A stretch of 49,542 nt of DNA, taken from the NCBI GenBank assembly GCA_001464315.1, contig LNFK01000073.1, positions 1 through 49,542 on the forward strand, given 5' to 3'. This stretch comes from Sphingomonadales bacterium Ga0077559. Its GTDB lineage: Bacteria; Pseudomonadota; Alphaproteobacteria; Sphingomonadales; Sphingomonadaceae. Of this stretch, positions 1 to 49,542 are shown piece after piece; the stretch's first letter is position 1; each line of letters begins with the position of its first letter. The notes under the pieces were generated by a model. It worked only from the letters and a program-made list of their open reading frames with translations, made no database searches and was not told the origin of the DNA. A program made the position numbers and the translations under genes.

Positions 1-318
1 AAACCGGGCGGTACATTAAAGATTGCAAAAGACCTCGCGGAAGTTTGGCAAAAGCAACAAGATTTCGCGAAGTCCAAAGGCTGGATCAGTGGCTACAAGA
101 TCCTAGTCAATTCGTACCCTCGCGAAAACGAACCAAATATTTATCTGATCACTATGACGGATAGACTGGCAACGCCAGACGAAGTGGACGCGCGTGGAGT
201 GGAAATGCGTGCTTTTATGAAAATGACTGGCGAGCAGATGCAGGCGGCGGCAGCGGGTCGTGCTGAGTTCAGTTCCTCCGGCAGCACCACACTGCTGCGG
301 GAATGGGTCAAGCGCTAA
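1..318 (+). CDS. 3' end of an unrecognised protein (partial)
   Basis: The reading frame is open from the first base of the window and ends in TAA at 316-318, giving 105 residues without the true start. The translation begins KPGGTLKIAKDLAEVWQ and ends TTLLREWVKR. It reads as a soluble alpha/beta segment (amphipathic helix, YKILVNSYP strand, IYLITMTD strand), loosely like small exported alphaproteobacterial proteins with a dimeric alpha/beta-barrel feel, but I do not recognise the family. Codon usage looks coding, and no membrane segment or catalytic motif is visible. The gene starts upstream of the window, so its length and any signal peptide cannot be judged. Confidence 0.6.
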   Translation, partial: KPGGTLKIAKDLAEVWQKQQDFAKSKGWISGYKILVNSYPRENEPNIYLITMTDRLATPDEVDARGVEMRAFMKMTGEQMQAAAAGRAEFSSSGSTTLLREWVKR

Positions 319-540
319 AGCGGATAGAGGCGGGGGCGGCGATCGCTGTCCCCGCTTGCCTTGACCGCAAGGGCGCGCGGCTTCCACACTTGGCAGCGAG
401 CTGGTTGAACGAAGTATAACCGATCAACTTTTCGGGTCATAAAGATGTCTACCACGGCGCTTACTTTGAGCACTAGAGGAAGAAGGCGAGTGATTAGCAT
501 CTCGTGTCGGACAACTATGTCACACTAGCCTCCAAAGGGA

Positions 541-1251
541 GTGGTTGAATTTCTCAAGCACGCCGAGGAGGTCGGGCGCTCGGTTATAGCCGCTGCCAGC
601 GCTCTTACGGGCAAACACAACAGATTTGTGGGCACCGTTAGACTGAGTTTATCGGAAGGATTTGCCACATGGGTGGTTGCGAAACATCTGCAATCGTCTC
701 GGTCGCTCCATCCTGAAATCAATTTGGAGATCGTGACGACTAATGGTTTTCTAAATCCATCAAAGCAGGAAGCGGAACTAGCAGTCATGCTAGTGCGTCC
801 CGTCAAAGGCCCTCTCATCGCACGGAAGCTCGCAAATTACGCACTGGGGCTCTATGCTTCTGGGGAATATCTCCACATTCACTCCCAGCCAAAAGCGGTC
901 GATGATTTAAAACAGCATATTCTGATCGGCTACATTCCTGACTTTATTTACGCCGAAGATTTGCGATACCTGCCCGAGATTAATGATAGCCTCGTTCCGA
1001 CTCTCAGCAGCACGAGCATAAATGTCCAGCATGCCATGACGCAGTCTGGGCTTGGCATATCTGTGCTACCCAACTTTATCGGAGCACTCGACAAGACCCT
1101 GCGCCCGATCTTGCCCGTGATTCAAATCCGACGTAGCTTTTGGGTTGTTGTTCACCGTGATCTTGCCGGAGTTACCAGAGTGCGTTCAGTAATTGACTGG
1201 CTAGACACGCTTGTTCAAGAATGTTCTTCTTCGTACGTAGTCTTTGATTAG
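541..1251 (+). pseudogene. LysR-type regulator remnant, effector domain only
   Basis: The 236-residue frame from a GTG at 541 matches the substrate-binding half of a LysR-type regulator: an EFLKHAEEVGR linker helix, then GTVRLSLSEGFATWVVAKHL, an EINLEIVT strand, the usual AVMLVRPVKGPLIARKL ligand-pocket region, and GLGISVLPNFIG near the end. Full members are about 300 residues with an N-terminal winged helix-turn-helix of about 60 residues. That part is absent: the frame is closed by a TAG at 526-528. Just upstream another frame reads LVSDNYVTLASKG, resembling the L-T-x-x-G end of a LysR DNA-binding domain, so the head seems to have decayed by frameshifts. Without the helix-turn-helix it should not bind DNA. 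Base composition is low in GC (37% in 901-960) compared with the operons downstream. It could be expressed as a truncated protein, but a pseudogene is the simplest reading. Confidence 0.7.
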
Positions 1252-1350
1252 GAATTCAAGATTCCGAACTCCAAAATGCTGCACAGACATGTTCTTCGAA
1301 CTAACTCAACTCTCCCGGCAACTGAGCTTTGTGCAATCTATTTCGGTTAG

Positions 1351-1551
1351 CTAATTGGGTTAGATAAAGCTATTCTTCCCTACATTTTTGAGGCGTTTGT
1401 AAACAAGAAACCTGCAGGGTTGGGCATCGGGCTTTCAGTAGCGCAAACTATCATCAAGGCACATGGAGGGAAAATTAAGGCCCAAAATTTGCCGGAAGGA
1501 GGGGCTGTGATCTCTTTCACGATTCCCTTTATCTCACCGGAGCCAAAGTAA
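1351..1551 (+). pseudogene. Histidine kinase C-terminal fragment (HATPase_c)
   Basis: The frame 1351-1551 ends in TAA and has no start codon nearby. It reads LIGLDKAILPYIFEAF, then GLGIGLSVAQTIIKAHGGKI and a GGAVISFTIPF tail. This is the end of a histidine-kinase ATPase domain: F box (IFExF), G2 box (GLGIGLS) and the last strand with its short tail. The N, G1 and dimerisation/phosphoacceptor parts are missing, and a TAG at 1348-1350 closes the frame upstream. It is therefore a scrap of a sensor kinase such as NtrB or DctB types. It sits directly behind the truncated LysR gene, so both look like leftovers of a decaying, probably acquired, segment. Confidence 0.65.
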
Positions 1552-1713
1552 TCGGATCAAAAGTAACAATGGCTTACGACCTCAATATACAACTATTGAT
1601 TTGGCAAGCCATCGGATTGGAGAAACCCCAAAAGGATATTTGCGAGCTCGATTTGAGCCGTGAGCGGCAGCTTCGCTGTTTGGTCGCTTAACTAAAATCT
1701 CGCAATGTAGGCG

Positions 1714-2988
1714 TTACCGATGGTCTGCCATCGCCAAAAGCATCATCAATCCTGTAGACATGCCTTTGACGCTTTGGTTTTTTTCTACATCTATCCATTC
1801 ATCGAGCGAATGCGCACGGCCGCCGCTTCCGCCGGAACCTATGGTCAAGGCTGGCACGCCCAAACTCATGGGGAGATTGGCATCGGTGGATGAAGATGCC
1901 AGTTTTGGTTTCAGTCCAGTTCCACGGATAGCAGCGGTTGCAATTTGCGTGATAGCAGCACTTTCGGCGGTGATTCCTGCTGGACGATCGCCGATAAGCT
2001 TGGTTTCGGCAGTAATGTTGCCATCACGTGTTGAGCGCGCCGCGTTTTCTGCATTCGCGCTTTCCTGTACGATTGACAGAAAACGTTGTTCGACTTTGTT
2101 AAGCTCCACAGGGTTTTCGGAGCGGAAATCAAATTCCATGAAAACTTCGTTCGGAATGGAGTTAACCGACGTCCCGCCGCCCGTGACCGACGCGGCATAG
2201 GTGGTTTTTGGTGAACCGGGGACCGTGATCTTGTACAACTCGGTGACGGTCTGGCTCATCGCGACCATCGGATTTACGAGGCCAAAAGCTCCGTAGCTAT
2301 GGCCGCCCGGCCCTTTGTAGGTGATCCGATACCGCCGTGAACCGACGCCGCCGTTGACGACACGTTCGGGGTCAGTGCCATCCATTGACAAAAATGCCTT
2401 CACGCGATCTTTGTATGCACCCTTCGTAAGAAGAAAGCGCACGCCGCGCAGGTCACCGGGACCCTCTTCGCCAACATTGCCAACAAATAAAATGTCGGTG
2501 CGCGGACGAACATTATTGTCCTTCATGGCGCGCGCATAAGCGAGGATAACGGCGAGGCTTCGCGTGTCATCGCCAATACCCGGGGCATAAAGTTTGCTGC
2601 CTTCGCGGCGCACCTTCAATGGCGTTCCTTCAGGAAATACGGTATCAAGATGGGCTGCAAGAACAATCACCGGACCTCCGACAGGCGCCGATCCGCGATA
2701 CAGGCCCATCGCATTACCCTCTGCATCGATCTCGACGTCCTTAAGGCCCGCAGCAAGCAGCATATCGCGAAATGCCTTCGCGCGTTCCGCCTCCTTGAAC
2801 GGCGGGGCCGGAATTTCAACAAGCTTGATGATATCTTCAACGATGCGATCATGTTCGCGATCCAGTTGCTCGACCACGGCGGTATAATTCGCGCTTTTTG
2901 CAACACGCTGCACAGCTTGATCGCTTTTCGCTGGCGACATAGCCGCGCCAAATGAGGTCATCAATATTAAGACTGCGGTAAACTGCAC
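1714..2988 (-). CDS. Exported M20-family metallopeptidase
   Basis: This 424-residue protein has an N-terminal signal sequence (about residues 1-22) and the M20 di-zinc peptidase layout: AHLDTVFPEG (H113, D115 with catalytic Asp), GIGDD (bridging Asp around 140), NVGEEGPGD (catalytic Glu and ligand around 174-175), SMDGTD (Asp ligand) and a late GGRAHSLDEW (His ligand). The middle GPGGHSYGAFG segment belongs to the dimerisation/lid domain. Family members remove C-terminal or dipeptide residues, so the likely role is periplasmic peptide degradation; the exact substrate cannot be read. It starts at GTG, with AAGGA eight bases upstream supporting that start. An M24 peptidase lies upstream on the same strand about 220 bp away and an M61 peptidase further on, so this end of the window is rich in exported peptidases. 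Confidence 0.85.
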   Translation of the reverse strand: MQFTAVLILMTSFGAAMSPAKSDQAVQRVAKSANYTAVVEQLDREHDRIVEDIIKLVEIPAPPFKEAERAKAFRDMLLAAGLKDVEIDAEGNAMGLYRGSAPVGGPVIVLAAHLDTVFPEGTPLKVRREGSKLYAPGIGDDTRSLAVILAYARAMKDNNVRPRTDILFVGNVGEEGPGDLRGVRFLLTKGAYKDRVKAFLSMDGTDPERVVNGGVGSRRYRITYKGPGGHSYGAFGLVNPMVAMSQTVTELYKITVPGSPKTTYAASVTGGGTSVNSIPNEVFMEFDFRSENPVELNKVEQRFLSIVQESANAENAARSTRDGNITAETKLIGDRPAGITAESAAITQIATAAIRGTGLKPKLASSSTDANLPMSLGVPALTIGSGGSGGRAHSLDEWIDVEKNQSVKGMSTGLMMLLAMADHR

Positions 2989-3208
2989 GTGTCAAATCCT
3001 TACATTCTGTTCTTAGACCACAGCCTGAGCTGCGCAGTATTGAAATTCGACCTCAGTGTCGCTGAAACTCTAACGTATCTTGGCCGTCACTCTCCGATTT
3101 GTCTATCACCACGATTTCCTCAACATCGCCCTTAACCGCGTCGATAGTGACTAATGCTGTGGGGATGACGATTTGTAGCGAGAGGTTTAGTCCGCCGCTC
3201 AGGCGGGG

Positions 3209-4573
3209 TCACTGCGCTGCGGATATCAGGGTGATTTCGGTTTGGCGTCCATCGATGTAGCGTACACTTTTGCCATCAAAAAAAGCATTCTCCTCAGTCC
3301 GGAAATCTACGCGCTGGCCTCCCCATTCGGGCACCGTTGAGTAAGATGTAAGTTCGATTGACCAGGCAGTATTGGCGTTAATCGACCGGTCGCCGCGGTT
3401 ATCGGAGCTCTGCTTGTCCCAAAAACCGATGGACGGCCCCGCACCATGGCCGTGCAAACCAATCGGGTGCGTGTAAATCGATGGGTCCAGCCCCGCCGCG
3501 ATGGCATCCGCCCGGGCCAGCGCCAGCACTTCGTTTCCACTGCGGCCCACCACGAAATGGCGGGTGAGCATGTCCTGCACCCGGTTGCTGTTCGCCAAGC
3601 CTTGCCTAAGGCCAGCAGGCGCGTTGCTCTCGCCTGGTTTCAACACATAAGCGAGGTGCTGCGTATCGGTATTAAGCCTGAGGTACGTGATGCCAAAATC
3701 AGTCCACAGCAGGTCGCCCGGTTGAATCACTTCAGCGCCTTCCAGCATCCCCTTTGCGCCTTGCCGCTGGATCGCCACCGAAGGATGGAACCAGGGTTCT
3801 AGGCCAAGCTGGAGCAGCCGGTCGCGATACCACCATTGCACGTGCTCCGCTGTCGTCACGCCCGGGGTAATAACCGCGCGCGAAAACGCCTCGCCGATAA
3901 CCGCATGGGCGGTGCGCACGATTGAAGGATACAGATCAATTTCCGGATGCGTGCGCGTTTCCAGCCAACGGATCGCGAGTGATTCCCCGCTTACAATCCG
4001 CTGGCGCAAAGGGGCAGGCAGCGCAGCAACGAAATTCTCATGCTGGCTAAGCGTCATGCCGTCGGCAAACTGATGGAGATCGGAGCTGTTGATCGCAATT
4101 TTGGCCGGATCGCGCGCGACGATGATCTCTGCGACCGCCTGCCACTGATCTGGCTGTTTAATCGGGTCCCACGCGGGCGCAAACAAACCGCCAAGCCCGT
4201 AACGACTCACCGTCAGACGCTCGACCGGTTTGCCATCACCCGGATCGTGGAAAATCAAAATCGTGCGGCGCCGTGCGTGCATATTTTCTGCATCGAGCAT
4301 GGAGGCCACGACCGGTTCTTCAAAATATTCGCGAGCGACTAGCAACCACAGATCGATACCCTGTTCGCGCATGATCGCAGGGATAATCGTATCAAGCCGT
4401 TCGGCCAATATGCGGTTTTCGGTCGTCGCCCGTTCGCGTGCGGTGAATATTCGAGGAAGAGTCGGCGCCTGCGCTTCGGTTTCGGTCATGGCAATGGGCG
4501 ATGGCGCCGCTGCAGCAGGTGAACCGATAAGTGATACCAGCAGCATTGCTCGTGATAATATGCGCTTTGCCAT
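3209..4573 (-). CDS. Exported M24-family (Xaa-Pro type) aminopeptidase
   Basis: From the ATG at 4573 the protein has 454 residues and a good signal peptide (MAKRILSRAMLLVSL then AAAAP). The frame could also start at a TTG five codons earlier, but the ATG gives a cleaner signal sequence. The C-terminal half shows the pita-bread fold metal ligands of M24 enzymes: TDFGITYLRLNTD (Asp about 292 and 303), a His-rich HPIGLHGHGAGP loop (about 369-376), SIELTS (Glu about 407) and FRTEENAF (Glu about 427). The N-terminal half corresponds to the creatinase-type domain. The expected reaction is removal of N-terminal residues before proline, or a related hydrolysis, in the periplasm. It lies upstream of the M20 peptidase, and both probably serve peptide use. 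Confidence 0.85.
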   Translation of the reverse strand: MAKRILSRAMLLVSLIGSPAAAAPSPIAMTETEAQAPTLPRIFTARERATTENRILAERLDTIIPAIMREQGIDLWLLVAREYFEEPVVASMLDAENMHARRRTILIFHDPGDGKPVERLTVSRYGLGGLFAPAWDPIKQPDQWQAVAEIIVARDPAKIAINSSDLHQFADGMTLSQHENFVAALPAPLRQRIVSGESLAIRWLETRTHPEIDLYPSIVRTAHAVIGEAFSRAVITPGVTTAEHVQWWYRDRLLQLGLEPWFHPSVAIQRQGAKGMLEGAEVIQPGDLLWTDFGITYLRLNTDTQHLAYVLKPGESNAPAGLRQGLANSNRVQDMLTRHFVVGRSGNEVLALARADAIAAGLDPSIYTHPIGLHGHGAGPSIGFWDKQSSDNRGDRSINANTAWSIELTSYSTVPEWGGQRVDFRTEENAFFDGKSVRYIDGRQTEITLISAAQ

Positions 4574-5250
4574 TACACCCGACCCCAACCATATTTTGCA
4601 TCGGTACTGGCCCGCCTCAGCGTAAGGATCAAGCGCGGAGTGCCTCGGTGCGGGAATAGGGATGTATCAATTGACCTCGGCATTGTGATTTACCGCGAGT
4701 CCGCTTCCAATAGAACGACAAAAAGGCAGGCATCCTTATGAGCACGGTCAAGGCTCTGCTATTTGCCAACAGTCCAGACTTCGATAAAAATAATACGGAA
4801 AAGTAACCGAAGGCAGTTTTACAACATTAAGTCGACGTGTTGGCTATATCGGCAAAATCGGGTTGTGCTGATTAACTACCGCTTCACCATAATGTCACTG
4901 TTTTTTAATGATTTAATTGGCTCCTAAAAAGAGCGTACGTCTTGCACTATATGCCAAGACAATTAAAATATCCGTTGGTTGGTGACCTACATGAGCCGCA
5001 ACGGTATCAGCCCAATCACATAATTTAACTGATCAAGTCCGGGTTCGCAGCTCATCATTGGCAGGGCCGAGAATCGCGATGGCGAACTGGAGGATATTTG
5101 TGCTTGGGGCAGAAGCCGCGCTGTCGATAGACGGCCGGACCGTGCACCTGCCTGATCTGTCATGGACGTTGTTGGGATGTCTTTTATAGTCCCCCGGCCA
5201 TATCGCAAACCGGTAGCGTATCGCCGCCGCGATTTATTGCTGAACTTCAA
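4574..5250. other. Gene-poor, AT-rich intergenic stretch
   Basis: About 680 bases without a convincing intact gene. GC drops locally (35% in 4861-4920). A short frame (ATG at 4738, 22 codons) and a few others are too short and unsupported to call. The right part, 5034-5230, carries a decayed winged-helix regulator remnant that is listed separately. The stretch separates the M24 peptidase from the lipoprotein/ppa pair and may hold the M24 promoter on the minus strand, but I see no strong promoter match. Confidence 0.5.
5034..5230 (+). pseudogene. Possible winged-helix regulator remnant
   Basis: On the plus strand the frame through ATG 5079 reads MANWRIFVLGAEAALSIDG, then LSWTLLGCLL, a TAG stop at 5187, SPGHIANR, a second TAG, RIAAAIY. 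This pattern (a short beta hairpin, an LL-x-x-L helix, an s-P-G turn, then an r-I-A-x-x-I-Y helix) matches the start of CadC/OmpR- or SARP-type winged-helix domains that head many sphingomonad regulators. Two in-frame stops and the absence of anything further make it non-functional. The match is by eye over about 55 residues only, so it could be chance. Confidence 0.3.
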
Positions 5251-5562
5251 CTAAGCTTTCACCGCACAAATCAGGCCGGATGACGTCACGACGCCCAAGA
5301 TTTCGGGATCCTGAAGCGACCTTGTGCGCTTCAGGAATTCGTCCACGGTCACTTTGCGCATATCCTGACCGCGCAGCTTTTTAAGGCCCGACAAGCGGTT
5401 AAGCTGGATTAGCGAAAGCCGATCGACCATTCGGTTTGCCATACAGGCGGCGATCGGCTTGGAAAGTCCCGCATCCGTCAACGCGGTACGCACGCGTGTT
5501 TCGGGCGTTGCGCAGGCCGACAGCAAAGCGACTGCCAGAACTGGACCGGCAATCCTGATCAT
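5251..5562 (-). CDS. Small lipoprotein of unknown function
   Basis: This 103-residue protein has a short signal peptide and a lipobox (LLSAC, Cys about 17), so it is predicted to be lipid-anchored. The mature part holds two helical segments (VRTALTDAGLSKPIAACMANRMVDRLS and the MRKVTVDEFLKR region) and two further cysteines, C40 and one near the C-terminus, that could pair. The ATG overlaps the TGA of ppa (ATGA), so it is translationally coupled to and co-transcribed with ppa. I recognise the general type, as small sphingomonad lipoproteins behind ppa, but no function. Confidence 0.75.
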   Translation of the reverse strand: MIRIAGPVLAVALLSACATPETRVRTALTDAGLSKPIAACMANRMVDRLSLIQLNRLSGLKKLRGQDMRKVTVDEFLKRTRSLQDPEILGVVTSSGLICAVKA

Positions 5563-6095
5563 TTCTTGTTCTCTTTTTCGCGCTCGATGGCTTCCAGAAG
5601 CACGCGGCGTGCCTCATCGGCATCGCCCCACTTGCCGACGCGGACCCATTTTTCGGGCTCGAGGTCTTTGTAATGTGTAAAGAAATGCTCGATCTGCTGC
5701 ATCACAATCTGGGGAAGATCATCGCCTTCCGAAATGTTGCGATAATAAGGAAAGGTCGCATCGATAGGCACGCAGAGCAGCTTTTCATCGCCGCCATGTT
5801 CGTCTTCGAGATTAAGCACCGCAATCGGACGGCAACGGACGACGCAGCCGGGCATGAACGGCGAGCGCGCGATGACCAAGGCATCCAGCGGATCGCCGTC
5901 GGGCGACAATGTATGCGGAATGAAACCATAATTGGCGGGGTAGCGCATCGGCGTGTGCAGGATACGGTCGACGAACAATGCACCAGACGCCTTGTCGAAT
6001 TCGTATTTAACCGGCTCGCCGCCAACGGGAACTTCGATGATAACGTTGATATTCTCGGGCGGATTTTCGCCGATCGGGATCATGTCGATACGCAT
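5559..6095 (-). CDS. ppa: Inorganic pyrophosphatase
   Basis: A family I soluble inorganic pyrophosphatase of 178 residues that hydrolyses pyrophosphate to phosphate in the cytoplasm and so pulls biosynthetic reactions forward. Signature parts are VPVGGEPVKYEFDKASG, RYPANYGFIPHTLSPDGDPLDALV (the D-x-D-P-x-D metal site) and CRPIAVLNLEDEHGGDEKLL. The protein length fits the bacterial family. The open frame extends 17 codons further upstream, but the ATG at 6095 is preceded by AGGAAG at good spacing and gives the usual MRIDMIPIG start. It lies 19 bases behind the M61 peptidase gene and overlaps the following lipoprotein gene, so the three may form one transcript. Confidence 0.95.
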   Translation of the reverse strand: MRIDMIPIGENPPENINVIIEVPVGGEPVKYEFDKASGALFVDRILHTPMRYPANYGFIPHTLSPDGDPLDALVIARSPFMPGCVVRCRPIAVLNLEDEHGGDEKLLCVPIDATFPYYRNISEGDDLPQIVMQQIEHFFTHYKDLEPEKWVRVGKWGDADEARRVLLEAIEREKENKK

Positions 6096-6114
6096 GGGAG
6101 AATGCTTCCTTTGG

Positions 6115-8043
6115 CTATTTGCGGCGCGGCGCGAGCAGGCGGTCAATGGCCGTCTCGCCCGTGCCAGTTGGTTCGAGATGCGGATAGCGAAGCCCGCCTG
6201 AATATGCGATATCTATTTGCTCATATCGCTTGTTGCGCTCGACGAGCAAGCGGACGGGCGTTTTGCCATCCTTCGCGGCAGTGACCGCTTCGGTCAGGCG
6301 GTCCTTGGTGTAGGCAATGCCGCCAACTGCGATAATCTTTGCGCCATTGACGATATCGGCCTTGAACGCCGGACTATTCCAGAAAACCGACGTCACCTTG
6401 GCATCCTTGTCTACCGTTAGCCCGAGCGAATGCATGAGATTGAGGTTGCTACCCTCCTTCATGATCTCCTTGTCAAAGACATTGGGCTCTTCTTTCCAGA
6501 CAAGTTTGTACCCCCCTTTGTCGATCCCGGTAAGCGGCGCAGGCTGGCCGGGCTGGCGCAATTTGGTGTCGAGGAATTTGGCCCAGTCATAAGGCTGCAC
6601 CGCGTTCAACGTGCGCACGACCTCGTCGAAATCATAGGTCAGCACGCCCCAATCGGTATCGCGTACGCCGAAGAACGCCTTGGCGAAATCGTCGAGTGAC
6701 TTGGTGCCGCGCGACAATTCGCGGATTGTCATGTCGGCGGCGAGCCAGATGAGCGAGCTTTCGTTATAATAATCCTCGCCGCGTGATTGGCTGGAAAACG
6801 GCTTTGGTTTGCGCGCGCCAAAGATCGGATCATGGGTGGTATCTTCGACACTGCGCCAGTCGCGGCCTGGCTGTTCGGCGTAAAATCCGGCATATTTAGC
6901 CCATTCGGCAATCGCCATTTCTTTCGACTGCAGGCCCGAACGAGCGCCCAAAACGATGTCCCAGTAACTTGTTTGGCCTTCGTAGACCCACAGCAGGTTA
7001 TCGCGCATCGGGGTGGAATAATTCGGCGTCCACATCGTATCAGGGCGGCGGAATTTGCCGTTCCAGCTGTGGATGAGTTCATGCGGCAACAAGCCGCGTT
7101 CGGACATATTGTCGTTCCATTCGACAAAATAATCGGTCTCGCGGGTGTTTTCGCTCGAACGATGATGCTCCAGCCCGATGCCGCCGAGTTCCTCAGTCAG
7201 GCCAAGCAAAAATTCATAGCGGTCGAAATGTTTCGAGCCGAACAGGAGGACGGCCTCGTCGACCAATGCCTTGTGCGCTGCGATTTGCTCGGGCTTGGCC
7301 TCGAGGAATTTTGCTTCGTCGGCCCAAACGTTGAGCGTTACCTTGTTGCCCAGATCCCATTTGCGGTAATGCGGCCCAGCGAACATCGGGCTGTCCACCA
7401 AGGTCTCGAAGCTCGTTACACCATAATCGATCCGGTTGCCTGTGGTTCTCGCGCCGTCGAGCGCAGCCACACCGGTCCAGCCCATGGGGAGGGTGATTGA
7501 CGGCTGCACCTGAATCGCGCGAGTAAAATGACCCGCTGGGTACAGCGCGACCTGTTCCCACTGGATGTTCATCATCGCTGGCGTTACAACGATGCGGCCT
7601 TCAGTGCCTTGCACTGGCGAGGTGAACTGGAATTCGACATCGACCGAACGAATGCCCGTGGGCGTATCAACATGGAAGGCGTAAACCTCAACCGGATCGC
7701 GAGTCCATTTGAGCAGCTTGCCGTTCGAGCGGATTTTGAGGCCAGTCATTTCTGCCAGCGCCCCGCGCGGTCCGTGCTTGCCGGGAAGCCATTGCGGATA
7801 AAGAAGGATTAGCGGCTTACCCGCTTCAACGGGAATGCTCTGTTTCACCCGGAAAATGGCGCGGGCGACGTCGGTGGCATCGACTTCCAGCTTCATTGAT
7901 GCCGACAAGGGCCGGTCTTCGGGTTCGGGAACACGGTCGATGATCGGCACTGGTTCCGGCGCGCTCTGGGCGACGGCTGCGGTTGCGAGAGTTGTGGAAA
8001 GGGCGAAGGTGGCGAGGAGGCGCGACATTTTTTTGGATTTCAT
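6115..8043 (-). CDS. Exported M61-family aminopeptidase with PDZ domain
   Basis: This 642-residue protein has a signal peptide (cleavage after AVAQ, about residue 26), an N-terminal beta domain and an M61 (glycyl aminopeptidase) catalytic core. The zinc site is HELIHSWNGK (H321, H325), with the third ligand in the YEGQTSYW segment (E355). The C-terminal 110 residues (LGLTVDKDAKVTSVFWNSPAF, IIAVGGIAY) form a PDZ domain, as is usual for bacterial M61 proteins. It should trim N-terminal residues of peptides in the periplasm, with a preference for Gly or Ala in the known family. It is divergent from hisS across an 80 bp gap and precedes ppa on the same strand. Confidence 0.9.
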   Translation of the reverse strand: MKSKKMSRLLATFALSTTLATAAVAQSAPEPVPIIDRVPEPEDRPLSASMKLEVDATDVARAIFRVKQSIPVEAGKPLILLYPQWLPGKHGPRGALAEMTGLKIRSNGKLLKWTRDPVEVYAFHVDTPTGIRSVDVEFQFTSPVQGTEGRIVVTPAMMNIQWEQVALYPAGHFTRAIQVQPSITLPMGWTGVAALDGARTTGNRIDYGVTSFETLVDSPMFAGPHYRKWDLGNKVTLNVWADEAKFLEAKPEQIAAHKALVDEAVLLFGSKHFDRYEFLLGLTEELGGIGLEHHRSSENTRETDYFVEWNDNMSERGLLPHELIHSWNGKFRRPDTMWTPNYSTPMRDNLLWVYEGQTSYWDIVLGARSGLQSKEMAIAEWAKYAGFYAEQPGRDWRSVEDTTHDPIFGARKPKPFSSQSRGEDYYNESSLIWLAADMTIRELSRGTKSLDDFAKAFFGVRDTDWGVLTYDFDEVVRTLNAVQPYDWAKFLDTKLRQPGQPAPLTGIDKGGYKLVWKEEPNVFDKEIMKEGSNLNLMHSLGLTVDKDAKVTSVFWNSPAFKADIVNGAKIIAVGGIAYTKDRLTEAVTAAKDGKTPVRLLVERNKRYEQIDIAYSGGLRYPHLEPTGTGETAIDRLLAPRRK

Positions 8044-8123
8044 AGGTTCTGGTTTTGGCGAAAGCCTTGGGCGGCGTCCAGCCCTATTCCACTAACGCCA
8101 ATTAGCCGCTAGGGCGCACCACA

Positions 8124-9380
8124 ATGGCAAAGATACAAACCCCGCAGCCCGTTCGCGGCACTCAGGATATGTTCGGTGAAACCGAGGAACGTTTCGCGTA
8201 TGTCGTGGCGACCTTTGAACGCGTGCGGCGGCTTTATGGCTTCAAGGGCCTGCAACTTCCGGTGATCGAACCGACGGCGGTGTTCTCGCGTTCGCTCGGT
8301 GAGGCGACCGATGTCGTGTCGAAGGAAATGTACACGTTCGAGGATCGCGGCGGGGATTCGATTTCGTTGCGGCCCGAATTTACCGCCGGGGTTGCGCGTG
8401 CGTATCTCACCAATGGCTGGCAACAATATGCGCCGATGAAGCTCTCGGTGCATGGGCCATTGTTCCGCTACGAACGCCCGCAAAAGGGCCGCTATCGCCA
8501 ATTCCATCAGATCGATGCCGAGATTATCGGCGCGGCTGAGCCAGTGGCAGATGTCGAATTGCTGGGGATGGCAGACCAGTTGCTGAAGGAGCTAGGTATC
8601 AATAAGGGCGTGACGTTGCAGCTCAATACGCTGGGCGACACACAAAGCCGCGATGCTTGGCGCGCGGCATTGATTGCCTATTTCAACGACCATAAGGTTG
8701 GCTTGTCGGAAGACAGCTTGGCACGGCTGGAAAAAAACCCGCTGCGCATTCTCGACAGCAAAGACCCCAAAGACCGCCCCATCGCCGACGCCGCGCCAGC
8801 GATAGACGACTATCTGTCGGGCGAAGCGCAGGATTTCTTCGGCGCGGTGACCAGCGGGCTGGATGCAGCAGGCGTCACGTGGGAACGCAATGCGCGCCTC
8901 GTGCGCGGCCTCGATTACTACCGCCACACCGCGTTCGAATTCGTCACCGACCGTCTGGGCGCGCAAGGGACTGTTCTCGGCGGCGGGCGCTATGATGGGC
9001 TGATCGAGAATTTGGGCGGACCAGCAACGCCTGCGGTCGGTTGGGCTGCGGGCATTGAGCGGTTGGCAATGTTGGTAGATGTTTGGGAGAGTTTTCCTAT
9101 AGAGATAGCTGTCGTTGCAGAACACGAATTGCGAGTTGAAGAGGCGATCAAACTAGTTGTTAAATGCCGAAATGCCGGATTTAGATCAGAGCAATTTATT
9201 TCCGGAAGCCCTCGAAAAAGATTTGATAAGGCACGTAAATCAGAACCGGCTATCTTGGTTTCGTTTGATATTAGAGAAGGCAAGGAAACCAATACGTTTG
9301 CTTGGTTCGACAATGGATCAACTCGGATCGAAGAAGTGAAAGCGTTTCTTCAGCAGTTTGAGAACGAGTCAGGTTTCTAG
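8124..9380 (+). CDS. hisS: Histidyl-tRNA synthetase with atypical C-terminus
   Basis: Class II aminoacyl-tRNA synthetase of 418 residues that charges tRNA-His. The catalytic domain is standard: motif 1 region ([12 protein letters not shown]), motif 2 ([16 protein letters not shown]), the HisA motif ([14 protein letters not shown]) and motif 3 with GGGRYDGL and GIERLAML. The oddity is the anticodon-binding domain after about residue 318. DNA 9091-9375 falls to about 37-43% GC against 65% in 8881-8940, and the protein lacks the usual small-residue-rich HisRS ending. It keeps a plausible alpha/beta outline ([30 protein letters not shown]). The frame is unbroken and the TAG overlaps the prfA start codon by one base, so a frameshift does not explain the change; see the finding. 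The start at ATG 8124 has only a weak ribosome site. Confidence 0.95.
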
Positions 9381-10459
9381 TGGCCAAAATCTCCCCGCAA
9401 CGTATCGCGATGATTGAATCGCGTTTTGCTGAGCTTGAGGCGCGGATGGCTTCGGGGCAGTTGGAGGGCGATGCCTTTGTCACCGCTTCGAAAGAATATT
9501 CCGAGCTTGAGCCGGTTGCCAAGGCTGCGGCCAATGTCCGGCGGTTGCGCAAGGAAATCGAGACGCTTCAACATATGGTCAAGGACTCGGCTGACCCCGA
9601 CCTGCATGAAATGGCAGTCGAGGAGCTGGATGATGTCACGCACCAGCTTTCCGATGCCGAAACGAGCCTCGCCATTTCGCTTCTGCCAAAAGATGCCGCC
9701 GACGAACGCCCCGCAATGCTCGAAATCCGCGCTGGCACTGGCGGCGATGAGGCGGCTTTGTTCGCGGGCGACTTGTTTCGCATGTACGAACGCTATGCCG
9801 CAGGACAAGGGTGGAAGATCGAGCCGATTTCGATCAGCGCGTCCGATGTCGGCGGGTTCAAGGAAGTTGTCGCCTCGATCAAGGGCAATGGCGTGTTCGC
9901 CAAGCTGAAATATGAAAGCGGGGTCCACCGCGTCCAGCGCGTGCCGGTGACCGAAAGCGGCGGCCGCATCCACACCAGCGCGGCGACCGTCGCGGTGCTG
10001 CCCGAACCGACCGAAGTCGATATCAACATCGAGGCGCGCGATCTGAAAATCGACGTCTACCGCGCGTCTGGTGCTGGCGGGCAGCATGTCAACACCACCG
10101 ATTCGGCCGTCCGCATTACGCATTTACCGACCGGCATCGTCGTCACCTGCCAGGACGGGCGCAGCCAGCACAAGAACAAGGAACAGGCGATGCAGGTGCT
10201 GCGCGCTCGAATGTACGAAAAGGAACGCGAAGAGGCTCAAGGCGCCGAGGCCGAGGCGCGCAAGGCAATGGTGGGCAGCGGCGACCGGTCGGAGCGAATC
10301 CGCACCTATAATTTCCCGCAAGGCCGCGTGACCGACCACCGGATCAATTTGACGCTGCACAAGCTGCCCGAGATACTGGAGGGCGGCGGTCTGGGGGAAT
10401 TGGTCGATGCGCTGATTGCCGAGGATCAGGCCGAGCGGATGGCTGGGTTGGGGGAGTGA
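9380..10459 (+). CDS. prfA: Peptide chain release factor 1
   Basis: RF1 of 359 residues, which recognises UAA and UAG and releases the finished peptide at the ribosome. Visible features are the N-terminal helical domain, the stop-codon-reading PVT tripeptide (residues 189-191), the universal GAGGQHVN motif (GGQ at 233-235) and the [13 protein letters not shown] segment that follows. It uses a GTG start whose first base is the last base of the hisS stop (TAGTG), so translation is coupled to hisS. In many alphaproteobacteria prfA is followed by prmC, which methylates the GGQ glutamine. Here the next genes lie convergently and belong to a sugar-sulfonate operon, so prmC is not beside it. Confidence 0.96.
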
Positions 10460-10466
10460 GTCTTTT

Positions 10467-10573
10467 CTCCCCTCCCGTGAACGGGAGGGGTCGGGGGTGG
10501 GGCGAGCCGAAGGCGAGCATTTGACGTCTAGGGTGGGACTGCCCACAACTAACCCCTCCCGCCTGCGGGAGAA
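10467..10573. repeat. Inverted pair of GC-rich palindromes (REPIN-like)
   Basis: Two related palindromic units face each other in the gap between the convergent prfA and monooxygenase genes. The first (10469-10490) is a perfect 10-bp stem, CCCCTCCCGT / ACGGGAGGGG. The second (10556-10571) has a 7-bp stem, CTCCCGC / GCGGGAG. Read from opposite strands, the 19-base segments starting GGGAGGGGT match at 15 of 19 positions, so the pair also forms one large hairpin. This is the architecture of REP doublets (REPINs). It may also end transcription from both sides. Confidence 0.65.
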
Positions 10574-10586
10574 GAACTACGTCGGC

Positions 10587-11651
10587 CTAAACCTCCAAAC
10601 GCCCATGCTGCAGCTTCGGCAGCACATAGCGTGCAAACATATCGCATTCGTTGATGTGCGGATAACCAGATAGAATGAACGCCTCAATTCCCACCGCACG
10701 ATAGGCGTTGATTTTCGCCAGAACCTGATCTGGGTCGCCGACAATCGCCGCGCCGCAGCCTGACCGCGCACGCCCGATTCCGGTCCAAAGATTGTCCTCC
10801 AGATACCCGTCATTCGCCGCCGCCTGCTCGCGAAGTTCGGCCTGATGCGCCACGCCGAAGGTTTGTGTGTCGAGGCTTTTGTTGCGGATGGCTTCACCCT
10901 GCGCGGCATCAAGTTTCGACAGCAGCCGGTCAGCATAAGCCCGCGCCTCGGCCTCGGTTTCGCGGACGATGACATGCGCGCGGAAGCCGTATTTGAGGGT
11001 TCGTCCGAATTTAGCAGCGCGTGCCGTCATATCTTCGACAAGGTCCTTCGCGCCTTGCACCGTTTCGGGCCACATCAGGTAGACATCGCAACCCTCGGCA
11101 GCGGCCTCCTTGGCGGCTGGCGACAGCCCGCCGAAATAGAGCGGCGGGCATTTGCCGCTGACCGTCTTCATGCGCGGCGGGTCGAGATCGATTTTATAAT
11201 GTTCGCCGTTAATCGACAGATGCTCGCCGTTCAGCAGGGTCTTCAAAATCTGCATCGCCTCGACCGTTCGGCGATAGCGTGGTTCACTGTCCATCTTGTC
11301 ACCGGGCAGGTCTGACGAGATGATATTCACATTCAATCGCCCGCCCGAAATCTGGTCAAGCGTCGCGATCTGCCGCGCGAGTTGTGGCGGCCAGCTCTCG
11401 CCAACGCGGACCGCCATGAGCAATTTGATACGGCTGGTCAGCGCAGCAATCGCGCTGGCAAAGGCAGTGGTGTCGAGACCTAGCGCGTAGCCCGAGGGCA
11501 GCAGTATATTATCGAACCCGCCCTTTTCTGCGGCCAGCACGATATTGCGGCAGTGCTCCCAGCTTGAGGCAAGCATCGGGTCTGGAACGCCCAGAAATTC
11601 ATAATCATCGTCGCATAAGGCGGAAAACCAGCTGACTTCGACGGGTTTCAT
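10587..11651 (-). CDS. smoC: FMNH2-dependent sulfonate monooxygenase (SsuD/SmoC type)
   Basis: Luciferase-like monooxygenase of 354 residues, close to SsuD. Residues known to form the SsuD sulfonate/flavin site are present in order: W194, R224 and H226 (in FRAHVIVRE), R296 (RARSG) and the SGYPH motif with Y330 and H332. The Cys54 position of SsuD is Ala or Gly here. SsuD-type enzymes cleave C-S bonds with O2 and FMNH2, giving an aldehyde and sulfite. In the sulfo-SMO pathway SmoC does this to sulfoquinovose, yielding 6-dehydroglucose. Its ATG overlaps the stop of the aldo/keto reductase gene (ATGA), and it is the last gene of an operon that opens with a sulfoquinovosidase, which makes sulfoquinovose the likely substrate. 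No flavin reductase partner is in the operon. The alternative is a general alkanesulfonate monooxygenase. Confidence 0.82.
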   Translation of the reverse strand: MKPVEVSWFSALCDDDYEFLGVPDPMLASSWEHCRNIVLAAEKGGFDNILLPSGYALGLDTTAFASAIAALTSRIKLLMAVRVGESWPPQLARQIATLDQISGGRLNVNIISSDLPGDKMDSEPRYRRTVEAMQILKTLLNGEHLSINGEHYKIDLDPPRMKTVSGKCPPLYFGGLSPAAKEAAAEGCDVYLMWPETVQGAKDLVEDMTARAAKFGRTLKYGFRAHVIVRETEAEARAYADRLLSKLDAAQGEAIRNKSLDTQTFGVAHQAELREQAAANDGYLEDNLWTGIGRARSGCGAAIVGDPDQVLAKINAYRAVGIEAFILSGYPHINECDMFARYVLPKLQHGRLEV

Positions 11652-12518
11652 GGCAGGGGAACTCCTCGGGCAGCGACCAATACGCTATACCAGTCTGCGC
11701 GGGTCCATTGAATTTTGAAAGCATCGGCGGCTTCCGCGATGCGCGCCGGGTTTTGCGAGCCGACGATCGGGATTGGTCGCGCTGGATGGGCCATGATCCA
11801 GCTATAGGCGGCGGCAGTGCGCGATACGCCGTGGGCTGCTGCGACGCCCGAGAGCGCGGCGGCGACATTCTGCTCACGTTCGTTGGTCGGGGGCAAGCAC
11901 CGCCAAGTCCATCGCAATCGCCTGATCGAGCTCGCCATTTTCAATCGTGTCAATCCGAAGTGGCGAAAGTTCGGGCTGCGTCGATACAATCGGCACGCTA
12001 CTGAATTGCGCGAGTGTTGCGGTCTGTGCCTGCGTGAAGTTCGAAACCCCGAACGCGCGGATTTTACCGGCTTTGTGCGCGTCCTCGACCGTCCGCGCGA
12101 TTTCCTGCGGATGAGTCAAAATATCGGGTCGGTGAATTTGCCACAGGTCGATGCGGTCGGTCTGTAATCGGCCAAGGCTATCATCAATCGCCTTGGTCAG
12201 ATATTCCGCGCTGCTGTTGTACGGCGTCGGCGGAATAATCCCGCCCTTCGTCGCCAGCACCATCCGGTCGCGCAGTTCGGGCGCATCGGCAAATACTCGG
12301 CCGAGCAGCTCTTCCGCATTGCCAAAACCCTGTTCGCCAAAGCCGTAGATATCGGCGGTATCGAACAGGGTGATGCCTGCCTCGAATGCGGCATCAATCG
12401 CGGCGCGCGCGGCGGACATTTCAAGCCCGGCGAAGCGCCACATACCCCATGCAAGCGAAGAAATTTCGATGCCGCTTGTGCCCAGTTTGCGGGTCAGCGG
12501 CGGTTTGGGAAGTGTCAT
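11648..12518 (-). pseudogene. smoB: Aldo/keto reductase (SmoB-like), frameshifted
   Basis: Two frames together make one aldo/keto reductase related to YdhF and SmoB. The first (12518 to 11874) has the catalytic tetrad D53, Y58, K91 and H129 (FDTADIYG, ATKGG, QIHRPD). The second continues from about 11905 (PPTNEREQNV) to the end at 11648, with the NADPH-binding PIPIVGSQNPARI segment. The frames part near 11890-11900. The conserved A-W-S-P-L-G-G-G-R-L loop expected there is missing, so this looks like a small deletion of about 25 bases with frame change, not a simple one-base slip. In the sulfo-SMO pathway this enzyme reduces 6-dehydroglucose to glucose. The start overlaps the lacI-family stop (ATGA) and the stop overlaps the monooxygenase start. 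It is either inactivated or a sequence/assembly error. Confidence 0.8.
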
Positions 12519-13543
12519 GCTTTTTTGCTCTTTTGTAAGGGTGAATAAGGCGGAGCCACGGACTCGCGGCTGATGAGTTCGTGCGGCAGACGGCGATGCT
12601 CGATGCCGCCTTCGCCGAATAACAGGTCCGCGGCGGTCGATGCTAGGTCCCGGACAGGCTGGCGGATTGTGGTCAGCGGCGGCCAGACGACGCGGGCGAG
12701 CGTGGTGTCGTCGAAACCCGCGACCGAAAGCTGCTCGGGCACCTGCAAGCCGCGACGGTGCGCAACTGCGAGCACCCCCGACGCCATATCATCGTTCGAC
12801 GCAAATATGGCGGTCGGCGGAACTTTCAGCGCAAGAAATTTTTCGGTCGCCGCAACACCGCTCTCGAAATCGAACTGGCCGTCGGCGATCAAGTTAGGAT
12901 CGACTGAAATGCCAACGCGGCCCAGCGCGCGTTCGTACCCTGCTTGTCGCTCTGCACTGGCCATATGGTTGGGATGGCCTTTGATGAACGCAATCCGCCG
13001 ATGGCCGATATTGATAAGATGCGTCGTCATATCGTCGGCAGCCTGAGTATCGTCCATGAATACCGAAGACGTCAACGCATGGTTGGTCCCCGGCGAAATG
13101 CGGACGAATGGAATATTCATGGTCTCGAGGGCAGCCAATACTGGCGCGCAATCGGTGACCGGCGAGGACAATATCGCGCCATCGACATGCGTCTGCCGCA
13201 CCATACCGCGCACCTGCTCGCCGACATTGGGATCGGCGACATCAACCGGTTGGGCAATCAGGCGCATGCCCTCTTCATGGCAGCGATCCCAGCAGCCCTG
13301 CATGATTTGGTGCATATAATATGGGCTGTGATTGTCGTAGATGAGCGCCACTTGCCCTGATTTGGTGCCCGCCAATATTCGCGCCGCGATGCTGGGCGAA
13401 AAGCGCAGTTCGGCCATCGCAGCATCGACCTTCGCCTTGGTCGCGGCGCTGACGTAAGGATGGTTGTTGAGCACGCGGCTGACGGTTTTGACAGCGACGC
13501 CAGCAAGTTTGGCGACATCGCGGATGTTCGAGCGGTCTGGCAT
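12515..13543 (-). CDS. LacI-family regulator of the sulfoquinovose operon
   Basis: LacI/GalR-type repressor of 342 residues. An N-terminal helix-turn-helix (IRDVAKLAGVAVKTVSRVLNN, about residues 7-27) and hinge helix (SIAARILAG) are followed by a periplasmic-binding-protein-like effector domain (VALIYDNHSPYY, GHRRIAFIKG, AIFASNDDMASGVL, SVAGFDDT). The ATG at 13543 overlaps the sulfoquinovosidase stop (TGATG); a TTG one codon earlier is the other possible start. It lies inside the operon it probably controls, between the glycosidase and the reductase genes, all with 1-4 base overlaps. The likely effector is a sulfoquinovose-type sugar, and the likely operator is the dyad at 15618-15639 in the divergent promoter region. 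Effector and operator are both inferred. Confidence 0.88.
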   Translation of the reverse strand: MPDRSNIRDVAKLAGVAVKTVSRVLNNHPYVSAATKAKVDAAMAELRFSPSIAARILAGTKSGQVALIYDNHSPYYMHQIMQGCWDRCHEEGMRLIAQPVDVADPNVGEQVRGMVRQTHVDGAILSSPVTDCAPVLAALETMNIPFVRISPGTNHALTSSVFMDDTQAADDMTTHLINIGHRRIAFIKGHPNHMASAERQAGYERALGRVGISVDPNLIADGQFDFESGVAATEKFLALKVPPTAIFASNDDMASGVLAVAHRRGLQVPEQLSVAGFDDTTLARVVWPPLTTIRQPVRDLASTAADLLFGEGGIEHRRLPHELISRESVAPPYSPLQKSKKA

Positions 13544-15585
13544 CAAATACTGTCTCTTACGCTGACCAGGCCAGCAAACAGGCCGGCAAAATCACTGCCG
13601 TCGCGCCAGAACACCGGCGGCGAACCAATCGGCGCGTCGATCTTGTAGTGGCCAGATTCAAATTGCTCGCCTGTCCAACTATGGGTCCACTTACCATCGG
13701 GCAGATAGACTTCGCGGGCGACCGCGCCTTCTTCGATGACCGGAGCGACCATTAGGTCAGCCCCATACAGATACTGATCCTGAATAGTAAAAGTTTCGCG
13801 GTCGTCGGGATAATGCAGGAACAACGCTCGCTGCGTAGGCAAGCCCGTTGCGACCGCCTCATCACACAAATGTCGGACCCAAGGCGCAAGCGCGGCATGC
13901 ACGCGGCTCCACCTCACGAACCCGGCGAGCAGTTCGGTCGTCGAATCGATCTGCAGATTATCATCGGGCCTATTGCCCTCATGCGTGCGCATCACCGGCG
14001 TGAAAGCGCCAAGCTCGTACCAGCGGTGCATCAGTTCTTCGGTACGGATATTGCCATGCAGGCTGGTATAGCCGCCGACATCGCTATGGCTATAGGCGTT
14101 GCCAACGAGCCCTGCGGACAACGCGGCGGTGATGACAGTTCCGATGCCGTCGTGGCGCGAGAAATCGACCGATTGGTCGCCTGCCCATAGCAAAGGGCAA
14201 TATTGCTGCACGCCGGTAAACCCTGCCCGCATGAAGAACAAAGCATCCCCCGTCCGCCCGCGCGAGGCCACCGCGTCGGCATTGACCTTGGACCAATGCA
14301 CCGGCCAGCGGTTATGCTCCTCCATCGGGTCGCCATTGTGCAACCGCAAATCGACCGGAAGATATTCGCCGAAATCGGCCATCCATCCGTCGAGGCCGAA
14401 GTCGAGCATCTGCTTGCCGATAATTTCCTCGGAAAACCAAGCGGCAGCATTAGGGTTGGTGAAGTCCACAACACCTGCGTCAAACTCGCCGAAATCGACA
14501 GCATAAGGCTCGTCGCCATCGAGCTTCTGCGCCAGATAACCGAGCCGCGCCGCTTCGGCATATTGTGGGCCGTCGACCGCGACATAGGGATTCACATACC
14601 CAAGAAAACGGATCCCGCGTTCTTTCAATTCCGTAATCCGCGCCGGCAGATCGGGATAACGCTCCGCATTCCATTGCCAGTCCCAAAACAGCCTTCGTCC
14701 AAAACTGGTCTGGCGAATGCCCACCCAATCTTCGCACCATAGGCCCGAAACCGCAGCCCCGGCTGCGATGATCTTTTCAAGCCGCGCGAAACTGTTCGCG
14801 CCATCCTTCAAGCCAATGATTGCCCCGCCAATCGCCCAATCGGGCAAAGGCGGCTGTTTGCCCATCTTCGAGGATATTTGGCCGACCACAGCAGGGATGT
14901 TATCTGCTTTGGTCAGCTTGAAATGGACGTCCCCTTGCCATGCACTTACCCGGTGCCGCGAGGGATTGGAAAAATCGAGTACACAATAATGCGCGGTTTC
15001 GACATCAACGGCATAACCGCGTGACGAAAGGAATGTCGGCTGCGGATAATTGGTTGTCCAATAATCGCCGCCCGCGCCGGAGCCGTCAGCATTTACCTTG
15101 TCGGTCAGTGCCGAGCCCGGTTCACGTCCAACCCCCGGTTCGCTGGTCCAAATCGGAAAAGCGCGTCGGTTCAGCGCGAGATAGCTCATCTGTTCTCCGC
15201 CGCCCCAAATCACTTCGTCAGCTTCCGCGATAAAGTCGACGGTCAACCGATCATACTCGTCACCTTCCGGGCATCGGTCTGCGCTTAGCCAGCACGCCTG
15301 CTCGTTTACGAGAAGTTTCAGCAGCGGAAGACCGGACGGCTCGTCGGACAAAAATAGCTCACCATAACCATTTTCAGGTTCGACCCATTTGACAATGTGG
15401 CGCAACAGCCGCTCATCGCTCGGCACATCCTCATGCTTGAAATTGCCGCGCACCATGTTCACCGTCGGATTGCCCTTAGCAATCCGGAACGCAGGTGCAT
15501 CGACACGGTGACGCAGGATGACCCGGTCGCCAAGCAGCAGGTCGAACCCGTCATCCTTTGCTTCGAACCTTGCGGTCACGGCCAT
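13543..15585 (-). CDS. smoI: Sulfoquinovosidase (GH31, YihQ/SmoI type)
   Basis: GH31 glycosidase of 680 residues that aligns by eye along nearly its full length with E. coli YihQ. Residues known to define sulfoquinovosidases are all present: the sulfonate-binding Arg and Trp in the FGRRLFWDW segment (R298, W301; YihQ R301, W304), Tyr506 in HSDVGGYT (YihQ Y508), the nucleophile D404 in GWMADFGEYLP (YihQ D405) and the acid/base D470 in LWAGDQSVDF (YihQ D472). Ordinary alpha-glucosidases lack this sulfonate pocket. There is no signal peptide, so it acts in the cytoplasm on glycosides such as sulfoquinovosyl glycerol, releasing sulfoquinovose. It is the first gene of a four-gene overlapping operon and diverges from a TonB-dependent receptor. 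The start at ATG 15585 gives the same N-terminal layout as YihQ. Confidence 0.93.
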   Translation of the reverse strand: MAVTARFEAKDDGFDLLLGDRVILRHRVDAPAFRIAKGNPTVNMVRGNFKHEDVPSDERLLRHIVKWVEPENGYGELFLSDEPSGLPLLKLLVNEQACWLSADRCPEGDEYDRLTVDFIAEADEVIWGGGEQMSYLALNRRAFPIWTSEPGVGREPGSALTDKVNADGSGAGGDYWTTNYPQPTFLSSRGYAVDVETAHYCVLDFSNPSRHRVSAWQGDVHFKLTKADNIPAVVGQISSKMGKQPPLPDWAIGGAIIGLKDGANSFARLEKIIAAGAAVSGLWCEDWVGIRQTSFGRRLFWDWQWNAERYPDLPARITELKERGIRFLGYVNPYVAVDGPQYAEAARLGYLAQKLDGDEPYAVDFGEFDAGVVDFTNPNAAAWFSEEIIGKQMLDFGLDGWMADFGEYLPVDLRLHNGDPMEEHNRWPVHWSKVNADAVASRGRTGDALFFMRAGFTGVQQYCPLLWAGDQSVDFSRHDGIGTVITAALSAGLVGNAYSHSDVGGYTSLHGNIRTEELMHRWYELGAFTPVMRTHEGNRPDDNLQIDSTTELLAGFVRWSRVHAALAPWVRHLCDEAVATGLPTQRALFLHYPDDRETFTIQDQYLYGADLMVAPVIEEGAVAREVYLPDGKWTHSWTGEQFESGHYKIDAPIGSPPVFWRDGSDFAGLFAGLVSVRDSI

Positions 15586-15617
15586 CCTCTTCGACTGTTT
15601 CGTCGTTATTGCTCACG

Positions 15618-15639
15618 ACTATGGCATGATTGCCACAGT
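15618..15639. promoter_or_regulatory. Candidate LacI-family operator
   Basis: An imperfect 22-bp palindrome in the divergent control region, 33 bases upstream of the sulfoquinovosidase start. The core is TGGCA-TGAT-TGCCA, flanked by ACT and AGT, with 16 of 22 positions symmetric. Even-length dyads of this size are normal for LacI-family repressors, and the regulator gene is in the adjoining operon. Binding is inferred, not shown. Confidence 0.45.
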
Positions 15640-15660
15640 CCGCGCCTAATTGTTGTCGCT

Positions 15661-15681
15661 ATATGACACCGCTAGACATAT
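15661..15681. promoter_or_regulatory. Second inverted repeat in the divergent control region
   Basis: Arms ATATGAC and GACATAT (one mismatch to perfect symmetry) are separated by seven bases, centred on 15671. The repeat lies between the first dyad and the TonB-receptor gene, about 110 bases before its start, so it could be a second regulator site or simply AT-rich promoter DNA. It is weaker evidence than 15618-15639. Confidence 0.25.
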
Positions 15682-15790
15682 CAAGTCAGATTGGTTACAT
15701 CAACGACGATTAAGCCGACCCGCAATTGTATCTGGCACTAGAAACCCAGCGAAATTGCCTAAAACGGGCGGCAAATATGGGAGGCACAGG

Positions 15791-18247
15791 ATGCACATTT
15801 CACCAGTTAAAACCCCGAATCTTTTCCGCGCAGCATTGCTCGGCGGCAGCGCGATTGCGCTGGGCTTATCCGCGCCTGCTATGGCGCAGGATGCCGAGGC
15901 AACAGAAGACTCGTTCAGTAATGAGATTATCGTAACCGCGCAAAAGCGGTCGCAAAATATTCAAGACGTTCCTGTGGCCGTGTCGGTTATTTCGGGCGCG
16001 GCGCTTGAACAGCAGGGCGGCGTTAATATCGAGAATGCCCAATATCTCGTCCCCAGTCTGAACTTCCGCAAATCGGGTTCTGCGCTCAATCAGTCGCTTT
16101 ACCTGCGCGGAGTCGGGACCACGACATTCTCCATCGGCGGTGAGCCTTCGGTTGGCACTGTGCTCGACGGCGTCGTGCTTGCCCGTTCGGGTGAAGCGTT
16201 CAGCGACCTCGTCGATATCGAGCGGATCGAAGTCTTGCGCGGACCGCAGGGCACATTGTTCGGCAAAAACGCCAGCGCCGGTGTCATCAATATCGTCAGC
16301 CGCCGCCCGAGCGACACCTTTGGCGCTTCGGTTGAAGGCGGCTTCTTCTTCGGCAATGGACAGGAGTATCGTGTTCGTGGAGGTGTCGATGCGCCGCTGT
16401 CCGAAAAGGTCGGCGCGCGTGTCACCGGTTTTTATTCGAAATGGGACGGCAATATCCGCAACGAAACGCTGGGCCGCCGTGTCAACGGTTACGAGCGTTA
16501 CGGTTTTCGTGGAATTGTTGAGGCGAAGCCAAATGATAATGTCACGCTGACGCTGATTGGTGACTGGCGCAAATCGAACGATGATTGCTGCGCCGAAGTG
16601 ATCGGATCGCCTGCGCGCAATGTCGATAACTCAACCTTTGCAACCTTCACCAGCCGTGCCGCGACCGCATTGCCGCCGCTGCTTGGCGACAAGAGCCGCC
16701 GCATCCGCCAGAATTTGCTGACCCAGTCGCTGGAAAAGGCATGGGGTGTATCTTTCCAGGCCGACATCGAATCCGATGACGGCCCGACGGTCACGTCAAT
16801 TACCGCCTACCGGAAATATGACAGCAACGAAGTGCGCGACGGTGATTTTCTGTCAACGCCCTATGTCGGGATTGCGCAGAGCCACGATTTCGGTCCGCAG
16901 ACCGGCGATACCTTTACGCAGGAATTGCGGCTTACGTCGCCAACAGGTCAGTTCCTAGAATATGTCGCCGGGCTTTATTATTACAACGCCTCGCAGGAGC
17001 GCACGTTCACGCGCGCCAATATCGCCTGCTCAGCCTCCACGTTGCCTGTACAAGGCGTTTTGACCCCATGCTCGACAGCACCAGGCGCATCGACGATCAC
17101 TTTCCCGCTTGGCACTTCAAATTTCGGCACCACATTTAAAAATATGGCTGCCTTTGGTCAGGCGACCTTCAACTTTAGCGACAATTTCCGCGCGATTGCC
17201 GGACTGCGCTATACGCATGACCAGCTAAATGGATTCCAAATCCGTACAACGCCGGTCCCGGGTGCATCGAACCCCGTTTTCGACCAAGGCGTATATAATG
17301 AATATATTCGCCAACTTAGCTTGGGTGCGACGCCTGCTGCAGCGCAGACTGCTGCGGTCCTGCTATCGAACGGTCAGCCGTTCCGGCAGAAGGTAACAAA
17401 CAATAACCTCTCCGGAAAAGTGGGTCTGCAGTATGACGTCTCCGAGGACGTTATGGCATATGCAAGCTATTCGCGTGGGTATAAGGGGCCGGGTCTTAAC
17501 ATCTTCTTCAATTTGAACTCTAACGGTACGCCACCGCTCGCCGATGAAACCGGTGATAGCTATGAAGGCGGGTTGAAGACCACGATGCTTGACGGCGCGT
17601 TGACGCTGAATTTTGCAGGTTTTTATGCCAAGTACAAAAACTTCCAAGCGAACAATCCCGATTTCGTGCTTGGCCAGCGGATAACCCGTTTCACCAATGC
17701 GGGCACCGTATCGACACGCGGTTTCGAGGCTGATCTGTTGTATCGTCCATCGGACGATTTCACGCTATCGGGCGGCGTTGCCTATACCGATGCCAAGGTA
17801 GATGCGTTTCGCTTGCCGCCTGGTGCACCGATCACCGACCAGATCCCGAGTGGCACGGTTTTACCATTCTCGCCGAAATGGAAAACCTCGCTTGGTGCCA
17901 ACTACACCATTCGCACCGGCGGCTTTGCCGACATCGAATTGGGCGCACAAGGGTCGTACCAGACGAAACAGTTGTCGTTGTTAGTGGCTAGCCCGCTCAT
18001 CCGGCAAAACGGGACTATCAAGTCTTACGGCCTGCTTGACCTATCGATTGCGCTGGTCGGGGCGGATGACAAGTTTCGCATCTCGTTCCTCGCGAAGAAC
18101 GTTTTGGATACAAGCTTTGCTGCATCGATTGTTGACGGCGGGCCGTTGTCTGCAGGCAATGCGGGCAGCTCGAGCTATCGCTACATCATTCCGCGTGAAG
18201 CAGATCGCTATTTCGGCATCAACGCAAAGATCAATTTCGGCGGCTAA
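15791..18247 (+). CDS. TonB-dependent outer-membrane receptor
   Basis: TonB-dependent receptor of 818 residues from the ATG at 15791. That start is preceded by GGGAGG and gives a normal signal peptide (FRAALLGGSAIALGLSAPAMAQ). The open frame runs further upstream but without support. After the signal comes the sphingomonad-type plug entry (EIIVTAQKRSQNIQDVPVAVSV), then the plug (VLRGPQGTLFGKNASAGVINI) and a 22-strand barrel with alternating aromatic strands, ending in INAKINFGG. It should pull a scarce ligand across the outer membrane using TonB energy. Because it diverges from the sulfoquinovosidase operon across a shared 205 bp control region, the ligand is probably a sulfoquinovose glycoside or sulfolipid fragment; that is inference. 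A clear terminator follows. Confidence 0.92.
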   Translation: MHISPVKTPNLFRAALLGGSAIALGLSAPAMAQDAEATEDSFSNEIIVTAQKRSQNIQDVPVAVSVISGAALEQQGGVNIENAQYLVPSLNFRKSGSALNQSLYLRGVGTTTFSIGGEPSVGTVLDGVVLARSGEAFSDLVDIERIEVLRGPQGTLFGKNASAGVINIVSRRPSDTFGASVEGGFFFGNGQEYRVRGGVDAPLSEKVGARVTGFYSKWDGNIRNETLGRRVNGYERYGFRGIVEAKPNDNVTLTLIGDWRKSNDDCCAEVIGSPARNVDNSTFATFTSRAATALPPLLGDKSRRIRQNLLTQSLEKAWGVSFQADIESDDGPTVTSITAYRKYDSNEVRDGDFLSTPYVGIAQSHDFGPQTGDTFTQELRLTSPTGQFLEYVAGLYYYNASQERTFTRANIACSASTLPVQGVLTPCSTAPGASTITFPLGTSNFGTTFKNMAAFGQATFNFSDNFRAIAGLRYTHDQLNGFQIRTTPVPGASNPVFDQGVYNEYIRQLSLGATPAAAQTAAVLLSNGQPFRQKVTNNNLSGKVGLQYDVSEDVMAYASYSRGYKGPGLNIFFNLNSNGTPPLADETGDSYEGGLKTTMLDGALTLNFAGFYAKYKNFQANNPDFVLGQRITRFTNAGTVSTRGFEADLLYRPSDDFTLSGGVAYTDAKVDAFRLPPGAPITDQIPSGTVLPFSPKWKTSLGANYTIRTGGFADIELGAQGSYQTKQLSLLVASPLIRQNGTIKSYGLLDLSIALVGADDKFRISFLAKNVLDTSFAASIVDGGPLSAGNAGSSSYRYIIPREADRYFGINAKINFGG

Positions 18248-18275
18248 TCATCAACACGCCTTTCCGGCGTCGCAG

Positions 18276-18313
18276 AAGGGCTGGAATCCGCAAGGGTTCC
18301 GGCCCTTTTCTTT
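18276..18313 (+). terminator. Rho-independent terminator of the TonB receptor gene
   Basis: GGGCTGGAA pairs with TTCCGGCCC (one G-T pair) around a short loop, followed by TTTTCTTT. It lies about 30 bases after the receptor stop codon. Confidence 0.8.
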
Positions 18314-18535
18314 ATCGATTTTGGGGGAGTAAGCCAGGACGGGCGGCGCGAGACCAGTAGCAAACCGCCCGTCCTTGCTTGGGTGGGTGTGTTGAACACA
18401 GATATATATGCACCCGATGTGCCAGTTTGGCGGCCTATATACATTTCAACGACTTACATGGTTACGTCCGCATTAACCTCCTTTCCCCTTGTAAAGAAGT
18501 TCGACAAAATACCGATAGAAGCGCACAAACGACGT
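18314..18535. other. Intergenic region with an 11-bp inverted repeat
   Basis: No gene is seen here. AGGACGGGCGG (18336-18346) is repeated inverted as CCGCCCGTCCT (18365-18375) with an 18-base loop, a perfect 11-bp stem without a T-run on the plus strand. Further right the DNA becomes AT-rich towards the blaI promoter. A weak promoter-like TTGTAA (18489-18494) precedes the BlaI-type dyad. Confidence 0.45.
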
Positions 18536-18568
18536 TTACATCTGTAATCGAATCGATTACGTCTGTAG
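18536..18568. promoter_or_regulatory. BlaI/MecI-type operator dyad before blaI
   Basis: TTACA-TC-TGTAA (18536-18547) matches the known BlaI/MecI operator form (TTACA, two bases, TGTAA). A second related half, TTACG-TC-TGTAG, follows at 18557-18568. Between them GTAATCG-AAT-CGATTAC is a perfect 7-bp inverted repeat, so the whole 33 bases form one large dyad. It ends 15 bases before the blaI start codon, where a bound repressor would block its own operon. Confidence 0.7.
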
Positions 18569-18583
18569 TCGGAGATTTGATAT

Positions 18584-18955
18584 ATGGCACTTGAACGCAT
18601 CAGCGACGCAGAGCTGACCATCATGGAGATATTGTGGGAGCAGGCACCCCTGACCGCAACGGATGTCGCCGAGCGGATTCCTGCTGACCGCGACTGGTCG
18701 CTACCGACGGTAAAGACCTTGCTTTCGCGCTTGCTCGCCAAGGCTGCAGTCGAACACAAAGCCGATGGCCGCCGCTTCCTGTATACGCCGCTGGTCGAGC
18801 GCGAGGATTATGTATCTCATGAATCCAAACGGCTGGTCGACCGGCTGTTCGGGGGCAAATTCATGCCGCTGGTCGCGCATCTCGCAGAGCAGGAAAAGCT
18901 GAGCGATGCGGACATTGGCGAGATCGAGAAATTGCTGAGGGAGATGAAATCATGA
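18584..18955 (+). CDS. BlaI/MecI/CopY-family transcriptional repressor
   Basis: This 123-residue winged-helix repressor has the normal family size. The helix-turn-helix reads AELTIMEILWEQAPLTATDVAER with the recognition helix in SLPTVKTLLSRLLAK, followed by the wing (DGRRFLYTPLV) and a C-terminal dimerisation helix region. In this family proteolysis triggered by a membrane M56 sensor relieves repression. The gene is preceded by GGAGA and by a BlaI-type dyad. Its stop overlaps the start of the M56 gene (ATGA), which fits a repressor-sensor pair. No beta-lactamase gene is nearby, so the regulated targets are unknown and may be only the pair itself. Confidence 0.92.
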   Translation: MALERISDAELTIMEILWEQAPLTATDVAERIPADRDWSLPTVKTLLSRLLAKAAVEHKADGRRFLYTPLVEREDYVSHESKRLVDRLFGGKFMPLVAHLAEQEKLSDADIGEIEKLLREMKS

Positions 18956-20592
18956 GTAGCGCGATCATGGAGACATGGCTGTTCGACAGCCTGCTGGTCA
19001 CGACATTGCTGATGGCCGCGATATTGATATTACGGCGGCCGGTTGCAAAAATGTTTGGCGCAGGCGTTGCTTATGCTTTGTGGTTGATTCCTGCAGCTCG
19101 TTTGCTGATGCCCAGCCTTGAAGGCGATGCGGCTCCGGCAGGCGAAGGCGGGCTGGCTGTGCAAGACGCGGTGTTTGACGCGTTTATGGCGGGCGTTACC
19201 TCGCCTGGTCCAGTTGTCACAACGGCAAATCAAGTCGCTATTCTTCCCGGCATCGATTATGCGGCACTCGGCATTACCTTCTGGCTCGGCGGCGCTGCCT
19301 TGTTTTTCATCATACAGATGATCCGCTATGCCTCGATGCGTGACGACCTGCTGTCCGAAGCAACCGAAATTGCCAATATCGACGGCGTCAGCATCGTCGC
19401 CTCCGATCAGGTCGCAGGCCCGCTCGCTTTCGGTCTGTTCAAACGCTACATCGCGGTGCCGCAGGACTTTACCAAGGCCTATTCGCCCGCAGAACGCGAG
19501 CTCGCGATTGCACATGAAATGGCGCACCATAAGTCGGGCGACCTGTTCGCCAATCTGGTCGCCTTCATCATTCTGTGCCTGCAGTGGTTCAACCCGGTTG
19601 CATGGATGAGCTGGAACGCTTTCCGCTTCGATCAGGAAGCCGCGTGCGACGCTCGGGTACTGGCAGGTAAAGGCGCCGAGGAACGCGCGATTTACGGGCA
19701 GGCGCTGGCGCGCGCTGCCTTCGACGGTGTGCCGACCTTTGCCACCGCCTTGAATACGCCCAAAACGATAATCGAGAGATTGAGGAGACTCACCATGAAA
19801 GACGCCAGCACGAAACGGCGCTTGTTCGGAAAACTGGGCATATTGACCGCAGCGGCGCTCATCCTGCCTTTGACCGCAACGGTCGTCCCAGCCGTAGTCG
19901 CGCACGATGAAACCGCCACCGATGGCAAAGCCGAAACCGTGAAGCACAATGTCCGGATCATCAAGCTGAACCGTGATGGCAAAACCGTCGATATCGTCGG
20001 CCATGACGGTAACGGCAAAGAGGTTACGAAGGTCGAGCGCGACGGCAAGGTCTTCATTTTCCGCACCGACAAGAAACTGTCGCAAGACCAAGTAGAAAAG
20101 ATGGTGGACGACGCTCAGACCTCTAGCGAAGAGGCCGATGAAGCCATGGTCTTGGCCGATGAAGCACGCATGGAGGCGGAGGCCGCGCGCGGCGAAGCCG
20201 AAATGGTACGCGGCGAGGCCGACGCGGCACGGGCTGAGGCCGCTGCGATGCGCGGCCATGCAGAAGCAATGCGCGTTCACGCTGTCGCTATGGCTGCCAA
20301 TTATATTCCCGAGATCGACATTCGCGAAATCACCAAGAACTGCAAAGATGGCCAGCCAGTGACCACCAATGTCGAAGGTTTCGACGGAACCAACAAATCG
20401 CGCATCCGCCTTGTCATGTGCGGCAAGGGGCAGGCGCGGATTGCCCGGGTCGAAGCGATCAAGGGCCTGCGCGAGGCACGCCGTGACATCGCTTCGGAAA
20501 CAGAAATGCCCAAAGCTGTCCGTAAAGATGTGATCGAAAAGCTCGAAAAAGAGATCCGCAAGCTCGAAGCGCAAACGGACGGATCGAATTAA
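18952..20592 (+). CDS. M56-family membrane peptidase with coiled-coil C-terminus
   Basis: Membrane protein of 546 residues of the BlaR1/MecR1 M56 family. Transmembrane segments lie near 12-28, 38-53, 104-124 and 200-215. The zinc site is HEMAHH (188-193) with the likely third ligand in DQEAACDARVL (E229). Another hydrophobic segment near 294-315 leads to an exported or periplasmic part. That part is not a penicillin-binding sensor domain. It has a KLNRDGKTVDIVGHDGNGKEV beta stretch, then about 60 residues of Ala/Glu/Met heptad-like repeats (about 384-446), then a small domain with two cysteines (NCKDG, VMCGKG) and a charged C-terminal helix. It probably senses an envelope signal and cleaves the BlaI partner; the signal is unknown. 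It is coupled to blaI by a 4-base overlap and ends at a strong terminator. Confidence 0.85.
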   Translation: MSSAIMETWLFDSLLVTTLLMAAILILRRPVAKMFGAGVAYALWLIPAARLLMPSLEGDAAPAGEGGLAVQDAVFDAFMAGVTSPGPVVTTANQVAILPGIDYAALGITFWLGGAALFFIIQMIRYASMRDDLLSEATEIANIDGVSIVASDQVAGPLAFGLFKRYIAVPQDFTKAYSPAERELAIAHEMAHHKSGDLFANLVAFIILCLQWFNPVAWMSWNAFRFDQEAACDARVLAGKGAEERAIYGQALARAAFDGVPTFATALNTPKTIIERLRRLTMKDASTKRRLFGKLGILTAAALILPLTATVVPAVVAHDETATDGKAETVKHNVRIIKLNRDGKTVDIVGHDGNGKEVTKVERDGKVFIFRTDKKLSQDQVEKMVDDAQTSSEEADEAMVLADEARMEAEAARGEAEMVRGEADAARAEAAAMRGHAEAMRVHAVAMAANYIPEIDIREITKNCKDGQPVTTNVEGFDGTNKSRIRLVMCGKGQARIARVEAIKGLREARRDIASETEMPKAVRKDVIEKLEKEIRKLEAQTDGSN

Positions 20593-20636
20593 CAGGGACC
20601 CTTAAACAGAACCCCAGCTCCCCTTTTCGGTTCTGA

Positions 20637-20670
20637 AGGGGCGGTTTTCACGGGCCGCCCCTTTTTCTTT
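20637..20670 (+). terminator. Rho-independent terminator after the M56 gene
   Basis: AGGGGCGG pairs with CCGCCCCT around a 10-base loop and is followed directly by TTTTTCTTT. It is placed 45 bases after the stop codon. Confidence 0.85.
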
Positions 20671-20696
20671 GCCCGCCAATGCGCCATAGCCATGCT

Positions 20697-21614
20697 ATGA
20701 GCAATTGGCCCGACACTATCTGCGCAGGCGAGACCGAGAGCCACGAGCCGTTAGTTCGGCGCGTGCTGGCACCAAATCCATCGCCCTACACCTATACCGG
20801 TACACAAACATGGCTGGTGGGCGCTGGTGAAGATGTCGCGGTTATTGATCCCGGCCCTACCGGCAGCGGCAAGAGCGTCGGTGACCCTGCCGACATAAAT
20901 GGCGAAGGTCATGTCGACGCGATTCTGCGCGCGATTGGCGGGGCCAAGGTTACCGCGATTATCTGCACCCACACTCACCGCGACCATTCGCCTGCCGCTG
21001 CACCATTGAAGGCCGCGACTGGCGCGCCGATTATCGGTTGCGCGCCATTGGTGCTTAAAGACGACGGCCCGCGCGCTGACAGCGCGTTCGACCCCGATTA
21101 CGCACCTGACCGCATTTTGGCTGACGGCGAACGAATTTCCGGCGATGGCTGGACCATCGAAGCGGTCGCCACCCCCGGCCACACTTCGAACCATTTGTGC
21201 TATTCGCTTGTCGAGACCAAAGCCCTGTTCACCGGCGACCATGTGATGAAATGGTCGACCAGCGTGGTCAGCCCGCCCGACGGCGACATGAGCGCCTATA
21301 TGGCGAGCTTGCAGAAACTCTATGATCGCGACGACCGCATCTATTATCCCGCGCACGGACCCGCTGTCGAAAACCCGCGTCAGCTGGTGCGCGGTATGAT
21401 TGGTCACCGTCGCCAACGCGAACGGCAGATATTGAAACTGCTTGAGGCTGGCGAAGGTCATATCCCGTCTATGGTTGCAGCGATGTACAAGGGCCTCGAC
21501 CCGCGCCTCACAGGAGCAGCGGGCCGGTCGGTGCTCGCGCATTTGGTGGATCTTCAAAACCAGGGCCGGGCAGCATCCCGCGACAATGGATGGCATTTGA
21601 CTGCCGAAGCTTGA
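20697..21614 (+). CDS. Metallo-beta-lactamase-fold hydrolase (LACTB2/glyoxalase II-like)
   Basis: Soluble MBL-fold protein of 305 residues from the ATG at 20697; an ATG six codons earlier (20679) is also possible. Metal-binding motifs are THTHRDH (motif 2), a TPGHTSNHLCY histidine, FTGDHVM (bridging Asp) and YPAHGP (last His). The C-terminus carries the winged-helix-like tail of the LACTB2 group (LEAGEGHIPSMVAAMY, LAHLVDLQNQGR). Related proteins hydrolyse thioesters or nucleic acids; the substrate here cannot be read. It starts just after the M56 terminator and is followed by a membrane protein gene on the same strand. Confidence 0.85.
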   Translation: MSNWPDTICAGETESHEPLVRRVLAPNPSPYTYTGTQTWLVGAGEDVAVIDPGPTGSGKSVGDPADINGEGHVDAILRAIGGAKVTAIICTHTHRDHSPAAAPLKAATGAPIIGCAPLVLKDDGPRADSAFDPDYAPDRILADGERISGDGWTIEAVATPGHTSNHLCYSLVETKALFTGDHVMKWSTSVVSPPDGDMSAYMASLQKLYDRDDRIYYPAHGPAVENPRQLVRGMIGHRRQRERQILKLLEAGEGHIPSMVAAMYKGLDPRLTGAAGRSVLAHLVDLQNQGRAASRDNGWHLTAEA

Positions 21615-21679
21615 AGCCCGCCGCAGGGAGTGATAGGCACAATGTTGGTCGCGACGCCTCATGACGGGGAGGAAAAGTC

Positions 21680-22453
21680 ATGGCCACATTACCTTCGGCG
21701 CCACCGCAATCAGCCGCTGCCGACAATTTTTTCCGAAATTTGGCCATATTGATGGCGCTCGTTATCGTCGCAGGTTTTTCGATGCAATTTCTTGCCGGGC
21801 GATCAAGCTTTGCGGCGAGGACATTGGTGCATTTGCACGCACTGGCCTTCATGGGCTGGGTCGGATTGTTTGTCACGCAAGCGTGGTTGGCAACGCACGG
21901 CCCGATTGCGTTGCACCGGCGGTTGGGCTGGATTGGCGCGGTCTGGATTGTCGTGCTGCTCGTGCTCGGCAGCTGGATCAGCATCGACGTGACCCAGCGC
22001 GGTATCGCGCCGTTTTTCTTTCAGCCGCAAAATTTCCTGATCGCCAATCCTTTGTCTGCGATTGTCTTCGCAGCGCTCGCATGGTCCGCGATCCGCCTGC
22101 GCCGTCAAACGGACTGGCATATGCGGCTCCATATCTGCGCGATGACCGCGATTATCGGCCCCGGCTTTGGTCGGTTGCTGCCGATGCCGTTGCTTATCCC
22201 TTATGCCTTTGAGCTTGCGGGGCTTGCAGGGCTTGTCTTCCCGATCGCGGGCATGGTCCGCGACTATCGCAAATTTGGCCGCGTGCATCCGGCTTGGTGG
22301 TGGGGCGTCGCAGCATTTCTCTCGGTCATTCCACTTTCCCACATCATCGCCAACTCGGCGCTGGGTGATGCAATCTATGCTGCAGTCACTGCGGGCCACC
22401 CCGGCGCGCAAGTGGCCGGCCTCGAATTCCCGCCGCCGCCAATGCCGGAATAG
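21680..22453 (+). CDS. Seven- or eight-helix membrane protein (DUF2306-like)
   Basis: This 257-residue protein is mostly transmembrane helices, starting near residues 19-40, 48-68, 82-100, 122-137, 150-166, 176-193 and 206-225. The conserved stretch VHLHALAFMGWVGLFVTQAWL followed by HRRLGW is the sort of His-containing helix pair seen in DUF2306-like inner-membrane proteins, and the histidines could hold haem or metal. Function is unknown. A GGAGG-like site precedes the ATG (ggggaggaaaagtc). It lies between the MBL-fold hydrolase and the DUF4230 gene on the same strand. Confidence 0.8.
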   Translation: MATLPSAPPQSAAADNFFRNLAILMALVIVAGFSMQFLAGRSSFAARTLVHLHALAFMGWVGLFVTQAWLATHGPIALHRRLGWIGAVWIVVLLVLGSWISIDVTQRGIAPFFFQPQNFLIANPLSAIVFAALAWSAIRLRRQTDWHMRLHICAMTAIIGPGFGRLLPMPLLIPYAFELAGLAGLVFPIAGMVRDYRKFGRVHPAWWWGVAAFLSVIPLSHIIANSALGDAIYAAVTAGHPGAQVAGLEFPPPPMPE

Positions 22454-22499
22454 TCATCGCGGCATTTGCTGAAAGCCGTTTCATGCCTATGTAAGCGGG

Positions 22500-23189
22500 A
22501 TGACAACAAATCCCGTTCGCAATTGGTCGATCCGCCTTGCCGCGATCGCAGTGCCGATAATATTCATCCTGATGATCTGGTGGGCGGTCGATGGCATCCG
22601 CTCATGGCGCGAGGGACCATCACCCGAAACCATCGCAAGCGCGAGCCTGACCGGAATCCGGGAACAAAACCGGCTTTCTGCCTTTGCCGCCAATTATGCT
22701 GCGGTGGTCACCAGCGAACAGCAACGTTTTGGCCTAAGCGCAAAAAAGACGCTGATCATGCAAGGGCTGGTGCGGTACGAAGTCGATATGGCCAAGTTGA
22801 CCGAGGATGATGTCCGCTGGGATGCTTCGACCAGCACGCTGCGCGTCAAAATCCCGGCAATCGAAACCGCACCGCCGCAAATCGACCTGAATTCGATCCA
22901 GGAATATGGCGAGAACGGCCTGCTCCGAGCGTTCACCAATGTCGATGACAGGCTCGACGATGCCAACCGTGCGAAGGGGCAGGCGGAACTGGTCCGGCAA
23001 GCCAACGGTCCGGTGCCGATGAAGCTCGCTCGCGACGCTTTCAAACGCGCGATTGCACATAATTTTCAGGTTCCGTTGCGTGCGGTAGGGCTCGACGCCA
23101 AGGTTGAAACCTATTTCGCCGATGAATTGGGCGGCAATGTCACAACGCGATGGGATGAATCGACGCCGCTGAATGAGATTGTGAAATAA
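22500..23189 (+). CDS. DUF4230 membrane-anchored protein
   Basis: This 229-residue protein has a single N-terminal transmembrane anchor (about residues 10-29, IRLAAIAVPIIFILMIWWAV) and a large exported domain of the DUF4230 type: SLTGIREQNRLSAFAANYAAVV, then KKTLIMQGLVRYEVDMAKLTEDDV, then LRVKIPAIETAPPQID, and a helical C-terminus. The family has no assigned function but is common in sphingomonads as a membrane-tethered beta-rich protein. It is 46 bases behind the previous membrane gene and followed by a palindromic repeat. Confidence 0.8.
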   Translation: MTTNPVRNWSIRLAAIAVPIIFILMIWWAVDGIRSWREGPSPETIASASLTGIREQNRLSAFAANYAAVVTSEQQRFGLSAKKTLIMQGLVRYEVDMAKLTEDDVRWDASTSTLRVKIPAIETAPPQIDLNSIQEYGENGLLRAFTNVDDRLDDANRAKGQAELVRQANGPVPMKLARDAFKRAIAHNFQVPLRAVGLDAKVETYFADELGGNVTTRWDESTPLNEIVK

Positions 23190-23197
23190 GGGATTTG

Positions 23198-23262
23198 CAC
23201 GCAGAGGCGCAGAGAGCGCAGAGGAGAAAAATTACACTCTTCGGCCTCTGCGTCTCTGCGTG
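23198..23262. repeat. Palindromic ACGCAGAG-type intergenic repeat
   Basis: The 17 bases starting CACGCAGAG at 23198 return inverted at 23246-23262 with one mismatch, so 16 of 17 positions pair around a 31-base AT-rich middle. Each arm is itself two tandem copies of an 8-9 base unit (CACGCAGAG, then GCGCAGAG or ACGCAGAG). This form of dispersed intergenic repeat occurs in many bacterial genomes. It may act as a terminator-like hairpin between the DUF4230 gene and nadA. Confidence 0.6.
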
Positions 23263-23339
23263 AACCAGTTAAATGATCGCAGACAAGCGTGCCGGCCTGC
23301 GTTAATACTCGCAACGAACTGTATTGATGGAATCTTGAT

Positions 23340-31407: not shown

Positions 31408-33513
31408 TCATCGTGGCGGCGGATTTTCCCTCGGGGCGGGTTGGACTTCAAGGCCGTCGCGACCCAGATTGACTTCGAGCGGGACGCCGCCAACCTCAGT
31501 ATTGACCGTTACCCCATCCTGCGCTTCGTTAATGCGGACATCGGTGTTGCCGATATCGACTGGCATGTCGGGAATGTCTGTTAGATCGAGCGGTTCTACA
31601 GGGCCTTCGGGGTCGGGCTTGCGCGCGGGCTTTGGCGCTGCGCGCGGTGCGGCGCCGCTGACGGCCTGAGACATGAAATCGCGCCAGATGCGTGCCGGCA
31701 GACCGCCACCGTTGATCCCGCGCAGCGGCGTATTGTCGTCATTGCCGATCCATACGCCGACTACGAGGTCGCCGGCAAAGCCAACGAACAACGCGTCGCG
31801 ATTGTCCTGGCTGGTGCCAGTCTTGCCAAAGGCGGGTATGTTGAGCCGCGCCGCGCTACCGGTGCCTTCGGTGACGGTTGCGCCCAGCAGGTCGAGCAAC
31901 ATGCTGTGCGTCCGCCCGCTAAAACTGCGTGGGCCTGCAAACAGCCATTCGATCCAGCCTTGCTCCTCCTGTTTTACCGCATGCGGTTCAACAGGCCAGG
32001 CATTGGCTGACACGCCCGCATAAGCCGCAGTCAGTTCGATCAACGTCACCCCCGAACTGCCGAGCGCCAGGCTAGGATCAAGCGTCAACTTGCTGTCAAC
32101 GCCAAGATCCTTTGCCGCCTTGGCCACCGCTTCGCCGCCGACTTGCTGATACAGCCGCACCGATGCGACGTTGCTCGACCGGGCGAACGCATCTTTCAGG
32201 CTGACGTCGCCGCGATAGCGGTCTCCTGAATTTTTGGGACGATACAGGCCCTCGTTGATCGGCGTGTCGGCGATAAAGGAATCCGGCGTCATCCCTGCTC
32301 GCAATGCCGCGAGATAAACGAAAAGTTTGAAAGTCGAACCCGGCTGGCGCTTGGCCTGTGTTGCTCGGTTGAAGGTCGAATCTTTGTAACTGCGGCCACC
32401 CACCATCGCGACAACTTCGCCATTGGGTCGCATCGCGACGAGCGCGACCTGAGCCTTGCCAAGGCCCGCGCTACCGGTCACCCGCCGCGCAATATTTTGC
32501 AACCGCGCATCAAGCGTTGTGGTGATCTTGACATCGGCATAGCCGCTTTCGGTAAGCAGACGCGCCTGCGGTATGGCCCAGTCGGCAAAATAGGTGCCGG
32601 TCGGGATGGTATCTCGCACCCGGACGTCAAGCCGGGCGACGGGCGTGGCTTTGGCTTGCGCTTCGGTTAGTACGCCGTTGGCGACCATCGCCTTCAATAC
32701 CAGCTTCGCCCGCTTTGCCGCGCGTTCAGGGTTTTTGGTCGGTGCCAGCCGCGACGGGGCCTGAACCAGTCCTGCCAACATCGAAGCCTGCGACAACGTC
32801 AGCCGCTCTGGCTGGCGGTAAAAATAATGCAATGACGCCGCACGCAGGCCGTAAACATTATCGCCGAAATAGACGTTCGACAAATACCGTTCGAGAATTT
32901 CGTCCTTGGTCAGTCGCCCTTCAAGCCAGAATGCGATCAGCATCTCGCGGGCCTTGCGGGTCAGGCTACGCTCGGGCGTCAGGAAGGTGAATTTGGCGAG
33001 CTGCTGGGTGATCGTGCTGCCGCCTTGCGTAATACCGCTGCCCGTGGCGTTCGACCAGAAAGCCCGTGCGAGTCCGCGCGGGTCGATACCCCAATGCGAA
33101 TAGAACCGCCGGTCCTCAATCGACAAAAAGGCCTGAACCACATGCGGCGGCAATTTGCCGATCACTACGGGCTCGTCAACGATCGCACCGTTGCGGGCAA
33201 TCGGCGTGCCGTCTGATGCCAGCAGCGTGATGCGCGGCGGCGCGATCGGTTGCAGCGATTTCGATAATGGTGCGGTTACTGCCAGCCACGCGAGCAGCAC
33301 GATAAATAAGAGCACTAAAGCGGCGGATATCCGCCCGACCCACCATAAACGCGATTTTCCAAAATATTGTTTGCGCGGTGGTACTGTCGGCTGTGTTTCG
33401 GCCTCCCACGGTTTGGGATCACCCGGAAACAAACCGGCATACGCCGAATCGAAAGCCGCAAGACGGCTGTCGATGTCGGTTGCAGGCGGGGGATTGTCTC
33501 GTTTGAAGAACAT
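31408..33513 (-). CDS. Class A penicillin-binding protein (PBP1A/PBP1C-like)
   Basis: Bifunctional peptidoglycan synthase of 701 residues. After a cytoplasmic head and one transmembrane helix (about 58-80) comes a GT51 glycosyltransferase with SIEDRRFYSHWGIDPRG (catalytic E133) and GGSTITQQLAK. The transpeptidase part has QPGSTFK (active Ser and Lys), SSN and FGKTGTS. The C-terminus is Pro-rich with a short beta tail (VRINEAQDGVTVNTEVGG). It polymerises glycan strands from lipid II and crosslinks them in the periplasm. It is close to priA upstream and the serine protease gene downstream on the same strand, and all three may share transcription. Confidence 0.93.
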   Translation of the reverse strand: MFFKRDNPPPATDIDSRLAAFDSAYAGLFPGDPKPWEAETQPTVPPRKQYFGKSRLWWVGRISAALVLLFIVLLAWLAVTAPLSKSLQPIAPPRITLLASDGTPIARNGAIVDEPVVIGKLPPHVVQAFLSIEDRRFYSHWGIDPRGLARAFWSNATGSGITQGGSTITQQLAKFTFLTPERSLTRKAREMLIAFWLEGRLTKDEILERYLSNVYFGDNVYGLRAASLHYFYRQPERLTLSQASMLAGLVQAPSRLAPTKNPERAAKRAKLVLKAMVANGVLTEAQAKATPVARLDVRVRDTIPTGTYFADWAIPQARLLTESGYADVKITTTLDARLQNIARRVTGSAGLGKAQVALVAMRPNGEVVAMVGGRSYKDSTFNRATQAKRQPGSTFKLFVYLAALRAGMTPDSFIADTPINEGLYRPKNSGDRYRGDVSLKDAFARSSNVASVRLYQQVGGEAVAKAAKDLGVDSKLTLDPSLALGSSGVTLIELTAAYAGVSANAWPVEPHAVKQEEQGWIEWLFAGPRSFSGRTHSMLLDLLGATVTEGTGSAARLNIPAFGKTGTSQDNRDALFVGFAGDLVVGVWIGNDDNTPLRGINGGGLPARIWRDFMSQAVSGAAPRAAPKPARKPDPEGPVEPLDLTDIPDMPVDIGNTDVRINEAQDGVTVNTEVGGVPLEVNLGRDGLEVQPAPRENPPPR

Positions 33514-33565
33514 CGATTTGCTGTATTATATGAATAAGACGGTCAAGGGTAGAGCAAATATCATA

Positions 33566-35743
33566 TTACAGGAAGCTGTACGGATCGACATCCACCCCTA
33601 TGCGCACGCCGCGCGGAAATTGCAAAGCGCCAAGCCATTCGCGGATGATCGATTGAACCTCGACCGAGCGCTGAGCATGGACCAGCAGTCGTTGGCGGTA
33701 TCGCCCGCGCAGCATCGCCAGCGGGGCAGGCGCTGGGCCGTAAACATGCATGCCGTCTGCCTGCGGTGCTGCGCCGCCGACCGCGCGGGCGGCCTCGATG
33801 GCCTCCCGTTCATCTTCGGACGAAATGATGATCGCAGCGAAGCGACCAAAGGGTGGCGCGCCAGCCGATTTACGCTGCTCGGTTTCGGCATCATAAAAGG
33901 CATCGCGGTCGCCTGCCACCAGTGCCGCAATGACAGGGTGCGAGGGGTTGCGCGTCTGGATGAAAACCTCGCCTGGTTTCTCGCCGCGACCGGCGCGTCC
34001 GGCTGCTTGCGCGATTTGCTGGAATGTGCGCTCTGCGGCGCGCAGGTCGCCGCCTTCAAGGCCAAGATCGGCGTCGATTACCCCTACCAAAGTAAGCTCG
34101 GGAAAATGATAGCCCTTGGTCACAAGCTGCGTGCCAATAATGATATCGACCGCCTTGTTTTCAACGCGTGCAACAAACTCGGCTGCTTTCTCCGGCGACC
34201 AAAGCGTATCCGAAGTCGCCACGATGGTCCGCGCGTCGGGTAACAGGCGGTTTACCTCGTCACAGATGCGCTCGACGCCCGGGCCGCAGGCAACAAGGCT
34301 ATCCTTCTCGCTGCATTCGGGACATTCATCGGGTGGCGGTGTTACAAAGCCGCAATGGTGGCAGGCAAGGCGGCGGACGAGGCGGTGTTCTACCATCCAG
34401 CTGGTGCAGTTTGGGCATTGGAACCGGTGCCCGCAGGTACGGCACAAGGTGAGCGGCGCATAGCCGCGCCGGTTCAGGAATAGCAAGCTTTGCTCGCCGC
34501 GATCGATACGTTCTTCAAGCGCCTTGAGCAACGTCGGCGCAATCCAGTGCTGCCGCTCGGGTGCGTCGAGTGTCAGGTCGATGACCTTGATTTCGGGCAT
34601 CTTTGCCGCACCGAACCGCGAAGGGATTGCCAAGCCCTTATAGCGCCCGATGGCTACCATATGCCGCGATTCAAGCGCAGGCGTGGCCGAGGCAAGTACG
34701 ACTGGAAAGCGCTCAAACCGCCCGCGCATCACCGCCACATCGCGCGCATGATAGCGCACGCCATCTTCCTGCTTGAAACTGGTCTCATGGGCTTCATCGA
34801 CGATGATCAGGCCTAAATCATGGAACGGCAGGAACAAGGCCGACCGCGCGCCGACCAGCACTTTCGCGCTGCCGTCGGCTACCGCACGCCAGACACGGCG
34901 GCGCTGGGTGGATCGCAGGTTAGAGTGCCAGGCCGCCGGTTCGACGCCAAAGCGCTCTTCGAAGCGTTTCAGGAATGGCTGCGTCAGTGCGATTTCGGGG
35001 AGTAAAACCAGCACCTGCCTATTTAGCTGGATCGCCTCGGCCACAGCCTCGAAATAGGTTTCGGTCTTGCCCGATCCGGTCACGCCGTCGAGCACGAAGG
35101 TATCGAAGCCCCCGTCGCGGACGGCTTTGACCATCGCGCCTGCTGCGACGGCCTGCGCATCGTTGAGCTCGGGCGCAGCAAAGTCGGCGAGCGGCTCGGG
35201 AAACGGCGTGTCGACGCTGATTGTTACCGGCTCGAACGCGCCTGCCTTGATGAGTCCGCGAATGACCGCGTCGCTCACGCCTGCCTCGGCAGCCAACTCA
35301 CGGACCAACCCTTGCGCTTCCCCCAGCGCATCAAGCGCAGCGGCGCGTTGCGGGGTCAGGCGCGTTGGTTCAAACCCGGTGCGGCGATATTCGGTTATTG
35401 TGCCAGATGTTGTAAATGCTGCGGACGATGCCAGCACCATCCGCAGCACGGCGGCATGACTGGTCAGATAATAATCGGCGACCCAATCGACCAATCGACG
35501 TAAACCCGGACCTACCGGCGGGCATTCGACCAACTCAAGCACTGCGCGCAGCTTTTTGGCGTCGACAGGATCGTCGTTAAAAACATACTCGTCCCACACT
35601 ACGCCGGGCAATTTCCGCGGACCAAGCGGGACCATCACCACACAGCCGGGCTGTGCCTCCATCCCCTCGGGCAGCCGGTAGTCTAGAGGACCAATTGCTT
35701 GCGTCAGCAAGACAACACGGACACGGGAGGGCGCAGGATTCAT
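33566..35743 (-). CDS. priA: Primosomal protein N' (replication restart helicase)
   Basis: PriA of 725 residues. The N-terminal DNA-binding domain starts with VRVVLLTQAIGPLDYRLPEG. The helicase core has Walker A GVTGSGKTETY, DEAH (VDEAHETSFKQEDGVRYHARD), motif III SATPALES and later LLFLNRRGYAP. The zinc-binding insertion contains paired cysteines (CRTCGHRFQCPNC, CHHCGF, CPEC). It recognises stalled or repaired forks and reloads the replisome. Its start faces the DUF4197 gene across about 100 bp. Confidence 0.96.
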   Translation of the reverse strand: MNPAPSRVRVVLLTQAIGPLDYRLPEGMEAQPGCVVMVPLGPRKLPGVVWDEYVFNDDPVDAKKLRAVLELVECPPVGPGLRRLVDWVADYYLTSHAAVLRMVLASSAAFTTSGTITEYRRTGFEPTRLTPQRAAALDALGEAQGLVRELAAEAGVSDAVIRGLIKAGAFEPVTISVDTPFPEPLADFAAPELNDAQAVAAGAMVKAVRDGGFDTFVLDGVTGSGKTETYFEAVAEAIQLNRQVLVLLPEIALTQPFLKRFEERFGVEPAAWHSNLRSTQRRRVWRAVADGSAKVLVGARSALFLPFHDLGLIIVDEAHETSFKQEDGVRYHARDVAVMRGRFERFPVVLASATPALESRHMVAIGRYKGLAIPSRFGAAKMPEIKVIDLTLDAPERQHWIAPTLLKALEERIDRGEQSLLFLNRRGYAPLTLCRTCGHRFQCPNCTSWMVEHRLVRRLACHHCGFVTPPPDECPECSEKDSLVACGPGVERICDEVNRLLPDARTIVATSDTLWSPEKAAEFVARVENKAVDIIIGTQLVTKGYHFPELTLVGVIDADLGLEGGDLRAAERTFQQIAQAAGRAGRGEKPGEVFIQTRNPSHPVIAALVAGDRDAFYDAETEQRKSAGAPPFGRFAAIIISSEDEREAIEAARAVGGAAPQADGMHVYGPAPAPLAMLRGRYRQRLLVHAQRSVEVQSIIREWLGALQFPRGVRIGVDVDPYSFL

Positions 35744-35840
35744 CTAAACGATATAGGCAGGCAAATGCCGAACGTCACCGCCTTATCCGATGGATAACGC
35801 AGCCTCGTCATGCTACCGCCCGTGCAGAGGAGAGCTGCCT

Positions 35841-36521
35841 ATGACTACCACCCGCCGCCACATCCTGCTATCGGGTGCAGCCCTTGCTACGCTTGTGCTT
35901 CCCGCGTGCCAGAGCCTGCCTGCATTCAGTTTGACCGAAGCCATCCGCCGTTTGCTGACCCTTGCGTCGCAAAGCGCCTTTGCGCTGCTGCTCCAGCCAG
36001 GCGGCTTCTACGACAGCTCGGTCGCGCGCATTGCCTTGCCCGACCGGTTCGGCGGGGATCGCGGTGCAGGCATCCTCTCCGTCGTGCTACAAAACCGCCA
36101 GTTTCGCGACCGGCTGCAACGACAATTGAACCGCGCCGCAGAAAAAGGGGCCGAACGTGCAGCACCATTGGTTGCCGACGCTGTTCGCAATGTCAGTATC
36201 GAGGACGCCACCGCTCTTGTGCGCGGCGGCCCTCAGGCGGCAACCGCCTTTCTGCGTCGCAAGATGGGCACCGCGTTGCTCGACGCGATGCTGCCGGGAA
36301 TATCCGATGGTCTAAGGCTGTTCGATGATCAGGTAATCAGCCAAGCCGTTCGCTCGGTCACAGGCTTCGACATCGCGGCGCTGGCGAGCGACCTTACCCG
36401 CAAAGCAGATGACAGTATCTGGGCTGCCATCGGGTTGGAAGAAAGCAATATCCGCGCCGACCCGCAACGGACAAACGATCCGGTAATGATCGGGGTATTC
36501 GGTATATTAGGAGGCCGGTAA
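35841..36521 (+). CDS. DUF4197 lipoprotein, copy 1
   Basis: A 226-residue protein from ATG 35841 (AGGAG upstream; the frame is open further but unsupported). It has a signal of RR type (TTRRHILLSGAALATL) ending in a lipobox-like LPAC, so it is probably lipid-anchored. The mature part follows the DUF4197 pattern: an SAFALLLQPGGFYDSSVARIALP segment, an LNRAAEKGAERAAPLVADAV helix, SIEDATALVRGGPQAATAFLR and a final GLEESNIRADP. Function is unknown. A second DUF4197 gene lies convergently just downstream. Confidence 0.8.
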   Translation: MTTTRRHILLSGAALATLVLPACQSLPAFSLTEAIRRLLTLASQSAFALLLQPGGFYDSSVARIALPDRFGGDRGAGILSVVLQNRQFRDRLQRQLNRAAEKGAERAAPLVADAVRNVSIEDATALVRGGPQAATAFLRRKMGTALLDAMLPGISDGLRLFDDQVISQAVRSVTGFDIAALASDLTRKADDSIWAAIGLEESNIRADPQRTNDPVMIGVFGILGGR

Positions 36522-36550
36522 AACGGTCTGCCTCGTAATCCGCTTAGGTT

Positions 36551-37170
36551 TTAAAGCCCCAGAATTTTGAGCGGGTTTTTACGCAGCTCGGTTTCTTCCT
36601 GCCCGATATAACTGAAAATGCCTTTAAGCGCCTGATCGGAAACCGAGCGCGTCAGCTTCGCGCTGTTAAGCCCTAATGAAGAGCGAGCTTGTCGATTTGG
36701 TCGAAAGCCCCGACCTGTCCCAAAGCGGACTCGATCAGCGGCGTAATTTTGGCGCGCAAGTCGCCGCTCGCACTTTGACGCAGATACTGAGTCGCGCCGT
36801 CGCTTTTGGTCGCGATCCCCAGAACGTCGTTGAGGCTGGCATTATTAATCGCGCCGCGAAATATCGGCTTTGCTTCTTTGGCGGCCAATCCCGCCGCATG
36901 GTTCAGCCGTCGTACCAGTCCATCGGTCAATCCGGCTTTCGCGCCAACATTCAGCAGTTTTGAAACCGTTTTGCCGCCAGGCAGCAGGATGCGGATAGCC
37001 TTATCGGCATAAAATGCACCGGGCCTGCCAAGTTTGTCGAGCGCGCTGATGGATGCATTTCCGAGTAACAAGGTCAACGAACCGCTTTTGCCCATCGCTG
37101 GGCATAGCGGCAGCATGACCCCTGTTGCAGTAAGCAGCATGAGCTGACGGCGATTGAATATCATCGACAT
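36551..37170 (-). pseudogene. DUF4197 protein, copy 2, frameshifted near the 3' end
   Basis: The main frame (37170 to 36673) gives 165 residues with a signal peptide (MSMIFNRRQLMLLTATGVML to MGKSG) and a good DUF4197 core: ISALDKLGRPGAFYADKAIRI, LNHAAGLAAKEAKPIFRGAI, ASLNDVLGIATKSDGATQYLR. It stops at DKLALH. In the neighbouring frame the family ending continues at once, SLGLNSAKLTRSVSDQAL and then EETELRKNPLKILGL, with a TAA at 36551. So one frameshift around 36670-36680 separates the last 42 or so residues. This is either a recent mutation or a sequencing slip. Without the tail the protein may be unstable. Confidence 0.75.
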
Positions 37171-37365
37171 GATAAGACCCTCATGTTGTGAATGCTTTGA
37201 TAGAACACAGCATTTTTATCGCTCCCAAGGGTAGGATGTAAAATCATCGCAGTTTTCATGCAGTGGCCCCTATTTGCCGAGAATATGAATTCTTTCCTGT
37301 CCAACAAGGGCGCGATTTGCCATTAGCTGATCGCGATTCCACCTTTTAAATTGCGAGTATGACCC

Positions 37366-38019
37366 ATGAAATTTTTCGCCGACACCGCTGAAATAGCCGA
37401 CATCAAAGAACTGGCGGCAACAGGATTGCTCGACGGGGTAACGACCAACCCGACGCTGATCGCCAAATCGGGGCGCGACTTCATCGAAGTGACGCGTGAG
37501 ATTTGCGCGCTGACCCACGGCCCGGTGTCTGCCGAGGTGGTGGCGCTCGATCATCCGACGATGATGAAAGAAGCGGAAATCCTGCGCAAGATTGCCGACA
37601 ATGTCTGCATCAAGGTTCCGCTGACTATCGACGGCCTCAAAACCTGCAAGGCGCTGACGGGTGAAGGCACGATGGTTAATGTGACCCTGTGCTTCTCCGC
37701 CAATCAGGCGTTGCTGGCGGCCAAGGCTGGCGCGACGTTCGTCTCCCCCTTTGTCGGCCGCCATGATGATAATGGCTTTGACGGCATGGCGCTGATTGCC
37801 GATATCAAACAGATTTACGACAATTATGATTTTGGTACCGAAATCCTAGTGGCCAGCGTTCGCCACGGTATCCACGTCCATCAAGCGGCTTTGATCGGCG
37901 CGCATGTAATGACCGCGCCGCCATCGGTCATCAAAGGGTTGTTCAAGCATATCCTGACCGAAAAAGGCATCGAAGGCTTCCTCGCTGACTGGGCGAAAAC
38001 GGGGCAGGCTATCGGCTAA
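37366..38019 (+). CDS. fsa: Fructose-6-phosphate aldolase / transaldolase-like protein
   Basis: Small transaldolase-family protein of 217 residues, a complete TIM barrel: [26 protein letters not shown], the Schiff-base lysine K83 in [37 protein letters not shown], and [11 protein letters not shown] near the end. The length fits the FSA/TalC group more than full transaldolase. Members transfer a dihydroxyacetone unit or cleave fructose 6-phosphate; which of the two cannot be told from motifs. An 11-bp hairpin follows directly and a terminator role is likely. Confidence 0.9.
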
Positions 38020-38027
38020 AATAGAAA

Positions 38028-38060
38028 GAGACCGGAATGGGTCGCAATTATTCCGGTCTC
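38028..38060 (+). terminator. Strong hairpin after the aldolase gene
   Basis: GAGACCGGAAT pairs perfectly with ATTCCGGTCTC across an 11-base loop, starting 9 bases after the stop codon. There is no T-run behind it (CCTCC follows), so it may slow degradation or need Rho instead of being a simple intrinsic terminator. Confidence 0.6.
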
Positions 38061-38256
38061 CCTCCGTCTCCGTAAAACGGGGATGACAATGACTAACCCA
38101 CGGTGCGGTAGGATAATTGGATAATTCCGACACAAGCGACAAAAATGTTAAGCGGTTGCGAACAAATACCTATGGGCTATTGTCCGTATAGGATTGAAAG
38201 GCGGGCAGGGATATTTCTGGCGCTAATGCGGACATCAAGTTCGCGGGAGCAGACGA

Positions 38257-38892
38257 ATGAACCGGCCCGAGAAGGTGTTTCCCATCGCACATATTCATTA
38301 TAACGACGAAATCGACAATGCAGGCAAGGTTGTCGTGCCCGAAGAAGTGCAGGACGCGATCCGCACTTTGATCCGCTGGTCGGGCGATGATCCCACGCGC
38401 GAAGGGCTTCTGGACACCCCCGCACGAGTCGGCCGTGCGTGGCGTGAATATTGTTCCGGCTATGCCGAAGACCCGGCTGCGCATTTGTCGCGAACATTTC
38501 AGGAAGTCGGCGGCTATCACGAACTGGTGCTGCTGAAAGATATTCCGTTCCAGTCGCATTGCGAGCATCATATGGCGCCGATCACGGGCAAGGCGTCGAT
38601 TGCTTATATGCCGACCGACCGAGTCGTTGGCATTTCCAAGCTCGTTCGCGTCCTCAATGGCTTTTCGCAGCGGCTGCAGGTGCAGGAACGGCTGACGGCA
38701 GAAGTCGCGAACTGCATCTGGGACAATCTGAAGCCCGACGGTGTAGCGGTGGTGATCGAGGCGCAGCATGGCTGCATGACTGGACGCGGCGTCAAGGTCC
38801 ACGGCAGCGGCATGGTCACATCGAAATTGATCGGCTGTTTTCTCGATGATCAATCGAGCCGCAAGGAGGTCATGAGCCTGATGGGCTATTGA
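38257..38892 (+). CDS. folE: GTP cyclohydrolase I
   Basis: FolE of 211 residues, which converts GTP to dihydroneopterin triphosphate, the first step to folate. The motifs are DDPTREGLLDTPARVGRAW, the zinc site SHCEHHMAPI (C102, H105) with C173 in QHGCMTGRG, and GISKLVRVLNGFSQRLQVQERLT. Length is normal for the zinc-dependent type IA enzyme. A hairpin with a T-run follows at 38902-38930. The upstream 230 bp hold the aldolase hairpin and a possible weak promoter (TTGCGA at 38156 and TATTGT at 38178). Confidence 0.95.
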   Translation: MNRPEKVFPIAHIHYNDEIDNAGKVVVPEEVQDAIRTLIRWSGDDPTREGLLDTPARVGRAWREYCSGYAEDPAAHLSRTFQEVGGYHELVLLKDIPFQSHCEHHMAPITGKASIAYMPTDRVVGISKLVRVLNGFSQRLQVQERLTAEVANCIWDNLKPDGVAVVIEAQHGCMTGRGVKVHGSGMVTSKLIGCFLDDQSSRKEVMSLMGY

Positions 38893-38901
38893 TGCAAAAA
38901 G

Positions 38902-38930
38902 ACCCTCCCTCAATGGCAGGGCCTTTTCTT
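38902..38930 (+). terminator. Probable Rho-independent terminator after folE
   Basis: CCCT-C-CC and GG-C-AGGG can pair (one mismatch) around a short loop, followed by CCTTTTCTT, starting about 10 bases after the stop. The stem is short, so confidence is moderate. Confidence 0.45.
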
Positions 38931-39083
38931 ATCCAACCAAGTTTTGCGACCTTCCGGGAAGGATTGTAAACATAACGCAGCAGAGGCGATGGTGTTCCGT
39001 TGGCCCCCTGTGCATGAAATGCCAAATAGTTGATTTACCCTTTCGCCTCGTTGAGGCATGTTCTCCCGATAATAGGGAGAGGG

Positions 39084-41030
39084 ATGATGCGGCATTTTAT
39101 GTTGGCGCTTTTGATAGGCACGGCACCTACGACTGTTTTGGCGCAGGCGGGCGCAAAACCCGCTTCGCAGATGACAGTGGCGGCGCAGCGTCAGGTTGCC
39201 GAAGGACTACCCGCCGAAGACGGGCGCGACGCAGAATTTGCCGGTCGCGGATATCTGGGGACGTTAGCTGATCCTGTCATCAAGTCCAGCGATGGAAAGC
39301 CTGTCTGGAACTTGAATGCCTATGCATGGATGGAGGGGAGGGCCCCTGAAACGGTAAACCCGAGCCTTTGGCGGCACATGGGCATCTTGCGCAAGCACGG
39401 GCTTTACGCACTGTCCGAAAATATGTGGCAGGTGCGCGGTTTCGATGTGTCCAATATGACTGTTATCAAGGGAAAGACCGGCTGGATATTAATCGATCCG
39501 TTGACCACCCGCGACACGGCAGCCGCTGCCATGCGGTTGGTCAACGAAAAGCTGGGCGTACGGCCGGTGAAGGCGGTTATTTACAGCCATAGCCATGCCG
39601 ATCATTTTGGCGGCGTGCGCGGGCTGGTCGATGAGGCTGATGTCAAAGCGGGCAAAGTCGCGATTATCGCGCCCGAGCACTTTCTTGCGGAAACCGCATC
39701 CGAAAATGTCATGGCGGGCTCGGCTATGGGCAGGCGCGCCAATTATCAGTTTGGTAGCAATCTTTTGCCAGGCGCGGAAGGGCAGATGGGTAGCGGCATC
39801 GGCAAAGGCATAGCTGGTGGCGACATAACCTTGATCCCGCCGACCATCGACATTCGCAAAACGGGCGAGATTCGCGAAGTCGACGGCGTCGCACTTGAAT
39901 TCCAGATGGTACCCCAAACCGAGGCGCCTGCGGAAATGAACGTTTACGTGCCAGCATCGAAGACGTTTATTGCCGCAGAAATTGCGACTTGCTCGCTGCA
40001 CAATATCCTGACTCCGCGCGGCGCAAAGGTGCGCGATACGCACGCGTGGGCGGGGTTCCTGAACGAGGCATTGAACCTCTATGGGGACCGCAGCGATACG
40101 ATTGCATCAAGCCATTGCTGGCCGCGTTTTGGGCAGCCCGAGGTTAAGGGCTGGCTATCGGGACAGCGCGATAATTATCGTTATCTGCATGACCAGACGG
40201 TGCGGATGATGAACAAGGGGATGACCCAAGCCGAAATTGCCGAAAATCTGAAAGCGCCGCCAGCCATCGCCAATCAATGGTTCAACAAGGGTTATTACGG
40301 GACGTACAGCCATAATTCGAAAGCAATTTATCAATATTATCTCGGATGGTACGATGCCGTTCCGGCCAATTTGAATCCGCACCCACCCGAGATCCGTGCA
40401 ACAAAGCTGGTCGCAGCAATGGGCGGCGCGAGCAAAGTGCTGGCTGAGGCGAAAAGGGCAATGGCGGCAGGCGACTACCGCTGGTCTTCGGACATTTTGA
40501 ACAGCTTGGTGTTTGCCGATCCCAAAAACGCCGAAGGCCGATCCTTGCTCGCCGATAGCTACGAGCAGCAGGGCTATCAGGCCGAATCTGCAATTTGGCG
40601 TAACATGTATCTTTCTGCCGCACGCGATTTGCGCGAAGGCGTGAAGGCAAGCATCACTACGCAAAGCGTTGATATGATTTCGGCGATACCGACCGGGTTG
40701 CTACTCGATTCCGTCGCCACGCGGCTCGATCCGGCTGCGATTGGGGACAGCAAGCTAACAATCAACTTCGCCTTCACCGACCGTCAGGAGAAAGCCAAGG
40801 TCAGCGTCGGTAACGCGGTGATGTTCAGCGAAATGGGTGCCAGCCATGCCGCGCCCGCCGCGACGGTCAGCGGCCCACGTCAGCTGTTTCTCGCACTGCT
40901 TTTCCTCAAAATGCCGTTGGCGCAACTAGAAGGGGCTGGCCTAAAAGTCGAAGGTGACCGTAAAGCAATTGAATCGTTACAAACCGCGCTCGACCCGATG
41001 CCGGGTCCGTTCAATATTGCGGAGCCGTAA
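39084..41030 (+). CDS. Exported alkylsulfatase (SdsA1/BDS1-like, MBL fold)
   Basis: A 648-residue protein from ATG 39084, with GGGAGAGGG just upstream; the frame extends 18 codons further without a good start. Signal peptide about 1-21 (TTVLAQ). Domain order fits linear alkylsulfatases: an MBL-fold zinc domain with HSHADHFGG (169-177), EIATCSLHNILTPRGA and SSHCWPRFG, a helical dimerisation domain (AAMGGASKVLAEAKRAMAAGDYRW) and a C-terminal SCP2-like domain (LTINFAFTDRQEKAKVSVGN). These enzymes hydrolyse primary alkyl sulfates such as SDS to alcohol and sulfate, providing sulfur or detoxification. It lies alone between folE and the convergent mltG. Confidence 0.88.
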   Translation: MMRHFMLALLIGTAPTTVLAQAGAKPASQMTVAAQRQVAEGLPAEDGRDAEFAGRGYLGTLADPVIKSSDGKPVWNLNAYAWMEGRAPETVNPSLWRHMGILRKHGLYALSENMWQVRGFDVSNMTVIKGKTGWILIDPLTTRDTAAAAMRLVNEKLGVRPVKAVIYSHSHADHFGGVRGLVDEADVKAGKVAIIAPEHFLAETASENVMAGSAMGRRANYQFGSNLLPGAEGQMGSGIGKGIAGGDITLIPPTIDIRKTGEIREVDGVALEFQMVPQTEAPAEMNVYVPASKTFIAAEIATCSLHNILTPRGAKVRDTHAWAGFLNEALNLYGDRSDTIASSHCWPRFGQPEVKGWLSGQRDNYRYLHDQTVRMMNKGMTQAEIAENLKAPPAIANQWFNKGYYGTYSHNSKAIYQYYLGWYDAVPANLNPHPPEIRATKLVAAMGGASKVLAEAKRAMAAGDYRWSSDILNSLVFADPKNAEGRSLLADSYEQQGYQAESAIWRNMYLSAARDLREGVKASITTQSVDMISAIPTGLLLDSVATRLDPAAIGDSKLTINFAFTDRQEKAKVSVGNAVMFSEMGASHAAPAATVSGPRQLFLALLFLKMPLAQLEGAGLKVEGDRKAIESLQTALDPMPGPFNIAEP

Positions 41031-41032
41031 GG

Positions 41033-42004
41033 CTACATCTCGCCGCGTTCACGCCTGATAGCATACCATTTTTCGACATTGGCATTATGTTCTTGCAGCG
41101 TGTCGGCAAACACATGCCCGCCCTTGCCATCGGCGACGAAGAATAGCGCCTTGGTTTCCAGCGGGTTGAGCACCGCTTCGATTGCCGCGCGCGATGGATT
41201 GGCTATTGGCCCTTTGGGCAGGCCCACCATCGCATAGGTATTGTAGTCATTGACGTCGGCAATTTCGGATTGGCGGATGCGGCGGCCAAGCGGTTTGCCT
41301 TTGGTGATCGGATATATGATCGTCGGGTCGGCCTGAAGCATCATGCCCTGCCTGATCCGGTTCGAATAGACGCCAGCCACTTTACCCAATTCGGATTTCA
41401 GTGCGGTTTCTTTTTCGACGATCGATGCCAGCGTCACCGCTTCCTGCGGGGTTTTGGCGACGGTGGCTTTGCTGCGCTTCGGCCATAGTTCGTTTATGGT
41501 TTTAGTCATCGCATTCTGCATGCGCAGCAGCAATGCCGCCCGGCTTTCGTTCTTGTCGAAAGCATAACTGTCGGGAAGCACCGAACCCTCGGCAGGCACC
41601 GGGATGCTCCCGGTCAGCCGGTCATTCGCCATCAGCCGCTCTTGCACCATGATCGACGGCCATCCTTCCGGAATAGTGACCATTCTTTGGACGGTTTTGC
41701 CGCTGGTCAGGATCGACAACACATCAGAATTGGAGGCTTCGGGTGGAATGACAAATTCGCCGGCCTTGATCGTGCTGGTCGCGCCAAAAATCTTGGCGCG
41801 GTTGACGAAGGCGTCGGCGGATTTGATGACTCCGCCCTTTTCCAGCTGCTCGGCGGCGAGCGTGATGCTCGAACCGGGCTTAATCACGATGGTCACCTCG
41901 CGGGTGAGTGGCCCCGGCGCAGTCCAGCCGTAAACGAAATTACCCGCAATGACCGCCAGCAGCATCACGGCGGCGATGATCGCCCATTTGGCGATACCGC
42001 GCAT
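41033..42004 (-). CDS. mltG: Endolytic murein transglycosylase
   Basis: MltG/YceG of 323 residues with one N-terminal transmembrane helix (about 5-26). A LysM-like region (EVTIVIKPGSSITLAAEQLEKGGVI) precedes the catalytic part with the family ASIVEKETAL segment (catalytic Glu), then VAGVYSNRIRQGMMLQADPTI and YNTYAMVGLPKGPIANPSRAAIEAVLNP. It cuts nascent glycan strands in the membrane-near periplasm. The ATG is 3 bases behind the fabF stop; this fabF-mltG link is common in alphaproteobacteria. Confidence 0.95.
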   Translation of the reverse strand: MRGIAKWAIIAAVMLLAVIAGNFVYGWTAPGPLTREVTIVIKPGSSITLAAEQLEKGGVIKSADAFVNRAKIFGATSTIKAGEFVIPPEASNSDVLSILTSGKTVQRMVTIPEGWPSIMVQERLMANDRLTGSIPVPAEGSVLPDSYAFDKNESRAALLLRMQNAMTKTINELWPKRSKATVAKTPQEAVTLASIVEKETALKSELGKVAGVYSNRIRQGMMLQADPTIIYPITKGKPLGRRIRQSEIADVNDYNTYAMVGLPKGPIANPSRAAIEAVLNPLETKALFFVADGKGGHVFADTLQEHNANVEKWYAIRRERGEM

Positions 42005-42007
42005 GTG

Positions 42008-43264
42008 TTAGATAGCTTTCATGATCAGGCTGGCATTGGTGCCGCCAAACCCGAAGCTATTGTTGAGCACTGCATTTACTTTACGCTTTTTGGCGACATG
42101 CGGTACCAGATCGACGCCCTCAGTGCCTTCGTCGGGATTGTCGAGATTAAGCGTTGGCGGCACAACCTGGTCGCGGATCGCAAGGATGCAGAAAATGCTT
42201 TCCACCGCGCCAGCTCCGCCGAGCAAATGACCGATTGCCGACTTGGTCGAGCTCATTGACACAGTCGAGATTGCATCACCGAACAGCCGCTTGACCGCGC
42301 CCAGCTCGATTGTGTCGGCCATCGTTGAAGTGCCGTGCGCATTGATATAGTCGATGTCGGACGGCGTCATTCCTGCCTTTTTCAGCGCCATTTGCATCGA
42401 CCGGAACGCACCGTCGCCATCGGGATGTGGTGCGGTCACGTGATAGGCGTCGCCCGAAAGCCCATAGCCGACGACTTCAGCATAGATTTTTGCGCCGCGT
42501 GCTTTGGCATGTTCATATTCTTCGAGAACAACAACGCCTGCGCCTTCGCCCATGACGAAGCCGTCGCGGCCTTTGTCGTAGGGACGGCTCGCCGCCTCGG
42601 GGCGGTCATTGTAAGTCATGTTGAGCGCGCGTGCCTGCGCAAAGCCGGCGATCCCCAGCGGGTTGATCGTGCCCTCTGCGCCGCCCGCAAGCATGACGTC
42701 AGCGTCATCGTCGCGGATCATCCGCGCTGCATCGCCAATCGAATGCGCGCCGGTCGAGCAGGCGGTGACGACAGCATGATTCGGACCTTTCAGGCCATAT
42801 TTGATACTGACCTGCCCCGAAATCAGGTTGATAAGGCGGCCATGGACGAAATGCGGAGAAACGCGGCCCGGACCTTTTTCGGCTAGCAGCAATGCCTCGC
42901 TTTCAATACCGGGAAGCCCGCCGATTCCCGAACCGATCGAGCAGCCAGCTCGAACTTTCTGTTCTTCGGTCATTTCGGTCAGGCCGGCATCTTCCAGTGC
43001 CTGTCCGGCGGCATCAATGCCGTAAATGATGAAGGGATCGACCTGCCGCTGAACTTTATGATCGACGCGCAAATCGGGATCGAAACCCCATGGATGATCC
43101 TTTGGCTTCACTTCGCACGCGATATGGCATTTATGGTCGCTGGTATCAAAACGGGTAATCCGCGTGGCGCCCGACTTGGCGGCAATCAGGTTCGCCCATG
43201 TGGTTTCGACATCAGCCCCCAAAGGCGTAACCAGACCCAGTCCGGTGACTACGACACGACGCAT
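42008..43264 (-). CDS. fabF: 3-oxoacyl-ACP synthase II
   Basis: KAS II of 418 residues from ATG 43264 (GGAGGT upstream), the elongating condensing enzyme of fatty acid synthesis. The Cys-His-His triad lies in TACSTGAHSIG, NAHGTSTMAD and SAIGHLLGGAG; GxGGxGTN-like ending NNSFGFGGTNASLIM. Length is normal. It lies behind acpP on the same strand with a perfect 13-bp hairpin between them, and 3 bases before mltG. Confidence 0.96.
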   Translation of the reverse strand: MRRVVVTGLGLVTPLGADVETTWANLIAAKSGATRITRFDTSDHKCHIACEVKPKDHPWGFDPDLRVDHKVQRQVDPFIIYGIDAAGQALEDAGLTEMTEEQKVRAGCSIGSGIGGLPGIESEALLLAEKGPGRVSPHFVHGRLINLISGQVSIKYGLKGPNHAVVTACSTGAHSIGDAARMIRDDDADVMLAGGAEGTINPLGIAGFAQARALNMTYNDRPEAASRPYDKGRDGFVMGEGAGVVVLEEYEHAKARGAKIYAEVVGYGLSGDAYHVTAPHPDGDGAFRSMQMALKKAGMTPSDIDYINAHGTSTMADTIELGAVKRLFGDAISTVSMSSTKSAIGHLLGGAGAVESIFCILAIRDQVVPPTLNLDNPDEGTEGVDLVPHVAKKRKVNAVLNNSFGFGGTNASLIMKAI

Positions 43265-43325
43265 AAAGCTACCTCCAACCAAATTCTGCTTTGCGGCCCA
43301 TTACCGCCATCGCCTGCCAAAATGC

Positions 43326-43372
43326 AAACGGCTTTCCGACGGGGTGCGGGTGCACAGGCCGGAAAGCCGTTT
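43326..43372 (-). promoter_or_regulatory. Perfect 13-bp hairpin between acpP and fabF
   Basis: AAACGGCTTTCCG (43326-43338) is repeated inverted as CGGAAAGCCGTTT (43360-43372) with a 21-base loop. In the transcribed direction it follows acpP by 37 bases and is trailed by GCATTTTGG. It probably acts as a partial terminator or 3' stabiliser, so that acpP is made in excess over fabF. Confidence 0.6.
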
Positions 43373-43408
43373 GAATTTATGTGCATCGGCGCGTTGGCGC
43401 GCGATGGC

Positions 43409-43642
43409 TCAGCTATTGCTGTTGATGAAGTCAATCGCGTCCTTGACGGTGGCGATCTTCTCGGCCGCATCGTCTGGAATTTCGACGTTGAATTCTTCTT
43501 CAAACGCCATGACGAGTTCGACAATGTCCAGGCTATCTGCGCCGAGATCATCGATGAAGCTGGCGGCTTCGTTGACCTTGTCTGCTTCAACGCCGAGATG
43601 CTCGACGACGATTTTTTTGACCCGTTCCGCGGTATCGCTCAT
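43409..43642 (-). CDS. acpP: Acyl carrier protein
   Basis: ACP of 77 residues, acidic, with the phosphopantetheine serine in [13 protein letters not shown]. The N-terminus [19 protein letters not shown] and the following helices match the family. It carries growing acyl chains for FabD, FabG and FabF, whose genes flank it in the same order as in other bacteria. Confidence 0.97.
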
Positions 43643-43734
43643 TTTTTTGCCCCTTAATGGTTGGGATGATGAATTTCAGGACTCGCCCTAATGCGCAGAG
43701 TGCGCGCTGGCAAGTGGCAAGCGATGGTTCCGCC

Positions 43735-44472
43735 TCAAAGCATCGCCATCCCGCCATTTACGTGGATTGTCTGGCCCGTCACATAGCCTGCTTCGCGTGA
43801 CGCCAGATAGGCAACCGCGGCGCCGATGTCGCCGCCTTCACCCATCCGCCCCATCGGGATGCGCGCGTTCAATGCTTCTTTCTGTGCGTCGGGCAGGGTT
43901 TCGGTCATCGCGGTGGCAATGAAGCCCGGCGCGACGCAATTGACGGTGACGTTGCGGCTAGCGATTTCCTGCGCAATGGCTTTCGACATTGCGGTCAGGC
44001 CGCCCTTGGACGCGGCATAATTGGCCTGGCCGGGGTTGCCAGTGGTGCCAACTACGCTGGTGATCGTGATGATCCGGCCAAAGCGCGCCTTCATCATCGG
44101 CTTGGTCGCGGCGCGCATGAGGCGAAATGCGGCTTCGAGGTTGATGCGGATGACCTCATCCCATTCTTCGTCCTTCATCCGCATGGTCAGGTTATCGCGC
44201 GTAACGCCCGCATTGTTGACGAGGATGTCGATCTGCCCAAGCTTTTCGAGCGCAACCGGGACCAAAGCCTCGACGCTGTGCTTGTCGCCAAGGTCGCATG
44301 GAACCGCAACATGATCGCCACTGAGCGACGCGCGAAACGCTTCCAGTTTTTCGACATTTGACCCAGACACCGCAAGCCGAGCGCCTTGTCCCGCGAGCGC
44401 ATGACAAATCGCACTACCAATCCCGCCCGACGCGCCGGTTACGAGTGCAGTCATGCCAGTAAGATCGAACAT
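43735..44472 (-). CDS. fabG: 3-oxoacyl-ACP reductase
   Basis: Short-chain dehydrogenase of 245 residues that reduces 3-oxoacyl-ACP with NADPH. The glycine motif is VTGASGGIGSAI, followed by NNAGVTRDN, the catalytic Ser in ITSVVGTTGNPGQ, and Tyr and Lys in YAASKGGL; the end VTGQTIHVNGGMAML is typical. Its ATG overlaps the fabD stop by one base (TGATG). Confidence 0.96.
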   Translation of the reverse strand: MFDLTGMTALVTGASGGIGSAICHALAGQGARLAVSGSNVEKLEAFRASLSGDHVAVPCDLGDKHSVEALVPVALEKLGQIDILVNNAGVTRDNLTMRMKDEEWDEVIRINLEAAFRLMRAATKPMMKARFGRIITITSVVGTTGNPGQANYAASKGGLTAMSKAIAQEIASRNVTVNCVAPGFIATAMTETLPDAQKEALNARIPMGRMGEGGDIGAAVAYLASREAGYVTGQTIHVNGGMAML

Positions 44473-45410
44473 CAGATTTCCTTCAACAAAGCTTCAATAT
44501 CGTCCATCGATATAACGCTGGTGGTCGCCACATCTTCACCTGCACTTCGCTTTACCATTGATGAAAGTACTTTACCGCCGAATTCTACGAAATGCGTTAC
44601 ACCTGCGGCGCGCATTTCAATTGCGGATTCGCGCCACCGCACGCGGCCAGTAACTTGTTCGACGAGATGTGCCGAAATCATGTGCGGATCGGCGACAGGG
44701 GCGGCGGTTACGTTGGCATATAGAGGCAAGAGCGGTGCATGAATGGTCGTGGACGCAAGCGCCCTTGCCATTTCGTCGGCCGCGGGCTGCATTAGCGGGC
44801 AGTGGAACGGGGCGGACACGGCCAACAAAACGCCGCGCTTTATGTCATATTCCTTCACCATATCGATCGCGCGAAGGATCGCATTTTTGTGGCCAGAAAT
44901 TACCACCTGGCTAGGGTCATTATCGTTGGCGACGGTGCAGGTTTCGCCATCGGCCGCCGCCGCCGCGAGCGCTTCGGCCTTCTCGATATCAGCGCCCAGC
45001 AATGCTGCCATCGCGCCTACGCCCTCGGGCACAGCAGCTTGCATAGCGCGGCCGCGCAATTTCAAAAGTGATGCAGTGACGGACAGCGGCAAGGCTCCCG
45101 AGGCACATAAAGCGGTATATTCGCCCAGACTATGTCCCGCGACAAAATCGCACTTTTCAGACAAACGCACGCCGCCCTCTTTCTCGAGCACCCGCAATGT
45201 TGCAATTGCATTTGCCATGATCGCTGGCTGCGCATTTTCGGTCAAAGTGAGGTCGTTAACCGGACCTTCGCACATCATCTTGAACAGATGCTGCCCCAGC
45301 GCATGGTCGACTTCTTCAAATACTTCGCGGGCGGTGACGCTGGCTTCGGCTAGCGCCTTGCCCATGCCAACAGCCTGGCTTCCTTGCCCCGGAAAAATAA
45401 ATGCGCGCAT
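44472..45410 (-). CDS. fabD: Malonyl-CoA:ACP transacylase
   Basis: FabD of 312 residues, moving malonyl from CoA to ACP. The motifs are IFPGQGSQAVGMG, the active-site GHSLGEYTAL (Ser), a QVVISGH segment, and VSAPFHCPLMQPA with the catalytic His. It opens the fabD-fabG-acpP-fabF-mltG run and has GGGAGC before its ATG. Confidence 0.96.
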   Translation of the reverse strand: MRAFIFPGQGSQAVGMGKALAEASVTAREVFEEVDHALGQHLFKMMCEGPVNDLTLTENAQPAIMANAIATLRVLEKEGGVRLSEKCDFVAGHSLGEYTALCASGALPLSVTASLLKLRGRAMQAAVPEGVGAMAALLGADIEKAEALAAAAADGETCTVANDNDPSQVVISGHKNAILRAIDMVKEYDIKRGVLLAVSAPFHCPLMQPAADEMARALASTTIHAPLLPLYANVTAAPVADPHMISAHLVEQVTGRVRWRESAIEMRAAGVTHFVEFGGKVLSSMVKRSAGEDVATTSVISMDDIEALLKEI

Positions 45411-45445
45411 TGGTGCTCCCGTTTATCATTTTTATGGCGACGCGC

Positions 45446-46282
45446 CTATTGCGCAGCGCTTGATGTGGCAAGCCCGAACGGTACAATCTTGTTATCGGCG
45501 TCATGGCCAATGTCGGCGAGGCCGAGATAAGGAATGCCCGTTTTGTGGCACCAGCGTTTGGTGATTTCTTCAGGACTTTCTCCGAAAGGTCGGTCGTTGT
45601 CGGGAACATCGCTGATGCGGCCAAGACGAATGCCTGCCAGCCCCGCTTCCTTCAAATGGCTGGTGACGTGAAAAAACGCGCGGTCGAAGCCATAGAGATA
45701 TTCACTCACTTCCTCGATCATCAAGATGTGGCCATTAAGGTCGGGCATCAATGGCGTTCCGGCCATCATTGCCAGCGTCATCAGGTTGAAAGCGGCATAT
45801 CGTTCGCCTGCCTGAATATGTGGTTCGAGCGATTGGGGGTTGGAATGAACCATCCAGTCAAGCGCCCGCTTGATCGCTGCCTTGCCACCGTCACGCCGGA
45901 AGTCTGCTGGCATTGGTCCATGCACCACGCGGCCTATTCCGTGGCGGTACAGGCACCCAAGTAAGTTCCCGGCGTCGCTATAGCCCATATAAAGCTTGCT
46001 CCGCGCCGACGCCCTTAATTGGGCAACAGCATTTTCGGCAATCCGGCACGCTCCATATCCACCGCGCACGAACCATATCGCGTCAAACCCGGGGTCGTTG
46101 GCAAAGTCGACAAACGCTTCCAGCCGCTGCGCATCGGGTCCGGCGAAATGACCTGCCTCGACAAAGCACTGATCGTGAAACACGAGTTCTGCAGTCGGGT
46201 GACTGGATGCAGCGAGCCCCCCAACTCGTGCGGCATCCTCGCGGGTGAGCGGGGTGGACGGGGCACAGATGCCAATCTTCAT
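45446..46282 (-). CDS. Murein LD-carboxypeptidase (S66 family)
   Basis: Cytoplasmic S66 peptidase of 278 residues, removing the terminal D-Ala from recycled tetrapeptides. The Ser-His-Glu triad lies in GYSDAGNLL (nucleophile Ser), MIEEVSEYLYGFD (Glu) and ADIGHDADNKIVPFG (His). Length fits the LdcA family. It is divergent from mpl across 56 bp; together they form a peptidoglycan recycling pair. Confidence 0.92.
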   Translation of the reverse strand: MKIGICAPSTPLTREDAARVGGLAASSHPTAELVFHDQCFVEAGHFAGPDAQRLEAFVDFANDPGFDAIWFVRGGYGACRIAENAVAQLRASARSKLYMGYSDAGNLLGCLYRHGIGRVVHGPMPADFRRDGGKAAIKRALDWMVHSNPQSLEPHIQAGERYAAFNLMTLAMMAGTPLMPDLNGHILMIEEVSEYLYGFDRAFFHVTSHLKEAGLAGIRLGRISDVPDNDRPFGESPEEITKRWCHKTGIPYLGLADIGHDADNKIVPFGLATSSAAQ

Positions 46283-46338
46283 TTCGCCCCTATCCCTTTG
46301 CGATTGTCAAAATCCGTCATTGGCAATAGCGGAGCAGA

Positions 46339-47730
46339 ATGCACAAAAACAAATCCTATTTCTTTTGCGGAATCGGTGGGTCGGGCATGTTGCCGCTCGC
46401 CAACATCGTCCGCGAGGCAGGCGCGACCGTCGCGGGGTCCGACCGCGCGCTTGACCAAGGGCGGTTGGGACCGAAATTCGAATGGCTGCAAAGTCTTGGC
46501 ATCGACCTGTTCGGGCAGGACGGCAGTGGGCTAGTTAGCGGCGACCAGATCCTGATTGCGTCGGCTGCGATTGAGGACAGCGTGCCCGACATCGCCAAGG
46601 CGAATTCTTTGGGGTGCCAGCGCATGACCCGCGCCGAATTGCTAGCGGAATTGTTCAACGCTGCCCCGCGTAGTGTTGCTGTCGGCGGGACCAGCGGGAA
46701 ATCAACCGTTACCGGCATGATCGGCTGGATCCTGACCAATGCTGGGCTTGACCCGACGATCATGAACGGCGCGGTGATGAAGAATTTTGTCGCGGACGAT
46801 TCGCCGTTCGCCAGCGCGCGGGTCGGGCAAGGGGAAGTGTTTGTTTCCGAGGTCGATGAGAGCGACGGCTCGATTGCGTTGTTCGCTCCGCACGTCGCGG
46901 TGCTCAACAATGTAAGCCTCGACCATAAAAGCCTCGAAGAATTGCGGCAGTTGTTCGGCGACTTTGCTAAAAAGGCGAAATGCTGCGTCTGGAATGCCGA
47001 TGATGCGGAGACCGTGGCGCTCATTGAGCCGATGGGGCTGGCAGGCGCGATCAGCTTCGGTTTCACGCCCTACGCCGACGTTCGCGCCACCGACATCACC
47101 GACCTGCCGCTGGGTAGCCGCTTCACGCTCCAAGCACTGGCCGAAACCCACACTGTCACCCTGATCGTCTCCGGCCGCCACAATATCGCCAATGCGCTCG
47201 CCGCGATTGCCGCGAGCATCGCGCTCGGCGTATCGGTGGTGCAGGCCGTCAAGGGCGTGGAGCGCTTCAACGGCCTTGTCCGTCGCTTCGACATTGTAGG
47301 GATCGCAAACGACATCACCGTCATCGACGATTTCGGCCACAACCCCGACAAGATTGCCGCTACGCTTTCGACGCTCAAGACTTTCCCTGGCCGTATCATC
47401 GCCTTCTTCCAACCCCATGGCTACGGCCCAATTCGCGTCATGGGTACCGAACTCGCTACCGTGTTCGCGGGCATGCTGGGCGAGGACGACCATTTGATTC
47501 TGTGCGACCCCGTCTATTTCGGTGGCACCGTAGACATGAGTACCGGAAGCCAGAGCATCACCGACGCGGTAGCCGTAGCGGGCAGAAACGCCGAATATTT
47601 TCCCGAGCGCGATGACTGCGGCAACCGCATACTCGAGTTAGCGAAGCCCGGCGACCGCATCGTCATAATGGGCGCGCGCGACGATACTCTGAGCGGTTTT
47701 GCATCGGACCTTTTGCAGCGGCTTTCGTAA
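46339..47730 (+). CDS. mpl: UDP-N-acetylmuramate:tripeptide ligase (Mpl-like)
   Basis: Mur ligase family protein of 463 residues. The N-terminal UDP-binding domain has FFCGIGGSGMLPLANIVREAG. The ATP site is VGGTSGKSTVTGMIG, followed by FVSEVDESDGS, NNVSLDHKSLEELR, and the C-terminal domain with VIDDFGHNPDKIAATL. It resembles MurC, but the tandem with an LD-carboxypeptidase gene favours Mpl, which joins recycled peptide to UDP-MurNAc. MurC itself is normally in the dcw cluster, which is not here. Confidence 0.8.
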   Translation: MHKNKSYFFCGIGGSGMLPLANIVREAGATVAGSDRALDQGRLGPKFEWLQSLGIDLFGQDGSGLVSGDQILIASAAIEDSVPDIAKANSLGCQRMTRAELLAELFNAAPRSVAVGGTSGKSTVTGMIGWILTNAGLDPTIMNGAVMKNFVADDSPFASARVGQGEVFVSEVDESDGSIALFAPHVAVLNNVSLDHKSLEELRQLFGDFAKKAKCCVWNADDAETVALIEPMGLAGAISFGFTPYADVRATDITDLPLGSRFTLQALAETHTVTLIVSGRHNIANALAAIAASIALGVSVVQAVKGVERFNGLVRRFDIVGIANDITVIDDFGHNPDKIAATLSTLKTFPGRIIAFFQPHGYGPIRVMGTELATVFAGMLGEDDHLILCDPVYFGGTVDMSTGSQSITDAVAVAGRNAEYFPERDDCGNRILELAKPGDRIVIMGARDDTLSGFASDLLQRLS

Positions 47731-47751
47731 CTGCCAGACGAACGTGGTAAA

Positions 47752-47774
47752 TAAACGGTCACCGTTGCCGTTTA
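47752..47774. promoter_or_regulatory. Inverted repeat touching the diguanylate cyclase start codon
   Basis: TAAACGG (47752-47758) and CCGTTTA (47768-47774) form a perfect 7-bp dyad with nine bases between, ending one base before the ATG at 47776. It could be an operator or a hairpin at the start site, where no ribosome-binding sequence is visible. It may equally serve as the weak end of the mpl transcript, whose stop is about 22 bases upstream. Confidence 0.4.
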
Positions 47775-47775
47775 C

Positions 47776-48915
47776 ATGGCCATGAACTTCATTTCGACCA
47801 ATCAGGAACGCAATGAATCCGAGCGCAGCGGGCATTTGCTCGGCTGGTTGCTCGGGCGCGGCACATCAAGCGAGCAGCCGCCGAATGGCCGCGAACAGTT
47901 TTCGCAGGTCGAACGCTTTCAGCTAAGGCACGGTATGCTAATCGAACAGATTTGCGCCTTCCTTGCACGCGCCGGTCTCGATCCGATCCCCGATCATTTC
48001 GAACTCGGATGGCTCTATCTCGCTGGCGCAACCTTCACTCAGCGCCACATGATCGAGGCGCATATGCTCGAACATGGCGGAATATCGCCAGTCGCGGCGG
48101 TGGACTTGCTCGACAAGATCCGAACCGTGTTAAGCGAACGCGAACTCACCAAAATGGTCGATACGGTAAAGGCCGACATCATCGAGGTGACCGCGACCAC
48201 TGGTAAATCGGGACGCGAAGCCGCCGATTTCGGCGCTGCCTTGGGCGTTTCTATGTCCGAGCTCGGCGACCCGAAAACTGCGGAGGCAACGGTTGAAAAA
48301 CTGCAGAAGTTGGCGAGCGATATGGTGGAACGCACGGCTAGGGCAGAGGCCGAATTGAAAGCGCGTTCTAAAGCGATGTCCCAACTGCGCGGCCGGCTTG
48401 CGCAAAGCCAGAAAGAAGCGATGAGTGACGCGCTGACTGACCTGCCGAACCGGCGCGCCTTCGATTTGCAGCTTGCTCAGGCAATCGAAGCCGCTCATCT
48501 TGCCAAACATCCCTTGTCTGTCGCATTTTGCGATATCGATCATTTCAAGCGAGTGAACGACACGCACGGTCGCGCCACCGGCGACCGCGTGATCCGCCAT
48601 GTCGCGCAAATCCTCAAAAGCTGCGCTGGTGCAAAGGCACACGTAGCTCGCCACGGCGGCGAGGAATACGCGATGCTGTTTGAAGGACTCGGCCCTGTTC
48701 CTTCGTGCGACCTACTCAATCAGGCGCGCGCTCGGCTCGACGCCAAACGCCTTATCGCGCGCGACACCGGCAAGCCCATCGGTGCAGTCACGATCTCGTG
48801 CGGCGTCGCGACGATACAACCTGGAGAAACCGCCACTGGCTTGCTTGGCCGCGCTGACCAGGCGATGCACGAAGCGAAGAATGCGGGAAGGGACCGGATT
48901 ATTGTTAGCAGGTGA
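47776..48915 (+). CDS. Diguanylate cyclase (GGDEF)
   Basis: A 379-residue protein. The N-terminal 200 residues are helical without transmembrane segments ([37 protein letters not shown]) and do not match a sensory domain I know; a coiled coil (about 180-215) joins them to the GGDEF domain, which starts [12 protein letters not shown]. The active site reads HGGEEYAM (GGEEY, 294-298), a permitted variant, so it likely makes c-di-GMP. The RxxD inhibitory site expected just before is absent, so product feedback may be lacking. No ribosome site is clear before ATG 47776; a dyad sits there instead. Confidence 0.88.
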
Positions 48916-49060
48916 AAGGACACACCGAAGTTCTTGCTTTTCTCACAAATCCCGCCTAACCGCCCCACTTCGCTCAGGTCCGCCTGATCGAAATCGAAGA
49001 AAGCCGGAGGGGCGCTCGCATGGTGCGACGTCAGCGATCGGTAGGAACAAGGAAACGCCC
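48916..49060 (+). promoter_or_regulatory. rpsF promoter and leader region
   Basis: The 145 bases before rpsF contain a weak promoter-like pair (TTGCTT at 48934-48939 and TAACCG at 48957-48962, 17 bases apart) and a GC-rich leader (49001-49050) that could fold. In many bacteria rpsF leaders bind the S6:S18 complex at a CCG-containing stem. Such a CCG occurs at about 49004-49006 (AGCCGGAG), but I cannot confirm the fold by eye. Confidence 0.3.
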
Positions 49061-49522
49061 ATGTCTCTGTACGAGCATGTATTTTTGGCGCGTCAGGACC
49101 TTTCACAGGCCCAGGTAGACGCGCTGGCAGAAGCTGCCACCAAGATTGTCGAAGAACATAAAGGCAAGGTCATCAAGACCGAAACCTGGGGTCTTCGTAC
49201 ATTGACCTACAAAATTCAGAAGAACCGCAAAGCGCATTTCGTCATGCTCGACATCGATGCATCGGGCGACACCATCGCCGAGCTTGAGCGTCAGACTCGT
49301 ATGAACGAAGACATCATCCGCTATATGACCGTCCGCGTTGACAAGCATGAAGTCGGCCCGTCGGTGATGATGCGCAAGAGCGATCGTCCAGAGCGCAGCG
49401 AACGCGGCGGCGACCGTGGTGGCTTTGGTGGCGGCGACCGCGACCGTGGCGCACCCCGTGGCGACCGTCCCGACCGTGGTGGCTTCGGCGACCGCGCACC
49501 CCGTGCAGAGCAGGAGGCTTAA
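49061..49522 (+). CDS. rpsF: 30S ribosomal protein S6 with Gly/Arg-rich tail
   Basis: S6 of 153 residues from ATG 49061 (AAGGAA upstream). The frame is open from 48680, but only from here does it read as S6: [22 protein letters not shown], then [27 protein letters not shown] and [13 protein letters not shown]. The core is about 100 residues; after it comes a low-complexity tail of about 50 residues rich in Gly, Arg and Asp ([20 protein letters not shown] repeats), probably disordered and RNA-contacting. rpsR follows three bases after its stop. Confidence 0.95.
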
Positions 49523-49525
49523 ACT

Positions 49526-49542
49526 ATGGCACGTCCGTTTTT
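49526..49542 (+). CDS. rpsR: 30S ribosomal protein S18, first codons only
   Basis: The last 17 bases read ATG and then MARPF, the usual start of sphingomonad S18, with AGGAGG eight bases upstream inside the end of rpsF. The position directly after rpsF is the universal location of rpsR. The gene continues beyond the window. Confidence 0.75.

Follow-up and report, generated by a model that had tools for sequence, protein, structure and literature searches.

The window analysed here, a 49,542-nt stretch of DNA from Sphingomonadales bacterium Ga0077559 (contig C73), probably holds the core of a sphingomonad sulfoquinovose (SQ) regulon of the sulfo-SMO/ASMO type, the split parts of which would be joined under a LacI-family regulator. 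Gene homology and linkage support the reading of the cluster as an SQ desulfonation set with a linked TonB-dependent receptor (TBDR), as had been proposed at the outset. The SQ pathway is already known, also from a sphingomonad; what is new is the linkage of the receptor to GH31 loci and the operator-like site that the parts share.

On the minus strand lie a predicted SmoC/SquD-type FMNH2-dependent SQ monooxygenase (10587..11651), an aldo/keto reductase of the SmoB/SquF type whose frame is broken near its end (N-terminal part 11874..12518, with the remainder, 11648..11902, in a different frame within the stretch 11648..11989, both recognized by Pfam), a LacI-family regulator (12515..13546; PF00356, PF13377) and a 680-aa GH31 protein assigned as a sulfoquinovosidase from profile, PDB scores and residues (13543..15585). 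In the ORF map, adjacent ORFs of this operon overlap by 4 nt and the receptor gene diverges from them on the plus strand (15788..18247), encoding 819 aa with a signal peptide, a plug and a beta-barrel (PF07715, PF00593). An overlapping operon diverging from a receptor had been put forward in the preliminary description; this stands for the receptor and for the GH31, LacI and monooxygenase genes, which are intact ORFs in the window; the aldo/keto reductase, taken there as intact, carries a 32-nt gap that shifts its frame. The receptor start given there, TTG 15650, is probably too early, and ATG 15788, with GGGAGG ahead of it and a signal peptide discernible by eye, is the most likely start. Upstream of this ATG, in the GH31-receptor interval, lies a putative LacI-type operator site (15662..15680, plus strand), the commonest form of which elsewhere is TATGACACCGCTTGACATA.

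The GH31 protein scores 852 bits against NCBIfam NF007746 (cut-off 553), in contrast to 207 and 139 bits against the alpha-xylosidase and MalA models, so that by score it does not fall with ordinary alpha-glucosidases, a grouping that would have counted against the preliminary description. Its top solved relatives are 5ohy/5ohs, labelled yihQ (810/808 bits). Six PDB sequences score 616-810 bits, four of them labelled yihQ and two (8r56, 6pnr) without that label, and the next follows at 165. Judged by score rather than by tree, its affinity is thus with the YihQ-type enzymes and not with the rest of GH31. The residues R298, W301, D404, D470 and Y506 are present as originally reported and invariant throughout an alignment of GH31 proteins from SQ-type loci (88 of 88); R298, W301 and Y506 we take to be the sulfonate site, and D404 and D470 the catalytic pair. 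The top NCBIfam model bears the name alpha-glucosidase, which could suggest an ordinary alpha-glucosidase in a cluster that handles a different glucoside, yet the presence of all five sulfonate-site and catalytic residues, the gap between the six high PDB scores and the next, and the linkage of SmoC to GH31 make this reading extremely improbable. No signal peptide was seen on the protein by eye.

The monooxygenase is nearest to 7olf/7oh2 (372/370 bits), as against 218 bits to 7jv3 and 205 to SsuD 1m41, which agrees with its earlier placement in the SsuD/SmoC type and, by homology, points to an SQ monooxygenase of the SmoC/SquD kind. For comparison, the L096 monooxygenase, from an Agrobacterium locus that likewise encodes a GH31 sulfoquinovosidase, reaches 793 bits against 7olf across 349 aa. 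Similarity to SmoC alone does not prove the pathway, because a SmoC homologue with 69.5% identity is carried by a rhizobial plasmid, where its neighbours are sulfo-ED-like genes and an ABC importer; the annotation of this plasmid shows no TBDR.

A complete sulfo-SMO/ASMO pathway is not found in the assembly, in which an intact 6-dehydroglucose reductase (SmoB/SquF) is missing. The ORF at 11874-12518 encodes 214 aa and spans positions 2-168 of the 291 of the Pfam aldo/keto reductase model, and positions 216-283 are encoded in the other frame. Alignment with 15 relatives, a set in which one contig is counted twice (L061/L114) and in which the gene is open throughout (15/15), places a single 32-nt gap, found in the window only, after nt 627 of the reductase gene, and this gap shifts the frame. 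The 6-dehydroglucose to glucose step is therefore doubtful in this strain. A serious possibility, though we would give it less than even weight, is that the gap arose in assembly or sequencing and that the cluster is complete: the gene has no second lesion, its N and C parts are 87-90% and mostly 89-93% identical to those of 14 syntenic relatives, and there is nearly no direct repeat at the gap ends (0-2 nt in five relatives), which does not favour slippage; the gap, however, lies inside a 49.5-kb contig, and 32 nt is an unusual size for a base-calling error. Only slightly less likely is that the pathway is decaying or reduced, such that SQ would be opened just for its sulfite as a sulfur source and the 6-dehydroglucose wasted or taken by an unrelated reductase. 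The lone frameshifting gap confined to the window would fit this, as would the want of an intact close reductase copy in the genome (the next best match has 34% identity), whereas against it stand the open frames of the remaining cluster genes, the retained operator-like site, the key residues of GH31 and the chance that the lesion itself is a sequence error.

The set of loci in which the linkage of the receptor was followed includes 80 that were picked from 596 as the most similar to the window in their GH31 protein, a choice that favours close relatives. Gene maps rest on tblastn because the ORF caller chose some antisense ORFs. Outside a rhizobial-type group, a TBDR is linked in 75 of 77 GH31 loci, a number that includes the window, two contigs counted twice (L061/L114, L077/L123) and some doubtfully labelled MAGs (L035, L054, L058, L092, L102); the two misses, L032 and L050, are both contig ends. 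It is linked in none of the 11 rhizobial-type loci, absence here meaning no tblastn match to the receptor of the window and the group having been assigned by the analyst (L098 being an unplaced MAG contig with 1.8 kb before GH31). A TBDR was likewise present in 12 of 12 20-kb regions taken around SmoC matches, representing 12 of 106 genomes. With 24 TBDR matches, the cluster's own among them, in the whole 2.86 Mb of the genome, such adjacency would rarely arise by chance. In a tree, 79 linked TBDRs are set apart from 22 own paralogues with support 1.0, a value that falls to 0.72 after six more unlinked receptors are added. Both the receptor and the GH31 protein of the window are positioned away from their syntenic relatives in their trees, which suggests that the two genes were acquired from other lineages. 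In five loci (L088, L091, L093, L101, L110) the neighbour of the receptor is the reductase gene and not GH31, which lies 2-5 kb off.

The receptor also persists where other parts of the locus differ. It is retained in all five loci (L117-L121) that carry a GH188 homologue in the GH31 slot; these homologues have 80-100% identity to that of L119, which scores 386 bits against 8qc2. It is present as well in L092, where the accompanying set is of the sulfo-ED type (SDR, SMP-30, ILVD_EDD, HpcH aldolase, epimerase, ALDH). A receptor for different cargo, such as a siderophore or vitamin, that neighbours the cluster by chance or for general reasons could be argued from its solved relatives, as all 42 of those listed are by name receptors for siderophores, metals, heme, B12, colicins or pesticin and the best-matching stretch is the N-terminal third; against the 75/77 linkage, the grouping of linked receptors, the operator-like site in common and the persistence across GH31/GH188 and sulfo-SMO/sulfo-ED loci, this is improbable. 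Linkage, phylogeny and the shared site make a sulfoquinovoside a better supported candidate substrate than a single locus could.

The pattern TGACACCGNNNGACA has three exact matches in the genome (C73, C75, C64), located in the GH31-receptor interval, at an MFS locus and ahead of a fused flavin reductase gene, so that two proposed parts of the regulon lie on contigs C75 and C64, outside the window coordinates. Each of six genomes of the genus with the GH31 cluster, including that of the window, has 3-4 such sites, and five genomes of the genus without it have none. Less favourable to the regulon model, the site is close to the MFS gene in 31 of 55 cases and to a PF03601 gene in 31 of 39; an exact site is listed within 20 kb in at least 31 of 106 SmoC-positive genomes, a closeness that is no independent test given that the pattern was derived from SQ loci. 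The occurrence of the same site at all three loci is consistent with LacI control of an SQ regulon. The operator-like site and the LacI group coincide only in part, and a clean match between recognition helix and operator was withdrawn, as the helix VSIKTVSRVLN occurs in three loci with the site and four without; the recognition helix alone is no predictor of the site, a result that weighs on the model in the opposite sense to the complete sulfo-ED set of L092. An origin of the site as a mere leftover of the PF03601 gene start was rejected, for it recurs between GH31 and receptor where PF03601 lies elsewhere. In the GH188-type loci neither operator form is present, and the best shared words are unconvincing.

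The preliminary description had the receptor replacing the ABC importer of Agrobacterium. This was rejected, because the receptor serves the outer membrane and the ABC importer the inner one. The candidate for the inner membrane is instead the MFS gene at C75:22628-23887, which in this genome lies on C75 together with PF03601 (sulfate-exporter-type) and glpD genes; many further loci have genes for MFS, PF03601 and GlpD at the edges of the cluster, and in many other sphingomonads such genes lie within it. No ABC importer of the Agrobacterium kind adjoins the cluster. A PF00496 binding-protein ORF occurs at 28333-29784, 12.7 kb from it.

There is likewise no flavin reductase adjoining the cluster. 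An SsuE-like partner for SmoC was rejected for this genome, SsuE-like matches being absent at E 1e-5 from seven of eight genomes of the genus. The fused flavin reductase gene (PF01613) on C64, which carries the operator-like site, is perhaps the candidate; the site at this gene is confined to the genus of the window (6 of 30 loci compared). Among the genomes in which a fusion-type match occurs, 11 of 36 have SmoC, as against 98 of 386 overall; outside the genus the fused reductase is no companion of SmoC, and this counts against the regulon model. The fused copies of the genus are without the hydrolase histidine, and a sulfolipid-esterase role for their alpha/beta-hydrolase half is weakened by the replacement, judged by eye, of this near-end residue.

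The proposed model is built on the genes present, their homology and linkage, the sites that they share and the GH31 and receptor trees, and from it we infer the substrates of the receptor and the MFS permease, LacI binding and flux. Sulfoquinovosyl glycerol, or a near relative, would cross the outer membrane through the TonB receptor and the inner membrane through the MFS permease encoded on the other contig, and the cytoplasmic GH31 enzyme would release SQ and glycerol. The SmoC-type monooxygenase would then convert SQ with FMNH2, perhaps supplied by the co-regulated fused flavin reductase, to sulfite and 6-dehydroglucose. Glycerol could be used via glpK and glpD, and the sulfur exported by the PF03601 protein. 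The LacI protein, acting on one operator type at three loci, would unite the split parts.

The sulfo-ASMO pathway of Novosphingobium aromaticivorans was reportedly described by Liu et al. in 2021, and the Agrobacterium sulfo-SMO cluster by Sharma et al. in 2022. The Agrobacterium-type loci L096, L097, L104, L109 and L111 have 56-57% (GH31 sulfoquinovosidase) and 51-52% (SmoC) identity to the window and 34-36% to the N part of its aldo/keto reductase; none of the five has a TBDR, and four (L096, L097, L104, L109) carry a binding-protein ORF family (Pfam SBP_bac_1, checked on L097), the Agrobacterium cluster having an ABC importer according to the available text of PMC9594981. The same text covers the pathway of the sphingomonad N. 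aromaticivorans with SquD and SquF (PMC9594981). It resembles the window in its SQ monooxygenase and aldo/keto reductase and in the lack of SsuE from the cluster, and differs in that the reductase of the window is broken; in its available portion the account makes no mention of a receptor, an operator or a split locus. Another sphingomonad, Novosphingobium pentaromativorans US6-1, carries the intact cluster on pLA3. The E. coli yih cassette also combines a GH31 (YihQ) with an MFS importer, and differs by its sulfo-EMP route and its OmpL porin, which is the comparable outer-membrane part (PMC12608037, as far as available). 8QC2 is SqgA, a GH188 enzyme of sulfo-SMO clusters; a figure legend in the text available names Sphingomonas sp. 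Leaf17 (PMC10755693). Its homologues lie between receptor and LacI in L117-L121; SqgA differs from GH31 in being NAD-dependent and of unrelated fold, and the genome of the window has no GH188 match at E 1e-40. Xanthomonas receptors for plant carbohydrates are similarly tied to plant-sugar use in what is available of PMC1790865, whereas the present proposal concerns a sulfonated sugar and a group of receptors that accompanies SQ loci. In the literature surveyed, within the text available, no description was found of an outer-membrane route for SQ sugars in such bacteria.

On balance it seems that sphingomonads have dedicated, LacI-controlled TonB receptors for sulfolipid sugars, and that the receptor follows the substrate, not the chemistry, and by in-locus replacement even passes from one lineage to another. 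Under this reading the cargo would most likely be sulfoquinovosyl glycerol, possibly a lyso-sulfolipid, and the receptor would be kept when the GH31/GH188 enzyme or the sulfo-SMO/sulfo-ED route is exchanged. A receptor that accompanies SQ loci whatever the glycosidase or the pathway behind it would have value as a marker gene, and the operator may serve as a testable handle on unlinked parts of the regulon, perhaps including the missing flavin reductase.

The cluster lies on one of 78 contigs of a 2.86-Mb assembly, and its closest syntenic counterparts in other genomes are labelled Sphingorhabdus (L043, L067, L076), Sphingopyxis (L052) or Sphingomonadales. On the minus strand, the open reading frames for a GH31 sulfoquinovosidase (13543-15585), a LacI-type regulator (12515-13546), an aldo/keto reductase and an SmoC-type monooxygenase (10587-11651) are joined by 4-nt overlaps. 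A TonB-dependent receptor gene occupies the plus strand, with a probable ATG start at 15788 that has GGGAGG ahead of it and gives a product with a signal peptide discernible by eye; the first TTG in its reading frame is at 15650. The GH31 protein scores 852 bits against NF007746 (cut-off 553) and 810 bits against 5ohy; six PDB sequences score at least 616 bits and the next 165. The five key residues ascribed to it in the preliminary description (R298, W301, D404, D470 and Y506) are indeed present, and are invariant in all 88 aligned proteins. The monooxygenase scores 372 and 370 bits against 7olf and 7oh2, whose chains we take to be SmoC proteins, and 218 and 205 bits against 7jv3 and 1m41. 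As a cross-check on 7olf, the monooxygenase of an Agrobacterium locus with a GH31 sulfoquinovosidase (L096) scores 793 bits, and the reductase of that locus reaches 621-623 bits against 7bby and 7bbz.

The overlapping operon with a divergent receptor proposed in the preliminary description holds for GH31, LacI, the monooxygenase and the receptor, but not for the reductase, whose Pfam aldo/keto reductase domain is spread over two frames. The 15 related genes compared each form one uninterrupted reading frame of 305-309 codons; relative to them the window gene has one additional 32-nt gap and no second lesion. No close copy was found elsewhere in the genome, the next aldo/keto reductase being only 34% identical, and the break seen in this assembly may be either a real lesion or an assembly error. 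The core of the cluster is a known pathway with one gene broken in this assembly; for sphingomonads, this pathway and the absence of SsuE from it have already been described (PMC9594981). The contig has a second organosulfur enzyme, an alkyl sulfatase (PF14863, PF14864; 39030-41030, plus strand), and a lone family 5 solute-binding protein (PF00496; 28333-29784, minus strand) 12.7 kb from the cluster. At 18584-20592 on the plus strand an M56 peptidase gene (PF05569) comes after a BlaI/MecI-type repressor gene (PF03965), and this pair adjoins the cluster in several genus relatives too.

In 69 of 77 loci a 19-bp imperfect palindrome, a putative LacI operator located here at 15662-15680, lies no more than 600 bp upstream of GH31, the exceptions being L032 (37 bp of sequence), L088, L091, L092, L093, L101, L102 and L110. 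It also occurs near 31 of 55 MFS genes and 31 of 39 PF03601 genes. Among the 72 GH31 loci with a LacI entry the operator is present in 66, L032 being a contig end; five Sphingomonas-type GH31 loci have GACACCGTTGTC in its place, and five GH188-type loci have neither. The LacI recognition helix alone was rejected as a predictor of group, VSIKTVSRVLN occurring in three loci with the operator and four without.

Genome-wide, TGACACCGNNNGACA has three sites, C75:23969, C64:13637 and C73:15664, the last being the sole exact match on the window contig. Six genomes of the genus with the GH31 cluster, this one included, have three or four sites each and five without it have zero, and a reversed control pattern gave zero sites in nine and one in two genus genomes. 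An SmoC homologue (E 1e-60 or better) is encoded by 106 of 397 sampled Sphingomonadaceae genomes, one match, 38% identical, probably being another enzyme. The operator pattern is matched in 134 of the 397; among the matches listed (169 sites), 54 lie within 20 kb of an SmoC gene, in 31 of the 106 SmoC-positive genomes. The density of listed sites in genomes without SmoC (77 sites, 291 genomes) predicts about 0.35 such sites, a comparison that is partly circular because the pattern was derived from such loci. The independent part of the operator evidence is the C64 site together with the genus genomes that lack any site. Three genomes without an SmoC match (G195, G236 and G272) each contain three dispersed copies of TGACACCGGTTGACA, perhaps a similar site of another regulator.

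On C75 the operator-like site overlaps the initial codons of a PF03601 reading frame, which itself overlaps glpD and is divergent from an MFS gene. The latter shares 83% identity with the MFS gene linked to the cluster in locus L119, and a relative of the PF03601 gene in L272 is annotated as a putative sulfate exporter. Within the genus, the MFS slot beside PF03601/glpD holds two types (L171 and L172 versus L169 and L170). In G192, G299, G137 and G350 the best MFS match is of the other type, 38% identical, and in G192 and G299 it was seen to fill this slot. The glycerol kinase gene is on contig C53. On C64 the site lies 20-34 nt upstream of the start of a gene encoding a fused alpha/beta-hydrolase and flavin reductase (C64:12385-13617; L202:4382-5617), the hydrolase part of which is apparently degenerate. 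A paralogue, 58% identical, at C1:18903 has no exact operator match. The fusion is present in seven of eight SmoC-positive and none of three SmoC-negative genomes of the genus, and in the eighth SmoC-positive genome (G269) SmoC is followed by a separate PF01613 gene. Outside the genus no tie between fusion and SmoC was found (SmoC in 11 of 36 genomes with a fusion match versus 98 of 386), and among 30 fetched fusion loci only the six of the genus have the operator-like site.

Compared with 15 syntenic loci, the window shares 90-96% identity in LacI, SmoC and the flanking prfA, where these are present, and mostly 87-93% in the reductase parts; against the same loci the figure falls to 60-63% for GH31 and to 39-56% for the receptor. 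In the GH31 tree the window protein falls in a mostly Erythrobacter/Porphyrobacter group (13 rows, support 1.0) and the syntenic relatives form a separate group (16 rows, support 1.0). Constraining it to group with eight relatives was rejected (p-AU 0.00019, from a quick tree of 24 rows without mixture). The sister of the window receptor is the receptor of L119, a GH188-type locus (support 1.0, 84% identity). This grouping of GH31 and receptor away from the syntenic relatives suggests that both arms flanking the operator were replaced, apparently from different sources.

Leaving aside the rhizobial-type group, the receptor is inside the cluster in 75 of 77 GH31 loci, the window counted, and in the other two (L032 and L050) the sequence stops before the receptor position; none of the 11 rhizobial-type loci has it. 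It was also present in all 12 of the 20-kb regions taken around SmoC matches. Phylogenetically, 79 linked receptors split from 22 paralogues of the same genome as the window with support 1.0, which drops to 0.72 when six further unlinked receptors are included. The window receptor shares 39-83% identity with the 78 other linked receptors and 18-32% with the paralogues; with the six unlinked receptors it shares 20-33%.

In the annotated record of pLA3 from N. pentaromativorans US6-1 the receptor is already visible as a cluster neighbour, and it may already be drawn in a published figure. Among the sulfoquinovose papers listed, the titles and abstract starts named no receptor or LacI operator for this sugar in sphingomonads, and a text search of three sulfoquinovose papers for TonB and outer membrane gave no match. 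The predictions made here that extend beyond the literature found are a receptor family, an operator shared between loci, a regulon split over several loci and a candidate flavin reductase.

The receptor is kept when its neighbours are exchanged. In L117-L121 a GH188 homologue (80-100% identity to the L119 copy) occupies the GH31 slot; the L119 protein scores 386 and 372 bits against 8qc2 and 8qc3, which are SqgA (PMC10755693). Among loci L032-L123 and L269-L273 this homologue is confined to L117-L121, L272 and L273, and two genomes bearing it (G269 and G370) fall in the window's own genus. On Sphingobium yanoikuyae pKN1 (L272), genes for a GH188 homologue, an aldo/keto reductase, SmoC, an MFS protein, a sulfatase and a TonB receptor are found in one place, where a second LLM monooxygenase and the putative sulfate exporter are also encoded. 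A Rhizobium plasmid (pWSM4643_1, 1-11053; L269) has an SmoC homologue of 69.5% identity adjoining sulfo-ED-like genes, a LacI gene and an ABC importer, with no GH31 or aldo/keto reductase annotated there. In L092, from a metagenome-assembled genome labelled Gammaproteobacteria, genes for the receptor, GH31, MFS, GlpD and GlpK stand together with those for SDR, SMP-30, ILVD_EDD dehydratase, HpcH aldolase, aldose epimerase and aldehyde dehydrogenase proteins (domain scan of 13 of 38 listed ORFs or antisense ORFs), enzyme genes that are presumably a sulfo-ED set; no SmoC match was found in this stretch. Because it is retained both with GH188 in the GH31 slot and, in this single locus, with the sulfo-ED set, the receptor would seem to track the substrate and not one particular enzyme.
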